Assembly: GCA_027622555.1 (NCBI GenBank)
Contig: JAQBYJ010000010.1
Coordinates: 1 to 64,000 of the forward strand
From: Verrucomicrobiota bacterium
GTDB lineage: Bacteria; Verrucomicrobiota; Verrucomicrobiia; Opitutales; UBA2995
DNA: 64,000 bases
Direction of reading: 5' to 3'
Shown one piece after another: positions 1 to 64,000 of this stretch. The first letter of the stretch is position 1. Each line of letters begins with the position of its first letter. The notes under the pieces were generated by a model that was not told the DNA's origin, ran no database searches, and was given only the letters and a program-made list of their open reading frames with translations. The position numbers were made by a program, and so were the translations under genes.

Positions 1-464
1 GCTTCTCATTCACATGCACATATTAATTAAAAACCATCATTTAGCACTTGCTCCATGACACAGTTGCTCTTGGTTTGGCGGCATTGGGTTATCTATCCGT
101 ATCCGGACGAATTGTTGAATCGATGATTGCCGCATCCATAATACTGGTTGCCGCCAACAATATTTTTCCAAAATTCAAGGAAGGAAGCGCGTTGATTATT
201 TTTAGTTTCGGCCTTTTTCATGGCTTGGGATTTGCTTCAGTTATGGGTGAAATACCTTTCCGCATAAAAGACCTGGTAAAGGTATTAATTGGATTTAATC
301 TTGGAGTTGAAATCGGCCAAATCGTGATAGTGATCTTGGCTTTCGGTATTCTTTATGTCTTCCGTAGTTTTCAATTTTATGTACCGATTGTACTTCGATT
401 CGGTTCTGCCGCTGCGGGTCTTGTAGCAACTTTCTGGCTTATTGAACGAGCCGTTGGTCTATAG
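1..464 (+). pseudogene. HupE/UreJ-like permease, C-terminal remnant with frameshift
   Basis: The readable frame from 45 to 464 encodes the last three to four membrane helices of a HupE/UreJ-type permease. It matches the complete homologue at 3498-4688 over the stretch RIVESMIA...NNIFP, the histidine motif GLFHGLGFA and the motif NLGVEIGQ. Upstream in this frame a TAG stop lies at 42-44. A different frame (from position 2) reads HHLALA, the expected approach to the conserved AH of the preceding helix, and stops at 56-58. The two halves therefore seem separated by an indel near 50-60. The rest of the gene lies before the window. A TTG start at 48 would give a 138-residue protein, but it would lack the periplasmic domain and first helices of the family, so I call it broken. 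A sequencing error is the main alternative. Confidence 0.6.
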
Positions 465-495
465 CGAAAGGTCCTCCTTGAACTCCCGAGTCATT

Positions 496-507
496 CGAAA
501 TATTTCG
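496..507. promoter_or_regulatory. 12-bp perfect palindrome upstream of the OCD-like gene
   Basis: CGAAATATTTCG is a perfect palindrome ending 18 bp before the ATG at 526. The position fits a dimeric regulator site or part of a promoter for the ornithine-cyclodeaminase-like gene. No regulator is identified, and a palindrome of this length can occur by chance. Confidence 0.25.
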
Positions 508-525
508 CTTCCACAATTTTAAGTT

Positions 526-1635
526 ATGAAAACACCCATTTTACTCTCCAACTCAGATATATCTGAAATTTCCAGGCAAATGGGATTAGATGCTCAAATG
601 GATGGTCTCATTGAACGCTTGGAAAGAGCTTTTTGTGAATACGATCAGAAAACATGCGACATTCCAACTCGGGATGGTTTTCACTACGAGAAACCGTATA
701 TTGGACTTGTTGAGTGGATGCCTCTGATGTTGCGTGGGAAAAGTATTATGATGAAGATGGTAGGTTATCATCCAGAAAATCCGACCATTCACAAACTACC
801 GACAATTCTTTCGGCAATTTCTCTATTTGATGCTCATACCGGTCAATTGAAAGTAATGGCAGATGGAACATTCCTGACAGCTTTACGAACCGGCGCCGCA
901 TCCGCTGTAGCGAGCCGAATACTTGCAGATCCTGAAAGTGGAACGATTGGTTTGATTGGAACGGGTGCTCAGGCTATGGCACAATTGCATGCTATAAGTC
1001 GTGTTTTCCCTATCAAAAAGGCACTGATTTTTGACAATAATCCTACAGTAGCTAGGTCTTTTCTGGGGCGCATTGCTCCGCTTGGAATGGACTCTATTTC
1101 TATCAGCGTCGAACCATTGGAGCGGGTAGTGTCGGAAGCGGATATCCTTTGCATAGCAACTACCGTGGGGAAAAACCAGGGACCCGTTTTTCAGGATTCT
1201 ATTCCCATCAAGAGAGGATTGCATATCAACGCTGTCGGTTCAGATCTTCCCGGGAAGACGGAAGTTCCGGTCGGCCATTTGAAGCGGAGTTTTGTCTGTC
1301 CTGATTTTCGACCCCAAGCGTTGATCGAAGGAGAATGTCAACAACTGGAAGTAACCGAAGTGGGTCCCGAACTCCATCAGCTAGTGAAGAATCGATCCCA
1401 TTACAGGGGCAAACAAAAAGAATTAACTGTCTTCGATTCAACCGGATTTGCTCTGGAAGACCATGTAGTTCTAGAGTATTTTCTTGAGCTTTCAATTCGG
1501 TTCGGGATTGGGACACCCCTGGACTTAAATAACGTACCCGAAGATCCATACAATACTTACGAATCGGTGTTTTCATCTACAGGTAGGGATAAGAAAGAGA
1601 GTCAAAAACATTTTCTTACGTCCTTTGGAGTATGA
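526..1635 (+). CDS. Ornithine cyclodeaminase / mu-crystallin family NAD(P)-binding protein
   Basis: The 369-residue protein belongs to the ornithine cyclodeaminase/mu-crystallin family, NAD(H)-dependent enzymes including ornithine cyclodeaminase, alanine dehydrogenase and ketimine reductases. Visible features are the substrate-side segment around KSIMMKMVGY (about 72-81), the LTALRTGA segment (about 117-124) that precedes the dinucleotide fold in this family, and the Rossmann loop GTGAQA (145-150). Length is slightly above the usual 310-350. The stop overlaps the ATG of the acyl-CoA dehydrogenase by 4 bp (ATGA), so the two were co-translated. A cyclodeaminase beside an acyl-CoA dehydrogenase recalls routes that make proline and oxidise it to pyrrole, but the partner is truncated here and no carrier protein is visible, so the substrate is open. 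Confidence 0.8.
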   Translation: MKTPILLSNSDISEISRQMGLDAQMDGLIERLERAFCEYDQKTCDIPTRDGFHYEKPYIGLVEWMPLMLRGKSIMMKMVGYHPENPTIHKLPTILSAISLFDAHTGQLKVMADGTFLTALRTGAASAVASRILADPESGTIGLIGTGAQAMAQLHAISRVFPIKKALIFDNNPTVARSFLGRIAPLGMDSISISVEPLERVVSEADILCIATTVGKNQGPVFQDSIPIKRGLHINAVGSDLPGKTEVPVGHLKRSFVCPDFRPQALIEGECQQLEVTEVGPELHQLVKNRSHYRGKQKELTVFDSTGFALEDHVVLEYFLELSIRFGIGTPLDLNNVPEDPYNTYESVFSSTGRDKKESQKHFLTSFGV

Positions 1636-2588
1636 TAAACAAACCGAGTGATATACCCCATGCAAGTTCGGAGGCAGCTGGCCGCTTTCGGTATGAGTGC
1701 ACGCCGGAACAGCATAAAATAAAAAAAAGTGCAGTTGAATTTGCCAAAAAAGAGCTAACTGATGATGTAGTTCAACGAGATCAGGAAGGAGTCTTTAATA
1801 GAGAATTTTGGAGAAAATGCGCTGAATATGGGATCTTTTCGATGGGTCTTCCTGGTGGGTATGGAGACATTGAAGGACTCGATTTTGAAAACCTTGTGCA
1901 ATTTATCGAAGGCCTTGGATATGGTTGCAGAGATAACGGATTCGTTTTCGCAGTTAGCGCTCAAATTCTAACCATTGAACACACTATTGCGAAATTTGGT
2001 TCGAATAAACAGCGAAGTATGTTTTTACCAAAACTATGCTCTGGCGAGTGGATTGGTGCAGAGGCACTGACAGAGCCCGATTCAGGATCGGACGTTTTCA
2101 ACATGCGAACAAAGGCTGAAAAGTGCGAAGGGGGTTATCGCCTTTCCGGTTCAAAATGTTTGGTAACCCTTGCACCGATTGCAGATATGTTTCTTGTATA
2201 TGCGACTACAAATTCTGATCTCGGAAAATGGGGACTAACGACTTTTGTAGTTGAAAGGAGTTGGAGTGGAGTCGTAGCGCACCCTGCTAACGCCAAGATG
2301 GGTTTGCGAACCGTACCAATCGGCGAAGTGTCTTTTGAAGGATGTTTCATTCCCGAGACTCATAGAATTGGAAGGGAGGGAGCGGGTTTTTCAATTTGCT
2401 CCGTTTCTCTGGAGTTGGAACGCTGTGGAATACTTGCGGGGCAGTTGGGTTCAATGGAACGCCAATTGGAGGAAACGATTTCCTATGCGAAGGAAACGCA
2501 TCGGTTTGGAAAACCGATTGGGAGTTTTCAATCAGTATCCAATAGGATCGTGGATATGAAACTACGTCTGGAGACCGGGCCTGATTAA
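1632..2588 (+). pseudogene. Acyl-CoA dehydrogenase, 3' truncated
   Basis: The 318 readable residues match acyl-CoA dehydrogenases: an N-terminal helical domain, the flavin/substrate signature ALTEPDSGSD (145-154), the middle beta domain, and the start of the C-terminal helical domain (SYAKETHRFGKPIGSFQSVSNRIVDMKLRLET). The match stops after LET and is followed by GPD and a stop. Family members run to about 380 residues, and the missing part carries the usual catalytic glutamate and part of the FAD/tetramer contacts, so the product should be inactive. I found no continuation in the other frames. The break coincides with entry into an unrelated membrane-protein frame (see 2560-3417), which points to a deletion joining two genes. 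The start is an ATG overlapping the upstream stop. Confidence 0.75.
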
Positions 2589-3417
2589 TCCTGCTTTGAA
2601 ATGCTTGGTGATTCTCATAGAATGCGTAAGTCCCTTTCTAATTTATTTTGGAAGAAGAATGGCATTGGTCATTCTTGGACTTCTGATTTTGTTTCATGTG
2701 GGAGTTTTAGGGCTTTCTGGGATATTTTTTTGGCAATGGATTGGAATCTGTTTCTGTTTAATAATACTGATGTGGAAAACAAAATGGTATGAAGCAGTTT
2801 AACTGGATTCTCTCTTTAAACGGATCTTGGGTGCTCTCTTGATTTTATTAAGTCCATATTGGGTACTTGGTACTTCTCTTTCCTGGATCGATTCAAAAGT
2901 AACTTATGTTTATCGTTTCAATGGGAAAGGGGAAAGTGGAATTGTCTATTTGCTGCCTCCCAGTTATTTCCTACCCTTCGAATTTCCCTTCACTATGAGC
3001 AGATTCGCCTATTTATCAGAAGAACCAACATTTCCAGTAATGTGGGGTGCTACGTCACCGAAGCTGGCACGCCGCCTTAGAGAAGTAAAAACCGCTGAAG
3101 ATGCCTTAGCTCTAGAGAAGGAAATAGGACGTAACAATTATAATGAAACTATGCGCCAATGGTTTACGGTATTCCTGCATCGTTTCGTGGGAAACATGAA
3201 TGCGGATGGTGGAAAACGGAAGACCACGGGAATTTTTTCAGCTCCACCATTACTATGGACATTCGATGGCAACGGGGCCTACCAGGGGCAGGAGCCTATT
3301 GTAAAAGTGGAGGTTTCACGGGAGCTTTGGTTTTACGATGGTAAGATCCCAAAAATAATTAGTAACTCCAAGGTTTTCGTTACTGATATACCGGAAAATG
3401 AATACATAGTAGATTAA
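2560..3417 (+). pseudogene. C-terminal remnant of a multi-pass membrane protein, internal TAA
   Basis: One frame stays open from 2560 to 3417 except for a single TAA at 2800-2802. The first part encodes two or three strongly hydrophobic helices (LVILIECVSPFLIYF, RRMALVILGLLILFHV, FFWQWIGICFCLIILMW). After the stop the same frame continues with another helix (ILGALLILLSPYWVLG) and a soluble tail of about 170 residues rich in aromatic residues (TYVYRFNG, MRQWFTVFLHRF). The helix pattern resembles the HTTM / gamma-carboxylase-like family, but I hold that loosely. The N-terminal half is missing and the frame begins inside the acyl-CoA dehydrogenase sequence. A TTG at 2827 could start a 196-residue product, and a TTG at 2596 a 68-residue one. 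I read the locus as a decaying gene rather than two new ones. Confidence 0.5.
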
Positions 3418-3442
3418 TTGTCTGGCGATCGAATTTGTTTAG

Positions 3443-3461
3443 AAAAGGCCACCAGCTTTTT
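3443..3461. terminator. Weak hairpin between convergent genes
   Basis: AAAAG and CTTTT arms flank an 8-bp loop and lead into a short T run, between the end of the membrane-protein remnant and the end of the HupE gene on the other strand. The stem is short and the assignment rests mainly on position. Confidence 0.25.
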
Positions 3462-3497
3462 CCGGTTATGCTAGATATGCCACTATCTTGCCCAGCT

Positions 3498-4688
3498 TTA
3501 AAACGGCATAATCTTCAGATTGAATACTCGATCAATTATCCAGCCGCATGCAATGAGGGCAATTACCACCGAGCCGAGGCGGAGTATAATCGCTTGGTAG
3601 AATGACTTTTTTCGGAGAAAGAAAATTATGGGGAAAAAAACAGCGACGATGGCTATTTGTCCCAGTTCAACTCCGACATTAAAGCTGAATAATGCAATCG
3701 CGAGTATCTCCGTTGGCAGTTGCAGATTGGCCAATACATTCGCAAATCCGAAGCCGTGAATGAGGCCAAATCCGAATGCCACGGTCCAGACGCGATGGGA
3801 TACAATCGGAAAGATATTGTTTAACGCGGCCAGGACCACGGAGAGAGCAATGACTGACTCCACGAATCTGGAAGGTAATGTCACAACATCCAGGGCGGCC
3901 AGAGTCAGGGTAATTGAGTGAGCAAGAGTGAAAGCGGTTACCACTTTAAGAACATTGAAAAATGCTTCATTAAAACTGGAAGTGGGTTGCCATTTACGCT
4001 GTTCAAATCGCAATACCGAAGGCAGCAACAATGCGATCAAGAAAAGTATATGATCAATACCTATCCAGATGTGCCACACACCTTCTTGAGTGAACCTGAG
4101 AAACTGCTGCCAAGGTCCCGGGTTTTTAAGTGAACCCAACCATGAAGGATCATCAAGTGTCAGAATCCCAACATCTGTCTCGCCAGTTTTCTGGAGACTT
4201 ATTACCAGTTGGTGCTGAGGATCGAACTGGAAGAAGGAAAGCAGTTTAACCTGCAACTTGTCTCCATTTAGTGGTTCAGTAGTAAAAGGAATCAAGGTAT
4301 GCAGATTTCCGTCTGTTGTTAATCTGAGAGGCTCACCGGTTTCAAATTTTACTGACTGGTCGTCGACCAATAATTGAAGAAATGGCAACGATCTCACTCC
4401 TTGGGTCTGAAAATCAAAAGTGGCGGTTGGATTATCTCGATTGGATCTAAGGAATCTGTCTTCCAATAATAAATTTAACGATTCAAAGTCCACATCGGCT
4501 ACATGATATTCCCCGCTCAAAGTGTTGTCGGCATTTAGTACCAGCACAAGTGAACTGTTACCTGGCTGATGTGCATTAAGTAATGCGGGAAACAAAACAA
4601 CAGCCAACAAACCTCCAAGGTAAACGACACTGTGATTGAAGCGTCCACAGAAAGCCGGTAGTAGCTGTTTCGTGGAATATATTTTCAT
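3498..4688 (-). CDS. HupE/UreJ family membrane protein with periplasmic N-terminal domain
   Basis: A 396-residue protein of the larger HupE/UreJ type. It has a signal sequence cleaved near NAHQ (about 39-41), a periplasmic beta-rich domain (about 42-195) and then six or seven membrane helices. The family's metal-binding signatures are all present: HIWIGIDH (206-213), FTLAHS (253-258) and GLIHGFGFA (308-316), followed by NVGVELGQ. The small HupE/UreJ members are nickel permeases for hydrogenase and urease. The large type is less well characterised, but the histidine motifs suggest transition-metal transport. It lies 23 bp downstream of the DUF4198-like gene and was probably transcribed with it. 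A broken relative sits at 1-464, so this genome has or had at least two copies. Confidence 0.8.
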   Translation of the reverse strand: MKIYSTKQLLPAFCGRFNHSVVYLGGLLAVVLFPALLNAHQPGNSSLVLVLNADNTLSGEYHVADVDFESLNLLLEDRFLRSNRDNPTATFDFQTQGVRSLPFLQLLVDDQSVKFETGEPLRLTTDGNLHTLIPFTTEPLNGDKLQVKLLSFFQFDPQHQLVISLQKTGETDVGILTLDDPSWLGSLKNPGPWQQFLRFTQEGVWHIWIGIDHILFLIALLLPSVLRFEQRKWQPTSSFNEAFFNVLKVVTAFTLAHSITLTLAALDVVTLPSRFVESVIALSVVLAALNNIFPIVSHRVWTVAFGFGLIHGFGFANVLANLQLPTEILAIALFSFNVGVELGQIAIVAVFFPIIFFLRKKSFYQAIILRLGSVVIALIACGWIIDRVFNLKIMPF

Positions 4689-4711
4689 ACCAAACCCAGT
4701 CGTTGTTTCGG

Positions 4712-5617
4712 TTATTGAATCTCAAACGTCAGGGAAGCCCAACGGGAAAAGAAGTCCATGCGGTCGTCCTCCGGGGCAGGGGCTAACTTGATGAATTTCA
4801 TGTACCAGATGCCGGATTTCGAGACGTGTAGGGTGACGATTCCCTGACTGTCGCTTTGGAGGACAAGGCGATCATCCTCCAGACCCGAGTCCAGACCATC
4901 TTTTCGTCCAACGATGACTGGATGGTTTGCTACGGGCTCTCCTTCTTCGAGTAATCGAAATTGAAGTTTATCCCCGACTTTGGCTGTTGAAGGTTGGGTT
5001 AATGGAACAATTTCAACCACCAGCCCCATCGGTTCTGTAGCGTGAATGCTGATTTCATTCCCAACGCTGATAATTGTTTTCGCCGTTTTGGTATAACGTT
5101 CGCGGACGAGCTCCTTCGGATCAGTAAATCCGTAGGTCGACATGTCCCATTCAAGAGCTGCCTCTGATTTTAAATACTCGATGAATTCTTCCAGGCTGAA
5201 GGCAATACGGAATTCGTAGATAGTAAGTCCGAGCACCTGGCTTCCTGTAGAATCTGGGGTAAATTTAAACGAGCTGGTATGTGTTAGGTCAACCCCGCTA
5301 AGGATTCCCTCCTTTTTCTTTGTTTTGACCCAAAGCGGTGAATCCTTCTCAACCGCCGACCATGAACCAGTATCGGCAATGTTGATGCCATTTGAATTCG
5401 ATATTTGAAGGTGATCTACACTACCTGTTGTTATGGCGTACACGCTCTTGTCGAAGTCTCCATCAAAGACGATCACCTCAACTTCCTCCCTTTGCTTTAC
5501 ATCGTAAGCACTGGGCCTGAGGAAAACATCATGAGCGTGTGAGATCGGGACCAAAACGAATCCGATAAAAATAAACTTAATCGAAGGGGCCGAATTCTTA
5601 AGAAAAATCATACACAT
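4712..5617 (-). CDS. DUF4198-like periplasmic protein
   Basis: A secreted protein of about 301 residues. After a signal sequence ending in SHAHD, the mature part starts HDVFLRPSAY, the N-terminal histidine-containing motif typical of DUF4198 proteins, several of which accompany nickel or cobalt transporters. The C-terminal third looks like an Ig-like domain (GDKLQFRLLEEGEPV..., then GIVTLHVSKSGIWYMK). The open frame extends to 5770, but that would overlap the divergent peptidase start and adds a positively charged non-signal stretch; ATG codons at 5617 or 5611 fit a signal peptide better, and I chose 5617. It precedes the HupE gene on the same strand, which supports a role in metal handling. 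The substrate metal cannot be told. Confidence 0.65.
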   Translation of the reverse strand: MCMIFLKNSAPSIKFIFIGFVLVPISHAHDVFLRPSAYDVKQREEVEVIVFDGDFDKSVYAITTGSVDHLQISNSNGINIADTGSWSAVEKDSPLWVKTKKKEGILSGVDLTHTSSFKFTPDSTGSQVLGLTIYEFRIAFSLEEFIEYLKSEAALEWDMSTYGFTDPKELVRERYTKTAKTIISVGNEISIHATEPMGLVVEIVPLTQPSTAKVGDKLQFRLLEEGEPVANHPVIVGRKDGLDSGLEDDRLVLQSDSQGIVTLHVSKSGIWYMKFIKLAPAPEDDRMDFFSRWASLTFEIQ

Positions 5618-5732
5618 CCGCAGATATAGGCGAATCCAACTTAGCATAACAAGTAGAATTCTGAGGGTTCTGATGGACAAAATACCAAGCAGTAGCCTAG
5701 ATATCCTGAAATACTCTTCTTTGTTTTTCTCT

Positions 5733-8066
5733 ATGAAACAGATACTCCCGTTATTGCTCATCTCTAACATTCTCCATTTAAGTCTACTTTGCGGCAGCGA
5801 AAACCGAAACTTCGAACAAATAACGACTTTACTTCCGACACCAGGCGAGAACCGTCTGGCTACAGGTGCTCCGGGACCAGCCTATTGGCAGCAGGAAGCT
5901 AATTATAAGATCAAGGTTGAGCTGGATGAGAAGCGGTCCCGTATTCAGGGATCAGAGACTATTGAGTATGTAAATCATTCCCCTCACACACTGAATTACC
6001 TCTGGGTTCAATTAGATCAGAATGCTTTGGCTCAAGGATCGAAGAGACAAAGAAGTATTCAATCCCTTAAGATGGAACCTGTTGATTCAAAGCCAGCAGA
6101 GATTGAATATGAAAGTTTTCGTGGCTTTTTATATAACCAACAGTTTGAGGGAGGCTATGATTTACGATCGGTCCAGGATCTGAAAGGGAACGATCTTCAG
6201 TATACGGTCGTGAATACAAATATGCGCGTGGATTTGAAAAAACCTCTTAGATCTGGTGAGTCATTTTCGTTTAATATCGAATGGGCTTTCACGATTCAGG
6301 ATGACTCGATGAGCTTTCGTCATGGGAAAAGAAAACTAAAATCCGATGAGTATACCTACCATGTTGCGCAATGGTATCCACGGATGTGTGCCTACTACGA
6401 TCAGGAAGGTTGGCAGACAAAACCTTATATTGGAAATGGTGAGTTCGCCCTCGAGTTCGGAAGCTTTGAAGTCGAAATAACAGTTCCGGCAGATTATATT
6501 GTAGCCGCTACCGGGCAATTGGCCAATGCCAATCAAGTTTTGAGCTCAACCATAAGAGATCGATTGGATAGAGCCAGGACAAGTTCCAAAGTTATCGAAA
6601 TCATTACCAGCGACGAAGCTGCGGAGAAAATCGGGAAAAAGGAAAATGGAACCAAGACTTGGAATTTTAAAGCTGAACAGGTTCGTGATTTTGCCTGGGC
6701 GGCTTCCCGCGCTTATATCTGGGATGCTATGGGCGTGGACATTGATGGTAGTAAGGTGATGACCATGAGCGTCTATCCGGACGAAGCAATTCCGCTGTGG
6801 AAACGATTTTCAACTGAAGCTGTAGCTCAAGCGATTAGAGTATATTCTGAAAGTGTCTACCCGTATCCTTACCCGGTCGCATGGTCGACCTGGGGAGCTG
6901 AAGGCGGCATGGAGTACCCCATGATTTCTTTTCAAACAACCAAAGAAATTGATGATAAAGAAACGTATCCGGCTGGGCACCGGAGCTATGTCATCGGAGT
7001 GATTATTCATGAAGTGGGACACAATTGGTTTCCGATGATTATCAACAACGATGAACGTCAGTGGCAATGGATGGATGAAGGCTTGAATAGTTTTATGGAT
7101 TTCCGCGCCGGTAATCTAATGGATCCCGTTCTTCAGAAAAGTAATCTTCTCAACGATCGAAGGACTATTAGGACCATGACCGGCGAGAATGACCCGATAA
7201 TTATGACGGCGGCTGATAATCAAACCTCCAGGGGATTTCAAGCATACAGCAAACCATCGCTCGGGCTTCTCCTTTTGCGTGAGAGTATACTGGGCCATGA
7301 TCTTTTCGATTTTGCGTTTAAAGAGTATGCACGTAGGTGGGCGTTTAAGCGGCCAACACCGGCGGATTTCTTTCGGACAATGGAGGATGCGAGTGGAGTC
7401 GATCTGGATTGGTTTTGGCGAGGATGGTTTTACGGAAACGATCATGTGGATATGGAGATCGATGAGGTAAATCTTTACCGTTTGGATGACGGTGAACCTC
7501 GCTCAAGCAAAGCTCTCGACGAAGCCGAAGAAGAAGCGATACCGGATACTCCTTATGAATTATTTTTGAAGGATGTTGGGACTCTGGCGGACAAGCAAAC
7601 ACACCTTCAGGATTGGTATTATAGCTACGACCCCTATGAACCAACAGAACAGGAACTAGCGGCTTACAAAAAGACGAGTGAGAAGCTAGAGGACTGGCAG
7701 AAGGAGCTGCTCGAATTCGCTGATCTGGCTTACGTGATTTCGGTCAAAAACACCGGTGGCATGATAATGCCCCTTGTATTCGATATTGAATTCAAGAAAG
7801 GAGCATCTCGTCGACTCCAAGTGCCCGTCGAGGTTTGGCGTTTTGGGGATAAAATAGTCAAAATCCCCTTCTTGACGGATCGGGAGGTTGTTAAAGTAAC
7901 CTTGGACAAAGACAACACATTCGCAGACGCGAATCTGGATAACAACGTCTTTCCTCAGGAAATTGAAGAAGGGCGTTTCAAATTGAAGCCCACAAAGCCG
8001 CCGGCGAACCCTATGCAAAAAGCCCTTTTCCCTGATTCAGAGAAAGAAGAAGATAAAAAAGAATAA
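5733..8066 (+). CDS. M1 family zinc metallopeptidase, secreted
   Basis: The protein has 777 residues from the ATG at 5733; a TTG-type extension to 5673 would put 20 non-signal residues in front of MKQILPLLLISN. After the signal sequence comes the M1 N-terminal beta domain. The catalytic domain has the exopeptidase-type motif GGMEYP (391-396, near the family's GxMEN), the zinc site HEVGH (426-430) and the third ligand E449, exactly 18 residues after the second histidine, in WMDEGLN. The C-terminal 200 residues are beta-rich and end in a charged tail with many K and E. The start faces the DUF4198 gene across about 115 bp, so the two may share control. Likely a periplasmic aminopeptidase-like enzyme; substrate unknown. 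Confidence 0.88.
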   Translation: MKQILPLLLISNILHLSLLCGSENRNFEQITTLLPTPGENRLATGAPGPAYWQQEANYKIKVELDEKRSRIQGSETIEYVNHSPHTLNYLWVQLDQNALAQGSKRQRSIQSLKMEPVDSKPAEIEYESFRGFLYNQQFEGGYDLRSVQDLKGNDLQYTVVNTNMRVDLKKPLRSGESFSFNIEWAFTIQDDSMSFRHGKRKLKSDEYTYHVAQWYPRMCAYYDQEGWQTKPYIGNGEFALEFGSFEVEITVPADYIVAATGQLANANQVLSSTIRDRLDRARTSSKVIEIITSDEAAEKIGKKENGTKTWNFKAEQVRDFAWAASRAYIWDAMGVDIDGSKVMTMSVYPDEAIPLWKRFSTEAVAQAIRVYSESVYPYPYPVAWSTWGAEGGMEYPMISFQTTKEIDDKETYPAGHRSYVIGVIIHEVGHNWFPMIINNDERQWQWMDEGLNSFMDFRAGNLMDPVLQKSNLLNDRRTIRTMTGENDPIIMTAADNQTSRGFQAYSKPSLGLLLLRESILGHDLFDFAFKEYARRWAFKRPTPADFFRTMEDASGVDLDWFWRGWFYGNDHVDMEIDEVNLYRLDDGEPRSSKALDEAEEEAIPDTPYELFLKDVGTLADKQTHLQDWYYSYDPYEPTEQELAAYKKTSEKLEDWQKELLEFADLAYVISVKNTGGMIMPLVFDIEFKKGASRRLQVPVEVWRFGDKIVKIPFLTDREVVKVTLDKDNTFADANLDNNVFPQEIEEGRFKLKPTKPPANPMQKALFPDSEKEEDKKE

Positions 8067-8180
8067 CGGTTTTTCCCTTTATTTTCAATATTGAGTAAGC
8101 CATTTTCACGTTTGCCAATAGCGCAAATGGAACCTTAGCTTCTCCGTAAGAATCATATCGTTATCAATCAACTTTAAATT

Positions 8181-8612
8181 ATGAAAAAAATAAACGCCAT
8201 ACTCATCCTCTCTGCCTTATTCTTCGCGACCTCGCTATTCTCAGCAGATTTGCCCAAAACGCCTTCTGCAGAAGGAGCAAAGGTCTACTTTATCGGGCTC
8301 AAAGATGGAAAAACAGTGAATAAGAATTTTACTGTACGGTTTGGATTAAAAGGCATGGGTATCGCACCTGCCGGAGTCGTCCTACCAGACACTGGCCATC
8401 ATCACCTACTTATAGACACCGACGAGTTGCCAGACTTCAATGTTCCTTTGGGGGCTTCTGAGAAATTGGTTCATTTTGGTAAAGGACAAACGGAGACTCA
8501 ACTAAAGCTCTCTCCGGGAAAGCACACACTGCAGTTGGTTTTCGCTGACTACATTCATCTACCACACAACCCACCAGTGGTTTCAGAAAAAATCACGATC
8601 ACTGTTAAATAG
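8181..8612 (+). CDS. DUF4399 domain secreted protein
   Basis: A 143-residue protein with a signal peptide (cleavage near LFSADLPK, about residue 23). The mature part is a single small beta domain with the DUF4399 pattern: KVYFIGLKDG, FGLKGMGIAPAG, the histidine cluster DTGHHHLLID (about 73-82), and HTLQLVFADYIHLPHNPPV near the end. The family is found in periplasms of many bacteria and has no settled function; the dense conserved histidines suggest metal binding, which is inference. The gene stands alone, 114 bp after the M1 peptidase and 38 bp before the DUF4153-like membrane protein, all on one strand. Confidence 0.75.
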   Translation: MKKINAILILSALFFATSLFSADLPKTPSAEGAKVYFIGLKDGKTVNKNFTVRFGLKGMGIAPAGVVLPDTGHHHLLIDTDELPDFNVPLGASEKLVHFGKGQTETQLKLSPGKHTLQLVFADYIHLPHNPPVVSEKITITVK

Positions 8613-8650
8613 AGTAGTGTGAATTACCAAATGCACAGGTTTAGAATGCG

Positions 8651-10516
8651 ATGAAAGTATTCGGCCTGGCGTTTTGGTTGGAGATTATTGGAGGACTTGT
8701 TCGCGTAGCGAAACGCTTTCCTTTATCTATTCTATCAGGATTACTGTGTGCTACTTCACTTAGCGTTCTGGTCGACTCCAGCATTCAAGGCAATGAGCTT
8801 TGGCAGGAACGTTGGATACGTTTAGGTTTTACCGGTGGATTCGGGATTTCCTTTTTCACCCTGCTTGAGTTGATTCGTGAAAGGGTGGGAGGAAGGACCT
8901 CGATAAAGGGCATCGTGGTGACCGCTTTGGCGTTTCTGTTTCTCTTCATTTTCTATCGATGGATCCCAATAGATTACGGGGAAAATATTCACCAAGTTTT
9001 GTTAATACGTTTCGCCACGTTTGTTGCTGTGGTTCACTTGGCGATAGCAGTGATTCCTTTTTGGAGCGTTAAAGATTCGGATATGGGGTTGTGGGAATAT
9101 AATAAATTGCTGTTTTCCAGGTTTTTGCTCACCGGATTTTTCAGCGGCATACTTTTTGTGGGGATTGCTTTAGCATTGGCTAGTATCGATCAATTGTTTG
9201 GAGTTGATATTGATGAGGAAAACTATCCACGAGTGTGCTTTTTTTGTGCCTTTGTATTAAACCCTTGCCTATTCTTAGGTGGTTTCCCGGCTCAGGACGA
9301 GATTCTGGATTTCCAGCTTGATTTCCCCATATGGATACTTTTTTTGAGCAAATTCATTCTGCTGCCTTTAGTCATACTTTATTTCTGTATTTTATACGCT
9401 TATACAGGAAAGATTGTTTTGAATTGGACGTGGCCTGATGGCATGGTGGGCCTACCTGTTTTCATTCTATCGGCTGTCGGCGGGCTAACAGGATTACTCG
9501 TTTGGCCACTCAGCCGAAATCCGTCAACCGCTACTTGGGCGAAACGTTTCTGGCGCTTATTTTTTCCGCTGTTTGTTCCGCTTTCCATTTTGTTGTTACT
9601 ATCGCTTCAACGAAGGATTTCTGACTATGGATTTACGGAAATAAGGTTTCTTGGAGTTCTATTGAGTATATGGGTACTTGGAATCAGTGCATACTTCTCC
9701 GTCAAGCCGGCCAGTTCGTTTAAGGTAATTCCGTGGAGTTTGTTGGGACTGTTTTTCGTTACTGCTGTCGGTCCTATAAGTCCTGCTAGCATTGCCCGGA
9801 AAAGTCAGTGGAACCGACTTACCGCATTTTTGAATGAAAAAGAACTTATCAAGGATGGTACTTTGGTTTCGCATCCCCAGGAAGTTGACGCTGCTGAATA
9901 TAAAGACATTTTATCGATGGTCGAATATCTGCGGAAAGGCTATGGCCCTGGAGATTTTGAACCCCTGATACGTGGAATATCAGCTGAGGATAGGAAAGAT
10001 GAACATGGTATCGATTGGTTGGATCTGAATCCATGGGATTTTCGAAAAATGTTTTTGGACTATACTGGAATAATCTCGAAGGAATTACCTGATAGAACGT
10101 CTCTAAATATCAAACTGAATCCTAACGATCCCATTTCAGTGCCTCAATTCACTGATATTTATACCCACCAAAAATATGCAAGTCCCGACAAGATTCTTAT
10201 TACATTTAATGTTCATGAAGAATCGGTACAACTACTTCACGGGACTGATCCCTATCGATTGAAATTTCAGGATTCAGTTGGACAAGTTCTCGCCACCTTG
10301 GATCTCGATGCATGGGCTACATCTATTGGACCGCAAGACCTCATGCTTGGCGAAGGTCCTTATCCATCGATGGGTCGAGAGTTTTTAAGTTTTGATGTCG
10401 ATCTAGTTTCGCTTGGTAAAATCGAAGTCGTATTCCTGGACATATCTCTGAGAAAACGGAATGATGTTTGGAGAGTGCAGAATGGTAATTTTTGGATACT
10501 AGTTCCCCGCAGTTGA
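8651..10516 (+). CDS. DUF4153-like multi-pass membrane protein
   Basis: The protein has 621 residues. About ten to twelve hydrophobic helices fill residues 1-380, starting with a short cytoplasmic end and the helix after RFPLSILSGLLCATSLSVL. A soluble C-terminal region of about 240 residues follows (from SPASIARKSQWNRL), rich in beta structure and with the segment EYLRKGYGPGDFEPLIRG. The N-terminal region resembles DUF4153, a family of uncharacterised bacterial inner-membrane proteins. Function unknown. Its last 18 bp overlap the end of the convergent MFS gene. Confidence 0.55.
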   Translation: MKVFGLAFWLEIIGGLVRVAKRFPLSILSGLLCATSLSVLVDSSIQGNELWQERWIRLGFTGGFGISFFTLLELIRERVGGRTSIKGIVVTALAFLFLFIFYRWIPIDYGENIHQVLLIRFATFVAVVHLAIAVIPFWSVKDSDMGLWEYNKLLFSRFLLTGFFSGILFVGIALALASIDQLFGVDIDEENYPRVCFFCAFVLNPCLFLGGFPAQDEILDFQLDFPIWILFLSKFILLPLVILYFCILYAYTGKIVLNWTWPDGMVGLPVFILSAVGGLTGLLVWPLSRNPSTATWAKRFWRLFFPLFVPLSILLLLSLQRRISDYGFTEIRFLGVLLSIWVLGISAYFSVKPASSFKVIPWSLLGLFFVTAVGPISPASIARKSQWNRLTAFLNEKELIKDGTLVSHPQEVDAAEYKDILSMVEYLRKGYGPGDFEPLIRGISAEDRKDEHGIDWLDLNPWDFRKMFLDYTGIISKELPDRTSLNIKLNPNDPISVPQFTDIYTHQKYASPDKILITFNVHEESVQLLHGTDPYRLKFQDSVGQVLATLDLDAWATSIGPQDLMLGEGPYPSMGREFLSFDVDLVSLGKIEVVFLDISLRKRNDVWRVQNGNFWILVPRS

Positions 10517-11713
10517 TCGCCGCAGTATTAACAGACTGACACATCCTATGGCCACAATTGCTATGGCAACGTCTGCTACAAGGTGAGGAGCCATTCTTGT
10601 TAAAAGCCAATAGGCGAAAATAGGAGCAACAATGCCCCGAATGCCATTCATCATTGAGTATGCGCTAATATAGTCTGATATCCCTTCTGCTTGCACAATC
10701 TTGGTCAACCAGAGTTGATTGAGAATTTTCTGCGCCCCGAAAGCCATGCCGAATAATGTCATTGAGAAAAGCATCCAATAGTAGTTGGTGCTCAGGAAAA
10801 ACAGAGACATGCTAAGGATGGCAAAGCCACCCATGGCGGCCTGCATGGTTTCGATTCTTAGACGGTCAAACAGGCGACCCCAGCTACGACTACTTAACAT
10901 CGATACAGTGACCGGGACAATTGCCACCAGCCAGGTGATTTGCGTAACGCTCAGGTTTAGCTCGAATCGATTGTTAGCTGCATACTCAATTCTCAAAAGG
11001 ACCATTATTAAATTTCCAAATTCGATCAGAGACCAGAATAAGGCAATTTTTGAGAAGTTCAGGTCTCGCCAAAAAAGACTTATAGTATGGTAGGGAAATC
11101 TGCTTACAGGCTTAGACAAGTGCCTGGATGGAATACGGAAATAAAAAAAAGAAGCGGCAAAATACCCAGTGCCCGCGGCAGCCAGTATCCATACATAGTT
11201 TTGTAAACTTTTGTCCAGTAATAGTCCAAAGACTTGTGATACTATGAGGTAAGTTATCCCATGAATCATGATCGTCGTGCCAACCCGTCTCCCGCGAATA
11301 CTTGGATGATAATTCTCAGATAGTATTCTTGGCAAAAGAGTGAACCCTTGGACTCCGAGGATCATGACCGCCACCATTATCAGAACAAAGTGGTTAGCCG
11401 ATTGAGCAAATGTGCTTAGAAAAAATAACAAGCCGGTAGTGAAAGTGTAACACACGCAAGCATTGTTACTTCGAAGCCGCAAGGAGGACACAATCCATAG
11501 GAATACCGGCATCAGAAACATCCCTGCCCACAGTGCTCCGGTGAGGATGCTCTTTTGCATGCTGGAGGCATCGAAGACACGAATGGCGATCAGTAACAGG
11601 AACGTGCCAAAGACGGATTCATTTATCCCGGCCGAAATTCCACGGAATCGATCCCAAAAGAAGGTGACTCTTTCCAGATGGGCGGGGTCCTGTTTATTTG
11701 AAATTTCGGGCAC
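10499..11713 (-). CDS. MFS-type transporter
   Basis: A 404-residue protein with about twelve hydrophobic helices in two halves of six, split by a charged central loop (RIPSRHLSKPVSRFPYH, about 195-211). Loop 2-3 is short and basic, as in major facilitator transporters, and the second half has the matching SRSWGRLFDRLRIE loop. No substrate signature can be named. It is transcribed towards the DUF4153-like gene and away from the cytochrome c-dehydrogenase pair, with 82 bp between divergent starts. Proteins of this kind include nucleoside, sugar and drug carriers. Confidence 0.75.
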   Translation of the reverse strand: MPEISNKQDPAHLERVTFFWDRFRGISAGINESVFGTFLLLIAIRVFDASSMQKSILTGALWAGMFLMPVFLWIVSSLRLRSNNACVCYTFTTGLLFFLSTFAQSANHFVLIMVAVMILGVQGFTLLPRILSENYHPSIRGRRVGTTIMIHGITYLIVSQVFGLLLDKSLQNYVWILAAAGTGYFAASFFYFRIPSRHLSKPVSRFPYHTISLFWRDLNFSKIALFWSLIEFGNLIMVLLRIEYAANNRFELNLSVTQITWLVAIVPVTVSMLSSRSWGRLFDRLRIETMQAAMGGFAILSMSLFFLSTNYYWMLFSMTLFGMAFGAQKILNQLWLTKIVQAEGISDYISAYSMMNGIRGIVAPIFAYWLLTRMAPHLVADVAIAIVAIGCVSLLILRRSTAGN

Positions 11714-11795
11714 GTTTTCTTTCTAGAAATAAGATATGAAGGATTGATTGAAGCGGAAGATTTATGATTCAATTTGATTACAAATCAGATATTTC

Positions 11796-13214
11796 ATGAA
11801 AAAGACCATACCTCTTTTGATTTTTCTCACATTTACAGTCGGTCAACTGCTTGCCCAGAAGACTGAGAAGCCCGCCATCGACGCAGCCCAGCTCTACCAA
11901 ACCTATTGCGCGGCATGCCACGGAGTAAATATGGAGGGTGCACAGCACGCACCGCTACGTAAAGATTACTGGGTGCACGGCCGTGATCGCATCCGCGTAT
12001 TTCGCAGCATCATGAATGGGATTCCTTCCACCGACATGATCCCTTGGTCTCAAGTTTTTTCCGACGATCAAGGTTATGCTTTGACGGATTACATTTTGGA
12101 AAACCAGACAGGTACACCGATTGAACTCAGGCCGATACCTACCCAAGTTCAAACGAAGGATTATCTCTTAAAGGTTGAGACACTGGCTCGTGAGGGGTTT
12201 TCCTCTTCGCCTTGGGGGATTGAGTTTGTTGATGAGAGGCGAGCCCTCATCACCGAACGACGTGGAGGTCTTCGTTGGATGGTTGATGGTGAGTTGGATC
12301 CGAAAACCATAACCGGGATTCCTCTGACCACTCAATATGGTGACTCCGGTATGCACGACGTCGCCTTGCATCCGGACTATAAAAATAATGGATGGGTCTA
12401 CATCAGTTATGTCCATTCTTTGGGCGATGGCTCTACCAAAGATACTCCTGCCATGACCCGTGTCGTGCGTGGACGTGTGAACGGTCATAGCTGGGTGGAT
12501 CAGGAAGACATTTTTCGCCTTCCCGATTCACTTCATTTTTCCAAAGGAACTCGATGGGGAAGTCGTCTTCTTTTCGACAAGGAAGGTTATCTCTATTTGA
12601 GCATAGGAGACATTGGTCGCAATGACGACGTTCAGCAGTTGAATAAGCCGGCAGGTAAAACGTACAGGGTTTTTCCCGACGGATCAATTCCTCCGGATAA
12701 CCCTTATGCTGGCCATCCGGATGCGATTGAAGAAATATTCACCGTCGGTAACCGTAACCTGCAAGGCTTTGCCCAGCACCCTGAGACCGGGGTAATTTGG
12801 GGAACCGAGCACGGACCCATGGGTGGGGACGAACTCAACGTTATCGCAAAAGGTAAAAATTATGGATGGCCGGTCATCTCTCACGGTATCAATTACAATG
12901 GGGAAAAAGTTTCAGAATTGACTCACAAGGAAGGCATGGAGCAACCGGTTAAATTCTGGACGCCTTCGCCCGCTCTTTGTCCACTCGAGTTTTATACAGG
13001 AGATCTGTTCCCGAAATGGAAAAACCACGCGTTCATTGGCGCGTTGGCTTTTGAGCAAATCAAACGGCTCGATCTTGGTAATTCGGAAGTGCTCTCGGAA
13101 GAAGTGTTGTTTGCAGGTTTTGGACGCGTTCGGGATATAAAAACTGGTCCAGAGGGTGCGCTTTATGTAGTGCTAAATAATCCTGATGCGGTGGTTCGGC
13201 TAACTCCAAATTAA
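11796..13214 (+). CDS. Cytochrome c / PQQ-type sugar dehydrogenase fusion protein (copy 1)
   Basis: A secreted 472-residue protein. A signal peptide ends near LLAQ (about 21). A class I cytochrome c domain follows, with the haem site CAACH (38-42) and a likely methionine ligand in the next 60 residues. From about 125 on there is a soluble aldose (glucose/sorbosone) dehydrogenase propeller: RGGLRWMVDG, DSGMHDVALHPDY, then EHGPMGGDELNVI, a segment that sits near the PQQ/calcium site in the family. The haem in front of the catalytic domain would pass electrons from the quinone cofactor directly. Many dehydrogenases of this group carry the cytochrome at the C-terminus, so the order is somewhat unusual. 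The next gene is a close paralogue 9 bp away. Confidence 0.82.
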   Translation: MKKTIPLLIFLTFTVGQLLAQKTEKPAIDAAQLYQTYCAACHGVNMEGAQHAPLRKDYWVHGRDRIRVFRSIMNGIPSTDMIPWSQVFSDDQGYALTDYILENQTGTPIELRPIPTQVQTKDYLLKVETLAREGFSSSPWGIEFVDERRALITERRGGLRWMVDGELDPKTITGIPLTTQYGDSGMHDVALHPDYKNNGWVYISYVHSLGDGSTKDTPAMTRVVRGRVNGHSWVDQEDIFRLPDSLHFSKGTRWGSRLLFDKEGYLYLSIGDIGRNDDVQQLNKPAGKTYRVFPDGSIPPDNPYAGHPDAIEEIFTVGNRNLQGFAQHPETGVIWGTEHGPMGGDELNVIAKGKNYGWPVISHGINYNGEKVSELTHKEGMEQPVKFWTPSPALCPLEFYTGDLFPKWKNHAFIGALAFEQIKRLDLGNSEVLSEEVLFAGFGRVRDIKTGPEGALYVVLNNPDAVVRLTPN

Positions 13215-13223
13215 ACGCCTATA

Positions 13224-14648
13224 ATGTGCCGACTTCTGGTCCTCCTCCTATTCGTTTCTTCGACTCATGCTCAGGAAGATGAAGAAGAGTCGAAAGCTTC
13301 AATCAACCCAGCCATACTCTACAAAACGTATTGCGCGAATTGCCATGGCGTAAACATGGAGGGCGCTCAACACGCACCTTTGATAAAAGATGTTTGGCTA
13401 TACGGTAGAGACAGAACCCATATGCTCCGCAATCTCATGTATGGCATAGCGAATACCGACATGATTTCCTGGGCACAGGTTATTGGTGATGCAGAGTGCG
13501 AATCGTTAATTGATTATATCATTGAAAGCCAGGATCGTCCACCGACAGAGATAAAGACATTTCCAACGGTCTTGCATACGGAGGATTATGATTTGCAGGT
13601 GGAGGCGCTGGTTGAGGACGGATTTCGTACTGCTCCGTGGGGGATCGAATTTGTGGACGATCGGAGGGCGTTGATAACTGAGCGACGCGAAGGACTTCGT
13701 TGGATGGTGGATGGCGTTTTGGATCCTGAACCTATTCACGGCATTCCGGTTGCTACTCATTACGGTGACTCTGGAATGTTTGATCTGGCGTTGCATCCAG
13801 ACTATTCGACCAATGGGCGGGTATACATTTCCTATGTTCATCCATTGGGAGATCCGGATTCTCGAGACACGCCTGCCATGACTCGTGTAATACGTGGTCG
13901 AGTGAACGGGCACCAGTGGGTCGACCAGGAAACTATCTTTAAGGTCGACGAAAAACTGCATATTAGTCCGGGGCGGGGACCTTGGGGAAGCCGTATGCTT
14001 TTTGACAAAGACGGATATCTTTTATTTTCGATTGGAGACAGTACCAAACTGGATCACGTGCAGCTTCTGTCCAGGCCGAGTGGTAAAGTGTTCAGGGTTT
14101 TCGCGGATGGAATGATTCCGGAGGATAATCCATTTGTCGGATACGAGGGAGCATTTGAAGCGATCTACGCTATAGGAAATCGCAATATCCAGGGAATGGA
14201 CCAGCATCCTTTGACGGGTGACTATTGGACTACCGAACATGGCCCCATGGGAGGCGATGAATTGAACGTCATTGAAAAAGGAAAAAACTATGGATGGCCT
14301 GTGATCACTCATGGTAGGGATTACACAGGAGAGCCTATATCTCTGTTGACTCATAGAGAAGGCATGGAGCAGCCAGTAAAATATTGGGTGCCATCGCCTG
14401 CGCTTTGCCCGCTGGAATTTTATACAGGAAATTTGTTTCCCAAATGGAAAAACCACGCGCTTTTAGGAGCCCTCAAGTTTGAAGAAGTACGCCGAGTAGT
14501 CATCCAGGGAGTTGAGGTGGTTTCGGAAGAAGTTATCCTAAAAGGCTATGGTCGTGTCCGTGATGTGAAATTCGGACCCGATGGCGCTCTTTATCTTTGT
14601 ATCAACCGTCCGGAACTCATCGTTCGATTAACGCCGATGAGTCATTGA
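13224..14648 (+). CDS. Cytochrome c / PQQ-type sugar dehydrogenase fusion protein (copy 2)
   Basis: This 474-residue protein repeats the layout of its upstream neighbour: short signal peptide (to about THAQ, 16), cytochrome c site CANCH (37-41), then the sugar-dehydrogenase propeller with REGLRWMVDG, DSGMFDLALHPDY and EHGPMGGDELNVI. Long blocks are identical to copy 1 (for example GVNMEGAQHAPL and KNYGWPVI), while loops differ, including the insertion KLHISPGRGPWGSR against SLHFSKGTRWGSR. The pair arose by tandem duplication and is surely one operon. Different loops suggest different sugars or aldoses, which is inference. The gene ends tail to tail with the redoxin gene, 16 bp apart. Confidence 0.82.
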   Translation: MCRLLVLLLFVSSTHAQEDEEESKASINPAILYKTYCANCHGVNMEGAQHAPLIKDVWLYGRDRTHMLRNLMYGIANTDMISWAQVIGDAECESLIDYIIESQDRPPTEIKTFPTVLHTEDYDLQVEALVEDGFRTAPWGIEFVDDRRALITERREGLRWMVDGVLDPEPIHGIPVATHYGDSGMFDLALHPDYSTNGRVYISYVHPLGDPDSRDTPAMTRVIRGRVNGHQWVDQETIFKVDEKLHISPGRGPWGSRMLFDKDGYLLFSIGDSTKLDHVQLLSRPSGKVFRVFADGMIPEDNPFVGYEGAFEAIYAIGNRNIQGMDQHPLTGDYWTTEHGPMGGDELNVIEKGKNYGWPVITHGRDYTGEPISLLTHREGMEQPVKYWVPSPALCPLEFYTGNLFPKWKNHALLGALKFEEVRRVVIQGVEVVSEEVILKGYGRVRDVKFGPDGALYLCINRPELIVRLTPMSH

Positions 14649-14664
14649 AACCGTTTTGAAATTT

Positions 14665-15786
14665 CTAATCGAAGTAGGTTCGTCCTAGGTAGCCTACTAT
14701 TTTCTTTTTTAAGGTCATTGTATCAAATTGACCTTCGACGCGATAAAGCACTTCGCCTCCAGGGGCGACCAGCATGGTGTAGGGCAGGGAGCCTTCCCAA
14801 TTATTTCCATCCAGATGATTGATTAGCTTAAACCTGTCTGTGCTGTTAAAAAGATAGTTGGTCATCGACGCATGTTGCGATGAAAGAAACTTTTGAGCTG
14901 CCGGCTGCTTGTTGGGAAGATCCATAGTAATAGATATTACTTCGATTTCTCTTTTCCGGTATTGGCGGTGGATATCTACCAGTTCAGGGAATTCGATTGT
15001 GCAAGGTCCACACCAGGTTGCCCAGACGTTAATCAGGCGCAGGTTTTCAGTGTCATTGGCTACCAACGCTTGGACCTGATCCGGTTCCAACAAGCCTAAA
15101 ACGGCTTCCTCTTGATTCCATTTGGCAAGAGACCGGGAAACCATGGGACGCTTGGCAGCCCATTTAACGGAGCAGCCAAAGACTTTGGTTTCCTCGATCG
15201 GCACAGGCTGACCGGCCAACAGCGCATCAATAGCATTCCGGGTATCATGCGAGGTGACCTCAGCGGGGTTATCATTGTCGTCTACGCGGCCATTGTATCG
15301 CAATTTTCGGTTTTCATCAAAAATGAGGATATGGGTGGTGACCCATGCACCGTATGCCCAGCTTGTTTCTTGGTTTTCTCCATCGTACAAGTAGGGGAAT
15401 TTGAAGTCTTGTTCTTGAGCTCGCAATATCATCTCCTCCAGAGAGTCGTTGTATTCGGTGTATCCAAGCTCATCGATGCGAACCGCTTTATCGTCGTTGG
15501 GGCTAATGGCTACCAGGGCAACGTCCTCTTTAGAATAACGGGTAGCCAGATCGTTGAGTCGTTCTTCGTATGCCTGCGCACTGGGGCAGTGATTGCAGGT
15601 AAAAGCAATTACCAGCAGCTTCGAGTCCGCATAGTCTTCGAGTGTATGCATTTCCCCATCAATTCCAGGGAGATTAAACGGGATAGTGTCAGAACCTATG
15701 GGAAGTCGTGGAGCCTTGTCATTATCCGCAGCCAACAAGCTGCTTGCAAGTATCGCGGTTAGAATTGTTAGGATCGGTGTTTTCAT
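14665..15786 (-). CDS. Secreted protein with two thioredoxin-like domains
   Basis: A 373-residue protein with a signal peptide (cleavage near SSLLAAD, about 20). The first domain (about 30-190) is AhpC/redoxin-like with the motif CNHC (64-67) in AFTCNHCPSA, a form seen in redoxins that sit beside cytochrome or PQQ proteins. The second domain (about 230-370) is TlpA/thioredoxin-like with WCGPC (258-262) in NVWATWCGPCTIEF. The cis-proline loop of the second domain is at LPYTML. Such a tandem would act as a periplasmic thiol oxidoreductase or in cytochrome c maturation; proximity to two c-type cytochromes fits the latter but does not prove it. Convergent with the dehydrogenase pair. Confidence 0.8.
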   Translation of the reverse strand: MKTPILTILTAILASSLLAADNDKAPRLPIGSDTIPFNLPGIDGEMHTLEDYADSKLLVIAFTCNHCPSAQAYEERLNDLATRYSKEDVALVAISPNDDKAVRIDELGYTEYNDSLEEMILRAQEQDFKFPYLYDGENQETSWAYGAWVTTHILIFDENRKLRYNGRVDDNDNPAEVTSHDTRNAIDALLAGQPVPIEETKVFGCSVKWAAKRPMVSRSLAKWNQEEAVLGLLEPDQVQALVANDTENLRLINVWATWCGPCTIEFPELVDIHRQYRKREIEVISITMDLPNKQPAAQKFLSSQHASMTNYLFNSTDRFKLINHLDGNNWEGSLPYTMLVAPGGEVLYRVEGQFDTMTLKKKIVGYLGRTYFD

Positions 15787-15984
15787 TTATAAAGATTTCC
15801 GGTGTTGAATGTTAATCAAGCAGTGCAGGATTCTGAGTGCTAATTCGTTCAGGTCAAGGTATACGCAGCAAGCTCAGGTGATCCTGGTTTAGAAATATTC
15901 CTGTGAAAAAGGGTAGATTGAGCTTTGTTTCCGTTAAACTACTCGATTGCGAATTGGAGCATTCTGTGCAATTTCTACCTTTCT

Positions 15985-17292
15985 ATGGTCAATTTACGAA
16001 AAATTCCTTCTGTCGCCGCCTTCTCATGCACCGTTTTATTAACAAGCTTGTTTTCAAGTGATTGGCCGCAATGGCGTGGCCCTGACCGTGACGGGACATG
16101 GAATGAAACTGGAATTATTTCCAGCTTCGATTCACCCAAGCTTAAACCAAAATGGAGCTCACCCATTGGATCGGGTTACTCCGGGCCTACTGTTAGTAAT
16201 GGTCGCGTTTATCTGACCAGTCGATTGGAGGAACCAGATCAAGTAGAGCAAATTCATTGCGTCGACGAAACTACAGGAAAAGAAATCTGGAAATATGTCT
16301 ACGCCTGCGAGTACCAGGATATCGGGTACCCGCTTGGCCCGAGAGCGGCTGTAGCTATTTACGACGGCAAGGCTTATGCACTCGGAGCGATGGGGCATTT
16401 TCACTGCCTGGATGCAAAAACAGGTAAGCTCATTTGGAAGAAGGATCTGATTGAAGACTATCAGGTCAGTACACCTGTTTGGGGTATCACCGCCTCTCCG
16501 GTAGTAGACGAAGAAAATGTTTACCTGCAAGTGGGTGGTGAAGGAGAATCTGTTGTCGTCGCATTTGATAAAGATACGGGTGTAGAGCATTGGCGATCAT
16601 TGGATGGTCTGGCCTCCTATTCGTCTCTGAAATTTATTGAACAGAATGGCGAGCGACTTCTATTGGCTTGGACAGGTGATTGGTTTTCAGCACTCAATCC
16701 GAGTTCAGGCAAACCAGCCTGGAAGCATGTTTTTAATCGGGCTAAAATGGCGATCAATGTTGCCGATGCGGTTTTGGATCCTAAAACAAATAGAATCTTC
16801 CTAAGCTCCTTCTATGATGGTTCCTATCTCTACCAACTTGATTCGAATTCATTGAGCTCCGAACTTCTTTGGGAGCGTCGTGGCAGAAGTGAAGTAAGTA
16901 CGGATGCACTCCACAGTATTATCAGCACCTCAGTAATCCGGGGAAATTATGTGTATGGTATTGATAGTTACGGTGAATTCCGCTGCCTCGATCTTGAAAA
17001 CGGCGATCGTGTATGGGAAGATCAGACCCTGCTGGAAAATGGACGTTGGGCCACGGCGTTTTTGGTTCAGAACGGGGAACGCACCTGGATCTTCACCGAA
17101 AAAGGAGATCTTGTGATAGCTCACCTGACACCAGAAGGATTCGAACGTATTTCTACTACCCATATTATTGATCCAACAACTTTCCTTCCAAGACGTAATG
17201 AAGAAGTCCTGTGGTCACACCCCGCTTTTGCCAACAAGCATATCCTTGCGCGCAACGATAGAGAACTGATTTCTGTGAATCTTTCGCAATAA
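15985..17292 (+). CDS. PQQ-like beta-propeller protein, secreted
   Basis: The 435-residue protein starts best at the ATG at 15985, because the sequence from there (MVNLRKIPSVAAFSCTVLLTSLFSS) is a signal peptide; a TTG at 15925 adds 20 unsupported residues. The mature protein opens with DWPQWRGPDRDG, the classic start of PQQ-like (WD40-type) propellers of planctomycete and verrucomicrobial genomes, followed by repeated blades with the pattern DAKTGKLIWKKD, DKDTGVEHWRS, LENGDRVWEDQ. There is no obvious catalytic domain and no haem site. Such propellers may bind PQQ or act as scaffolds like BamB. Convergent with the next gene at 9 bp. Confidence 0.8.
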   Translation: MVNLRKIPSVAAFSCTVLLTSLFSSDWPQWRGPDRDGTWNETGIISSFDSPKLKPKWSSPIGSGYSGPTVSNGRVYLTSRLEEPDQVEQIHCVDETTGKEIWKYVYACEYQDIGYPLGPRAAVAIYDGKAYALGAMGHFHCLDAKTGKLIWKKDLIEDYQVSTPVWGITASPVVDEENVYLQVGGEGESVVVAFDKDTGVEHWRSLDGLASYSSLKFIEQNGERLLLAWTGDWFSALNPSSGKPAWKHVFNRAKMAINVADAVLDPKTNRIFLSSFYDGSYLYQLDSNSLSSELLWERRGRSEVSTDALHSIISTSVIRGNYVYGIDSYGEFRCLDLENGDRVWEDQTLLENGRWATAFLVQNGERTWIFTEKGDLVIAHLTPEGFERISTTHIIDPTTFLPRRNEEVLWSHPAFANKHILARNDRELISVNLSQ

Positions 17293-17301
17293 ATATTGAA
17301 G

Positions 17302-18576
17302 CTAATTGATGCTTTCCAGGAAATCCTTGGTGACGATGTTAATAGCTTTAGACAGGTCTTTGATGTTTAAATTTGAGCTTACCCCTGAAATTGTGTTCGA
17401 GGCCAGATAGTCTTGGTCATCCGCTTCAATAGAAAAGGGCGATAACTCAAAAATTCCTTCACCCTCTTCCTGGTGATTTAGGAGCAGCTCATCCAATTCA
17501 TTCATGGCCGGACCGAACTTTAGCTGAAGGTTTTCAATAATTTCTTTCGCTTGGTTCTGATCCCGGTAGATCAAGCGTCTCATATGCTCCTTAACGTTTT
17601 TGTTATTGGGAAAAAGAAAATGATTTTCCATAGCCCATTCCAGGTTTTTGGAAAGATTCGCCGCTCGCCATGGGTTGTCCTCCATTAGGATTCTTTCAGC
17701 CATTTTACTGGCGACTTCACCATCTACCGTGAACCGGTTATTCAGGACCCATGTTCGAGCCGTTTCAGGATTTTCGTACATCTTTGTTTGAGCAATTGTG
17801 AGGAAAGATTGCTCAAGAATTTTCTTGGGCAAGTTATCTGCCAATAAGGATTCGTAAACCTCATTACCATATTCGTCATATAAACTTCTAATCGAATTTT
17901 GAAGAATGTAACCTACGTCCTCTCGCTCACCATACCGGATAAGAAATCCGTAAGGATCTTCCTCTGCGTAGACGGTAAACAGTGGAATTGCCAGTTCTCT
18001 CGATAGCTCATGGTTTTCAATTCGCTCAAACCAATCCAGGACCCCTTCACCTTCTTTATCCATCCAGAGGCGAAGTGCATTTTCATAGGTTTCGTCGTCA
18101 TATACAAATTCAGAACCGGTCAACAGTTCAATCGCTTTTTCAGCATCTGAAGAGGCGATTTGTGTGATAAGAAATGAAGCATAAATTTGAATATCCTCAT
18201 CGTATTCCTCAGGCATGGTTATCAGTGTAGCTAGATACTCACTAGCCTCGTTCACGTCCAAACTTACTAAATGCCGAAATTCCAAAATCCTATCTACCCT
18301 GCACGATGGAGTATCTTTATAACTTTTTTCTGATAGTAAAGTTGACCAGTATTCCCGGAGGATATCCTTTCTTTCAGGAGACGAAATCATGCCTTTTGAA
18401 GCGAAAATTATTTCTGTTATCTCGGACGTTTGATTTGCAAGTGTAGAGTTGTTTTCAAGATTCAAATCAACTGCCGGTTGGGCCGTTAACGGTTTTATGA
18501 ATTTTGATTTCGAAACATTTAAGACTGCATAAATAACGAGCGCTGAAAGAATGAGTACAGTTGAAAGCTTCTTCAT
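17302..18576 (-). CDS. Helical-repeat secreted protein with a TonB-plug-like C-terminal tail
   Basis: I do not recognise the main body. The 424 residues begin with a signal peptide or membrane anchor (MKKLSTVLILSALVIYAVL). Residues about 60-370 are helical and acidic, with irregular repeats of the type W...(D/N)P..A (for example EEDPYGFLIRYG, YENPETARTWVLNN, EDNPWRAANL), as seen in uncharacterised proteins of Verrucomicrobiota and Planctomycetota. Residues 373-424 (17305-17460) are quite different. They match the start of opitutal TonB-dependent receptors: FELSPFSIEA, then SNTISG, then NIKDLSKAINIVTKDFLES. In receptors this leads into the plug and a barrel of hundreds of residues; here the protein stops two residues later, and the convergent gene follows at once, so no receptor is hidden downstream. 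Confidence 0.75.
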   Translation of the reverse strand: MKKLSTVLILSALVIYAVLNVSKSKFIKPLTAQPAVDLNLENNSTLANQTSEITEIIFASKGMISSPERKDILREYWSTLLSEKSYKDTPSCRVDRILEFRHLVSLDVNEASEYLATLITMPEEYDEDIQIYASFLITQIASSDAEKAIELLTGSEFVYDDETYENALRLWMDKEGEGVLDWFERIENHELSRELAIPLFTVYAEEDPYGFLIRYGEREDVGYILQNSIRSLYDEYGNEVYESLLADNLPKKILEQSFLTIAQTKMYENPETARTWVLNNRFTVDGEVASKMAERILMEDNPWRAANLSKNLEWAMENHFLFPNNKNVKEHMRRLIYRDQNQAKEIIENLQLKFGPAMNELDELLLNHQEEGEGIFELSPFSIEADDQDYLASNTISGVSSNLNIKDLSKAINIVTKDFLESIN

Positions 18577-18717
18577 GTCCGATGAGGGTGGGGTTTAACA
18601 GGTGAATTAGTAGTAACCTACTAACGGGTTAGAGCTGGAATATATTAGTCAGTCTCTCTTACGAAAACCTCAGCGGTTTGGATGTAGCACAGAGTGAAAA
18701 ATATGATACATGAGGAA

Positions 18718-19803
18718 TTACCTGGCCGAAGCTTCGGGAGTAATCCCCCAGCCAGGTTTGTCACTAAGGTAGAGGTAACCATTCTCCATTTGTTCACCAT
18801 ATAGGTTTCGCGAGCCGGAACTATCAAAGGCGTACTCAAGGGAAAAAATATTCTCAGGATAAAGTGCAACTGCGTGAAGGCTGGCCGCCGATGAAACCGG
18901 TCCAGAAGGATTGTGCGGAGATAATTCGATATTTCCCTGGGTCCTGTTCAGGACTTTCAGCAATGGCCCAAACCCGCCAATGTGTTTTACGTCGGGCATA
19001 ATAACATCCACCCACTTGCGCTTCATGATGTTTAGAAATATTTCATCTCCCCAAAATAATTCTCCACCTGCAATGGTGAGGGAAGTTCTCGCTTTCAATT
19101 CTGAGTAAGCTTCGCCCATGGCAAACGGTTCTTCGATCCAATCCAAACGGAGGGTTTCTAGCGTTGGAAGTATTTTGAAAAAATGTGTTGGTGAAAACCG
19201 TTCATGGAAATCTACTTTTATGCCGAGATCCGGATAGGTATGTCGAAGAGAATCCAGCGTTGCCAATCCATGGTCGGCATCAGCTTCGCTGCTACTTGCA
19301 CTCTTTACTTTTTCAAATGGAGCACACTTAAAGGTTTTAAAACCCAATGCATTCACTTTCCCGACTAGCTCGTAATACTCCTCATCACTACGAGTCTTTA
19401 ACGCACGGTTAATCGTTGTATAAAGTGCCAGGCGATCTATTCCGGGCTTGTTTCTGAATAGTTGCCAAACCGGAACCTGTTCCCGCTTGGCTAACAAATC
19501 GTAGAGTGCCTGATTAATACCGGACCAGGCAGTTGCCGTAACAAAATCGGGGTTCGTTGACGAAAGATCTTGTTCCAGAATCTTTAAGGATTCCAGCGAT
19601 AGGTTTATCGAGGAGACGTGTTTATTAAAAAGAACTTCTGCTGTTTGCTTACAGGCTTCGTCTTGTTTGCTATGGGACGCTTCTCCGTAACCAGAGTGAA
19701 ATCCGTCACTGATTTTAAAAATGAGCCAGTCTCCTTTTAAGCGTAGACTGGGATGCCAACCATCCGGATCGGGTATCGTGAGGAATTCGAGAGTTTGAAT
19801 CAT
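18718..19803 (-). CDS. Enolase-superfamily enzyme (mandelate racemase / muconate lactonizing type)
   Basis: The 361-residue protein has the superfamily's N-terminal capping domain (1-125) and TIM barrel. Likely metal ligands are D198 in KVDFHERF, E224 or E225 in DWIEEPF and E248 in IAGGE. D271 in DVKHIGG and H297 in SPHNPSGP resemble the Asp-His base pair of mandelate-racemase-type members. On the opposite face K159 is present in KTFKC, but the second lysine of the usual KxK is replaced (residue 161 is alanine), so this may not be a racemase; dehydration or cycloisomerisation is possible. It follows the sulfatase by 29 bp on the same strand, so an acid-sugar substrate released from a sulfated polymer is a reasonable guess. 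Confidence 0.75.
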   Translation of the reverse strand: MIQTLEFLTIPDPDGWHPSLRLKGDWLIFKISDGFHSGYGEASHSKQDEACKQTAEVLFNKHVSSINLSLESLKILEQDLSSTNPDFVTATAWSGINQALYDLLAKREQVPVWQLFRNKPGIDRLALYTTINRALKTRSDEEYYELVGKVNALGFKTFKCAPFEKVKSASSSEADADHGLATLDSLRHTYPDLGIKVDFHERFSPTHFFKILPTLETLRLDWIEEPFAMGEAYSELKARTSLTIAGGELFWGDEIFLNIMKRKWVDVIMPDVKHIGGFGPLLKVLNRTQGNIELSPHNPSGPVSSAASLHAVALYPENIFSLEYAFDSSGSRNLYGEQMENGYLYLSDKPGWGITPEASAR

Positions 19804-19832
19804 TTGAAGGCTACACCGGTGGAAAGAAAAAC

Positions 19833-21317
19833 TCAGATATTCAATTCGTAGGGAATACCATCTACATCGAACTTTTGCCGGTTGGGTTTACTTGGCCAGG
19901 CCGGGGGAGGCATTTGTCCAAGCCACTCATCAAGAGATCCTTGAAGGATTTCCAATACGTCTGGTTTTTCCGTAGCGAGGTTGTTTGTTTCTCCAATGTC
20001 TTTGGAAAGATCATACAACCAGAAGTAGTCGCCCGATTTGACCAGTTTCCATTTGCCCATACGAATTGCTTTGTTTGGGCCATTGCTCCAGAAGAGGGTT
20101 CTGTGTGGATCTGCGGGATTTTCACCTTTCAGGTGTGGGAGCAAATCGACTCCGTCGAGAGGAAGTGCATCCGGTAATTCAATTCCAGCGGCTGCGCACA
20201 CAGTTGGGAAAACATCCAATGAACTGGTTATCCTGGAAAAGTTTTTTCCGGCATCCAGTTTTGCAGGCCATGAGACTATCATCGGGACTCGAACGCCTCC
20301 CTCAAAGAGGAAAAGTTTTCCCAGTTTCAACGGGCCGTTGCTTTGGACGCCCGTATAAATGGGACCGCCATTGTCATCGAGGAAAATGACGAGCGTATTA
20401 TCCAAAAGCTTGTGTTTTTCCAGGGCATCAACAATAGAACCAACCGCATCATCAAGAGCGCTGGTCATGGCATTGTAGTCGCGTTGGGTTTCATTCTTTT
20501 CGTTTGGAAAACGCTTCTGATATTTCTCAGTCGCCTCTATGGGCGTATGAACCGCGTTGAAAGGAACGTAAGCGAAGAATGGAACATCTCTCTTCCGGTT
20601 AATAAAATCAACGGTCTCTCTTGCAATGGCGTCCGTGAGATATTCCGGTTCGATGATAGGTTCATGGCCTCGCAATATCGATTGGTAGCCAGGCTGCATT
20701 TTGTCTTCCGGCATGAATGAATGAGCACCGGCGAGAAAACCATAGAATTCGTCAAATCCGCGTTCCTGCGGATGCATGTAGGAACGGGTTCCTAGATGCC
20801 ACTTGCCGAACATTCCCGTCGCGTAACCGGCTTTTTGTAACACTTCGGCCATGGTGATAGCTGAAGGCATGAGACCACGACCTTCTTGATGCGTCTCGGC
20901 TGCGCCGGATGTATTGAATTCAAATCCATAACGTTGCTGGTAATTGCCCGACATCATTCCAGCACGTGATGGACTGCAAGTGCCGGCAGTAACGTAGGCG
21001 TCGGTGAAGCGGATTCCCCGTTTGGCCAAGGCATCGATGTGGGGAGTCGGGATGGTTTTGGAACCGTATACCGCTGTATCGGCATAACCCAGATCATCGG
21101 CAAAAAGCAGGACAATATTCGGTGGTCGCTTGTCGCTTCCTGTTACTGGTTTTATCTGAGAGAGGAGAGCCTGCTTTTTCGCCATCAGCTCAGGCTGAGG
21201 AGCAATAACGGCATTGGTTGCAGGGTCGGGATTATTTTGAGCCTGAGCAAACGCGTTTACTCCAGCAGACAACAGAATAAGGGTAGAAATCAGGTAACTA
21301 TTGAGACAGCGATTCAT
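19833..21317 (-). CDS. Formylglycine-dependent sulfatase, secreted (copy 1)
   Basis: A 494-residue type I sulfatase. After the signal peptide (cleavage near NAFAQA, about 26) the metal-binding segment ADDLGYAD (73-80) gives the paired aspartates. The sulfatase signature CSPSR (114-118) in TAGTCSPSRAGMMSG has the cysteine that the formylglycine-generating enzyme converts. Further support comes from GKWHLG, the FAYVPFNAVHTP segment and DDNGGP near residue 300. It would hydrolyse sulfate esters of carbohydrate or other organic sulfates in the periplasm. It heads a likely operon with the enolase-superfamily gene. A second sulfatase of a different subfamily is at 39137-40717. The substrate cannot be assigned. 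Confidence 0.88.
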   Translation of the reverse strand: MNRCLNSYLISTLILLSAGVNAFAQAQNNPDPATNAVIAPQPELMAKKQALLSQIKPVTGSDKRPPNIVLLFADDLGYADTAVYGSKTIPTPHIDALAKRGIRFTDAYVTAGTCSPSRAGMMSGNYQQRYGFEFNTSGAAETHQEGRGLMPSAITMAEVLQKAGYATGMFGKWHLGTRSYMHPQERGFDEFYGFLAGAHSFMPEDKMQPGYQSILRGHEPIIEPEYLTDAIARETVDFINRKRDVPFFAYVPFNAVHTPIEATEKYQKRFPNEKNETQRDYNAMTSALDDAVGSIVDALEKHKLLDNTLVIFLDDNGGPIYTGVQSNGPLKLGKLFLFEGGVRVPMIVSWPAKLDAGKNFSRITSSLDVFPTVCAAAGIELPDALPLDGVDLLPHLKGENPADPHRTLFWSNGPNKAIRMGKWKLVKSGDYFWLYDLSKDIGETNNLATEKPDVLEILQGSLDEWLGQMPPPAWPSKPNRQKFDVDGIPYELNI

Positions 21318-21373
21318 ATAGAGATTGAGTCTAGTTTTTGATCTGAGACTATCAATAGGATTCTTGTCTTTAT

Positions 21374-22192
21374 ATGTCTTCGGTCTCTGCAGTGATATCC
21401 ACCTTCAATCGTCGGCGCACTTTAACTCGATGTATCGATTCCGTTTTAGCGCAAACAATACCTCTTGCCGAAGTGATAGTGGTGGACGACGGTTCAACCG
21501 ATGGAACCGCTGCCTGGCTGATGAAAGATTATCCGCACGTTCGACTTATCGAGCAAAAGAACCAGGGAGTCAGCGCGGCGCGGAATACGGGAATACGAAG
21601 CGTCAATTCTGAATGGATTGCTTTTCTTGACTCGGACGACGTCTGGCTTCCACAAAAGTTGGAAAAACAAATGGCCCTTTTGAAGACCCATCCCGCATTC
21701 AAGATTTGTCACACGGAAGAGCGATGGATTTTCAAAGGCAAAGAAAGGCCTGTGGCTTTGGAATATATCAAAAGGGGCGGCTGGATTTTTGGAGACTGCC
21801 TTCCACGTTGCGCAATCTCACCATCCACAGCCTTGATTCACCAATCCGTCTTCAAAGAGGTAGGGCTATTTGATGAATCACTACCTGCTTGTGAAGATTA
21901 CGACCTGTGGTTGCGCATTTGCTCTCGCATGCCAGTTCTTTTAGTAGATGAACCGCTCATCGAAAAACATGGAGGACATGAGGATCAATTGAGTGCGGAA
22001 CCCGGATTGGACAAATTTCGAATCCGGGCGCTGGAAAAGCTCCTAAGCGAAGATCATCTTTCCGAGGTGAATCGAAAACTTGCGATAAATCAGTTTCGCG
22101 AAAAATGCCGGATTTATTCATCCGGATTAACCAAACACGGTAAGTTTGATGAGGTGGAAAGGTATTTGAATCTCATAGGGAGACTCGATTAA
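21374..22192 (+). CDS. Glycosyltransferase family 2
   Basis: A soluble 272-residue GT-A glycosyltransferase. It opens with SAVISTFNRRRTLTRCIDSVLAQ, followed by VIVVDDGSTDGT (about 34-45) for nucleotide-sugar binding, QGVSAARNTGI, and the metal-binding DSDD (about 87-90) in AFLDSDDVWL. CEDYDLWLRI near 175 is the usual late motif with the catalytic aspartate. It lacks membrane helices, so it would act on the cytoplasmic side, for example in lipopolysaccharide or exopolysaccharide assembly. No other polysaccharide genes are near. It is divergent from the sulfatase (56 bp) and lies 274 bp before the radical SAM gene. Confidence 0.85.
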   Translation: MSSVSAVISTFNRRRTLTRCIDSVLAQTIPLAEVIVVDDGSTDGTAAWLMKDYPHVRLIEQKNQGVSAARNTGIRSVNSEWIAFLDSDDVWLPQKLEKQMALLKTHPAFKICHTEERWIFKGKERPVALEYIKRGGWIFGDCLPRCAISPSTALIHQSVFKEVGLFDESLPACEDYDLWLRICSRMPVLLVDEPLIEKHGGHEDQLSAEPGLDKFRIRALEKLLSEDHLSEVNRKLAINQFREKCRIYSSGLTKHGKFDEVERYLNLIGRLD

Positions 22193-22196
22193 CCTC

Positions 22197-22244
22197 TACA
22201 CAAAGTTTCATGTAGTCCCGTAGGCTACTTAATTTCTCTGTGTA
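22197..22244 (+). other. Nested inverted repeats between the glycosyltransferase and the small ORF
   Basis: An outer stem pairs 22197-22205 with 22236-22244 (TACACAAAG with CTCTGTGTA, one mismatch). Inside it 22212-22217 pairs with 22223-22228 (GTAGTC with GGCTAC, one G-U pair) around a 5-base loop. The element starts 5 bp after the glycosyltransferase stop. It may end that transcript or be the leader of the radical SAM transcript; no T tract follows directly, so a plain intrinsic terminator is not clear. It does not match a riboswitch I know. Confidence 0.35.
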
Positions 22245-22343
22245 AACGATTCTTCAAAAAAGTTAAGATATGCCCGAATGATTGACTTTCAGTAGGCTTT
22301 TCGAGTTGAATAAATATTTATGCAGAGATGAAATTCTATCATA

Positions 22344-22463
22344 ATGCAAAAATCATCGAACCTTCTTATCGATGCTTCCAGTTGTTCTCCTCTCCCTATC
22401 GCCCCCACTTCTGTATCGAGGGCCGCTAGCAAATTAATTCCTAATAGTAACCCTGTAAAATAA
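22344..22463 (+). CDS. Candidate small ORF (39 aa), possible precursor peptide
   Basis: ATG at 22344 opens a 39-codon frame ending with TAA at 22461-22463, three bases before the GTG start of the radical SAM gene. The product begins MQKSSNLLIDASSCSPLPIA and continues with a Ser/Pro/Ala-rich, basic end (TSVSRAASKLIPNSNPVK); it holds one cysteine at residue 14. The radical SAM gene has no good ribosome site of its own, which fits coupling to translation of this ORF. Close, same-strand placement before a B12-type radical SAM enzyme is the arrangement expected of a ribosomally made, modified peptide. Against it: no recognised leader, no clear ribosome site for the ORF (only GAGATG about 12 bases ahead), and an overlapping 33-codon ORF from ATG 22328 is equally short. 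Confidence 0.35.
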   Translation: MQKSSNLLIDASSCSPLPIAPTSVSRAASKLIPNSNPVK

Positions 22464-22466
22464 CGT

Positions 22467-24398
22467 GTGAAGAAAACTGTTACCATTGTTGAGATTGGCA
22501 TCTACGACGAAATGCTCCCACTTGTTTCCGGCTATTTGGAATGTTATGCCTCTAAGAATCCGGAAGTGAAAGCCAGGTATTGCTTTGATTATTACACCTC
22601 GCACGTAAACGCAAACCTGGACAACATCATCAATGACTTGCTGCAAAAGAGCAGCGATGTCTTCGCTCTTAGCTGTTACATCTGGAACATGGTGGCGATG
22701 CTGGAGATCAAAGAAAAACTGGTTAGCCGACACCCCAACGCAACGATCGTTCTTGGTGGGCCGCAGGTCATGAATTATGCTAATGAATATTTGAACCCTA
22801 ATCACGAAAGATCAGTTGTATGCAACGGTGAAGGTGAACGGGTGTTCGCAAATTTACTCATGGAATTGCTAAGCGTAAAACCTGACTTCTCAAATGTCAG
22901 AGGGATCAGTTTTTTCAAAGATAATGAGCTTATCAAAAATCCACCCGAGGAGCGTATTTCGGATTTGAATGAAATTCCGTCTCCATTTCTCAATGGAGTG
23001 TTCGACGACAAGCGAGGTAAACTGGCGATTTACGAAACCAATCGAGGTTGTCCTTATAAATGCACTTATTGTTTTTGGGGTGCAGCAACCAACGACAGTG
23101 TCTACAGGTTCGATGAAGATCGGGTTCGAGATGAAATCACTTGGCTCAGCCAACATGGCGTCCCACTGCTTTATATCGCGGATGCCAATTGGGGATTGAT
23201 CAAGCGCGATATTGGCCTTTCTCAGCATATTGCGGACTGCAAAGAGAAATACAACATGCCAATATACGTCTATTTTTCTTCTGCTAAAAACTCGCCCAGC
23301 CGAGTGTCAGAAATCACTCGCATCTTTGCCGAAGCGAAGGTGATGAACCACCAACCAGTTTCCATGCAGTCTCTCAATCCGAGGACTCTGGAACTTGTCC
23401 AGCGAAGTAACATCAAACTCTCCGCTTATGGAGAGCTTCAGGATGATCTCAATGCGCGGAAAATCGATTCCTACATCGAATTGATCTGGCCTCTTCCCGG
23501 TGAAACCCTCGAATCCTTTAAGGGGGGTGTTCAGGATCTTATAGAAAGAAAAGCCTCGGTCATTGAAACCTATGCGCACATCCTTCTTCACAATACGCCG
23601 ATGAGTAAGAATCGAGAGGCGTTCGGATTGGTAACGAAATCTATAAAGAATGATACCACGGAAATCGTAGTGGGAACGGCAGATCTTAGCCATGAAGATT
23701 TCCAGGAAGGAATCTGGTTTTATTATGCTGTCGTAGCACTCTTCAACACTCGAAGCATACACTTACTGACCTATTATCTACGTCGTCATGAAATCATGGG
23801 TTCAGCCGAACTATACAGCCGTTTCATGAGGTACTGCCGGGAGGAACATCCCGAACACTTTTTTACCTCGTATTGCCGGGAAACGATTCGTTCCTCCCAG
23901 TACTACGATATTCATATCTACCCGATGGTGTATTTGATGAGCCTGGAAACTAAGCGGGAAGAATTTTCACAATTGCTCTACGATTTTGCATCATCACAGC
24001 CTTGGTGGGGTGATCCTAACGCTCGGGTTATGTTCGAAGCCGACATGCTAAATCGCATATACCTGTTCAGTAATTCGGACTTTCTCGCACCCACCACACC
24101 CTTTGAGTTTTTCCGGGTTTTGTCTACGGACAATCGAACGTATTCGGTCGATATTCCGTCCAGCCATATTTCGATCCTGAATGAAATCGGTAGAGATCTG
24201 AAACGAGACACTTTGAACAGTGGAAACGGTCACCGTTGTGCTTACACTATTAATCACAATCAGGAGCAGCTCCCGGTTAATATGAAGATGGATGAAGCCT
24301 ATTTAGCCAATCATTGCTATGGTGCCATTATGCGCGGGGCAAAGCACCTTCCTTCTTGGGAAGCGGCCAAAGGGCCAGTCCAAGTATTCATGAGTTAG
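22467..24398 (+). CDS. B12-binding radical SAM enzyme
   Basis: A 643-residue protein starting at GTG. Residues about 1-140 form a cobalamin-binding-like Rossmann domain (TIVEIGIYDEMLPLVSGYL, ALSCYIWNM, IVLGGPQVM, CNGEGERVF) without the DxHxxG histidine, as is usual in class B radical SAM proteins. The radical SAM barrel carries the cluster motif at C195, C199 and C202 (CPYKCTYCFWG), then LYIADANWGL and a glycine-rich GETLESF segment. The last 230 residues are helical and not recognised, possibly substrate-binding. Class B enzymes methylate unactivated carbon or rearrange natural products, and several act on peptides. No other biosynthetic genes are adjacent apart from the small ORF upstream and a glycosyltransferase before it, so the substrate is unknown. 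Confidence 0.8.
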   Translation: MKKTVTIVEIGIYDEMLPLVSGYLECYASKNPEVKARYCFDYYTSHVNANLDNIINDLLQKSSDVFALSCYIWNMVAMLEIKEKLVSRHPNATIVLGGPQVMNYANEYLNPNHERSVVCNGEGERVFANLLMELLSVKPDFSNVRGISFFKDNELIKNPPEERISDLNEIPSPFLNGVFDDKRGKLAIYETNRGCPYKCTYCFWGAATNDSVYRFDEDRVRDEITWLSQHGVPLLYIADANWGLIKRDIGLSQHIADCKEKYNMPIYVYFSSAKNSPSRVSEITRIFAEAKVMNHQPVSMQSLNPRTLELVQRSNIKLSAYGELQDDLNARKIDSYIELIWPLPGETLESFKGGVQDLIERKASVIETYAHILLHNTPMSKNREAFGLVTKSIKNDTTEIVVGTADLSHEDFQEGIWFYYAVVALFNTRSIHLLTYYLRRHEIMGSAELYSRFMRYCREEHPEHFFTSYCRETIRSSQYYDIHIYPMVYLMSLETKREEFSQLLYDFASSQPWWGDPNARVMFEADMLNRIYLFSNSDFLAPTTPFEFFRVLSTDNRTYSVDIPSSHISILNEIGRDLKRDTLNSGNGHRCAYTINHNQEQLPVNMKMDEAYLANHCYGAIMRGAKHLPSWEAAKGPVQVFMS

Positions 24399-24725
24399 CT
24401 TTTTCATGATCACTTGGTTCTTATTCTATTTTTCCATAGGCGTTAAAATGAGTTTGAGGGATCGGGAGTACGTGGTCACTCTTCATATAATTGATCTGGT
24501 TGGAAAACACGGAGATGCAGAGCAAAGTTGGAATATATTTCTCCGGTGTTATTAAATCCAATAACGTTTTCTTTGGCGTTTTGTAGAATCAATCGGCATG
24601 TCACTTTTCGAGGTTCATTTTTCTCTGTGCGAGAATATGGATTAGGATAGTAGTTGTGGTGTTATTCCGGATTAATTGGTCTTGTCTATTAATGGACTAA
24701 ACTTGTTTATTGAAACAACACTTCA
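24399..24725 (+). other. Intergenic region before the sugar ABC transporter
   Basis: This 327-bp gap is AT-rich and holds no convincing gene. A 35-codon ORF from ATG 24448 (MSLRDREYVV...) has no ribosome site and no recognisable features, so I do not call it. The right end contains an AT-rich segment and an inverted repeat just before the ATPase start, listed separately. The promoter of the transporter operon should lie here, but I cannot place -35 and -10 boxes with confidence. Confidence 0.5.
24703..24718. promoter_or_regulatory. Inverted repeat, candidate operator of the sugar ABC operon
   Basis: TTGTTT and AAACAA are perfect 6-bp arms around ATTG, ending 7 bp before the ATPase ATG at 24726. 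A dimeric repressor bound here would block translation-proximal transcription. LacI-type sites usually have a central CG, which is missing, so another regulator type or chance is possible. Confidence 0.3.
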
Positions 24726-26231
24726 ATGCCCGAGCTCGTTACCCCAACTCCGCACATTTTACTTCAGGTAAAACAGTTATCCAAATCGTTCCCTGGTGTT
24801 CGCGCTTTGGATAAGGTTTCACTGGAACTGGCGGCGGGCGAGGTTCTCGCTATGGTTGGTGAAAACGGAGCGGGCAAAAGCACTTTGATAAAAATTCTGG
24901 GAGGAGCTCATCCTGCAGACTCCGGTGACTTTAGGATCCACGGAAACTCGACCGTTATTGCGTCGCCTGCGGATGCGCAGCTTCAAGGCATTTCAATTAT
25001 ATATCAGGAGTTTAATTTAATCCCTGATCTCAGTGTTCGTGAAAATATTTACCTTGGGCGCGAAGATAGGGCGGCCTTTTTCATCGACGAAAAAAAAGAA
25101 AAGGAAGGCGTAGAATTACTATTCAATCAACTGGGCTTGAATCTTGATTCTGAAACGTCCTGCAGAGAATTAAGTATTGCGGAGCAGCAGTTGGTCGAAA
25201 TAGCAAAAGCATTGTCTTTGGACGCTAAGATATTGGTCATGGATGAACCATCTGCCACTTTGACTCAACAGGAAGTCGATCGCCTTTTTAAGATTATCCG
25301 CGATTTGAAAGAAAAGGGTATTGGTATCATTTATATCAGCCACCGCTTGGAAGAAGTCTTTGAAATCGGTGATCGGGTGATGGTACTTCGAGATGGTCAG
25401 AACGTAGTGACAAAACCTGTCTCAGAAGTGGATCGATCCAAATTGATTGAATGGATGGTAGGCCGTTCCCTTGAGTCTGAATTTCCCCCAAAGACAAGCC
25501 AGGTAGGAGAAGAATGCCTGAGGGTTGAAAGCCTTTCTCGAGGCAATGTCGTGAGTGATGTCAGTTTTTCACTTAGGACCGGTGAAATTCTTGGGTTCGC
25601 CGGTCTTGTCGGTGCTGGCAGAACTGAAACCATGCGACTGATTTTTGGCGCTGATAGAAAAGACTCAGGTGAGATATTTCTCAATGGAAAATCGGTAACC
25701 ATTTCCAGCCCTCAGGATGCCATAGACAAAGGAATCTGCCTACTGACGGAGGACCGGAAGAATCAAGGCCTGGTTCTGGTTCATTCTGTTTTGGAAAATT
25801 TTGGATTACCCAATCTTGCCGATTACTCAGGTTCTCTTTTTCTGGATGAAACTACCGAACGAGAACATTTTAAGAAATTTCAATCCGACATTCAGATAAA
25901 AGTTTCGAATGCAGATCAGGAGGTGGGACAATTATCTGGCGGCAATCAACAAAAAGTGGTGCTGGCAAAGTGGCTGGAGCGCAATGCCGATATCTTGATC
26001 TTCGATGAACCTACCCGCGGAATTGATGTGGGCGCGAAGTACGAGATTTACCAATTGATGAACTCCCTCGCTGAAGCAGGAAAAGGAATCATTATGATAA
26101 GCAGTGAGCTTCCCGAGGTCCTGGGGATGAGCGACCGAATTATTGTCATGCGCGATGGTCGTATTCAGGGAGAACTTAACGATGTCAGTCAGGCTTCGCA
26201 GGAAGCGGTTATGCAACTCGCGGTGGAATAA
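24726..26231 (+). CDS. rbsA: Sugar ABC transporter ATPase (RbsA/XylG type)
   Basis: A 501-residue protein with two fused ABC domains, the layout of RbsA, MglA and XylG. The first domain has the Walker A GENGAGKST (45-53), Q-loop YQEFNLI, signature LSIAEQQ and Walker B ILVMDEPSATL. The second has a degenerate P loop (GLVGAGRTETMR near 290), as normal in this family, plus signature LSGGNQQKV and Walker B ILIFDEPTRGIDVG. It powers uptake of a monosaccharide such as ribose, xylose or galactose. It is followed after 9 bp by the permease/receptor fusion, so the system is complete in two genes. I use rbsA for the family; the actual sugar is unknown. Confidence 0.85.
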   Translation: MPELVTPTPHILLQVKQLSKSFPGVRALDKVSLELAAGEVLAMVGENGAGKSTLIKILGGAHPADSGDFRIHGNSTVIASPADAQLQGISIIYQEFNLIPDLSVRENIYLGREDRAAFFIDEKKEKEGVELLFNQLGLNLDSETSCRELSIAEQQLVEIAKALSLDAKILVMDEPSATLTQQEVDRLFKIIRDLKEKGIGIIYISHRLEEVFEIGDRVMVLRDGQNVVTKPVSEVDRSKLIEWMVGRSLESEFPPKTSQVGEECLRVESLSRGNVVSDVSFSLRTGEILGFAGLVGAGRTETMRLIFGADRKDSGEIFLNGKSVTISSPQDAIDKGICLLTEDRKNQGLVLVHSVLENFGLPNLADYSGSLFLDETTEREHFKKFQSDIQIKVSNADQEVGQLSGGNQQKVVLAKWLERNADILIFDEPTRGIDVGAKYEIYQLMNSLAEAGKGIIMISSELPEVLGMSDRIIVMRDGRIQGELNDVSQASQEAVMQLAVE

Positions 26232-26240
26232 TTTAGAATT

Positions 26241-28535
26241 ATGAAAAAACTTTTAGACAATTACGGAATATTTTGGGTGCTAATTGGACTGTGCGCTTTC
26301 TTTAGTATCCTCACATTGAAGCAACAGACTCCCAGTGGATCAGCTGCCATTAAGGAAGTAGCCGAGAAGATTCAAAACGAGGGTTCCAAGGATTCAGGTA
26401 TCATTGTTGTTGGGGCGCTTAATCAAGGATCTGCCAATTTTGCGAAATCTCTTGCTGATAAACTTTTGTCCGAAGGTTATACCAAAACAGTAACCGTTAT
26501 TGGGTCTCCCATTGATTTCAGGAATACCGTAGAGGTTCAAAAAGTGGCGGGAAAATCGATTGATATAATTGCAACAACCGAAGACCTGCTCAAGTGGACC
26601 ATAGTCAGCTCTCTGGGAGATTATTATCCTGAATTCTCGAACGCAAAAATGGTGATACCGGAATCTTATCTTTGGCCGGATTTTCTAAAGCGGGCTAACC
26701 TATTGGCCATTGTAGACAGGATCGTGGTTATAGCCATCATCGCGATCGGTATGACCCTGGTCATTATTACAGGTGGAATCGATTTATCTGTAGGAAGTTT
26801 GATCGCGCTTTCAGCTGTCATAGCCACTGTAATAATGCAGAGTTTAGGCGGATTGGAGGCGTCGGCCTGGACCATCCCATTGGGATTTTTGATAGGGATT
26901 CTCTGTTGCGGAGCTGTTGGAGGTTTCGGTGGATTTTTGGTCCATCGATTTAAAGTGGCACCCTTTATTACCACCTTGGCGGTTATGATGATGGCTCGAG
27001 GTTTGGCCTATAAAATAACCGGTGGATTTTCGATTTATCAAGTACCTGCAGGGCTACCTTGGCTGGGTCGTGGAACGACTATGAGTATCCCCAACACGGT
27101 TATACTCCTCATCGTACTTTTTATTGTTGCTCATTTATTTATGAGCCGAACGCGGTTTGGCAGGTACATTTACGCCGTCGGAGGAAATGAGGAAGCAGCT
27201 CGCTTGTCTGGTGTGCCGATTAGATCTGTCCTCATTCTGGTGTATGTTGTGAGCGGATTAGCGGCTGGATTGGGTGGATGTATTCAAGCTTCCCAGCTAA
27301 ACACTGGAACACCGAATTCAGGGTTGATGTATGAACTGTTTGTTATCGCTGCGGTTGTGGTTGGAGGAACAAGTTTGTCTGGTGGAAAAGGAAAGATTTT
27401 CGGTACACTTATTGGAGCTTTTATTATTTCTGTTCTGCAGAACGGTTTGAATTTGACGGGTGTGGATTCCTACTCGCAACAAGTCATCCTGGGTGCAGTC
27501 ATTCTCGCAGCTGTGTTAATTGATAAAATGCGAGGAAGTGAAGTCCGTTCTTTTTCCAAAATAAAACCTGCTCAACTAAAGAAATGGACCTTGGTGACAG
27601 CGACTGTTGTAATTTGCATCGGTGCAATCCTGGTGGTTAACAAGAACGGACGGTCTGACTCCAAAGGGAAAATCGGCATGACCTGCATGGATCTTACCAA
27701 TCCATTTTTTAAGCTCATAGGAAACAAGATGGAAGCGGAAGCGGCGAAATATGGTTATGATTTCGTGGCTCTCAGTGGTGAGATGGACGCGGCCAAACAA
27801 AACAATCAATTAGCCGATTTCGCAGCCCAAGGCTATGATGCTATTTTTATTAACCCAACCGATTCACAAGCTGTAGGCGAGGGGGTAAAAAACGCTTGGG
27901 GGGCAGGTATCCCTGTTTTTACTTTTGACGTGCAGGTGAGTGATCCCGAAGCAAATTCCAAACTCATATCGCATATAGGCAGCGACAATTATCAAGGCGG
28001 AAGACTGGCGGGAGAGAGCATGATGAAAGCCACGGGTGATAGGGGAGATATTGCTATTCTAAGTTTTCCTGAGGCATCGTCCTGCATTTATCGAGTTCAG
28101 GGGTTTCGAGACTATCTGAAGGAAAACAATAGCCGCCTTCGTATCGTTTCAGAATTGAGCGCAAAAGGAAATCGAACGGAAGGCTATTCAGTTGCCACGG
28201 ATGTTCTTCAAGCTCACCCCGATATAGTCGGCCTATTTGCTATTAATGATCCTTCGGCACTTGGAGCTTATGCTGCCATCGAGAAAGCCAATAAATTGAG
28301 CCAAATCACCATTGTTGGTTTCGACGGTTCTCCGGCCGGAAAACAAGCGGTATTCGAAAAAAAGTTACTCGATACGCCTCAACAATTTCCCGCGAGAATG
28401 GCGATTGGAACTGTGGCAGCATTTTTTAAATACCTGGCTGGAGAAGCACTACCTAAAGATATTTTTATTCCCTGTGAACATTACTACTTTGAAGGCTCAG
28501 AAAATGACGAGAGCAGGATAAATGAGCAGTGGTAA
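26241..28535 (+). CDS. Fused sugar ABC permease and periplasmic binding protein
   Basis: The 764 residues combine functions normally on two chains. Residues 8-26 form a first helix. Residues about 30-145 are an extra extracytoplasmic insertion with a small alpha/beta pattern (SGIIVVGALNQGSANFAKSL...). From about 150 to 430 comes an RbsC-type permease core, with GMTLVIITGGIDLSVGS, GFGGFLVHRF and GRYIYAVGGNEEAARLSGV. After a last helix (about 452-468) the chain runs into an RbsB-type binding domain (about 475-764): KIGMTCMDLTNPFF, AAQGYDAIFINPTD, IAILSFPEASS, FAINDPSALGAYAAI, ITIVGFDGSPAG. The receptor is thus tethered to its permease. Similar fusions are known in Planctomycetota and Verrucomicrobiota; the large insertion after helix 1 is the odder part. 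Confidence 0.85.
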   Translation: MKKLLDNYGIFWVLIGLCAFFSILTLKQQTPSGSAAIKEVAEKIQNEGSKDSGIIVVGALNQGSANFAKSLADKLLSEGYTKTVTVIGSPIDFRNTVEVQKVAGKSIDIIATTEDLLKWTIVSSLGDYYPEFSNAKMVIPESYLWPDFLKRANLLAIVDRIVVIAIIAIGMTLVIITGGIDLSVGSLIALSAVIATVIMQSLGGLEASAWTIPLGFLIGILCCGAVGGFGGFLVHRFKVAPFITTLAVMMMARGLAYKITGGFSIYQVPAGLPWLGRGTTMSIPNTVILLIVLFIVAHLFMSRTRFGRYIYAVGGNEEAARLSGVPIRSVLILVYVVSGLAAGLGGCIQASQLNTGTPNSGLMYELFVIAAVVVGGTSLSGGKGKIFGTLIGAFIISVLQNGLNLTGVDSYSQQVILGAVILAAVLIDKMRGSEVRSFSKIKPAQLKKWTLVTATVVICIGAILVVNKNGRSDSKGKIGMTCMDLTNPFFKLIGNKMEAEAAKYGYDFVALSGEMDAAKQNNQLADFAAQGYDAIFINPTDSQAVGEGVKNAWGAGIPVFTFDVQVSDPEANSKLISHIGSDNYQGGRLAGESMMKATGDRGDIAILSFPEASSCIYRVQGFRDYLKENNSRLRIVSELSAKGNRTEGYSVATDVLQAHPDIVGLFAINDPSALGAYAAIEKANKLSQITIVGFDGSPAGKQAVFEKKLLDTPQQFPARMAIGTVAAFFKYLAGEALPKDIFIPCEHYYFEGSENDESRINEQW

Positions 28536-28555
28536 ACAATTAGGAATGTAGAATA

Positions 28556-29524
28556 TTATTTAGATTCTAGGATTATCTCTCGCCATTGATCTGGTGTCTT
28601 TAATCTGACTTGGCTAAACCTACCTGAGGCAATTCCAATATCGTACCCATAAACGCCAGAAATCAGAAGGGTATCTCTTTCATCAATCTCGGAAAAATTC
28701 TCCAGCGCAATTTCAGCGACTTCAAGGAACTCTTTCTCATTGTTTGATAGTTTGTTCTTTAGAATTAAAGTTATGGCCAACTGTCGTGATTTATTACCGT
28801 TAAAATTATTTATTCGATCAGAAACACCTGAGTTTCTGACGTAATCCAGTTTTTGAATTTCATTTCTCAGATCTATCAGAGATTCGAACATTTCGATTTT
28901 TGACAGCTTGGAAACCCCGTATGTGAGGAGTCCCTCAATTGTGATTGCCGTTATGACACATATAACCAGATGTCCCTTCCATATCGATTGTTTAAAAATG
29001 CCATGAGTTTCTTTTTCTACTACATAGGAGGAGGCTGCGAGATCGTGTAAGGACTGCCTCGTTTTTCGGTTACTCAGGTAAAGATACAAGATACAAAATC
29101 CTACTGAAAAAATTATGAACCCTGAAATGTGAGACGTATAGGCGCCCCAGCCGTGTTCTGGTAGCGTAGCGCCATTGAGAAAGTAAGGAACAAGTAGGAT
29201 TAAACTCCTTAAGAAAGTCTTTTGGAGGGATAGACATTGTCCGTTTCGATCAACCACCTTTATATTCAAGAGTCGTTTCCCTGGGGTCTGCCCATTTCCT
29301 AATTCACTGTTAAACCAACAAAAGTATGGAATAGCTACAGCGATGCCTAGGAGTCGTCCGGCTGGTCCAAGACTAACATAAAAATCAAAAAGAAAAATGC
29401 CTGAAACAAATCCTACCAGTCCAAGGATTAAAGAATCGATTAATAAAGCAAAGGGTCGTTTCCAGAATCCACATGGTATTATTACTGATTCATTCACGAC
29501 ACTGATTGCTTGAGGCTCGGTCAT
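28556..29524 (-). CDS. RDD family membrane protein
   Basis: A 322-residue protein whose first half is an RDD domain: FWKRPFALLIDSLILGLVGF carries the arginine and aspartate of the name, followed by a helix, then FNSELGNGQTPGKRLLNIKVVDRNG, the conserved loop of the family, and two more helices. After a predicted helix near 195-215 (LVICVITAITIEGLLTYGV) comes an extracytoplasmic-type tail of about 110 residues (from SKLSKIEMFESLIDLRNEI) that I do not recognise. RDD proteins are of mostly unknown role; some function in Na+ or stress physiology. Convergent with the ABC fusion gene at 20 bp. Confidence 0.75.
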   Translation of the reverse strand: MTEPQAISVVNESVIIPCGFWKRPFALLIDSLILGLVGFVSGIFLFDFYVSLGPAGRLLGIAVAIPYFCWFNSELGNGQTPGKRLLNIKVVDRNGQCLSLQKTFLRSLILLVPYFLNGATLPEHGWGAYTSHISGFIIFSVGFCILYLYLSNRKTRQSLHDLAASSYVVEKETHGIFKQSIWKGHLVICVITAITIEGLLTYGVSKLSKIEMFESLIDLRNEIQKLDYVRNSGVSDRINNFNGNKSRQLAITLILKNKLSNNEKEFLEVAEIALENFSEIDERDTLLISGVYGYDIGIASGRFSQVRLKTPDQWREIILESK

Positions 29525-29565
29525 TTAGAAAGGACTTTTATTTTGTGTTTCCGTTTACTTGGGTA

Positions 29566-29670
29566 ATGAAATTAATTCTGCTCGCCTGCATGGTTTTATC
29601 CAGCTTTTTCATCGACATGATTTGTGTCGGAATCAAAATCGGAATCCATCTTTTAACCCCTGAGTACTGA
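29566..29670 (+). CDS. Candidate small hydrophobic peptide (34 aa)
   Basis: ATG at 29566 starts a 34-codon frame with the sequence MKLILLACMVLSSFFIDMIC followed by VGIKIGIHLLTPEY. It ends at TGA 29668-29670, four bases before the ATG of the propeller lipoprotein, and could be coupled to it. The peptide is almost entirely hydrophobic, like a small membrane protein or a truncated signal sequence. There is only a weak purine-poor region (GGGTA) ahead of the ATG. Conservation in relatives would decide; by chance such ORFs are common. Confidence 0.3.
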   Translation: MKLILLACMVLSSFFIDMICVGIKIGIHLLTPEY

Positions 29671-29674
29671 TAAA

Positions 29675-30604
29675 ATGAGACATTCGATTTTAAAATCATT
29701 CATCCAAACATTAATATTAGGTCTAGTATCTTCCGTGTTTGTCGGTTGTTCCTGTGACTCGACGGGGCCGAAGACTAATTTCCCTATCGATGTTGGACAG
29801 CGTCCGGAGAGTATCACCAAAGGGTGGGGCGGACTTTATTACGTGACCGTGATGAATGGTCAGGAAATTGGAGATGGTGTTATCAAGGTTATTCAGGGTG
29901 ATGACGTGTCTGTGTTCGCGACCGGATTGAATGAACCCAAGGGAATTGCATTTGTGGGCGATTTTCTTGTGGCATCAGATATTGACCGCGTAGTCAAAAT
30001 TGATTCAAAAGGGATTGTTTCTGTTTTGGCTGGTCCAAATGCTTTCCCACATGCCCCGAGTTACTTAAATGATGTCGCTTCAGATGCAAATGGGACAGGT
30101 GTGTATGTTACCGATATGGGGGCAAATACCAAAATGCGAGGTCCCGACGGCTTGTGGCCATTGGACAGTGCAGAAGCTGCGGCAATGCCAATCATCGGGC
30201 GCGTCTATCACGTTAAGATGGATGGTTCGGTTTCTCTGACAATCGATTCAAATCCACTCATGACCAACCCGAATGGGGTCGGTGTCGGTAACGATGGACA
30301 GCTTTTGGTGGGTGCATTTTTTAAAGGTAATTTCCTTATCCATAAAAACGGTAAGCTCTCCGTATTAGTTGCCGATCAATTGCGCGGTGTGGATGCCGTC
30401 GAACAGGATAGTCATGGAAATTATTACGCCTCCAGTTGGTCTCAAGCCAAGGTGTGGAAAATATCTGAAGACGGTTCTTCGGTTCAAATTCTCAAAGACG
30501 GATTCCAATCAGCGGCCGACTTTTATCTGGATGAAACTAACAATCGCTTACTGTTACCGGATATGCTGGCAGGTAAGATCTATGAAATATCTCTTGGTAA
30601 CTAA
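29675..30604 (+). CDS. SMP-30/gluconolactonase-like propeller lipoprotein
   Basis: The 309-residue protein has a lipoprotein signal with lipobox VFVGC (cysteine at about 24) and so should be anchored in the outer or inner membrane. The mature part is a six-bladed propeller of the SMP-30/NHL kind, with repeats such as LNEPKGIAFVGDFLVASD, DVASDANGTGVYVTDMG, NPNGVGVGNDGQLLVG and DAVEQDSHGNYYASSW. The acidic residues that bind calcium in gluconolactonases are only partly recognisable, so enzymatic activity is uncertain. It stands alone, convergent with typA, with a candidate upstream small ORF. Confidence 0.7.
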   Translation: MRHSILKSFIQTLILGLVSSVFVGCSCDSTGPKTNFPIDVGQRPESITKGWGGLYYVTVMNGQEIGDGVIKVIQGDDVSVFATGLNEPKGIAFVGDFLVASDIDRVVKIDSKGIVSVLAGPNAFPHAPSYLNDVASDANGTGVYVTDMGANTKMRGPDGLWPLDSAEAAAMPIIGRVYHVKMDGSVSLTIDSNPLMTNPNGVGVGNDGQLLVGAFFKGNFLIHKNGKLSVLVADQLRGVDAVEQDSHGNYYASSWSQAKVWKISEDGSSVQILKDGFQSAADFYLDETNNRLLLPDMLAGKIYEISLGN

Positions 30605-30632
30605 ATATCTCTATCACCTAGTTCCGTAAGCC

Positions 30633-30651
30633 CATTGGACTGCTTCCAATG
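30633..30651. terminator. Hairpin between convergent genes
   Basis: CATTGGA and TCCAATG form a perfect 7-bp stem with a 5-base loop, midway between the end of the propeller lipoprotein gene and the end of typA. The following bases are only moderately T-rich, so this may be a bidirectional terminator of modest strength. Confidence 0.4.
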
Positions 30652-30689
30652 TCTTGGATTTTCTCCAGGATTGAAGATATTTTTATCTA

Positions 30690-32522
30690 CTAACCTCTTG
30701 CTTCGACCACTTCTCCTCTGCGCTTTTCTTCCTTGCGTCGTTGGTTGGCATCGAGAGTGCGTTTACGGAGTCTGAGAAAGTTAGGAGTAACTTCTACTAA
30801 CTCGTCTGTTTCGATATACTCAATCGCACGCTCAAGGCTGAATCGGATAGGAGGAGTAAGTGGAATCGTTTTGTCGTTACCACTGGATCTCATATTATCC
30901 AGCTGCTTCTCCTTCGTTGGATTGACCGGTAAAGTTTGGTTACGTGGATTTTCACCTACCACCTGACCGGCATATACTTCGTCTTGAGGTCCTATAAAAA
31001 GCTTTCCGCGCGTTTGTAGAACTTCCAGTGAGTAAGTGGCCGCTTTGCCCTGGTCCATAGAAACTAATGTGCCAGATAAGCGTGTTATAATTTCACCACA
31101 GTAAGGACGGTATTCAAAAAACAAGTGACTCATGACTCCATGGCCACTGGTTAAATTTACCAGTTCGCTTTCGAAACCAATCAATCCGCGTGTAGGTATT
31201 TCCGCTTCAACCGTTACGCCGGCATGGTGATGTTCCAGATTTGTAATGGTGGCTTTGCGTTTACTCAACGATTCCATCACTCCACCAAGTTGCTCACCAG
31301 GAACTTCTACCCAGACCTTCTCGATGGGCTCACACCGTTGTCCATCAATTTCTTTATAAAGCACATTGGGACGAGAAACCAATACTTCAAAACCTTCGCG
31401 TCGCATGGTTTCAACCAAAACGGCGATCTGCATAGCTCCACGAGCATTGACCTTAAAAGTTGTTGCTTTGTCTGTGTCTTCAATACTGATCGAGATATTG
31501 GATTGAGTCTCGCGTATCAAACGTTCACGTATCTGGCGGGAAGTGACTTTCTTGCCATCCTTACCTGCCAATGGACCATCGTTGACAGAGAATTCCATTT
31601 GAATGGTTGCAGGATCGATTTCAACAAACGGTAATGCTACGCCTTCAATCGATGCTGCTAATGTATCACCGATGTCGATATCATCAAATCCAGCCAACCC
31701 TATAATATCACCAGCTATACCTTCAATAGAATCAGAGGATTTTACTCCGCTGTAGGTAAAAAGTTTGGTGATTTTCACCCGCTGCTTTGTACCATTTTTT
31801 CTAATAGCGTGGATGGTTTCGCCTTGCTTGATAGATCCGCTGAGAATCCGACCAACCGCCACACGTCCAACAAAGTCATTCCAGTCGATGTTGCTAACCA
31901 ACATGCGGAAAGGAGCATCCTCAACTGTTGGAGCAGGAATGGATTCCACAATGGTTTCAAACAGCGCATCCAGGTTTTCGCGCGGGCCCTTGAGGCCCCG
32001 GTCGGCCCATCCTTGTTTCGAGCTTCCGTAGAGAAAGGGCGCGTTAAATTGGTCTTCGTTAGCTTCCAGGTCTAAAAATAGCTCCAACACCTTGTCGTGA
32101 ACGCCTTCAGGGTCTGCGTGGTCACGATCGATTTTATTAACTACCACGATAGGCTTAAGACCATGTGAAAGCGCTTTGCGCAAAACCCAGCGGGTTTGTG
32201 CCTGAGGTCCATCGACGGCGTCAACGAGCAAAAGAACGCCATCTACCATTTTCATCACACGTTCTACCTCGGCTCCAAAATCGGCGTGACCGGGAGTGTC
32301 TACGATATTAATGGTGTAACCCTTCCAAATAACCGCAGTGTTCTTCGCTTTAATAGTGATGCCTTTTTCGCGTTCAAGATCCATTGAATCCATGACACGT
32401 TCTTCAACTTCCTGATTCTCGCGAAAGGTTCCCCCGTGTTGTAGCAACTTATCAACCAAAGTTGTTTTGCCGTGATCAACGTGAGCTATGATAGCTATGT
32501 TTCTTATAGTGCTGGAATTCAT
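30690..32522 (-). CDS. typA: Ribosome-associated GTPase TypA/BipA
   Basis: A 610-residue translational GTPase, the usual length for TypA. The GTP-binding domain opens with NIAIIAHVDHGKTTLVDKLL (P loop at about 13-21), followed by switch I around EREKGITIKAKNTAV, DTPGHADFG, and the specificity motif NKIDRDHADPE. Beta-barrel and EF-G-like domains follow, and the C-terminal region has the TypA-specific YRPYCGEI...SGTLVSMDQGKAATYSL and NPRNQTLPVNPTKEKQLDN. It supports ribosome assembly and adaptation to cold and stress. The gene stands alone on the minus strand, about 310 bp from the divergent efflux operon. Confidence 0.95.
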   Translation of the reverse strand: MNSSTIRNIAIIAHVDHGKTTLVDKLLQHGGTFRENQEVEERVMDSMDLEREKGITIKAKNTAVIWKGYTINIVDTPGHADFGAEVERVMKMVDGVLLLVDAVDGPQAQTRWVLRKALSHGLKPIVVVNKIDRDHADPEGVHDKVLELFLDLEANEDQFNAPFLYGSSKQGWADRGLKGPRENLDALFETIVESIPAPTVEDAPFRMLVSNIDWNDFVGRVAVGRILSGSIKQGETIHAIRKNGTKQRVKITKLFTYSGVKSSDSIEGIAGDIIGLAGFDDIDIGDTLAASIEGVALPFVEIDPATIQMEFSVNDGPLAGKDGKKVTSRQIRERLIRETQSNISISIEDTDKATTFKVNARGAMQIAVLVETMRREGFEVLVSRPNVLYKEIDGQRCEPIEKVWVEVPGEQLGGVMESLSKRKATITNLEHHHAGVTVEAEIPTRGLIGFESELVNLTSGHGVMSHLFFEYRPYCGEIITRLSGTLVSMDQGKAATYSLEVLQTRGKLFIGPQDEVYAGQVVGENPRNQTLPVNPTKEKQLDNMRSSGNDKTIPLTPPIRFSLERAIEYIETDELVEVTPNFLRLRKRTLDANQRRKEEKRRGEVVEARG

Positions 32523-32831
32523 CTCTAAAAAAGTGAAGCCGCCAAGGTGACAAGGCTTTGCCGGATAGCCAGCTAAAAAACGCCGCTTTTATCCCGTTCA
32601 CATTACTATTATTCGATGGTGCGATAAGGCCATAATCATAGAGATTTCGGGGCAAATCGGGCAATTAAGGTAGGTTGATTTGCTCCGCCCCATTTTTTTA
32701 TAGGTCTTGGTTGCCAGAGATGAGTTTTCCTACAATATCGCCGGACAATACTAAACTTCAACTGATCCACCTCAACTTTTTGACCTGTTGAAAGAAGAAA
32801 TATTTGGCTTGGGAGATATGTGAAATAGACG
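32523..32831. other. Divergent intergenic region, typA / RND operon
   Basis: About 309 bp between two divergent starts. I see no ORF worth calling and no RNA gene. It should hold the promoter of typA on the left and of the efflux operon on the right. A TTGACC at about 32780 is a possible -35 box for the efflux genes, but no good -10 follows at the right distance. The segment is otherwise unremarkable. Confidence 0.4.
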
Positions 32832-33941
32832 ATGTTAAAGAAGATACTCATAACCTTTTTTGGACTTTTGGTAGTCGTTGGCTCTATAATAACGATCAAA
32901 GGACTTCAAATCAGGACTTTAATGTCATCTGGTGATTTTCAGCTGCCGCCGGAGTATGTTACCAGTGCAACCGTAACTGAAGAAACCTGGAATCAGACCT
33001 TGGATGCCGTCGGTTCACTCACTGCGGTTCAAGGAGTCACAGTTAGCTCTGAGGTGCCGGGAAAGATTACTAAAATTCACTTTGAATCGGGAGAAACCGT
33101 AACAGAAGGGCAACTGTTGGTAGAATTGGACACCACAGCTGAAGAGGCACAACTGGCAGCGGCAGCAGCCGACGTTCAACTAGCTAAGGTAAGTCTGGAT
33201 CGAACTGAAAAACTTCGAAGCACCCATACGGTTGCGCAGGCTGAGTTGGATTCTGCGCGGGCGACTTTTTTATCTGCTTCCGCTCAAATGGAAAACCTGA
33301 GTGCGGTTATTGAGAAGAAAAAGATTTCCGCTCCATTTACCGGTCGCTTGGGGATTCGGCAAATTGATAAGGGTCAATTTTTAAATAACGGCGACGCAAT
33401 TGTGTCCTTACAATCCCTGGATCCGATATACGTCGATTTCTCGTTTCCGCAAAAATGGATTTCCCTGGTAGCATTAGACATGGAAGTTGAGGTTAAAGTG
33501 GACTCGTATCCTGAGCTGTCGTTCAAGGGAAGAATATCAGCCATAAATCCTGAAGTTGAGATATCGACCCGAACCATAAGCTTGCGTGCAACTCTCGATA
33601 ATTCGGATGACAAATTGCTTCCGGGTATGTTTTCGCAAGTTTCGGTGAATCTTCCGGACGAGAAGTCTTTCATGGTAGTTCCTTCTACAGCGATTCTCTA
33701 CAATTCTTTCGGCGACTCCGTTTTTGTGATTACAGAAAATGACGGTCAAAAAATGGTTGAACAACATTTCGTTCAATTAGGAGAAGCCAGGGGAGATTTT
33801 GTAGTAATCACCAAAGGCCTGGAGGTTGGCAAGGAGGTAGTTTCTACCGGAGCCTTTAAGCTACGCCACGGAGTTTCGGTTATTGTTAATAATGACTTGG
33901 CTCCGAAAGCTGAGATCAATCCGAATCCTTCAGACTCATAG
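32832..33941 (+). CDS. RND efflux periplasmic adaptor (system 1)
   Basis: A 369-residue membrane-fusion protein. An N-terminal helix (about 4-24) anchors it to the inner membrane. Then come the paired lipoyl halves (VSSEVPGKITKIHFESGETVTEGQLLVELD and the later KKKISAPFTGRLGIRQIDKGQFLNNGD) around a short helical hairpin (about 100-150), a beta-barrel domain (from LDPIYVDFSFPQKW), and the membrane-proximal domain (PSTAILYNSFGDSVFVI). This is the MexE/AcrA-type adaptor bridging pump and outer-membrane channel. It begins the operon adaptor-pump-TolC, with the pump gene 29 bp downstream. No cysteine lipobox. Confidence 0.9.
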   Translation: MLKKILITFFGLLVVVGSIITIKGLQIRTLMSSGDFQLPPEYVTSATVTEETWNQTLDAVGSLTAVQGVTVSSEVPGKITKIHFESGETVTEGQLLVELDTTAEEAQLAAAAADVQLAKVSLDRTEKLRSTHTVAQAELDSARATFLSASAQMENLSAVIEKKKISAPFTGRLGIRQIDKGQFLNNGDAIVSLQSLDPIYVDFSFPQKWISLVALDMEVEVKVDSYPELSFKGRISAINPEVEISTRTISLRATLDNSDDKLLPGMFSQVSVNLPDEKSFMVVPSTAILYNSFGDSVFVITENDGQKMVEQHFVQLGEARGDFVVITKGLEVGKEVVSTGAFKLRHGVSVIVNNDLAPKAEINPNPSDS

Positions 33942-33970
33942 ATATCAAGTTTTTGGGGCATGGTTGAGTT

Positions 33971-36900
33971 ATGAAGTCATTTACGGAAATATTTATAAAA
34001 CACCCTGTATTGGCGATAGTGGTAAACCTTGTCATTATTATCGCTGGTCTTCAGGCAATCAGTTCGCTCAACGTGCGTGAGTATCCCAAAAGTGAAAGCG
34101 CGGTCATCACTATCAATACCGTGTATGTAGGAGCCGATGCTGAACTGGTTCGAGGATTTATTACGACTCCCATTGAACAGGCGATTGCTGAGGCAGATGG
34201 GATCGACTACATTGAGTCGATCAGTGCGCAGGGGATGTCCACTATCAACGTCAGGCTTAAACTAAACTATGAAGGCAACAAGGCTTTGGCTGAAATCAGT
34301 TCTAAGGTAGATAGAGTTCGGGCTGATTTACCGCCGTCAGCAGAAGTTCCGTCGATTAATATAACACCTGCAGACAGCCAATTTGCGACGGCTTACCTTT
34401 CGTTTTCGTCCAGGACTCTTGAGCAAAATCAAATCACAGATTATTTACTGCGTGTTGTGCAGCCCCGTTTATCCGCAATTCAAGGCGTACAACGAGCCGA
34501 AATAATGGGCGCGCGTACCTTTGCTGCTCGTATTTGGCTGAAGCCAGACCGAATGGCCGCACTCAACATTAGCCCTTCCAAGGTAAGGCAGGCGGTGGCC
34601 GCCAATAATGTGCTGTCGACACCCGGGAGCACTAAAGGATCTCTGATTTCAGTAGATCTGACAGCCAACACCGATATGCGCTCGATTGAAGATTTTAAGA
34701 GCTTGGTTATTAAGCAGGACGGTAACGCGATCGTTCGCCTCGAAGATATCGCAGACGTGGTTCTTGGTTCGGAGTTTTACGATATCGATGTCCGTTACTC
34801 CGGGACTCCTTCGACGACGATTGGTATATATGTTCTACCTAATGCAAACGCGTTAGATACTTTAAAAGGAGTCGTAGATGAAATGGCGGCCCTGCAAAAG
34901 GATTTGCCAGCCGGAATCGAAGCCTTGGTTAATTACGATGCTACGGAATATATCCGGAGCGCGATTTCAGAAGTTATTAAAACTCTAACCGAAACATTGT
35001 TGATCGTAGTTTTTGTAATCTTTCTTTTTCTTGGATCGATTCGATCGGTAATCATTCCGGTAGTTGCGATTCCAGTTTCTTTGATCGGTTCTGTTTTCAT
35101 TATGCAGCTATTTGGATTTTCGATCAATTTACTGACCTTATTAGCCATCGTTCTTTCCGTGGGTCTAGTGGTGGATGACGCGATTGTAGTGGTTGAAAAC
35201 GTGGATCGAAATTTGCATAAAGGAAAGCCGCCTCTCGATGCGGCAATATTGGGAGTAAGGGAATTGGTTGGTCCTATCATCGCGATGACGATCACTCTTG
35301 CTGCGGTGTATGCCCCAATCGGATTTCAGGGTGGGATAACCGGCGCATTGTTTAAAGAGTTCGCATTCACACTCACAGGTGCAGTTCTGATTTCAGGGGT
35401 TGTTGCTTTGACTTTGTCACCGATGATGGCGGCTGGTCTTTTAAAACCTAGTGACCAAGACGGTTGGCTTAAGCGAAAAATGAATGATCGCTTTGACGGT
35501 CTCAGACGTATCTATGCTCGAGTCCTGGATGGTACCTTAAGTTCCAGAGGATTCGTCTATTTTTCTTGGATCGTGCTCTTCGGATTAACTTTGTTTATGT
35601 TCAATTACGTCCAACAAAACCAAAACGAGTTGGCGCCGACTGAAGACCAGGGAATCATTATAGGAATTCTGAGCACTCCATCTAATTCAACCGTCGAACA
35701 GACGAGTTTGTCTGCCGCGGAAGTGAACCGGATCTGGATGAGCTTTCCCGAGACTGACTTTACCTTTCAACAAACGTTACCCACTTTTGGTTTCGGGGGG
35801 ATGATCGTACACCCTTGGGATAAACGGGAGAAAACTGTTTTCGAGCTACTCCCCCAGGTTCAACAGCAGTTGTCTACCATTCCAGGCGTTCGCGTAACCC
35901 CAATTCTACCACCTGCCTTGCCTGGAGCCGGTGTTTTTCCGGTGGAATTGGTGATCGTATCGACTGCCGAGAGTGAGCAGATCCTAAGATTCGCGGACGA
36001 GCTCACTCAAAAGGCCATGGCTAGCTCCTTTTTTCCATTTCTAGATGTAGATGTTAAAATCGATAAACCTCAGGCCGAAATTATAATAGATCGAGATAAA
36101 GTCGCCTTGTTGGGTTTGGACTTAGCCGATGTTGGAAATGACCTTTCGTCCATGTTTGGAGGCAACTACGTTAATAGATTCAACATTGACGGTCGAAGTT
36201 ATAAAGTAATTCCGCAGATCAAACGGAAGGAACGACTGAATCCCGATCAGCTAACCTCGATTTATGTGACCGGTCCGGGTGATCAATTGATTCCCTTGAG
36301 TTCAATTGCTACGATTGAACACAAAACGGTTCCGCGATCGTTAAATAGATTTCAGCAATTTAATTCTGTAAAAATCGCGGGTGTTACTCGCCTGCCATTG
36401 GATTCCGCCTTGTCGTTTCTTGAAGAAGAGGCAGCAAAAATCCTTCCACAGGGGTTCAATATTGATTACACCGGTGAGTCCCGACAGCTCCGAGCGGAAG
36501 GTAATACCTTCCTGGCATCATTTGGTTTAGCGATTGTATTGATCTTCCTGGTACTGGCTGCCCAATTTAACAGTTTCAGAGACCCGTTCATCATTTTACT
36601 AGGTTCCGTTCCGTTGGCAATGTTCGGTGCGGTGATTTTTATGTTTTTAAAATTCGAGAACCCCCAGATGCCTTTTTGGACAGACCCTTGGACGACTAGT
36701 TTAAATATCTATTCGAAAGTCGGTTTGATAACCTTGGTCGGAATCGTTTCCAAGAATGGTATTTTAATCGTAGAGTTTGCCAATGAGCTTCAACGAAGCG
36801 GGCTTACGAAGATTGCAGCGATAAAAGAAGCTGGATTGACGCGATTACGCCCTGTGTTAATGACGAGCGCGGCGACTGTTTGCGGACACTTTCCTTTGGT

Positions 36901-37078
36901 TTTGGTAACGGGAGCTGGAGCCGAAGCGCGTAACAGTATCGGTCTGGTTATTGTTGCCGGAATGGCAATTGGGACATTTTTTACGCTGCTGATTATCCCT
37001 TCAATTTACATGTTGATTGCAAAAAATCACGAAGGAGAGATAAGCAGCATTCATTTTTTGGAGGCGGACCAGGTATGA
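33971..37078 (+). CDS. RND efflux pump, inner-membrane permease (system 1)
   Basis: A 1035-residue HAE1-type RND pump, the normal length for AcrB/MexF relatives. Helix 1 (AIVVNLVIIIAGLQAISSL) is followed by a large periplasmic loop, helices 2-6, a second loop and helices 7-12. The proton-relay aspartates in helix 4 are intact in VGLVVDDAIVVVENV. Family motifs GPIIAMTITLAAVYAPIGF and, in the second half, GLITLVGIVSKNGILIVEFAN and RLRPVLMTSAATVCGHFPLV are clear. It would export drugs or other amphiphiles using proton flow. The last 4 bases overlap the TolC-like gene, which has a good GGAGG site inside this gene's end. Confidence 0.92.
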   Translation: MKSFTEIFIKHPVLAIVVNLVIIIAGLQAISSLNVREYPKSESAVITINTVYVGADAELVRGFITTPIEQAIAEADGIDYIESISAQGMSTINVRLKLNYEGNKALAEISSKVDRVRADLPPSAEVPSINITPADSQFATAYLSFSSRTLEQNQITDYLLRVVQPRLSAIQGVQRAEIMGARTFAARIWLKPDRMAALNISPSKVRQAVAANNVLSTPGSTKGSLISVDLTANTDMRSIEDFKSLVIKQDGNAIVRLEDIADVVLGSEFYDIDVRYSGTPSTTIGIYVLPNANALDTLKGVVDEMAALQKDLPAGIEALVNYDATEYIRSAISEVIKTLTETLLIVVFVIFLFLGSIRSVIIPVVAIPVSLIGSVFIMQLFGFSINLLTLLAIVLSVGLVVDDAIVVVENVDRNLHKGKPPLDAAILGVRELVGPIIAMTITLAAVYAPIGFQGGITGALFKEFAFTLTGAVLISGVVALTLSPMMAAGLLKPSDQDGWLKRKMNDRFDGLRRIYARVLDGTLSSRGFVYFSWIVLFGLTLFMFNYVQQNQNELAPTEDQGIIIGILSTPSNSTVEQTSLSAAEVNRIWMSFPETDFTFQQTLPTFGFGGMIVHPWDKREKTVFELLPQVQQQLSTIPGVRVTPILPPALPGAGVFPVELVIVSTAESEQILRFADELTQKAMASSFFPFLDVDVKIDKPQAEIIIDRDKVALLGLDLADVGNDLSSMFGGNYVNRFNIDGRSYKVIPQIKRKERLNPDQLTSIYVTGPGDQLIPLSSIATIEHKTVPRSLNRFQQFNSVKIAGVTRLPLDSALSFLEEEAAKILPQGFNIDYTGESRQLRAEGNTFLASFGLAIVLIFLVLAAQFNSFRDPFIILLGSVPLAMFGAVIFMFLKFENPQMPFWTDPWTTSLNIYSKVGLITLVGIVSKNGILIVEFANELQRSGLTKIAAIKEAGLTRLRPVLMTSAATVCGHFPLVLVTGAGAEARNSIGLVIVAGMAIGTFFTLLIIPSIYMLIAKNHEGEISSIHFLEADQV

Positions 37079-38424
37079 AGACAAAGCTGTTAGCTGGTAT
37101 CTCAATTTGTTGCCTTTTGTTTCAGGTAATTTCTATTGGCCAAAACAGAGTTCCGGTAGCTATTCCCGACAGGCTTGATCTTCCGACGGTCCTGAACTAT
37201 GCGTTGCAAAACAATTTCTCCATCCTTCAGGCTCAACAGCGGATCCGTGAGCAAGAAGGTCTGATTGTTGAAATCCGTTCGCAGGCACTACCCGAAGCAA
37301 CGCTGAACGCTAACTATAATCAAATAGATAGTGGATTGAGCGAAACCTTCGGAGGGTTGTTTGACCCGAACACCGAGAACTGGAATATCGCACTGAACGT
37401 TCGCCAGGCTCTTTATAAGGGAGGAGGGGTTAGGGCTGCACTGCGAGTTCAAAATTTACTGGAAGAAGCTATTTTGTATGATTTGAAGGCCGCGATTAAT
37501 CTGGCTGTTCTGGATGTTAAAACGAGGTTCTACGATGTGCTTTTGGCCAGAGAAAGTATTGGTGTTCAGGAGCAAAATATTGAGCTGCTGGACAATCAAC
37601 TTCGGGACGCCAAAAATAGATTCGAAGCGGGAGCAGTTTCGCAATTTGAGGTGCTGCGTGCGGAAGTCGAGCGCGCCAACTCCCAACCTGAACTGATACG
37701 AGCTCGCAATGGGTTTAGAATTGCAATTGAAGAACTCAGGCAAGTTATGGGTTTTACCGGTGTACCTGAAGATGCGCATAAATATCCTGAGTTCGTCGGC
37801 AGCTTGGAATTTACTCCTTCCGAAGTGGATTTGGTCAGAGCGCTTGAAATTGCAAGAGCGAATCGGCCAGAATTACAACAGCTTCAGTTAATCGTTGAAG
37901 CCCGTGAAGAGGGCATCGTCATCGAGAGAGCAGGCAACCGACCCGATGTAGATCTGGTAGGGAGTTATCAATTTAATAAGTCCACTGTATCAAACAGTTT
38001 TGGCAACGCTTTGAACGGATGGACAATCGGCATCCAGTCAAGTTGGGCCATTTTTGACGGAAGATCTACCGAGGGAAAGGTCCTTCAAGCAAAATCACAA
38101 CTTGAACAGGCTCGCCTGGATCTCGGACAAACAACGCTCGAAGTAGAAGTGGAAGTTCGCAGAGCCATTCACCAATTGCAGCAAGCGTCTGAACTTGCTC
38201 AGGCCTCTTCAAAAGTGATTGATCAAGCCGCGGAATCATTGCGACTTGCGAATGAAATTTATGCCGCCGGTGGAGGCACGCAGCTCGATGTCTTGCAATC
38301 GCAAGTAGCCTTAACCGAATCGCGACTCAATCAGGTAGAAGCTTTCCATGGATACAATGTGGCTTTGGTTACTTTATCCAAAGCACTAGGCAATGCGATT
38401 CCCTACGAGCAATCTGAACGGTAA
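37075..38424 (+). CDS. TolC-family outer-membrane channel (system 1)
   Basis: A 449-residue TolC-like protein with signal peptide (cleavage near ISIGQN, about 22). Both internal repeats of long helical pairs are visible: DLPTVLNYALQNNFSILQAQQRIREQEG and DVKTRFYDVLLARESIGVQEQNIELLDNQL in the first, SEVDLVRALEIARANRPELQQLQ and LGQTTLEVEVEVRRAIHQLQQASEL in the second. It lacks a lipobox, unlike the channel of system 2. It completes the tripartite pump encoded by the two preceding genes; the ATG lies inside the pump's stop (4-bp overlap), with a GGAGG about 10 bases upstream. Confidence 0.88.
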   Translation: MKTKLLAGISICCLLFQVISIGQNRVPVAIPDRLDLPTVLNYALQNNFSILQAQQRIREQEGLIVEIRSQALPEATLNANYNQIDSGLSETFGGLFDPNTENWNIALNVRQALYKGGGVRAALRVQNLLEEAILYDLKAAINLAVLDVKTRFYDVLLARESIGVQEQNIELLDNQLRDAKNRFEAGAVSQFEVLRAEVERANSQPELIRARNGFRIAIEELRQVMGFTGVPEDAHKYPEFVGSLEFTPSEVDLVRALEIARANRPELQQLQLIVEAREEGIVIERAGNRPDVDLVGSYQFNKSTVSNSFGNALNGWTIGIQSSWAIFDGRSTEGKVLQAKSQLEQARLDLGQTTLEVEVEVRRAIHQLQQASELAQASSKVIDQAAESLRLANEIYAAGGGTQLDVLQSQVALTESRLNQVEAFHGYNVALVTLSKALGNAIPYEQSER

Positions 38425-38444
38425 TAATAGATAGAAAACCTACT

Positions 38445-39140
38445 TTAGTCTTTCAGTGTTTTGGCATGCACCTGTGCGACCATTCCCATGTAATTATTCA
38501 TAGAATAGTCGTTCGCGGCCAGAGCGATATGGCGCTGTGCCAGGTCTTTTTTTTCCAGTGCTTCGAAATACAAACCGAGATAGAGATGCGCGTAGCAAAG
38601 TTGTTGTCGCTTGTAGGGGGAGGGGCGGTTGGCAGCCTCCAACACAGCTTCGACGGTTCCTTTACCGGCGAACAGATCCCAAACTTTATCCATGGGGACA
38701 CGGCTATCGTATTGGATGGGGATGAGTTGCTTTCTGGCAGTTTCGATTCCGTTGAGTCGAACGTTGCAAATGAAGTGCCAAACGGCGTTTTCCACATCCT
38801 GCGAATTGACGGTCTGGTGTAGCTCGAATTGATCGACGCCTTTCTGGTATTCCTTGGCGTAATAGTAGGCGATACCGCGTTGCCAATGCCGTGGCTCAAG
38901 TCGTGGGTCTAACTCAATGGTTCTATCCCAGTCTGCAATCGCTTCTTTGAATTTCCCCAATTCAAAATACTGAGAGCCTCGTCTTTGATAAAAACCGACC
39001 GATTCTTCTTCGATTCGTTGTGCGAGGGAGAAACATGGAAGGAAGAAAATTCCTGTGAATATTAAACAGCACAGCGAGGACCAGCTCATGCTAAAGCTTC
39101 GCCAGGCTCGGGTGGTTGGCCTACCAAAATAGTTTTTCAT
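38445..39140 (-). CDS. Secreted TPR protein
   Basis: A 231-residue protein with a signal sequence after a basic start (core SLCCLIFTGIFFLPCFSLAQ, cleavage near residue 41). TPR units follow: VGFYQRRGSQYFELGKFKEAIADWDRTIELDPRL and PRHWQRGIAYYYAKEYQKGVDQFELH, and a weaker pair towards the end around CYAHLYLGLYFEALEKKDLAQRHIALA. The arrangement resembles NlpI-like or other periplasmic TPR scaffolds. Its ATG overlaps the stop of the upstream sulfatase by 4 bp, so the two are translated together. The function is unknown; an ATG at residue 18 is an alternative start. Confidence 0.7.
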   Translation of the reverse strand: MKNYFGRPTTRAWRSFSMSWSSLCCLIFTGIFFLPCFSLAQRIEEESVGFYQRRGSQYFELGKFKEAIADWDRTIELDPRLEPRHWQRGIAYYYAKEYQKGVDQFELHQTVNSQDVENAVWHFICNVRLNGIETARKQLIPIQYDSRVPMDKVWDLFAGKGTVEAVLEAANRPSPYKRQQLCYAHLYLGLYFEALEKKDLAQRHIALAANDYSMNNYMGMVAQVHAKTLKD

Positions 39141-40717
39141 TTGCTCACTGGCCTTTCATCTACACCCCCGGTCATTTTGCTGGCGTTAGCGCCTTGGGGA
39201 GCTTTAGGCCAGGGAGTTTCACCTTCGGCCCAGGACTGAGGTTGGGTTTCTCTTATCGCGTCTACATGATCTTTAAGCCACTGCGGAGGATTCAGGTTTT
39301 CTTCCTGCCCGTAAACATAAGGAAGAGGTGGATCCATCAATAAGGGTTTGTCTCCTAACGGAGGTCTTTCGTCACCCACTATTTTTAGTCGGTTTTTTAA
39401 CTGCGTAACCAACTTCGGGTGCTGATCGGCGACGTCCGTAGTTTCGTAAGGATCTGTTACGATGTTGTATAAGGCATCGCCCATAAGCTTGTAGTCACCC
39501 TTTCGGATAGTTGGAAGTCGAACACTCCCTGAAACGTCATAAAATATTTCGTCCCTCGGACTGTCTGCTCCGTGAAACAACATTGGGCTCATATCCAAAG
39601 CGTCTACCTGGGTCTCCTGTTTATGGGACCCACCAGCCACGGAAATGAAGGTGCTGAACCAATCCGCGACAAACATCATTCCATTGGTTTTACTACCGCT
39701 GGTTGTATGGCCCGGCCAACGAACAATTGCTGGCGATCTAACTCCGCCTTCAAAAGTGGTGTTCTTCGTTCCCCGGTAAGGCTTACTCAGTTCTTCCATG
39801 ACTGGTCCGTTGTCATTGGTAAATACAAGCAAGGTATTGTCACGCATTTGATGTAAATCCAACGCTTCGACAATTTGGCCAACTCCATCATCGAGAGCCT
39901 TCAGCATGGCATCGCGGGCATCCAGGTGTTTATAGCGGCCTGGAACGTTGAGTGGACCGTGAACTGCGTTATAGGCCACGTATAAAAAGAAGGGTTGTCC
40001 CATCTTTGAGCGGTCAGCCTGGTTGGCGATTAGTTTGACCGTTTCCTTCGTAAATAAATCGGTCGAATATCCAGATTCCTGAACTGGTTTCTGATTTCGA
40101 TGCCAGTCGTAAACCGCAAAAGTAGCTGGCGCGTTGTGCTCAATGGTTTTCTGAAAATAATCAATTCCCCACGCGTAGTGACCGTATTGGTACATGAATC
40201 CCTGGCCCATGGGGAGGTGCTCAGGCAGCCATTCGCCTGCGTGCCATTTGCCGATGATTGCAGTAAAGTAACCAGCTTCCTTGAGTGCCTCGGCGATCGT
40301 TCGTTCATTGGTGTCTAAACCATGAATGCGTCGGGTTGGTTCTCCTCGGTCGTTGTAGGCCAGGGTAAGTCCCAGTTTAGCAAGGTAGCTCGCCTTTCCG
40401 AAATCTTCAGTCCGCCAGTCACTCCAGGTTCGGAAAGCGTATTTACCGGTCAAGAAGGCGGCTCTCGTTGGAGCGCATACTGAGTGCGTGTAATATTGGG
40501 TCAACTGCAACCCTTCCTCGGCCAGTTTGTCGATGTGAGGAGTTAGCTCCTTGTTGCCTCCATTGAAGCCCGATTGATTCCAACCCATATCGTCCGCCAT
40601 GATGAAAATGATATTGGGACGGATGGGTGCTTGACCAAAGCTTTCACCATGAAGAAGTAAAAGTATTGGAATTAACAAATAGATACTTCGAATAAAATGA
40701 TCCCGGTAACGTTGCAT
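39137..40717 (-). CDS. Formylglycine-dependent sulfatase, secreted (copy 2)
   Basis: A 526-residue arylsulfatase-type enzyme with a signal peptide (to about GESFGQ, 29). It has the metal-binding segment ADDMGWNQ (41-48), the modification site CAPTR (81-85) in THSVCAPTRAAFLTG, then IGKWHAGEW, YVAYNAVHGPLN and FTNDNGPV, with the C-terminal subdomain around DPYETTDVADQHP. It cleaves sulfate esters in the periplasm. It is only distantly similar to the sulfatase at 19833-21317, so the two probably handle different substrates. Coupled to the TPR gene downstream and divergent from nothing; it lies between the two efflux operons. Confidence 0.88.
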   Translation of the reverse strand: MQRYRDHFIRSIYLLIPILLLLHGESFGQAPIRPNIIFIMADDMGWNQSGFNGGNKELTPHIDKLAEEGLQLTQYYTHSVCAPTRAAFLTGKYAFRTWSDWRTEDFGKASYLAKLGLTLAYNDRGEPTRRIHGLDTNERTIAEALKEAGYFTAIIGKWHAGEWLPEHLPMGQGFMYQYGHYAWGIDYFQKTIEHNAPATFAVYDWHRNQKPVQESGYSTDLFTKETVKLIANQADRSKMGQPFFLYVAYNAVHGPLNVPGRYKHLDARDAMLKALDDGVGQIVEALDLHQMRDNTLLVFTNDNGPVMEELSKPYRGTKNTTFEGGVRSPAIVRWPGHTTSGSKTNGMMFVADWFSTFISVAGGSHKQETQVDALDMSPMLFHGADSPRDEIFYDVSGSVRLPTIRKGDYKLMGDALYNIVTDPYETTDVADQHPKLVTQLKNRLKIVGDERPPLGDKPLLMDPPLPYVYGQEENLNPPQWLKDHVDAIRETQPQSWAEGETPWPKAPQGANASKMTGGVDERPVSK

Positions 40718-40843
40718 GGTAATTTTTTAAACCTTCTTCTCTTAGCTTTTCAATCACCATCAGCAATAACGACTTTGAAATCTGAATAGAAGCAGATTGC
40801 AAGGATGACCAGTGGACACTATTAATGTGGCATGAATTTCCGC

Positions 40844-43800
40844 CTACAGCTGGCCTGAGACAGGGGTGGCTTTAGTAAAAAGCCTGCTCGTAATTTTCAA
40901 GCAAAGTACGAGGAATGACGGAAGAAATACCAAAGTAACAAAGGTCGAAAATAGTAAGCCGAACAGCACAATTGCTCCAACCCCTCTATATAATTCGGTT
41001 CCAGCTCCGGGAAATATAACCAATGGCGCAATGCCAAATACTGTCGTTGTTGTGGACATCAGAATAGGTCGTATCCGAGAGAGAGTTGCATCCCTGACAG
41101 ACATCGCCACCTGGCCGCCTGCTCTTAAGCGATCGATTGTGCCGCTGACGATGAGTATCGGATTATTTACCACTGTGCCTAACAAAATAAGAAAACCCAG
41201 CATCGTTATCATGTCGAAAGGCTGTTGTATGGATTTCATTCCAAGTAGCCCCAGGAATGCACCTCCGTTATTCAATAACCAGAGTCCGCCAATACCTCCT
41301 GCTATTCCAATTGGTACCGTTGCCAGAATAATCCAGGGAAATCCCCAGTGCGAAAATACAGCACTCAAAAGGAGATAGGATAATATCACTGCAATCAGGA
41401 AATTTCCCAAAAGTGCTTCCCGAGTTTTAAGTAATTGGTCGCCAGCCCCAGTGACATCGACGGCTACTCCCTGAGGAACAAGATCCTGGTCTCGCATATA
41501 CTTTACCAGGTCCTTTCGAACGACTTCGACCGCGTCTTCCAAGGCTACCGATTTGGGAGGAATAATGTTCAATGTAACGGTTCGGTCACCATTGAGTCTT
41601 CGTATTGAATCGGTATCTACGGTCTCTACCAACTCAGCAAAAGAATCCATGGAAACCACGCCTCCGGCCGGAGCATAAATGGGAAGATTTGCCAGTGCAT
41701 CCAGGCTTTCAACTTCGCCTTTTCCACTGTAAAGAAACATGTCGACCCGACGTCCATCCAGGAGAAATTCATCCACATAGGCACCATCTGTAAGGGCCCG
41801 AATTGTGAATCCTAAAGAAGCGTTGGTAAATCCAAGCTCGGTGGCACGAGCCCAATCGGGTCGAATTTCAACCATTGGTTGTTGGAGACTGAGGGCGGAA
41901 GGTGTGGAATTGACCGAAGGCTCATCGAATACTTCAAAGGCCCGCCGATAGGCCGCTTCTGCAACCTGATAAATTTCGCCCAAATCAGGTCCGCCAATAT
42001 CGAGATTTACGCTTCGAGAGCCACCATCATTGCTGGAAATGATGGAACCTTTGCTGATAAAACTGCGAATTCCGGGAAATTGTTTAAGGTAGTCTGAAAA
42101 CACAACTCGAAGTTCATCGATTCGATTCGGATCCCAGGTTTCAGCCACCACCAGGCTTCTATCGTTGCTGATGGTGACGCGTAGTCGAATAATTGGGGGG
42201 ATCGATTTGTCCAGCGATTCATTTTCTAAAGAACCATTTTGTACCAAGAAGGGACTGAACTTTTCGTTTATCTCCTTTGCTATAGTCTCCAGTGTTTGAA
42301 GGTTGTAACCAGGCGGCGGTAATATCCGGCAGAATATTTTGGCTTCCTCTCCTTCCGGAAGATATTCAGCTGCAGGAGTCATAAAATAAATGATGGAGCT
42401 GCTTACACCAATGGTGGCCATAACACCGACTAGGGCTCCCTTGGAGGAAGTAACCAGTTTCTCGATGAGAGAATCAAAGAATTGAAATAGACGGGGACGT
42501 TGCGTACCTATTTTCGCGGTTTTCCCCAAAGTTTTAAACCGGATACTGGCGGTAGGAATGATGGCAATAGAAACCAGCATCGAAGCCAAAATAGCGCCGG
42601 ATATCGCGATGGAAATATCGGAAAACAATTGCCCGGCTTCTTCTTTGATGAGCCAGACGGGCGTAAACACGATGATGGTGGTCATGGTGGAAGCGAGAAC
42701 GGAGGACCACACTTCTTTGACGCCAATCAAAGCAGCATCGATTCGACCGTGGCCTTCGCGTCGCTTCTTTTCGATGCTCTCCAGTACCACAATCGCATTG
42801 TCCACTGTCATTCCAATGGCGAAGGCCACACCAGCCAGAGAAATAACATTGATGGTTCGGCCTGCCGCCTGGAGTCCGATAAAGGCGGCGATGGTGCATA
42901 TCGGGATACCAGCCACGCAGAGTAGCGTTCCTGAAATGGATCTTAGAAACAGCCACAAAACGATGCTTGCTGCGATGGCACCTAGAATGAGATTCCGCCA
43001 AACGTTTTGTATGGAAGCCTCCACGTAGCGCACATCGTCGCTGGTCTTAAACATTACAAGTTGTTCGGGACCCAACACGTCCTGATTGATTTCCTCCACT
43101 ACCTCCATCATGGCGTCGCGGATATCGATCACATTGGAACCAATTTCCCGTGACACCGAGGCAAGAATACTTGGAAAGGTATTGAGATAGGCCAGGGACC
43201 TTTGCTCGTATAATCCAAGTTCTACTTCAGCAACATCACCCAAGGTCGTTACTGAATCTCCGGTCCGACGCAAAATGATGGATGACAATTCCTCCGGTGA
43301 TTCGAAGCGACCAACTGTCCGGACGAGGTAACGACGTTTTCCACTACTTATATCTCCTGCGGAAATATCCCGGTTGCGGTCACGAATCGAATCTCTTACC
43401 TCCTGCATCGTTATGCCCACCGCGGCAAGGCGAGCCAGATCCACGTTGATACGGATCTGTTGTTCCGGAGCGCCCTGTATGCGAACGTCCGATACTCCCG
43501 GAACGCGCCCCATACGCGGCTTTACTCTTTGAACAATGAAGTCGAACATACGTAGCACATCTTCCGGTGTTCTTTTCCCTGAAGTATCCTGAATCGCAAA
43601 GAACATGAAGTTGTTGGACGAAAACGATGTAGCTATCACGAGGGGTTCATCCACGTTTTCCGGATAGCTGGGCACTTGGCTTAGGGCGTTTAAGACACGG
43701 ATGAGCGCGTCGTTCACGTCGATTGTTGAAGGAAATTCGAGTTCAATGCTGGCGGAGCCCATGGAGGCAGATGAGATCATGCGCTGAAGACCCTGGACAT

Positions 43801-44011
43801 TTTGCAGGTAATCTTCCTGCTCAATCAGGATTTCTTTTTCCACGTCCTGCGGAGTGGCGCCGGGCCAACCTGTAACAACGGATATGGTGCGTATATCAAG
43901 ATCTGGAATCATCTGAACCGGTATCCTGACGGCAGCCACTACTCCCAAAACGCAAATGAGCAACGCGATAACTGCTACCTGGGTGGGATGTTTTATGCAC
44001 CAATCAAACAT
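40844..44011 (-). CDS. RND efflux pump, inner-membrane permease (system 2)
   Basis: A 1055-residue RND pump of the HAE1-like family with twelve helices and two periplasmic loops. Family landmarks are MFDWCIKHPTQVAVIALLICVLG, WPGATPQDVEKEIL and LGFLILLGTVVNNPILIVSG. In helix 4 the motif reads FAIGMTVDNAIVVLESI, so the second of the two usual aspartates is asparagine, a variant seen in one branch of RND pumps. It immediately follows the adaptor gene (no spacing) and closes the channel-adaptor-pump operon. Substrate could be drugs, lipids or metals; the motifs do not settle it. Confidence 0.9.
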   Translation of the reverse strand: MFDWCIKHPTQVAVIALLICVLGVVAAVRIPVQMIPDLDIRTISVVTGWPGATPQDVEKEILIEQEDYLQNVQGLQRMISSASMGSASIELEFPSTIDVNDALIRVLNALSQVPSYPENVDEPLVIATSFSSNNFMFFAIQDTSGKRTPEDVLRMFDFIVQRVKPRMGRVPGVSDVRIQGAPEQQIRINVDLARLAAVGITMQEVRDSIRDRNRDISAGDISSGKRRYLVRTVGRFESPEELSSIILRRTGDSVTTLGDVAEVELGLYEQRSLAYLNTFPSILASVSREIGSNVIDIRDAMMEVVEEINQDVLGPEQLVMFKTSDDVRYVEASIQNVWRNLILGAIAASIVLWLFLRSISGTLLCVAGIPICTIAAFIGLQAAGRTINVISLAGVAFAIGMTVDNAIVVLESIEKKRREGHGRIDAALIGVKEVWSSVLASTMTTIIVFTPVWLIKEEAGQLFSDISIAISGAILASMLVSIAIIPTASIRFKTLGKTAKIGTQRPRLFQFFDSLIEKLVTSSKGALVGVMATIGVSSSIIYFMTPAAEYLPEGEEAKIFCRILPPPGYNLQTLETIAKEINEKFSPFLVQNGSLENESLDKSIPPIIRLRVTISNDRSLVVAETWDPNRIDELRVVFSDYLKQFPGIRSFISKGSIISSNDGGSRSVNLDIGGPDLGEIYQVAEAAYRRAFEVFDEPSVNSTPSALSLQQPMVEIRPDWARATELGFTNASLGFTIRALTDGAYVDEFLLDGRRVDMFLYSGKGEVESLDALANLPIYAPAGGVVSMDSFAELVETVDTDSIRRLNGDRTVTLNIIPPKSVALEDAVEVVRKDLVKYMRDQDLVPQGVAVDVTGAGDQLLKTREALLGNFLIAVILSYLLLSAVFSHWGFPWIILATVPIGIAGGIGGLWLLNNGGAFLGLLGMKSIQQPFDMITMLGFLILLGTVVNNPILIVSGTIDRLRAGGQVAMSVRDATLSRIRPILMSTTTTVFGIAPLVIFPGAGTELYRGVGAIVLFGLLFSTFVTLVFLPSFLVLCLKITSRLFTKATPVSGQL

Positions 44012-45109
44012 CTAACGACTAAACGTGGGGATTATGGAATCTACGATATGGATTTCCTGACCTTCTTGAAGCGATTCATTACCTTGGTATATCACTTCAT
44101 CCGAAGCCTCGAGACCTGTTATTACTGCTATGATGTCACCACTTGATGCACCAAGTTGAACGCTTCGTTTGGATGCCAGAGTTTTGGGACCACTTGTTTT
44201 TGCCACCCAAACGATTACTTTGGAGTCGGATGTTCTTAAGATCGCGTCTCGTGGTATAAACAAGTTTGCCGAATCCGAAACAGGTTTGAATACAGCCTCC
44301 GCTGACATGCCGGGTTTTACAAAAGCAGGTGGATTATCTAGACCGATGCGAACCTGAAAAGTCCGTGTCTTAACGTCCACTGTAGGTGATCGTGCTTCGA
44401 TATGTGCATCGAAAGGATCTCCAACGGCTCCAGCGATGTGTACGGTCACAGCGCTCGATTTTAGAATGAGACTCATTTGTTCCTGAGGCACTTGTATATC
44501 GAAGCGAAGGTTTTCGGTGTCGACAAAACGCAATACTGGATTGCCCGTTTGCACCCATTCTCCTACCTCAGCATTTTTTTCGATAACGGTACCCGTGTAT
44601 GGTGCAATGATACGGTGCCGCTCAACAATTTCTCTTTGAGTTTCGACCATGGTTTTCATTCGACTGACCGCAATTTCTGCCATGCGATAAGTGGTCTCCC
44701 GGTTTTCTCGTTCGGATCGGGGAAAATTGGAATCGCCTAATTCCACAGCTTCATCAAAGCGGCGCTTTGAATTGGCCAGCTCGGCCAGAGCCGCTTCCAG
44801 ATTCAGCTCCTTTTCCTTCAGCTCCATACGTGCCAAGGTGTCATCGAGGCTCACCAACAGGTCTCCTTTTTTTGCAAGGAAACCCATTTCTGCGTCTGCT
44901 TTGGAAACCAATCCGGCTACTCGAGGAGAAATGGCCGCTTCGCGTTCGGAGGTGATGGTTCCGGTAAATTGAAAGCGAGATTGAGATGTTTCTACCAGAG
45001 GTTTAGCTACCGAGACCGGCGTTTGACCAAATGAATGAAACAAAGGCAGAAAGATCAGTAGGATCTCGGGAAGTCTGCGGGTTCGTAAAAGTATATTTCT
45101 AAGGGTCAT
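44012..45109 (-). CDS. RND efflux periplasmic adaptor (system 2)
   Basis: A 365-residue adaptor with signal sequence (hydrophobic core PEILLIFLPLFHSFGQ, cleavage near 29). The biotinyl/lipoyl halves are TITSEREAAISPRVAGLVSKADAEMG and RHRIIAPYTGTVIEKNAEVGEWVQTGN, with a helical hairpin between them (about 90-150), then a beta-barrel (NLRFDIQVPQEQ) and a membrane-proximal end (IPRDAILRTSDSKVIVWV). It connects the pump encoded next to the lipoprotein channel encoded 19 bp upstream. Sequence similarity to the system 1 adaptor is only at fold level. Confidence 0.88.
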   Translation of the reverse strand: MTLRNILLRTRRLPEILLIFLPLFHSFGQTPVSVAKPLVETSQSRFQFTGTITSEREAAISPRVAGLVSKADAEMGFLAKKGDLLVSLDDTLARMELKEKELNLEAALAELANSKRRFDEAVELGDSNFPRSERENRETTYRMAEIAVSRMKTMVETQREIVERHRIIAPYTGTVIEKNAEVGEWVQTGNPVLRFVDTENLRFDIQVPQEQMSLILKSSAVTVHIAGAVGDPFDAHIEARSPTVDVKTRTFQVRIGLDNPPAFVKPGMSAEAVFKPVSDSANLFIPRDAILRTSDSKVIVWVAKTSGPKTLASKRSVQLGASSGDIIAVITGLEASDEVIYQGNESLQEGQEIHIVDSIIPTFSR

Positions 45110-45128
45110 AGTTATTTAGAAAAGGACT

Positions 45129-46529
45129 TTACCACGCGCCTCCCAAAGCACGCACAAGATTGATAGCCGCTAAATATTGAGCGCGCTTCACTTGGACAAA
45201 TTGCTGCTCGGCATCGAGTGCAGTTCGTTCGGCATCCAGAGCAGTTATAAAATCAGACAGTCCACGTTGGTACTGTAGTAATGAAATCCGTCGGGCCTGT
45301 TGAGAAGCTTCTACGGCTTTACCGATTGCTATTCGTTGTTGGTCGAGCAAGCGAATGGACTGCAGCATGTCTTCCGTCTCCGTCACGGCGGAAATCACAG
45401 TCTGCATATAGAGTTCAAGATCCTTTTTATAGAGTGCAAGTGCTTGTTGCTCGTTCGCTCTTAATCGTCCGCCTTCGAATAGGGGGACCGTAACACCAGG
45501 CCTTAAGCTATCAAAGGAAGATCCAGAATTGAAAAGATTATTCCAATCACGAGATGCGTATCCCAGGGTTCCACTTAGAGTGATGCTTGGAAAAAAGGAG
45601 GCTTTGGCGACTCCGACAAACTCGTTTGAGGCAGCGAGTGATCGTTCCGCTGCTCGAATGTCTGGACGACGTGAAAGCAGATCTCCGGGAATACCAGCTG
45701 GAACTTTCGGTGGATCGTCGTCCAAAGGAGAAGGGATAAATCGGAAGGTCCCTGGAGTTTCTCCCAGCAAGGCTGCCAATGCATATTTGAGACTGTTTTG
45801 AGTTCGCATTGCACTGTAGAGCCGTGATTCTGCGTTCGCGAGGAGTGAGGTTGTTTGAGCAACTGCCAGTTCACTTACCGTTCCTGCTTGAAATCGCTGT
45901 TTGATGAGGTCGAGCGATTCTTGTCTGGTTTCCTGGCTTCTTTGCAACAACTCGATTTCAGACTGAAATGATTGAATTTGAAAATAGAGCGATGCCACAT
46001 CCGCCTGCAGAGTAAACAAGAAATCTTGGTAAAGCGCTTCCTGAGCATCTGCATTCGCTTCTGCCGCTTGCACGCTTCGCCGTATTTTTCCGAATAAATC
46101 CAACTCCCATCTGGCTAGCACATCGGCGTCATATCTTTCACCAGAGTCCCCCGATCCGTCCTGTGCAACGGCGTCCGAATTGTTAAAATAATTTACGCTT
46201 AGACCGGTGTCTACTTGAGGTAGGCCTTCGGCCTTGAACCTGCGGGTAATGGCGCGCGAGGCAACCACAGACTGCCAGGCTGCTATCAGAGTGTGATTAT
46301 TTCTCTCCGCTTTTTCGATGAGAGCTATCAGTTCGGGAGATTGAAATAGTTGCCTCCAACCGCCCATTAGGCTGGAAGCCTGATTGGAAGCTGCGTTGTG
46401 GTATGCCGAAGGAGTATTCAGTTCGGGTGCTTCATAATCAGGGCCAATCATACACCCGGAAATGAACAGAGTGATGGAACTGAATACCAGTAAAAGAGAT
46501 TTGCAGGGAACGTTAATGAAAACTTTCAA
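45129..46529 (-). CDS. NodT/OprM-type outer-membrane lipoprotein channel (system 2)
   Basis: The 466-residue protein has a lipobox FISGC (cysteine 26) followed by MIGPDYEAPELNTP, the typical start of RND outer-membrane lipoproteins of the NodT/OprM family. The two TolC repeats are visible: WRQLFQSPELIALIEKAERNNHTLIAAWQSV opens the first, and AGIPGDLLSRRPDIRAAERSLAASNEF opens the second, ending in DFITALDAERTALDAEQQFVQVKRAQYLAAINLVRALGG. First gene of the second efflux operon; the start faces the AhpD-like gene across about 207 bp, where a promoter should lie. Confidence 0.9.
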   Translation of the reverse strand: MKVFINVPCKSLLLVFSSITLFISGCMIGPDYEAPELNTPSAYHNAASNQASSLMGGWRQLFQSPELIALIEKAERNNHTLIAAWQSVVASRAITRRFKAEGLPQVDTGLSVNYFNNSDAVAQDGSGDSGERYDADVLARWELDLFGKIRRSVQAAEANADAQEALYQDFLFTLQADVASLYFQIQSFQSEIELLQRSQETRQESLDLIKQRFQAGTVSELAVAQTTSLLANAESRLYSAMRTQNSLKYALAALLGETPGTFRFIPSPLDDDPPKVPAGIPGDLLSRRPDIRAAERSLAASNEFVGVAKASFFPSITLSGTLGYASRDWNNLFNSGSSFDSLRPGVTVPLFEGGRLRANEQQALALYKKDLELYMQTVISAVTETEDMLQSIRLLDQQRIAIGKAVEASQQARRISLLQYQRGLSDFITALDAERTALDAEQQFVQVKRAQYLAAINLVRALGGAW

Positions 46530-46736
46530 CTTAGGGTTAGTTAGAAAATACAGTCACCAATAGATAGGATAGAGTAGTTAGGTTTAGGGGCATTCCTCCT
46601 GGGTTAAAGCACTAAAATTCCAAACTGTAAAATCTCCTTAACTCAGATCACGTTTTGGAGTCGTTTAGTGTTTCCTTTCTAAAGAAAATTGGGATGAAGT
46701 GTGGACAGCTGTTTAGCTCCTCCACATGTAAGAGTT

Positions 46737-47285
46737 ATGAGCTTTTTCAAAAATCATGGGCCATTGGTTGGAGTGAAGGATATTCTCCAGTTAAATTCAA
46801 TAGCAGGACGGGCGTTGATTCATTACCATACAGCAGTGATGCGGCAGGAATCGGAAATTTCACAGAAGGAACGTGAGCTGATAGCAGCATACGTTTCGGG
46901 ACTCAACGCCTGTGAATATTGTCACGGCATCCACTCAGTAACGGCTGAGTCCTTTGGATTGGAAGCAGGGTTGATAGTCAAGCTACTGGAGGACCTTGAT
47001 TCGGCTCCGATTGATGAGCGTATGAAGCCGGTTCTTGTTTATGTAAAGCAACTAACATTACAGCCATCGAGATTGACCCAGGAGTTAGTCGATTCCGTGT
47101 TGGCGGCTGGTTGGTCGGAACAAGCCTTGCACGATGCAATTAATGTGGGAGCTTTGTTTAACTTTATGAATCGATTGGTCGAAGGACATGGAGTCGCCGG
47201 AACGCAAACTCTATTTGAGGACCGAGGTAGAGCGCTGCATGAAAATGGTTACAACGGTTTACTTTCATTTTTGAAGGAGGATTAA
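46737..47285 (+). CDS. AhpD-like (carboxymuconolactone decarboxylase family) protein
   Basis: I start this 182-residue protein at ATG 46737, preceded by TAAGAG; a start at 46701 is possible but has no site. The fold is the AhpD/CMD helical one. The catalytic motif CEYCHGIHS (CxxCxxxH) has the two redox cysteines and histidine of alkylhydroperoxidases, with the preceding SQKERELIAAYVSGLNA and the later DAINVGALFNFMNRLVEGHG. The likely role is peroxide defence or peroxidase-like thiol chemistry in the cytoplasm. It sits alone next to the efflux operon, whose channel gene is divergent. Confidence 0.8.
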   Translation: MSFFKNHGPLVGVKDILQLNSIAGRALIHYHTAVMRQESEISQKERELIAAYVSGLNACEYCHGIHSVTAESFGLEAGLIVKLLEDLDSAPIDERMKPVLVYVKQLTLQPSRLTQELVDSVLAAGWSEQALHDAINVGALFNFMNRLVEGHGVAGTQTLFEDRGRALHENGYNGLLSFLKED

Positions 47286-47330
47286 ATCCTTCGAAAGCAG
47301 GTTTTTGAGCCAGGCAATCTGTTCAGTTTT

Positions 47331-47804
47331 TTAGATGATCTGAACGATAATTCCTTCACCATCTGGAAGTGTCACTGAATCGCCAACTTGCTTGTTCACT
47401 ACTTTCTGTCCAAGCGGTGAATGAAGCGTTAGAACCAGAATTGGCAAATTCTCAACTATCACTTCCATGCCACCACCTCCGGATCCCAATAAATACCAAG
47501 CTGAAGTATTGTCGGACTTTATTTCAAGCAATGAACCTAAATTCGCTCGTTGGGTGGGAGGTTGAATGAATTGTTGTGTCCTCAATAATTTGAAAGCCTG
47601 CAATGCATCTCCCAATTCTTTGATGATTTGAGCTTGGCCGCTCGCAAGGTAACTCGCCTCGAGACTCCGCGTATCGTATTTGCCATCAGAATAGGCATCT
47701 TCATCCGTGGCGGCTTCGAACGTTTCGTGCTGTGCCTTCATTGCCAACGCTATTTCTTCCTTCAGCTCAGTTATAACTTTATCGATGACATTGATTTTAT
47801 TCAT
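47331..47804 (-). CDS. GreA/GreB-family transcription elongation factor-like protein
   Basis: The 157-residue protein starts best at ATG 47804; the longer frame to 47846 would run into the nuclease gene. The N-terminal part is helical (KVITELKEEIALAMKAQHETFEAATDEDAYSDGKYDTRSLEASYLASGQAQ), with the KYDTR..EASYL wording of a widespread Gre-like family. The C-terminal part is the FKBP-like Gre domain (PILVLTLHSPLGQKVVNKQVGDSVTLPDGEGIIVQII). It may help stalled RNA polymerase, but it is shorter and different from true GreA in the coiled-coil tip, so that role is inference. Co-oriented with the nuclease gene 20 bp upstream. Confidence 0.7.
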   Translation of the reverse strand: MNKINVIDKVITELKEEIALAMKAQHETFEAATDEDAYSDGKYDTRSLEASYLASGQAQIIKELGDALQAFKLLRTQQFIQPPTQRANLGSLLEIKSDNTSAWYLLGSGGGGMEVIVENLPILVLTLHSPLGQKVVNKQVGDSVTLPDGEGIIVQII

Positions 47805-47824
47805 GCGGGAAAAGGTGTGAACCG

Positions 47825-49180
47825 TTAAACGGTACAGGGTTCGCATGGCTTGGGATTCATAACCCGAACGGTTTCGATGGCATCATTCAATGCACCATTG
47901 AACCATTCACGAGCTTCGGGATCGCCATGGGAGAGAACAATACTTCTAGGTTCTTTTACTTTTGCAAAGGTGAGAAGTTCGTCGCGACTTGCATGACCAC
48001 TGAGATCAAATCTACGTAGACGTGCACGTAATGGCAGTTGCAGGTTCAAGGTATCAAAACCAAATTTCTCTCCTGGCTTTGTATCAAGCAGTTTTCCGCC
48101 GGGTGTGTCAGGATCGCAATATCCGACAAAGCAGATAGTGTTTTCATTAAACGGTAGAAGCGAGGCTGCGACTTTCCATGAAGGTGTGTGTTCGACCATC
48201 ATACCACTACTACAAACAAAGATTCCTGGCAGGGGGACACGTTTTCCTGGACGTAAGTTTTTTACCGGTTTCACACGCAGTTCTCGAATTACTTTGCTTG
48301 AAAAAGTACAGAGTTCGGTTCGCTTGGTTATCTTGTCAATAAATTCGGCCAATTCCATCCCAAGGCCAGATGAGAAAACAGGAGTAATTGGAATAGCTCC
48401 TCTTAAACGGGCTTGATACAAGATACTGAGAATTTCCTGCATCCTTCCCAATGCAAATACAGGAATGAGTACAGAACCACCTCCTTTGATGGTATTGTTT
48501 ACCGCTTCAAGGAGATTTTTTACCTCTACATTTCTGTTGTAGACGGGGTCCGATGGTTTTGCTCCATGAGTTGTTTCCATTACCAGTGTGTCGATGGTTT
48601 CATGAGAAAACCTGGCACCAGGTAAGGTGCTTTGCTGCGTGAAAAGAACATCTCCGGTAAAAAATATTTTTCTGTTATTGTAGACTAACTCAATACCCGC
48701 AGCACCCACCACATGGCCTGCCGGGTGCAGGGTGACGGAGAGCTGCTCGCCTTCTTTTTCAAGAACCTTTGTTTTACCATACATGATTGGGTAAACATGA
48801 TTTGCCAATCGATCAATATCGTCCCGGTCATAGAGAGGATACTCAGGTATGTAGCTTTCTTCGCGCTGACGCCGCATGACATTCACTGAATTCTGAAGCA
48901 TACGTTGATAGAGCATTTGACTGGGAATACTCATAATAATCTCGATGCCGGGAACTTTTTTAACCAATAGGGGAAGTGCTCCCAAGTGGTCCAAATGACA
49001 ATGAGTTAAAATCCCCAAATCGATTACATGGCCGTCCAGTAAATCAAGGTTAGGGATGGCCGTAAGGCCTACGTTCTTAGGGTTAATCCCACAATCGATG
49101 ACTAACTTGAAGGGACCAATCTCTATGAGGGTACAATTGGCTCCCATTCCCATAAAAGGATTCAAATCGGTGTATCTCAT
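47825..49180 (-). CDS. Beta-CASP metallo-beta-lactamase-fold RNA nuclease-like protein
   Basis: A 451-residue protein of the CPSF/YSH1-like group. The MBL metal site is HCHLDHLGALPLL (about 59-71), with the aspartate of motif 1 in VIDCGINP and later ligands in HPAGHVVGAAG and TGDVLFTQQ. The beta-CASP insert runs from about 195 to 370 with SVLIPVFALGRMQEILSIL and CSSGMMVEH. A C-terminal histidine is in DLSGHASRDELL and VLSHGDPEAREWF. Such proteins process or degrade RNA. It heads a small operon with the Gre-like gene and is divergent from purH across 194 bp. Confidence 0.82.
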   Translation of the reverse strand: MRYTDLNPFMGMGANCTLIEIGPFKLVIDCGINPKNVGLTAIPNLDLLDGHVIDLGILTHCHLDHLGALPLLVKKVPGIEIIMSIPSQMLYQRMLQNSVNVMRRQREESYIPEYPLYDRDDIDRLANHVYPIMYGKTKVLEKEGEQLSVTLHPAGHVVGAAGIELVYNNRKIFFTGDVLFTQQSTLPGARFSHETIDTLVMETTHGAKPSDPVYNRNVEVKNLLEAVNNTIKGGGSVLIPVFALGRMQEILSILYQARLRGAIPITPVFSSGLGMELAEFIDKITKRTELCTFSSKVIRELRVKPVKNLRPGKRVPLPGIFVCSSGMMVEHTPSWKVAASLLPFNENTICFVGYCDPDTPGGKLLDTKPGEKFGFDTLNLQLPLRARLRRFDLSGHASRDELLTFAKVKEPRSIVLSHGDPEAREWFNGALNDAIETVRVMNPKPCEPCTV

Positions 49181-49270
49181 AGGTGGAGTCTAAAGCCTGG
49201 TGGTCTGTTGATTGAAAATTTGTTTTAGCAATTGTGGATACTTTCTGAATCGAGAATGAAAAATCAGGCT

Positions 49271-49372
49271 ATGGCGAGTGCTCTTTGCAAACATTCATAT
49301 GCGAAGGACAATGGAGCGAAGTTGAATGCATTTCGGCATTGTTCTGAAAACAAAAACTCCCACACTCGCCAT
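49271..49372 (+). ncRNA. Candidate structured leader of purH
   Basis: Nested pairing covers most of the region before purH. An outer 10-bp perfect stem pairs 49271-49280 (ATGGCGAGTG) with 49363-49372 (CACTCGCCAT), ending two bases before the start codon. A second stem pairs 49305-49313 with 49337-49345 (AGGACAATG with CATTGTTCT, one G-U). A third, 49317-49320 with 49332-49335 (CGAA/TTCG), closes a loop whose GAATG (49324-49328) could pair with CATTC at 49292-49296 as a pseudoknot. If formed, it would hide the ribosome-landing region. The ZTP (pfl) riboswitch often precedes purH, but I do not see its conserved core, so any ligand is unknown. Confidence 0.45.
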
Positions 49373-49374
49373 CA

Positions 49375-50928
49375 ATGAGTAAATTAGCGCTCCTTTCAGT
49401 GTTCGATAAAACCGGTCTGGTAGATTTTGCCCGGGTACTATCTGAAAAACATGGGTATACCATTTTATCTACAGGAGGTAGCGCCAAGACGCTGCGTGCA
49501 GCCAATATTGAGGTAACTGATGTTAGTGAATATACCGGATTCCCTGAAATGATGGAGGGTAGGGTAAAGACCCTTCATCCTAAGGTCCATGGTGGACTTC
49601 TATGCAGGCGTGATAAGCCGGACCACTTGGCGGAAGCCGAGAAGAACGGAGTATCCATGATCGATTTGGTTGCGGTTAATTTGTATCCGTTTGAGCAGGT
49701 AACGGCAAATCCGAATTGCAGTTATGAGGATGCCATCGAGAATATCGATATAGGCGGACCATCCATGTTGAGAAGTTCTGCAAAAAATCATGCCAGCGTT
49801 ACAGTGGTCTGTGAACCAGAAGATTATAGCCGAGTTCTCGAATCTTTGACCTCGGAAGATGAGGACGCAAAACTGGATCTACGCAAACAACTGGCGTTGA
49901 AGGTTTATCGACGCACTTCTGAATATGACAAAGCGATTTCGGACTATCTGGCACTTCAGCAAGTGGAACCCGACATGGAGTCCATTAGTGGATATCCTAA
50001 AAACTGGGAACTGAGTCTGCCTAAGGTTTCAAACCTTCGCTATGGTGAAAATCCACATCAGCAGGCGGCGCTTTATGGAAATTTCTTTGATGTGTATGAT
50101 CAGCTTCAGGGCAAGGAACTCAGCTACAATAATATTCTCGATATTACCGCTGCAACTTACCTGATCGGCGAGTTTGAAGAGGCAACCGTGGCTATTCTGA
50201 AGCACACCAACCCCTGTGGTGTAGCAAGTGCGCGCACCATTATGGAAGCTTGGCATCGTGCCTTTGAAACGGACAAACTCGCTACCTTTGGGGGAATTAT
50301 TGTAGCCAACCGAACCGTGGATGAAGAACTCGCTCTGGCCATAAAAGAAATATTTTGCGAAGTCGTTATTGCCCCCCGTTTCACCGATGAAGCCTTGGCC
50401 CAGTTTGCCAAACGCAAGAACGTGCGCCTTATGGTAGCCAAGGATGGTGTAGGAGCTGAAGCCCTTCGCGAGATACGATCGGTGGTCGGAGGACTATTAG
50501 TCCAGGACAAAGACATGAAGAAAGCCAACCCCATGGAGTATCGAGTTGTTACTGAGAGGGAACCGACAGAAAATGAATGGGCTTCGTTACTTTTTGGCTG
50601 GCGTGTGGTTAAACACGTAAAATCGAATGCCATAGTATATGCAGGAAACAAACGGACATTGGGTGTCGGAGCAGGTCAAATGGCACGGGTCGATAGCTCA
50701 CAAGTTGCGGTCTGGAAGTCGAAGGAGGCTGGCCTTGATCTGCAGGGTTCCATTGTTGCTTCCGATGCATTTTTCCCGTTCGCTGATGGTTTACTTGCTG
50801 CGGCTGATGCTGGTGCTACCGCTGCCATTCAACCTGGTGGATCCGTCCGCGACAATGAAGTGATCGCAGCAGCGAACGAGCGCGGTATGGCTATGGTTTT
50901 TACCGGCGTAAGGCACTTTCGTCACTAA
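49375..50928 (+). CDS. purH: Bifunctional AICAR transformylase / IMP cyclohydrolase
   Basis: A 517-residue PurH, the usual length. The N-terminal IMP cyclohydrolase domain ([65 protein letters not shown]) is followed by the AICAR transformylase domain with [14 protein letters not shown] (about 222-235), [15 protein letters not shown], with the catalytic K and H, and [24 protein letters not shown]. It performs the last two steps of purine synthesis. No Shine-Dalgarno sequence is seen before the ATG. The upstream 104 bp form nested stems, listed as a candidate leader RNA. The next gene starts downstream on the same strand. Confidence 0.96.
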
Positions 50929-50970
50929 TTGCAGTCCAATCAAAAAAAATCTCTTTCAACCAATAATCTA

Positions 50971-51771
50971 ATGATTCGTTCATTCACTAAATTTCCACTG
51001 CTTTGTTTTACAGCATTCATTTTGGTTCTGGCTGGTTGTTACACGGTTCCTGAAACCGGAAGGACTTCTCTGAATTTTATTTCTGTGGGAAAAGAATTAC
51101 AGCTTGGAATATCTGAATTCGAAAAACTGAAAAGCCAGGCCCCCATATCGTCCGACCCTGTGCTAACAGGTCGCCTCCATAGAGTCGGACAACGGATTTC
51201 GGAAGCCGTTGGGGATGATTTGCCGAGTGCTGAGTGGGAATTCGTCTTGTTTGACGAACCGAACACCATCAATGCTTTTGCCTTACCGGGCGGAAAGGTA
51301 GGAGTCTATACAGGAATTTTGGATATTGCCACCTCCGACGATGAGTTGGCCACCGTCATCGGCCATGAGATTGCGCATGTCACCGCGCGCCACGGATCTG
51401 AAAGAATGTCTCAGGGCGTCGCTGCGGCGATCGCTGGTGTTGCGCTAAATGTAGCACTGGAGGACGATAAAAACCGCGATGCCTGGACTGCCGCTTATGG
51501 GGCCGCTTCCGCCTATGCACTGGCGATTCCTTTCTCACAAAGACACGAATTGGAGGCGGATGAGATTGGGGTCATATATGCGGCCCGCGCAGGTTATAAT
51601 CCCCAAGCAGCTGTGGATTTTTGGATGAAAATGAGTTTGGTTAAACAAGGGAAAGAACCATCACCTTTCTTTTCCACGCACCCTTCGGACTTTAAACGAA
51701 TTGATCGACTCGAGGCACTCATGCCAAAAGTAAATCCCATTTATGAAGAAAATAAAGGTCGTTACCAATGA
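50971..51771 (+). CDS. M48 family metallopeptidase lipoprotein
   Basis: Starting at ATG 50971 (a TTG at 50929 adds 14 polar residues in front of the signal), the protein has 266 residues. The lipobox VLAGC puts the lipid on C23. The peptidase domain has the zinc motif HEIAH (132-136) in GHEIAHVTARHGSE and the third ligand E195 in HELEADEIG. The ending is the HPSDFKRIDRLEALMP pattern of LoiP/BepA-like proteases, which degrade misassembled outer-membrane proteins. It overlaps the M20 peptidase gene by 4 bp (ATGA), suggesting co-translation. Located in the periplasm, likely quality control. Confidence 0.88.
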   Translation: MIRSFTKFPLLCFTAFILVLAGCYTVPETGRTSLNFISVGKELQLGISEFEKLKSQAPISSDPVLTGRLHRVGQRISEAVGDDLPSAEWEFVLFDEPNTINAFALPGGKVGVYTGILDIATSDDELATVIGHEIAHVTARHGSERMSQGVAAAIAGVALNVALEDDKNRDAWTAAYGAASAYALAIPFSQRHELEADEIGVIYAARAGYNPQAAVDFWMKMSLVKQGKEPSPFFSTHPSDFKRIDRLEALMPKVNPIYEENKGRYQ

Positions 51772-53138
51772 TTCTTGACCCACTTACCATATTAAAAGAC
51801 CTGATCCGATTTCCCAGTGTTTCCGCTGACTCTGCTTTTAAACAAGGGTTGGCAGATACGCGTGACTATCTGGAGAGGCAACTGAAGACGATCGGGTTTG
51901 ACGTTGAAATCATCAAAACTACCGGTCACCCAATTATTTTGGCAGAGCATTTGGTAGAACCGGAAGCACCGAAGGTTGTCATTTATGGACATTATGATGT
52001 ACAACCACCCGATCCAATCGATTTATGGAAATCCGCTCCATTTGAACCGGAGATTCGTGGAGATAGAATTTACGGGAGAGGCGCTGCCGACAACAAAGGG
52101 CCGGTTTCGGTTTATCTGAGTGTCTTATCTGAACTTTTAGATGAACGGCCCGATCTGCGTTTAAATATTGTTATCATTCTGGAAGGTGAAGAAGAGATTG
52201 GCAGTCCTAGTTTTATGCACGCACTTGAACCCTATGCCGCCAGGGTCACCGGTGATTTTGTTTTTGCTTGCGATTCCGGAAGTCTGAGACCCGATCAACT
52301 TAGCGTAACCACTGGCTTGCGTGGGATCAGCTGCCTGGAAGTTTCGCTCGAAGGGGCGTCCAAGGACTTACATTCCGGCCTGTATGGAGGAGCGATTATG
52401 AATCCTATTCACGCACTTACAAATTTGTGTCAGTCACTTCACAATAGCGACGGGACCATCAATATCCCGGGTTTCTACGATTCCATTGAAGGTATCGAAC
52501 AATGGGAGCGTGATGAACTTGTAAGGGCTGAAGAAAATTTGGATGATTTAAAAACATTTTTAGGGGTTAATGAATTCTATACAGTGCCTGGGCTCAATGC
52601 CTCTGAAGCGCCTCGTCTGGCCCCCACCTTAGAGTTTAATGGTATTGGTGGAGGTTACCAAGGCAAGGGGTCCAAAACAGTGATTCCCAGTAAGGCGTTC
52701 GTTAAGATAAGCTGTCGATTGGTGGCCAATCAAAACCCTGATCGGATTCAAGAACTGTTAATGGAAACTATCAAGGAACGTTGCCCCAAACAAATGCGGT
52801 TGAGCTTTGAAATTGAACACAATGGAAACCCATACCTGGTTGTTCCTCCCGGAAAACCAAATACACCAGCCGACATGAATCCCGTTTTGGCCAAGGCCTT
52901 TGAGTCGACCGAAAAACATGGGGCAGCATTATTTGGAAAGAAACCCGTTTACCTACGTGAAGGCGGAAGCATCCCCATTATAAGTGACATAAAGAAAGTC
53001 TTTGGGATGGATACGTTGTTGGTAGGATTGTATTTACCAGAAGATGGTATGCATGCTCCGAACGAAAGCTTCAGTCTAACCATGATGACTAAAGGCAAAA
53101 AGCTGATTAAGAACATTCTCAGCGACATCGCAGACTAG
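51768..53138 (+). CDS. M20 family peptidase (dipeptidase type)
   Basis: A 456-residue cytosolic-type M20 metallopeptidase with the two-domain layout. Metal ligands are in VIYGHYDVQPP (about 64-74), DLWKSAPFEPEIRGDRIYGRGAADNKG (bridging D at GRGAADNK), EGEEEIGS, D in FVFACDSG and H near the end in DGMHAPNES. The dimerisation/lid domain lies at about 190-330. The closest named relatives are ArgE/DapE/CPG2-like dipeptidases of the PepV-like or CNDP branch. It would split dipeptides or acylated amino acids. The start overlaps the M48 gene's stop and a clear terminator follows the stop. Confidence 0.88.
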   Translation: MILDPLTILKDLIRFPSVSADSAFKQGLADTRDYLERQLKTIGFDVEIIKTTGHPIILAEHLVEPEAPKVVIYGHYDVQPPDPIDLWKSAPFEPEIRGDRIYGRGAADNKGPVSVYLSVLSELLDERPDLRLNIVIILEGEEEIGSPSFMHALEPYAARVTGDFVFACDSGSLRPDQLSVTTGLRGISCLEVSLEGASKDLHSGLYGGAIMNPIHALTNLCQSLHNSDGTINIPGFYDSIEGIEQWERDELVRAEENLDDLKTFLGVNEFYTVPGLNASEAPRLAPTLEFNGIGGGYQGKGSKTVIPSKAFVKISCRLVANQNPDRIQELLMETIKERCPKQMRLSFEIEHNGNPYLVVPPGKPNTPADMNPVLAKAFESTEKHGAALFGKKPVYLREGGSIPIISDIKKVFGMDTLLVGLYLPEDGMHAPNESFSLTMMTKGKKLIKNILSDIAD

Positions 53139-53143
53139 AAACC

Positions 53144-53176
53144 AAAAGAGCCCGCTCCAGGGAAGCAGGCTCTTTT
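53144..53176. terminator. Strong bidirectional terminator
   Basis: AAAAGAGCC...GCT and AGC...GGCTCTTTT form a long, G+C-rich stem with short internal mismatch and a 7-base loop (CCAGGGA). The A run on one side and T run on the other make it work in both directions. It lies between the converging M20 peptidase and pal genes, which is where a shared terminator is expected. Confidence 0.85.
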
Positions 53177-53194
53177 GAAAAAGTATTTAGGCGC

Positions 53195-53767
53195 TTAGGG
53201 AATCAGGATGATATTTGCCCGGCGGTCTAGTTGACGTCCAGCGTCGTCAGCACCTTCCACCGCATCCAAATCGCCCTTTGACAGGATTTCGATTTTGGAA
53301 GGACCTACACCCAGTTGAACCAGGTAGCTTTTAACCGAATTTGCACGACGGTCACCAAGTGCCAAATTGTAGTCGGTTGTTCCTTTCCAGTCGCAATGAC
53401 CTTCAACCACAATCCTTTGCGAAGTGTCTCGAAGTAGGAACTTGGCGGTTTCATTCAGCTTTGAACGCTCAGACTCACGAATATAAGAACGGTCGTAATC
53501 GAAGTAGACGACTTCGTAGGAATCGGCGTTTGCGAGATTGCCGATTGAAGAATCGCGTTGGTCAAGATTTTCACCGCTTTCAAATCCGAAACCAGGAACA
53601 TTACCAGAGTTTGTTCTTCCTCCAGCTTGGTCACCATCAGCCCCTCCAGGCCCGGTACCTAAGCCCATACGGGTCATTTCAGGAGTAGGGCGACCAGAAC
53701 TTTGGCAACCCATCCAAGATAGGGTAATAGCAAACAAACAAATTAGATAGGTGATTTTTTTCATCAT
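53195..53767 (-). CDS. pal: Peptidoglycan-associated lipoprotein (OmpA/Pal family)
   Basis: A 190-residue lipoprotein with lipobox SWMGC (C21), a Gly/Asn-rich linker of about 60 residues (GLGTGPGGADGDQAGGRTNSG) and an OmpA-like domain (about 80-190). The domain has VVYFDYDRSYIRESERSKL, IVVEGHCDWKGTTDYNLALGDRRANSVKSYL (peptidoglycan-binding D and R in the loop), and ILSKGDLDAVEGADDAGRQLDRRANIIL. It anchors the outer membrane to peptidoglycan. No Tol genes are adjacent, so the symbol is by domain architecture. Divergent from the CbiX-like gene by 124 bp. Confidence 0.85.
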   Translation of the reverse strand: MMKKITYLICLFAITLSWMGCQSSGRPTPEMTRMGLGTGPGGADGDQAGGRTNSGNVPGFGFESGENLDQRDSSIGNLANADSYEVVYFDYDRSYIRESERSKLNETAKFLLRDTSQRIVVEGHCDWKGTTDYNLALGDRRANSVKSYLVQLGVGPSKIEILSKGDLDAVEGADDAGRQLDRRANIILIP

Positions 53768-53891
53768 CGAAGCGATGGGTGTACAAATGTTAGCGTTTTT
53801 AACTAAAAAGGACTCAGCAAAATTTAAACTATTAGGAGTAGACTTTTAGGATGGGGTTGCGCAACTAAGATTTCTATTTTTTTAGTAAAGA

Positions 53892-54734
53892 ATGATATTT
53901 CTTGTAGATAATGGTTCCATTCGAGCAGATGCCTATTTGAATTTGTGCCGAATAGCAGATGATCTTTCAAAAGTTATTGGAGAAAAAGTGATACCCGCGC
54001 CACTGCTCCACGGTGATAAAATACCTCCTGAACAGCTGGATGGTAAAGTTGTTAAGGTTTTGGAGAAACAATTGGTTGAAGCGATAGAGGAGGGGAGTCA
54101 CTCATTTACAATTCTTCCGTTCTTTTTCGGTGAGTCCGGGGCAATTCATGATTATCTTCCGCGTCGAATAAGAAAGGTTGCTGAAAACCATCCCACCTTC
54201 AGGGCAAAGATTTTGGGCTCTCTTTATCAAAGCAAATCAAATGGCGGAGACATTTTGGTAAAAATCCTTCGGGACCGAGTTCTGGAAACCATGGAAATAC
54301 GGGGATTGAAGCGTTGTAAAGTCGTTTTAGTGGATCATGGAAGTCCCAGGGAATCCGTCACCACGGTAAGAAATGTACTTGCTGAACTCCTTCAGGAAGA
54401 AATGAACAGCCGGGAGATTGATGTTTCACCAGCTTCGATGGAACGTCGCAATGGCTCTGCTTATGATTTTAACGAACCGCTCCTGGAAAAGATATTGAAT
54501 CAGCCTCCCTATAATTCGGGAGCCGTCATTATTGCCCAACTGTTTTTATCTCCAGGTCGGCATGCAGGACCAGAAGGAGACATAAGTGCCATTTGTGAAT
54601 CGTCGGAAAAAGATAACAAAGACCTCAACACCTACCGAACAGAATTAGTAGGTACTCATCCTTTATTGATAGACCTGTTGGTTCGAAGGTGGGGAGAGGG
54701 CAAAAAGCTATCATTCAAAACATTCAATACCTAA
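53892..54734 (+). CDS. CbiX/SirB-like chelatase family protein
   Basis: The 280-residue protein has the CbiX pattern: LVDNGSIRADAYLNLCRIADDL in the first half, the stretch TILPFFFGESGAIHDYLPRRIRKV, and a second half with CKVVLVDHGSPRESVTTVRNVLAELL and GAVIIAQLFLSPGRHAGPEGDI, where histidines of the metal site are expected (H in VDHGSP and the RHAGP segment). CbiX-type chelatases insert cobalt or iron into sirohydrochlorin in cobalamin or siroheme synthesis. No tetrapyrrole genes are close, so the role is uncertain. Its TAA overlaps the end of the response-regulator fragment on the other strand by 3 bp. Confidence 0.7.
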   Translation: MIFLVDNGSIRADAYLNLCRIADDLSKVIGEKVIPAPLLHGDKIPPEQLDGKVVKVLEKQLVEAIEEGSHSFTILPFFFGESGAIHDYLPRRIRKVAENHPTFRAKILGSLYQSKSNGGDILVKILRDRVLETMEIRGLKRCKVVLVDHGSPRESVTTVRNVLAELLQEEMNSREIDVSPASMERRNGSAYDFNEPLLEKILNQPPYNSGAVIIAQLFLSPGRHAGPEGDISAICESSEKDNKDLNTYRTELVGTHPLLIDLLVRRWGEGKKLSFKTFNT

Positions 54735-55135
54735 TCGAATAAGGGTGTATTTTCCACAAATCCCATATCGACCGCATAACGTGTGAGGCCCGCTGCATTA
54801 TGCAAATCAAGTTTACGCATTAAATTTGTCCGATGGTTTTCAGCAGTTTTGATACTTATACTCAATTTTTCTGAGATCAACCGAGTGCTAAGTCCTTCAG
54901 CAACGAGTTGCAGTATTTCACGTTCCCTTGCAGTTAATATTTCTGAGGACCTGGATGATTTGGGGTTTTTTGAAACGATGTTTAGGATTTTGGTATTATC
55001 ATCACCAAAACAGGTGGCTCCATCCGCTACGGGAAGCATAATATCCAAAATCACCAGGTCTGGTCGATTCTCAAGGCAAATATTGTAGACATGTTGACCA
55101 TTCGTATTGTAGTATCGCAATAGAAAGTAATCCAC
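54731..55135 (-). CDS. Truncated NarL-type response regulator
   Basis: The frame encodes 134 residues from a GTG (55133-55135). The C-terminal 70 residues are an intact LuxR-type HTH: LTAREREILQLVAEGLSTRLISEKLSISIKTAENHRTNLMRKL. In front is only a fragment of a receiver domain: the N-terminal phosphorylation-pocket acids are missing, RPDLVILDIMLP retains the phosphate-accepting aspartate, and after PVADG the rest of the receiver (alpha3 to beta5 with the Thr/Ser and Lys) is replaced by about 20 residues. Upstream a stop blocks the frame at 55142-55144 and no REC sequence is found in other frames. It could still bind DNA without phosphorylation, or be a remnant. It lies next to tRNA-Lys. Confidence 0.65.
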   Translation of the reverse strand: MDYFLLRYYNTNGQHVYNICLENRPDLVILDIMLPVADGATCFGDDNTKILNIVSKNPKSSRSSEILTAREREILQLVAEGLSTRLISEKLSISIKTAENHRTNLMRKLDLHNAAGLTRYAVDMGFVENTPLFD

Positions 55136-55256
55136 GAAGGATTAATCCAAGGTAGAACTATTCTCAATTCCCAGCATCTTGGTGGTTGGTTCAATTGGCT
55201 CCGTTGGGATGGACGCGACGTCCAGAACCTAAATCTAAAAGCCATAAAAACTGTGG

Positions 55257-55329
55257 TAGGCCGGCGGGGACTTGAACCCCGAACCAAGAGATTAAAAATC
55301 TCCTGCTCTACCGATTGAGCTACCGACCC
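55257..55329 (-). tRNA. tRNA-Lys (TTT)
   Basis: On the minus strand the cloverleaf is complete: acceptor GGGTCGG pairs with CCGGCCT (one G-U at the end and one inside), D arm GCTC...GAGC, anticodon arm GGAGA-TTTTTAA-TCTCT with anticodon TTT, T arm CGGGG-TTCAAGT-CCCCG, discriminator A. No CCA is encoded. Total length 73. A perfect 6-bp hairpin (TGGACG-CGA-CGTCCA, 55210-55224) lies about 30 bases beyond the 3' end and may aid termination or processing. Confidence 0.93.
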
Positions 55330-55647
55330 ATAAAAACCACAATTCCTCACTTAATAGTGAAGAAGTTGGGAAGAAATGCCGCAGAACTTAGCATGTCAAC
55401 GTCAATTTGGAATAACTTGAGGAGCTTTCTCAAGGAATTAATCAAAGAGGTTATTTGGTGAATATTTGAACGCTCTTAAGGTTTATACATCTAAAAATAC
55501 AACTAAGGAATATCTCAATAGCTCAGATAAAAAAATCTTGAAACTCATTACTCCTTTTAGGGTTTATTTATAAAAAGACGTAAACTCTGGAAACTACCCA
55601 TCGCCAAGGAACAAACCTTCAATAATCATTTCCAACTCAGAAACCTT
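55330..55647. other. Intergenic region between tRNA-Lys and the ECF sigma gene
   Basis: About 318 bp, AT-rich, no convincing ORF. It contains a 5-bp-arm hairpin (TCACT-TAAT-AGTGA, 55347-55360), which is upstream of the tRNA, and a perfect 6-bp-arm hairpin CTTGAG-GAGCTTT-CTCAAG (55416-55434). The tRNA promoter should lie at the left and the sigma promoter at the right, but I cannot place clear boxes. Confidence 0.4.
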
Positions 55648-56250
55648 ATGACAAATAAAGCACAGGAAGTAGCCATCGACCGTATGCTTGTAGAGAAGTT
55701 TAAAAACGGCGATGAAGATGCATTTACCGAAATAGTTTCCCGTTACTGGGATAGGATTTACTCAAGAGTCCACCAGATGCTTAAAAACAAGCAAGACGCG
55801 GAGGAAGTAACTCAGGATGCATTCGTTCGCGCGCACCGTGGACTCGAAAAATTCCGTGGTGATAGCGCCTTTTCCACCTGGCTGTTTCAAATTGCCACAA
55901 ACTTGGCCCACAACAAATACTGGTATTGGTTCCGCCGTAAACGGGGACAATCAATATCTTTGGAGCAAACTTTAACCGATGAAGGTGATTTTAGCCTGAT
56001 CGATATTTGCCCGGTTGAAGGCCAATCGCCTAGCGAAGCAACAGTTACTCAAGAATTTGTAGATAAGGTTGCCGAATGCATGAAAGATCTAACGGATAAA
56101 CATAACGAAATACTTGTTATGCGTAATGTTAAGAACATGTCTTACGAAGATATAGCGAACGAATTAAGACTTTCAATTGGCACCGTAAAAAGTCGTATAG
56201 CTCGTGCCCGCATGAGTTTACGAGAAAAAATGGGTAAAGACTTTCAATGA
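55648..56250 (+). CDS. ECF-type RNA polymerase sigma factor
   Basis: A 200-residue sigma-70 family factor with regions 2 and 4 only. Region 2 is DEDAFTEIVSRYWDRIYSRVHQMLKNKQDAEEVTQDAFVRAHRGLEKFRGDSAFSTWLFQIATNLAHNKYWYW (about 23-95). Region 4 is VAECMKDLTDKHNEILVMRNVKNMSYEDIANELRLSIGTVKSRIARARMSLREKMG. It directs RNA polymerase to a regulon in response to an envelope or other signal. The gene for its probable anti-sigma factor overlaps by 4 bp, the classic arrangement, and the pair is probably self-regulating. Confidence 0.9.
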   Translation: MTNKAQEVAIDRMLVEKFKNGDEDAFTEIVSRYWDRIYSRVHQMLKNKQDAEEVTQDAFVRAHRGLEKFRGDSAFSTWLFQIATNLAHNKYWYWFRRKRGQSISLEQTLTDEGDFSLIDICPVEGQSPSEATVTQEFVDKVAECMKDLTDKHNEILVMRNVKNMSYEDIANELRLSIGTVKSRIARARMSLREKMGKDFQ

Positions 56251-56873
56251 CAGATGATGTTTTCGAAGACCTCGTAAACCTTTATTTAGACAAGGAAATC
56301 AATCCTGCCCAACTCACGATCCTGAAAGACGAGTTGGGGAGGAATTGTAGTCGTCAGAAAACATTCGAAAGTTACTGCCGTATGCATCAGGCGACGCACT
56401 TTGCGGCACTGACTGCAAGACCTGTTATTCCTTTGATATCACCAGCCTTGGTTGGTGGCCGGAATAAACCTGCTTTCTTTGCATTAAATCGTCAGGTGTT
56501 TGCTGCTGCGGCTTTGATAGTTGTCATTGGATCTTTCGCCACTATCTACTTCAGCGGTCCTTTTGGATCCGCCCGCATGGTACGGGCGGATAATTCCAGT
56601 TTACAAAAAATCGAAACTTTTGCCGAGGCAACTGTTCCAAATCAATCTGAACCACCTCTTGAATTTTTCAGAGCACTTAAGGCCCAGAATGAGAGTCCAA
56701 GTTGGTCCTATGTTCAGGAGCTACGGCACGCGAGGTCTAACTCCGGCTTGCGGACCATCACAGAAGCACCTTCGTTTTATACAAAAAATGAGGACCAGCC
56801 CAACCATAGGGAAGGTATAGGAGAAATACCAGACTTTGAACTGGAGTATTCTAGTTACGAATTTAAGCGTTAG
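56247..56873 (+). CDS. Anti-sigma factor-like membrane protein
   Basis: A 208-residue single-pass protein. The cytoplasmic N-terminal region (1-80) has the layout of verrucomicrobial anti-sigma factors (NLYLDKEINPAQLTILKDELG, then TFESYCRMHQATHF), but lacks the HxxxCxxC zinc site of ZAS-type anti-sigma proteins. One helix (about 83-103, VFAAAALIVVIGSFATIYF) spans the membrane, and about 100 residues lie outside. The tail shows no recognisable domain. It overlaps the sigma gene by 4 bp, so I infer that it holds that sigma factor inactive. The ending is convergent with ruvA, 12 bp apart. Confidence 0.7.
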   Translation: MTDDVFEDLVNLYLDKEINPAQLTILKDELGRNCSRQKTFESYCRMHQATHFAALTARPVIPLISPALVGGRNKPAFFALNRQVFAAAALIVVIGSFATIYFSGPFGSARMVRADNSSLQKIETFAEATVPNQSEPPLEFFRALKAQNESPSWSYVQELRHARSNSGLRTITEAPSFYTKNEDQPNHREGIGEIPDFELEYSSYEFKR

Positions 56874-56885
56874 ACCGTTTTCCTA

Positions 56886-57506
56886 CTAAGGATTTAGGGC
56901 TGCTTTAATTAGCTCTTCCACGCTGACAGAAGGTCCTAGTTTATTTATAGCTCGATTTACTGCCTTATCAGCTTCGTTCAGTTTGTAACCAAGAGCAATA
57001 AGTGCAGATATTGCGTCCTGGAACTTGCTGGCCTCTGCGTCACCTTCGACGGAAGGTCCGAGGCTGCCAATTTTCCCTTGAATCGGTTGAGAACCAAAAC
57101 CGCCTTTAACTTTATCGCGAAGCTCAATAATAAGCCTTTCCGCCGTTTTTTTGCCAATCCCTGGACACTGAGACAGCAATGTTGCATCTTCATTGATTAT
57201 GGCTACCTCAAGCATTTTAACACTCAATTTTGAAAACAAAGTGAGTGCCATTTTCGGACCAACACCGGACACTTTCTCTACAAGAAGTTTAAAAAACTCT
57301 CTATCGCTTCGGTTTATAAACCCATAAAGTGCCTGCGCATCATCACGATAAACTGCGTATGTATACAATTTAGCCTGGTGTCCAAGTCCTGGAAGCTTCT
57401 CGGAAGTTGTTATAGGGACATTGACCTCATAGCCGACGCCTCCAGCCTCAATGACGACCTGCAAAAGTCTGCTTTCGACAACAATACCGTTTAGAGACGC
57501 TATCAT
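56886..57506 (-). CDS. ruvA: Holliday junction branch-migration protein RuvA
   Basis: The 206-residue RuvA has the OB domain start MIASLNGIVVESRLLQVVIEAGGVGYEVNVP, the helix-hairpin-helix region FFKLLVEKVSGVGPKMALTLFSKL and NEDATLLSQCPGIGKKTAERLIIELRDKV, and the small C-terminal domain (DAISALIALGYKLNEADKAVNRAI) that contacts RuvB. It binds four-way junctions so that RuvB can drive branch migration. It is the last gene of dapA-dapB-ruvA (3-bp gap to dapB). RuvB and RuvC are not in the window. Confidence 0.95.
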   Translation of the reverse strand: MIASLNGIVVESRLLQVVIEAGGVGYEVNVPITTSEKLPGLGHQAKLYTYAVYRDDAQALYGFINRSDREFFKLLVEKVSGVGPKMALTLFSKLSVKMLEVAIINEDATLLSQCPGIGKKTAERLIIELRDKVKGGFGSQPIQGKIGSLGPSVEGDAEASKFQDAISALIALGYKLNEADKAVNRAINKLGPSVSVEELIKAALNP

Positions 57507-57509
57507 CGA

Positions 57510-58241
57510 TTATTTAAGGCCAAGCACATCCTGCATATTATAGAGACCGGGCTTCTGATTAATGAGCCATTCTCCTGCATGGATAGCCCCCTTTGCAAAA
57601 ATCATTCGGTCCGATGCTTTATGAGTTAGCTCCAGTCGTTCACCTGGAGTTGAAAACATTACTGTATGGTCTCCAACCACATCTCCTCCACGCAAACTAT
57701 GAACACCGATTTCTCGTTCCGTTCTTTCGCCAATGATTCCTTCCCGGCCATGTATCAATTTGTGATCCGAACGAGTTGAAGCAGTTTTTATTCGTTCGAT
57801 TAAATTTTCGGCCGTTCCGCTTGGAGCATCCTTTTTAAATCGATGATGCATTTCGGTGACTTCCACGTCATAGTTATTTGGCAGGATTTCCGAAGCTTTT
57901 TGAGTGAGGTAAAAAAGCAAATTAACACCTAAGGAATAATTACCTGCCCATGCAATTGGCACAGACTTAAGCGACTCCAATATGGCAGTCTTTTCCTCTT
58001 CTGAGTGTCCCGTAGTTCCTATCACTATTGGAACGCCATATTTTCCTGCACAAACAGCCAATTCCTTTGTGGCAGAATGGTGACTAAAATCTATGGCAAG
58101 ATCTACACCTTCAATAAAATCTTCGGCACAATCACCTATATCAATTCCAGCTACTATTGTATGACCTTTTTCATCCGCGGCCTTTCTTAAAGCTTCACCC
58201 ATTCTGCCGAGTGCTCCTTGTATTAAAATATTTAGGCTCAT
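57510..58241 (-). CDS. dapB: 4-hydroxy-tetrahydrodipicolinate reductase
   Basis: A 243-residue DapB. The N-terminal dinucleotide fold has ILIQGALGRMGEAL (GxxGRMG at about 9-15) and VDLAIDFSHHSAT, VIGTTGHSEEE. The substrate-binding motif is EMHHRFKKDAPSGTA, with the catalytic histidine and lysine, and LRGGDVVGDHTVMF near the end. It makes tetrahydrodipicolinate for lysine and peptidoglycan diaminopimelate. It overlaps dapA by 4 bp (start within the dapA stop) and is 3 bp from ruvA. Confidence 0.95.
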   Translation of the reverse strand: MSLNILIQGALGRMGEALRKAADEKGHTIVAGIDIGDCAEDFIEGVDLAIDFSHHSATKELAVCAGKYGVPIVIGTTGHSEEEKTAILESLKSVPIAWAGNYSLGVNLLFYLTQKASEILPNNYDVEVTEMHHRFKKDAPSGTAENLIERIKTASTRSDHKLIHGREGIIGERTEREIGVHSLRGGDVVGDHTVMFSTPGERLELTHKASDRMIFAKGAIHAGEWLINQKPGLYNMQDVLGLK

Positions 58242-59134
58242 ACTTCGAGTTTTGCGTTAAGCGTGTTAACCGTTTCGCTTACGATCTTGTAGTTGCTTTC
58301 TGAGATGGAACAAAGCGGACGTCGCACACAGGCGCTTTGAATTATACCTGCGTTTTTCATGGCAACTTTCACTGGAACCGGGTTGGGTTCAACAAAGAGA
58401 TTTACGAAAAGAGGAAAGAGAAGTTCCTGAATAGATTTGGCAGTCTCATAGTCATTATTTAGAGCGGCACTTACCATGTCCACAACCGGCTTCGGACAAA
58501 GATTGGATGCTACAGAAATAACCCCTTTTGCGCCAACAGACATAAATGGAAGAGTGAGGCTATCGTCTCCACTAAGAATGGTCATATCATCTCCAAGCGC
58601 TTGTCGGATTTCGGAAACACGCTCACATTTTCCACCTGATTCTTTAATGGTATGGATATGGGGATACTTATCTCGCAATCGGACAAGAGTATCGACCTCT
58701 ATCTGAATCACACATCTGGAAGGGATTGAGTATAAAACGATGGGTTTATCGGTAGACTCAGCTATGGCCCCAAAATGTTGAAAAAGGCCTTCTTGACTGG
58801 GTTTGTTGTAGTAAGGTGTAACGACAAGCATCCCATCAACATTGGCCTTATGCGCTAATTTCGTAAGATGAATGGCCTCCCTGGTTGAATTGGAGCCTGT
58901 TCCTGCAATTACGGGAATTCTTCCAGAGGCCGTATTAACTACACTTTCAACAACTTCTGAATGTTCGGTATGATCCAGAGTAGGAGACTCACCAGTCGTG
59001 CCAACTGGAACCAAGCCTTGGACTCCTTGCTCGATTTGCCACTCGGTAAAGGATTTTAAACCATCCCAATCGACATTTCCATCCTTAAAAGGAGTAACCA
59101 TTGCTGTAAGGACGCCGTAAAAATTGTGAGCCAT
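58238..59134 (-). CDS. dapA: 4-hydroxy-tetrahydrodipicolinate synthase
   Basis: A 298-residue class I aldolase-type DapA. It has GTTGES (45-50), Y135 in VLYSIPSR and the Schiff-base lysine K164 in HTIKESGG, with ILSGDDSLTLPFMSVGAKGVISVASN and the C-terminal VKVAMKNAG. It condenses pyruvate with aspartate semialdehyde at the head of the lysine/diaminopimelate pathway. First gene of dapA-dapB-ruvA; the promoter must lie in the 122 bp shared with the divergent pilT. No clear Shine-Dalgarno sequence is visible before the ATG. Confidence 0.95.
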   Translation of the reverse strand: MAHNFYGVLTAMVTPFKDGNVDWDGLKSFTEWQIEQGVQGLVPVGTTGESPTLDHTEHSEVVESVVNTASGRIPVIAGTGSNSTREAIHLTKLAHKANVDGMLVVTPYYNKPSQEGLFQHFGAIAESTDKPIVLYSIPSRCVIQIEVDTLVRLRDKYPHIHTIKESGGKCERVSEIRQALGDDMTILSGDDSLTLPFMSVGAKGVISVASNLCPKPVVDMVSAALNNDYETAKSIQELLFPLFVNLFVEPNPVPVKVAMKNAGIIQSACVRRPLCSISESNYKIVSETVNTLNAKLEV

Positions 59135-59256
59135 ATTACTTTCTGTTTATTTTATTATAGGGAGTAGGTTTGGTTTCATTAGAAAAATCAAGCAACTCTT
59201 TAGTCTAGCTGCATCTCCAGTCTATTAACCCTTCAAAACATTCTTATCCACCCATT

Positions 59257-60360
59257 ATGAGCGCAGAAGATACAATCAATAGCCTCCTCAAACTGGCAGT
59301 TGAAAACGAAGCCAGTGATATCCATATCAAATCTGACAAGCCTGGAATCTTGCGTCTCAACGGTGTTCTTCAAGAAGTCGACATGGACCCAATAAGTGCG
59401 GCCGAAACAAGGGACTTCATTGCTGAAACTGTGCCATTCAAGTTCAAGGAAGATTGGGAACACAATGGACAAATCGACTATAGTTATTCCATTTCTGGAA
59501 TTGGTCGCTTTCGAGTAAATGGATTTTTCCAACGAGGCAGCGTCAGTATAGTGTTTCGCCATGTTAAGGACCAGGCTCCAACTTTTGACGATTTGAATAT
59601 TTCAAACGCGGAAGTCTTGGAGAATCTCTGTCAATTAAAAGATGGAATAGTATTGATTTGTGGAGCCACCGGATCCGGTAAGTCTTCCACTTTGGCGTCT
59701 ATGATGAATTGGATAAATAATAATCTGAATCGTCATATCGTAACGTTGGAAGATCCTATTGAATTCAATTTTGATGATAGAAAGTCCGTTTTTAATCAAC
59801 GTGAAATAGGAATCGATGCCCCGAGTTTTTCGCAAGGTATGCGTGCTGTGTTACGACAGGATCCAGATATCATCCTAATTGGAGAAATGCGTGATAAGAC
59901 AACCTTCGAAACTGCTTTATCGGCAGCTGAGACAGGTCACTTGGTACTATCAACATTACACTCATCTGGATCTCAGGCGGCCATTCAACGAGTATTCGAA
60001 TTTTTTCCTCCTGATCAGCAAGTAATAATGCGTCGCCAAATCGCAGGTTCACTCAGGGCAGTTTGCACACAAAAGCTGGTTCCATCGCTTGAGGGCGATA
60101 CCCGGTACCCAGCCATCGAAACCTTTGTAATTGATTCTTTGGGAAAGAATATAATCGAGGAAGGTTTGTTTGAAAAAATTCCAGCGGTGGTGGAAGCAGG
60201 AAAGGAAAACGGTTCAAACACATTTAATCAAAGCCTGTATCATCTGGTTCAAGAGGGATTAATCAGTAAGAATGATGCTTTGAAATTCTCGCCTAATGCG
60301 AAAGCATTGGAAATGAACCTGAAAGGTATTTTCCTCAGTACAGGCGGTATTGTTTCTTAA
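59257..60360 (+). CDS. pilT: PilT/PilU-family twitching motility ATPase
   Basis: A 367-residue secretion-type ATPase with a PAS-like N-terminal domain (ASDIHIKSDKPGILRLNG). The Walker A is GATGSGKSS (136-144), then the Asp box RHIVTLEDPIEF, Walker B DPDIILIGEMRDKTTF and the His box ETGHLVLSTLHSSGS, then FPPDQQVIMRRQIAGSLRAVCTQKL. These match PilT-type retraction ATPases of type IV pili. The end lacks the AIRNLIREGK-type wording of classic PilT, so PilU or a paralogue is possible. No other pilus gene is in the window. Confidence 0.85.
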   Translation: MSAEDTINSLLKLAVENEASDIHIKSDKPGILRLNGVLQEVDMDPISAAETRDFIAETVPFKFKEDWEHNGQIDYSYSISGIGRFRVNGFFQRGSVSIVFRHVKDQAPTFDDLNISNAEVLENLCQLKDGIVLICGATGSGKSSTLASMMNWINNNLNRHIVTLEDPIEFNFDDRKSVFNQREIGIDAPSFSQGMRAVLRQDPDIILIGEMRDKTTFETALSAAETGHLVLSTLHSSGSQAAIQRVFEFFPPDQQVIMRRQIAGSLRAVCTQKLVPSLEGDTRYPAIETFVIDSLGKNIIEEGLFEKIPAVVEAGKENGSNTFNQSLYHLVQEGLISKNDALKFSPNAKALEMNLKGIFLSTGGIVS

Positions 60361-60395
60361 GACGAGGTTTATGCTTGGAGTCTTTTTAGTTGATC

Positions 60396-60415
60396 GCATC
60401 AGGAAATTCTGATGC
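60396..60415. promoter_or_regulatory. Perfect hairpin upstream of fabD
   Basis: GCATCAG and CTGATGC form a 7-bp perfect stem with a 6-base loop, ending 13 bp before the fabD ATG. It could be a repressor site, an attenuator or the terminator of pilT (a T run lies before it, not after). The position makes control of fabD expression plausible. Confidence 0.35.
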
Positions 60416-60428
60416 CTGATTGGCGAAT

Positions 60429-61340
60429 ATGCCAACAGGTTTACTATTTTCAGGCCAAGGAGCTCAAAAAGTCGGGATGGGGAAATCCCTCTACGAAAAC
60501 AGCTCACTTGTAAGAGAGCTTTACGACAAAGCAAACGCAGTACTGGGATATGATTTTTCCAAGGTATGCTTTGAGGGTCCTCAGGACGAATTGACAAAGA
60601 CAAATATTTGTCAGTCGGCACTCTACGTTCATGGACTGGTTTGTCATGCCTTGTGGAAGAATTCGAGTCCTGAAGAGCAACCAGCCGCTGCGCTAGGACT
60701 GAGCTTAGGGGAATTGACAGCGTTAGCTGTGGCCGGGGTCTATGATTTCGAGGTGGGACTTCAAATTGTCGCGGAGCGTGGTAGACTCATGCAAATGGCA
60801 TGCGAACAAACTAATGGCGGCATGGCCAGTGTGCTAGGAGGAAGCAGAGAAGATGTTAAAGCCCTGGCGGATGAATTCGATGTCGACATGGCTAACTTGA
60901 ATTGCCCAGGCCAAATTGTAATTTCAGGTGAAGCTTCAAACGTTGATGCAGCAGTCGAAGCCGGAAAGAGTAGGGGATTTAAGCGCCTGATGCCTCTCAC
61001 GGTAGCAGGTGCCTACCACAGTCGCCTTATGGAACCAGCGCGCGTTGCATTTGAAGGTTATTTGAAAGAAATCAGCTTCCGCGTCCCAATAATTCCAGTA
61101 TTCTCTAATGTAGACGCATCGGCGACTCAAGAACCGGAAGTAATAAAAGGGAAATTAGTTAAGCAGGTGGTTTCTCCGGTACTGTGGGAAGATTGCATGT
61201 TAGCCGCAAAATCGAAATCCGGTATCACACAATTTGCTGAATGCGGCATGGGGGGTATTCTTAAGAGTCTTGCTAAACGAATTGACCGAGAAATGGAAGT
61301 CGAGGCATTTCAGGAATTTGACGATTTCAAGCATTCGTGA
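60429..61340 (+). CDS. fabD: Malonyl-CoA:ACP transacylase
   Basis: A 303-residue FabD starting at ATG 60429; a TTG at 60420 adds three residues and is less likely. The start PTGLLFSGQGAQKVGMG is typical. The nucleophile S92 lies in GLSLGE, the arginine is in VAERGRLMQMAC and the histidine in VAGAYHSRLM (about 190-199). It loads malonyl groups onto acyl carrier protein for fatty acid synthesis. Normally fabD sits in a fab cluster; here it stands alone between pilT and lepA, which is unremarkable. Confidence 0.93.
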   Translation: MPTGLLFSGQGAQKVGMGKSLYENSSLVRELYDKANAVLGYDFSKVCFEGPQDELTKTNICQSALYVHGLVCHALWKNSSPEEQPAAALGLSLGELTALAVAGVYDFEVGLQIVAERGRLMQMACEQTNGGMASVLGGSREDVKALADEFDVDMANLNCPGQIVISGEASNVDAAVEAGKSRGFKRLMPLTVAGAYHSRLMEPARVAFEGYLKEISFRVPIIPVFSNVDASATQEPEVIKGKLVKQVVSPVLWEDCMLAAKSKSGITQFAECGMGGILKSLAKRIDREMEVEAFQEFDDFKHS

Positions 61341-61442
61341 CCAATCAGGGAAAAGCCTTGCTTAGGTTCATTTTTTCCGTCCAATTCGTGCGTTTATTTC
61401 CTGTCGGTACTGCTGCTAAACGGGGAGGTAAATGACCCAAAA

Positions 61443-63245
61443 ATGTATCCATTAAAAGATATCCGCAATTTCTGTATTATCGCTCACGTTGATCACGGCA
61501 AAACAACCTTGTCTGATCGCTTGCTAGAGAGCACTCAAACAGTGGTTAAGCGGGAAATGAAGGAGCAGCTGCTCGACTCGATGGACTTAGAGCGAGAGCG
61601 TGGTATTACCATAAAATCCCACCCGGTTACCATGCTTTATACCGCAAAAGACGGCCGGACCTACCGCTTTAATCTGATTGATACACCCGGACACGTAGAC
61701 TTTTCATATGAAGTTTCCCGAAGCCTGGCTGCCGCGGAAGGAGCTCTTCTACTTATTGATGCAGCTCAGGGTGTAGAGGCTCAAACCGTCGCCAATGCGC
61801 ATTTAGCTGTTGCCCAGAATCTCGCAATAATTCCGGTTATCAATAAAATCGATCTACCTGGTGCAAATCTTGAACTTTGCTTGAAACAACTGGAAGATAT
61901 TTTGGCGATCCCAGCTGAAGAAGCGGTTTTGGCAAGCGCGAAGGAGGGGATAGGGATTGAAGAAATTCTTGAAGCGGTCGTAAAACACGTGCCACCGCCA
62001 AGACTTGCTGATTATCCACAAACACGAGTCTTGGTTTTCGATTCAGTTTACGATTCTTACAAGGGGGTTATCTGTTATGTTCGGATTTTTTCGGGCAGAC
62101 TAAGAGGTGGTGATAAAATCATTTTGATGAAGGATGGCGTCAAAGCTGAGATAAAGGAAGTAGGGATCTTTACACCTGGAATGAAGGAGGTCGATGAACT
62201 GACGGCCGGTAATTCCGGTTATATTGTGACGAACATCAAAGCAGTCTCGGATATTAAAATGGGCGACACTGTCACTCTGGACAAAGATCCGGCAAAAGAA
62301 ATGCTCGAAGGCTATCAAGAGATCCGTCCTATGGTTTACAGCGGTATATATTCTCTCGATACATCCGATTATCAGAAACTAAAATCAAGCATGGGAAAGT
62401 TGAGGCTTAATGATGCTGCATTTACGTTTCAGGCTGAAAGCTCTGTAGCATTGGGTTTTGGATTTCGGTGTGGCTTTTTGGGATTACTTCATATGGAAAT
62501 TATCCAGGAGCGAATTCGAAGGGAGTATGATGTTGATATCATCGCCACGTATCCAAGTGTTGTTTACAAAGTAAAAACAACCGATCATCAATTCCTGCAG
62601 GTGGATAATCCGGTGAATTTGCCTGATCCGGAAACTATTGAATATATTGAAGAGCCGATGATTGTGGCTACGATTCACATACCTGGACAATATATCGGCG
62701 ACATATTGGCGTTGGTTATGGATAAGCGCGGGCTCTGTGAACATACGGAGACGTTGGATGAAACACGCCTTATGTTAACCTGTCGATTGCCCCTTAATGA
62801 AGTGCTCGTTGATTTTAATGACAAACTAAAAAGCATAACCAAGGGCTACGGTTCCATGGATTACGAATTTGCAGAATACCAAAGATCTAAATTGGTCAAA
62901 CTCGACATTCTGGTTAATGGGGAACCGGTAGATGCTTTTTCTTCCATTGTGCACGTCGACAAAGCCGAAGGTAAAGGCAGGGAGCTTTGCAAGAAGTTGA
63001 AAGATATTCTGCCGCGGCAAATGTTTAAGATTCCGGTGCAAGCAACGATTGGCGGTAAAGTTGTTGCTCGCGAAACGCTGAGTGCTTTTAGAAAAGATGT
63101 TACCGCGAAATGTTATGGAGGAGATATTTCGCGAAAAAGAAAACTTCTGGATAAGCAAAAAGAAGGCAAAAAACGTATGAAGCAAATTGGGAAAGTTTCA
63201 ATTCCCCAAGAAGCCTTTATTGATATTCTTAAAAGCAGTACCTAG
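61443..63245 (+). CDS. lepA: Elongation factor 4 (LepA)
   Basis: A 600-residue LepA, the normal length. The GTPase domain opens with NFCIIAHVDHGKTTLSDRLLE, then switch motif RERGITIKSHPVTM, DTPGHVDFSYEVSRSLAA and NKIDLPGA. EF-G-like domains follow, and the C-terminal LepA-specific domain ends in GKKRMKQIGKVSIPQEAFIDIL. It acts on ribosomes in initiation and elongation quality control. A strong GGGGAGG (61422-61428) lies 14 bases before the ATG, longer than usual, while an overlapping 7-codon ORF (ATG 61432) lies three bases after it; either is a minor point of interest. lepB follows, as in many genomes. Confidence 0.95.
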   Translation: MYPLKDIRNFCIIAHVDHGKTTLSDRLLESTQTVVKREMKEQLLDSMDLERERGITIKSHPVTMLYTAKDGRTYRFNLIDTPGHVDFSYEVSRSLAAAEGALLLIDAAQGVEAQTVANAHLAVAQNLAIIPVINKIDLPGANLELCLKQLEDILAIPAEEAVLASAKEGIGIEEILEAVVKHVPPPRLADYPQTRVLVFDSVYDSYKGVICYVRIFSGRLRGGDKIILMKDGVKAEIKEVGIFTPGMKEVDELTAGNSGYIVTNIKAVSDIKMGDTVTLDKDPAKEMLEGYQEIRPMVYSGIYSLDTSDYQKLKSSMGKLRLNDAAFTFQAESSVALGFGFRCGFLGLLHMEIIQERIRREYDVDIIATYPSVVYKVKTTDHQFLQVDNPVNLPDPETIEYIEEPMIVATIHIPGQYIGDILALVMDKRGLCEHTETLDETRLMLTCRLPLNEVLVDFNDKLKSITKGYGSMDYEFAEYQRSKLVKLDILVNGEPVDAFSSIVHVDKAEGKGRELCKKLKDILPRQMFKIPVQATIGGKVVARETLSAFRKDVTAKCYGGDISRKRKLLDKQKEGKKRMKQIGKVSIPQEAFIDILKSST

Positions 63246-63319
63246 TAATAATTTTAATCTGTAAACATTTAGGCTGCCATCGGTTTAACCTCTGATAAAT
63301 CTTTTAGGTAAATTATTTC

Positions 63320-64000
63320 ATGAAGAAAAATAACCATAAAAAACTCCGGGAAAAAGCCGAAAACTGGTTGAGATTAGCTGAAAAGATATACCACTTCAGG
63401 AAAGACCTTATCGATGAGGTTGATATGAAGGAACTTCATGAGACCTCCTTGGCGCTCAATAAGGCCTTGAAGATTAAAGGAGAAGAAGACTGGGGAAAGG
63501 TTCGTTTGGCTTCTGAAGAACTGGAAAAAGCCTTAAAGCGAGTTGGCGGGTATTTTTATCCGCAAAATTTTTGGGCAGAAAATGCCGAAATGTTTCTTGT
63601 AGCAGCCATAGTCGCCTTGGCGATTCGCACTTTTTTCCTACAACCCTTTAAAATTCCCACGAATTCAATGTATCCCTCATATAACGGAATGACGCACGAG
63701 GTATATGAAGAAGAAGATGCTCCCGGTCCTTTGGGTAAGATTGCTACTTTTTTGGCGTGGGGTTCGGTTCGACGCGAAATTTCAGCACCTGTATCTGGAG
63801 AGATTCTCTTACCGATAAATGATTTTGAACAGGTTCCAGGAAGAAAATGGTTAGTGCTGCCGACTAGATTGAATCAGTACTCTTTGTTGGTGGGCAATAC
63901 TGAGGTGAGCTTCAAGGTTCCCGGAGAATTTCATCCGCAAGAGGTTTTCATGGATGCTTTTTTCCCTGACAATGAAGGTGACTGGAATGATTTGATACAG
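63320..64000 (+). CDS. lepB: Signal peptidase I, 5' part
   Basis: The frame opens at ATG 63320 and stays open to the window end (227 codons read). A basic, coiled N-terminal region of about 85 residues (MKKNNHKKLREKAENWLRL...) is unusually long and precedes the membrane helix (about 93-110, MFLVAAIVALAIRTFFL). Then comes the catalytic serine S116 in FKIPTNSMYPS. The general-base lysine and the end are beyond the window. It cleaves signal peptides from the many secreted proteins described here. It follows lepA by 74 bp on the same strand, a common pairing. Confidence 0.9.
   Translation, partial: MKKNNHKKLREKAENWLRLAEKIYHFRKDLIDEVDMKELHETSLALNKALKIKGEEDWGKVRLASEELEKALKRVGGYFYPQNFWAENAEMFLVAAIVALAIRTFFLQPFKIPTNSMYPSYNGMTHEVYEEEDAPGPLGKIATFLAWGSVRREISAPVSGEILLPINDFEQVPGRKWLVLPTRLNQYSLLVGNTEVSFKVPGEFHPQEVFMDAFFPDNEGDWNDLIQ

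Follow-up and report, generated by a model that had tools for sequence, protein, structure and literature searches.

A helical-repeat protein encoded in a metagenome-assembled genome of the order Opitutales (Verrucomicrobiota) ends in the opening residues of a TonB-dependent receptor, and the same receptor segment was found in unrelated non-receptor proteins of the order, with a parallel in Bacteroidota. This recurrence points to a handle for the TonB motor that can be reused, more than to an isolated accident. For the helical-repeat protein itself, hereafter P0001, we consider it an even chance that the tail is a portable TonB-binding handle on a periplasmic solenoid, TonB binding and its consequences being what we infer. 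The broader pattern of segment-carrying non-receptors is better supported than a function for this particular tail.

The P0001 gene occupies positions 17302..18576 on the minus strand of the window (the whole 64,000-nucleotide stretch that was analyzed), as an open frame of 424 aa running from ATG to TAG; the plus strand carries many stops across the same interval. The initial annotation had the coordinates of the frame right, to which we add the minus strand and the TAG stop, included at 17302. A convergent PQQ_2 beta-propeller gene (15925..17292, plus strand) has its stop 9 nt from that of the fused gene, so that no barrel remnant is present. Beyond the tail stop, where these 9 nt are followed by the end of the PQQ gene, nothing receptor-like was seen, and the 83-kb contig (C10) gave no Plug match, in agreement with the earlier remark that no barrel follows. 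GC content is equal in tail and body, and the tail frame stays open through to its end with unremarkable base composition. In the adjoining gene region, two tandem paralogues, cytochrome c plus glucose/sorbosone dehydrogenase-like, are located at window positions 11796-14648.

Residues 370-424 (EEGEGIFELSPFSIEADDQDYLASNTISGVSSNLNIKDLSKAINIVTKDFLESIN) align end to end with the beginning of mature TonB-dependent receptors from other members of the order Opitutales, and match the beginnings of dozens of receptor frames of >1000 aa in the same and related genomes. One such receptor (G007:C106; EEEEEIFELSPFSIEAGEDDGYLATTTLAGSRIRSNVRDLGSSIAIVTRDFLEDTGA) is 56% identical to the tail and shares all 11 residues of the TonB-box region IFELSPFSIEA (residues 375-385; 17422..17454, minus strand). 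When 39 receptor N-termini were built into a profile from which the tail itself was left out, the tail scored 56.7 bits compared with 6.8 for the best of 1000 shuffles, which upholds its initial description as the start of an opitutal receptor; a receptor-segment profile gave 59.4 bits out of sample and the genome-wide profile search an E value of 2.9e-14. The residues that follow (386-424, DDQDYLASNTISG...KDLSKAINIVTKDFLESIN; 17305..17421, minus strand) correspond, in an alignment with 16 receptors, to a partly eroded plug start that runs to the stop. The plug-start half of the receptor profile matches the N-termini of FhuA, FhuE, FoxA and the pyochelin receptor in the PDB. With the register anchored by FhuA, FhuE and FoxA, ELSPF lies upstream of the plug start, and from this position, together with family knowledge, it would represent the receptors' TonB box. 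Since the stretch comes directly after the signal peptide in receptors (...AQ|EEEE...), the fused part starts at the mature receptor N-terminus. P0001 has no Pfam match to a complete plug domain (PF07715); the tail stops past the first plug strand.

The rest of P0001 is, as modelled, a membrane-anchored alpha-solenoid, probably with a periplasmic topology. In the AlphaFold2 model, residues 43-370 (17467..18450, minus strand) form an alpha-solenoid of paired helices with pLDDT of about 80, and the tail is disordered, with pLDDT below 50, as expected of a free handle. The modelled fused protein is all-helical and shows nothing of the 22-strand beta-barrel that is a feature of TonB-dependent receptors. 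The hydrophobic N-terminal helix (residues 2-24; 18505..18573, minus strand) is apparent in both sequence and model, and the orthologue has a TM-like stretch as well. The helical body proposed in the initial annotation therefore stands, but the signal peptide is, by its appearance, more probably an uncleaved signal anchor. The body has no sequence match in Pfam, NCBIfam or PDB; Foldseek searches with the body against PDB and viral models returned generic solenoids only, none at E <= 0.001. Part of the body resembles, weakly, verrucomicrobial helical-repeat proteins of the 'W..DP..A..W' type (best E 2.8e-4 per genome).

A single orthologue of the body was detected, in a congeneric Opitutales MAG (CALGUT010000126.1; residues 68-388 align at 31% identity with E 1.3e-53), and no others in 372 genomes of the order or in wider genome and viral contig collections. 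Its end consists of about 30 residues unrelated to the tail, with no receptor-profile score, and nothing receptor-like lies downstream of its gene. A hidden tail at its C-terminus (...SSVVEVKDEFVPVDDRSKQEVRER), suggestive at first, was rejected because the receptor profile gives no hit there. As this sole orthologue is tail-less, the tail is an addition specific to one lineage, and the segment is not conserved among orthologues, of which there is this one. The tail-less orthologue, together with a tail that starts where the mature receptor N-terminus starts, supports the earlier suggestion that two genes were fused. Homologues sharing the tail were thus not found at the level of the orthologue, but the segment itself was found in unrelated non-receptors. 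The solenoid protein with a tail is known from one genome, a MAG, which counts against the handle reading.

The tail is 44% or more distant from all receptors sampled, and its nearest-neighbor identity is 56% against a median of 66% among receptors; judged by its sequence, it is no recent copy of any of them. Erosion is uneven: the half containing the box (up to Y) keeps 5/6 conserved receptor columns, whereas the plug-start half keeps 6/14 and its plug part is missing the conserved GTR and ED motifs. A kept box half next to a loosened plug half would count for a handle. On the other hand, the total of 11/20 columns is below that of every one of the 39 receptors (14-20), as in a decaying remnant, and counts against it. 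Since the box is best preserved and the plug start eroded, a plug mimic that binds a barrel, one of the options raised initially, becomes less likely; the adaptor option gains from the recurrence of the segment in unrelated non-receptors.

A search of the window's genome with the segment profile returned about 40 receptors and, as non-receptors, P0001 and two other proteins. For example, a YfbK-type VWA protein (G000:C56; PF12450, VWA, YfbK_C) carries the full segment EDDIFELSPFVVEEEDSLNYQASSTLAGTRINTNLKDPVGTIQVFTQEFLEDTGATDAAALQY at 80-86 bits, placed between a transmembrane helix and the VWA domain. Among YfbK linkers of the order, 10/32 outscore the best of 800 shuffled linkers, and these ten span three GTDB-style families (f1, f4, f21). 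In several of them the box alone is left, for example EDIYELSPFAVEA and ERVFDLSPFEVSS. Two observations count against a handle: some VWA linkers (L098, L092) retain the plug part alone with the box lost, and 20/32 linkers are without any of the segment. The genome profile search also placed the segment GEVYELSQFSVSEKEDRGYASDESMAGTKLKT in a DUF4139/MuiA protein, and EVIELSxF is found at the same DUF4139 site in two related genomes, each too short for significance alone. In the window's genome, the gene for DUF4139/MuiA (L033:1708-3351; G000:C38) is interrupted by an in-frame stop past NAQKSD, where the DUF4140 part gives way to the DUF4139 part, and is either a pseudogene or affected by a sequence error.

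Similarly, a small secreted family represented in two genomes (L126:2107-2859 and L134:1776-2681) carries the segment after the signal peptide, at 41 and 67 bits. Both proteins are barrel-less and show no significant Pfam match; they are homologous at 26% and share a domain that may be SIMPL/DUF541-like. An alpha-2-macroglobulin (L127:2822-8722; G045:C13) has ELSAF...SIAGTRMRT just before its A2M domain, a weak match of 19 bits in a single genome. Alpha-2-macroglobulins of Parabacteroides and Phocaeicola both lack a Ton-box-like motif, and the one of this pair scanned against Pfam has neither CarboxypepD_reg nor Plug, so that the alpha-2-macroglobulin case comes down to one weak hit. Two short frames (G000:C31:16644 and C116) were rejected as grafts because they belong to receptors broken by frameshifts; the receptors at L034:4474-4790 (G000:C31) and L035:1103-3458 (G000:C116) are split near the plug start. 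Overall, a receptor N-terminal segment in a barrel-less protein is found in P0001 and in carriers from other families. The initial annotation knew of no described protein with this layout, which is too narrow a basis for uniqueness, as the pattern recurs and the tail is one instance of it.

A comparable arrangement is found in Bacteroidota, where SusC-type receptors start with a CarboxypepD_reg domain and have the Ton box DEVVVTG (PMC7782687). In Bernardetia and Bacteroides finegoldii, YfbK-type VWA proteins start with CarbopepD_reg_2, followed by LEEVVVTGYSG or LEECVVVGYGTMKTKAMTGAY, and a DUF4139 protein of Persicobacter has CarbopepD_reg_2 plus LEEVVVVGYGTPAQGQLAGAVSGI inserted. The Persicobacter insert comes directly after the motif LPELKTYFLDYN, whose counterpart before the Opitutales DUF4139 insert is VPELGPVFLQPN. 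Ton-box forms in these carriers are EEVVVTG/EEVVVVGYG or ECVVVGYG. The Bacteroidota evidence consists of three proteins (two VWA, one DUF4139), all from plasmid records. With two non-receptor families in two phyla, each carrying the receptor N-terminus and box of its own phylum, chance or random fusion is a poor explanation, and selection for TonB contact could account for the pattern. Some vWA proteins were proposed as force transducers, with no mention of TonB boxes (PMC12204202). Among open-licence papers we found none that describes a TonB box on a VWA or DUF4139 protein; an earlier description may exist elsewhere.

Several explanations compete for the tail of P0001. It is quite possible, if short of an even chance, that the tail is a neutral remnant: one deletion would have fused the solenoid gene, with the frame maintained, to the start of a receptor gene, and another would have removed the barrel, leaving a functionless, decaying stretch. 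The lineage-specific tail, the coincidence of the join with the receptor's post-signal-peptide start and the loss of the plug part with its GTR and ED motifs all fit such a history, as do the other damaged receptors of the genome (C31, C116). However, the recurrence of the segment in unrelated non-receptors and a second phylum, and a box half kept at such distance from any sampled receptor, count against a remnant, and the still open frame with ordinary base composition also speaks against decay. An artifact is very improbable. The genome is in 238 contigs, as one might wish for an assembly chimera, but a chimera needs a pair of joins no more than about 165 bp apart, with the frame preserved at one, and would have to bring together a body and a tail of the same GC, although no sampled receptor is closer to that tail than 56%.

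It is unlikely, though less so than a chimera, that the tail acts as a decoy, lowering receptor activity by occupying TonB, or a periplasmic receptor-assembly factor, in place of the receptors. The kept box half and the receptor alignment serve this idea as well as they serve a handle, and a box with no barrel, sited at the inner membrane, would presumably stay accessible permanently. As one genome encodes receptors by the dozen and many TonBs, a single competitor would be a weak regulator unless abundant or specific.

If the tail is instead a handle, a membrane-anchored periplasmic solenoid would have gained the first 55 or so mature receptor residues at its C-terminus in one lineage, the portable element being the TonB box (IFELSPFSIEA) with the first plug strand. 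The C-terminal domain of TonB binds receptor boxes by beta-augmentation and then pulls (PMC11658791). By the same contact, it could bind the exposed box in the periplasm and thereby recruit the solenoid or couple it to TonB-ExbBD. Because the box sits on a membrane-anchored solenoid with no barrel to gate, recruitment or scaffolding near TonB-ExbBD would be the likely outcome, with competition against receptors as a variant. Candidate partners abound, with 20 TonB_C matches in the window's genome. Several frames of about 250-270 aa (G000:C62, C111, C218, C39) have two TonB_C matches each and are, by these matches, putative TonB proteins with tandem C-terminal domains.

In the usual view, TonB acts on receptors of the outer membrane and, besides these, on colicins, which borrow the box. 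Our observations hint at something broader, which we put forward tentatively and with somewhat less than even confidence: in Opitutales and Bacteroidota, TonB may act on or recruit non-receptor clients (YfbK-type VWA proteins, MuiA, the small secreted family, perhaps alpha-2-macroglobulin, and the solenoid) through receptor-derived handles. If true, resident envelope proteins in two phyla would carry receptor-derived boxes and TonB would have clients beyond transporters, opening a view on the function of widespread uncharacterized families such as YfbK and MuiA. Even as a mere remnant, the tail shows a route by which such grafts arise.

Among known systems, receptors of the FhuA/FhuE/FoxA type (Plug PF07715) share with the tail the TonB-box region, the GY.A..T(L/I)(A/S)G linker and the first plug strand; they possess a full plug and barrel, whereas the tail amounts to only about 55 residues at the C-terminus of another protein. 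The verrucomicrobial 'W..DP..A..W' proteins (for example L112 and L115; about 450 aa) resemble the body in their hydrophobic N-terminal stretch and helical repeats, but have no receptor tail, and their profile similarity to the body is weak. YfbK-type VWA proteins of Opitutales and Bacteroidota are, like P0001, non-receptor envelope proteins with the local receptor N-terminus and box; theirs is widespread and located in the linker or at the N-terminus, in contrast to the C-terminal segment of P0001, seen in one genome. In MuiA/DUF4139 proteins the receptor N-terminus is likewise inserted, at a corresponding site in Opitutales and Persicobacter, but internally and, in Opitutales, in shorter form. 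Finally, colicins with TonB boxes such as colicin M (PMC11658791) provide a precedent for a non-receptor protein carrying a TonB box, with the difference that colicins are imported toxins, whereas P0001 resides in the envelope and bears a segment derived from a receptor.
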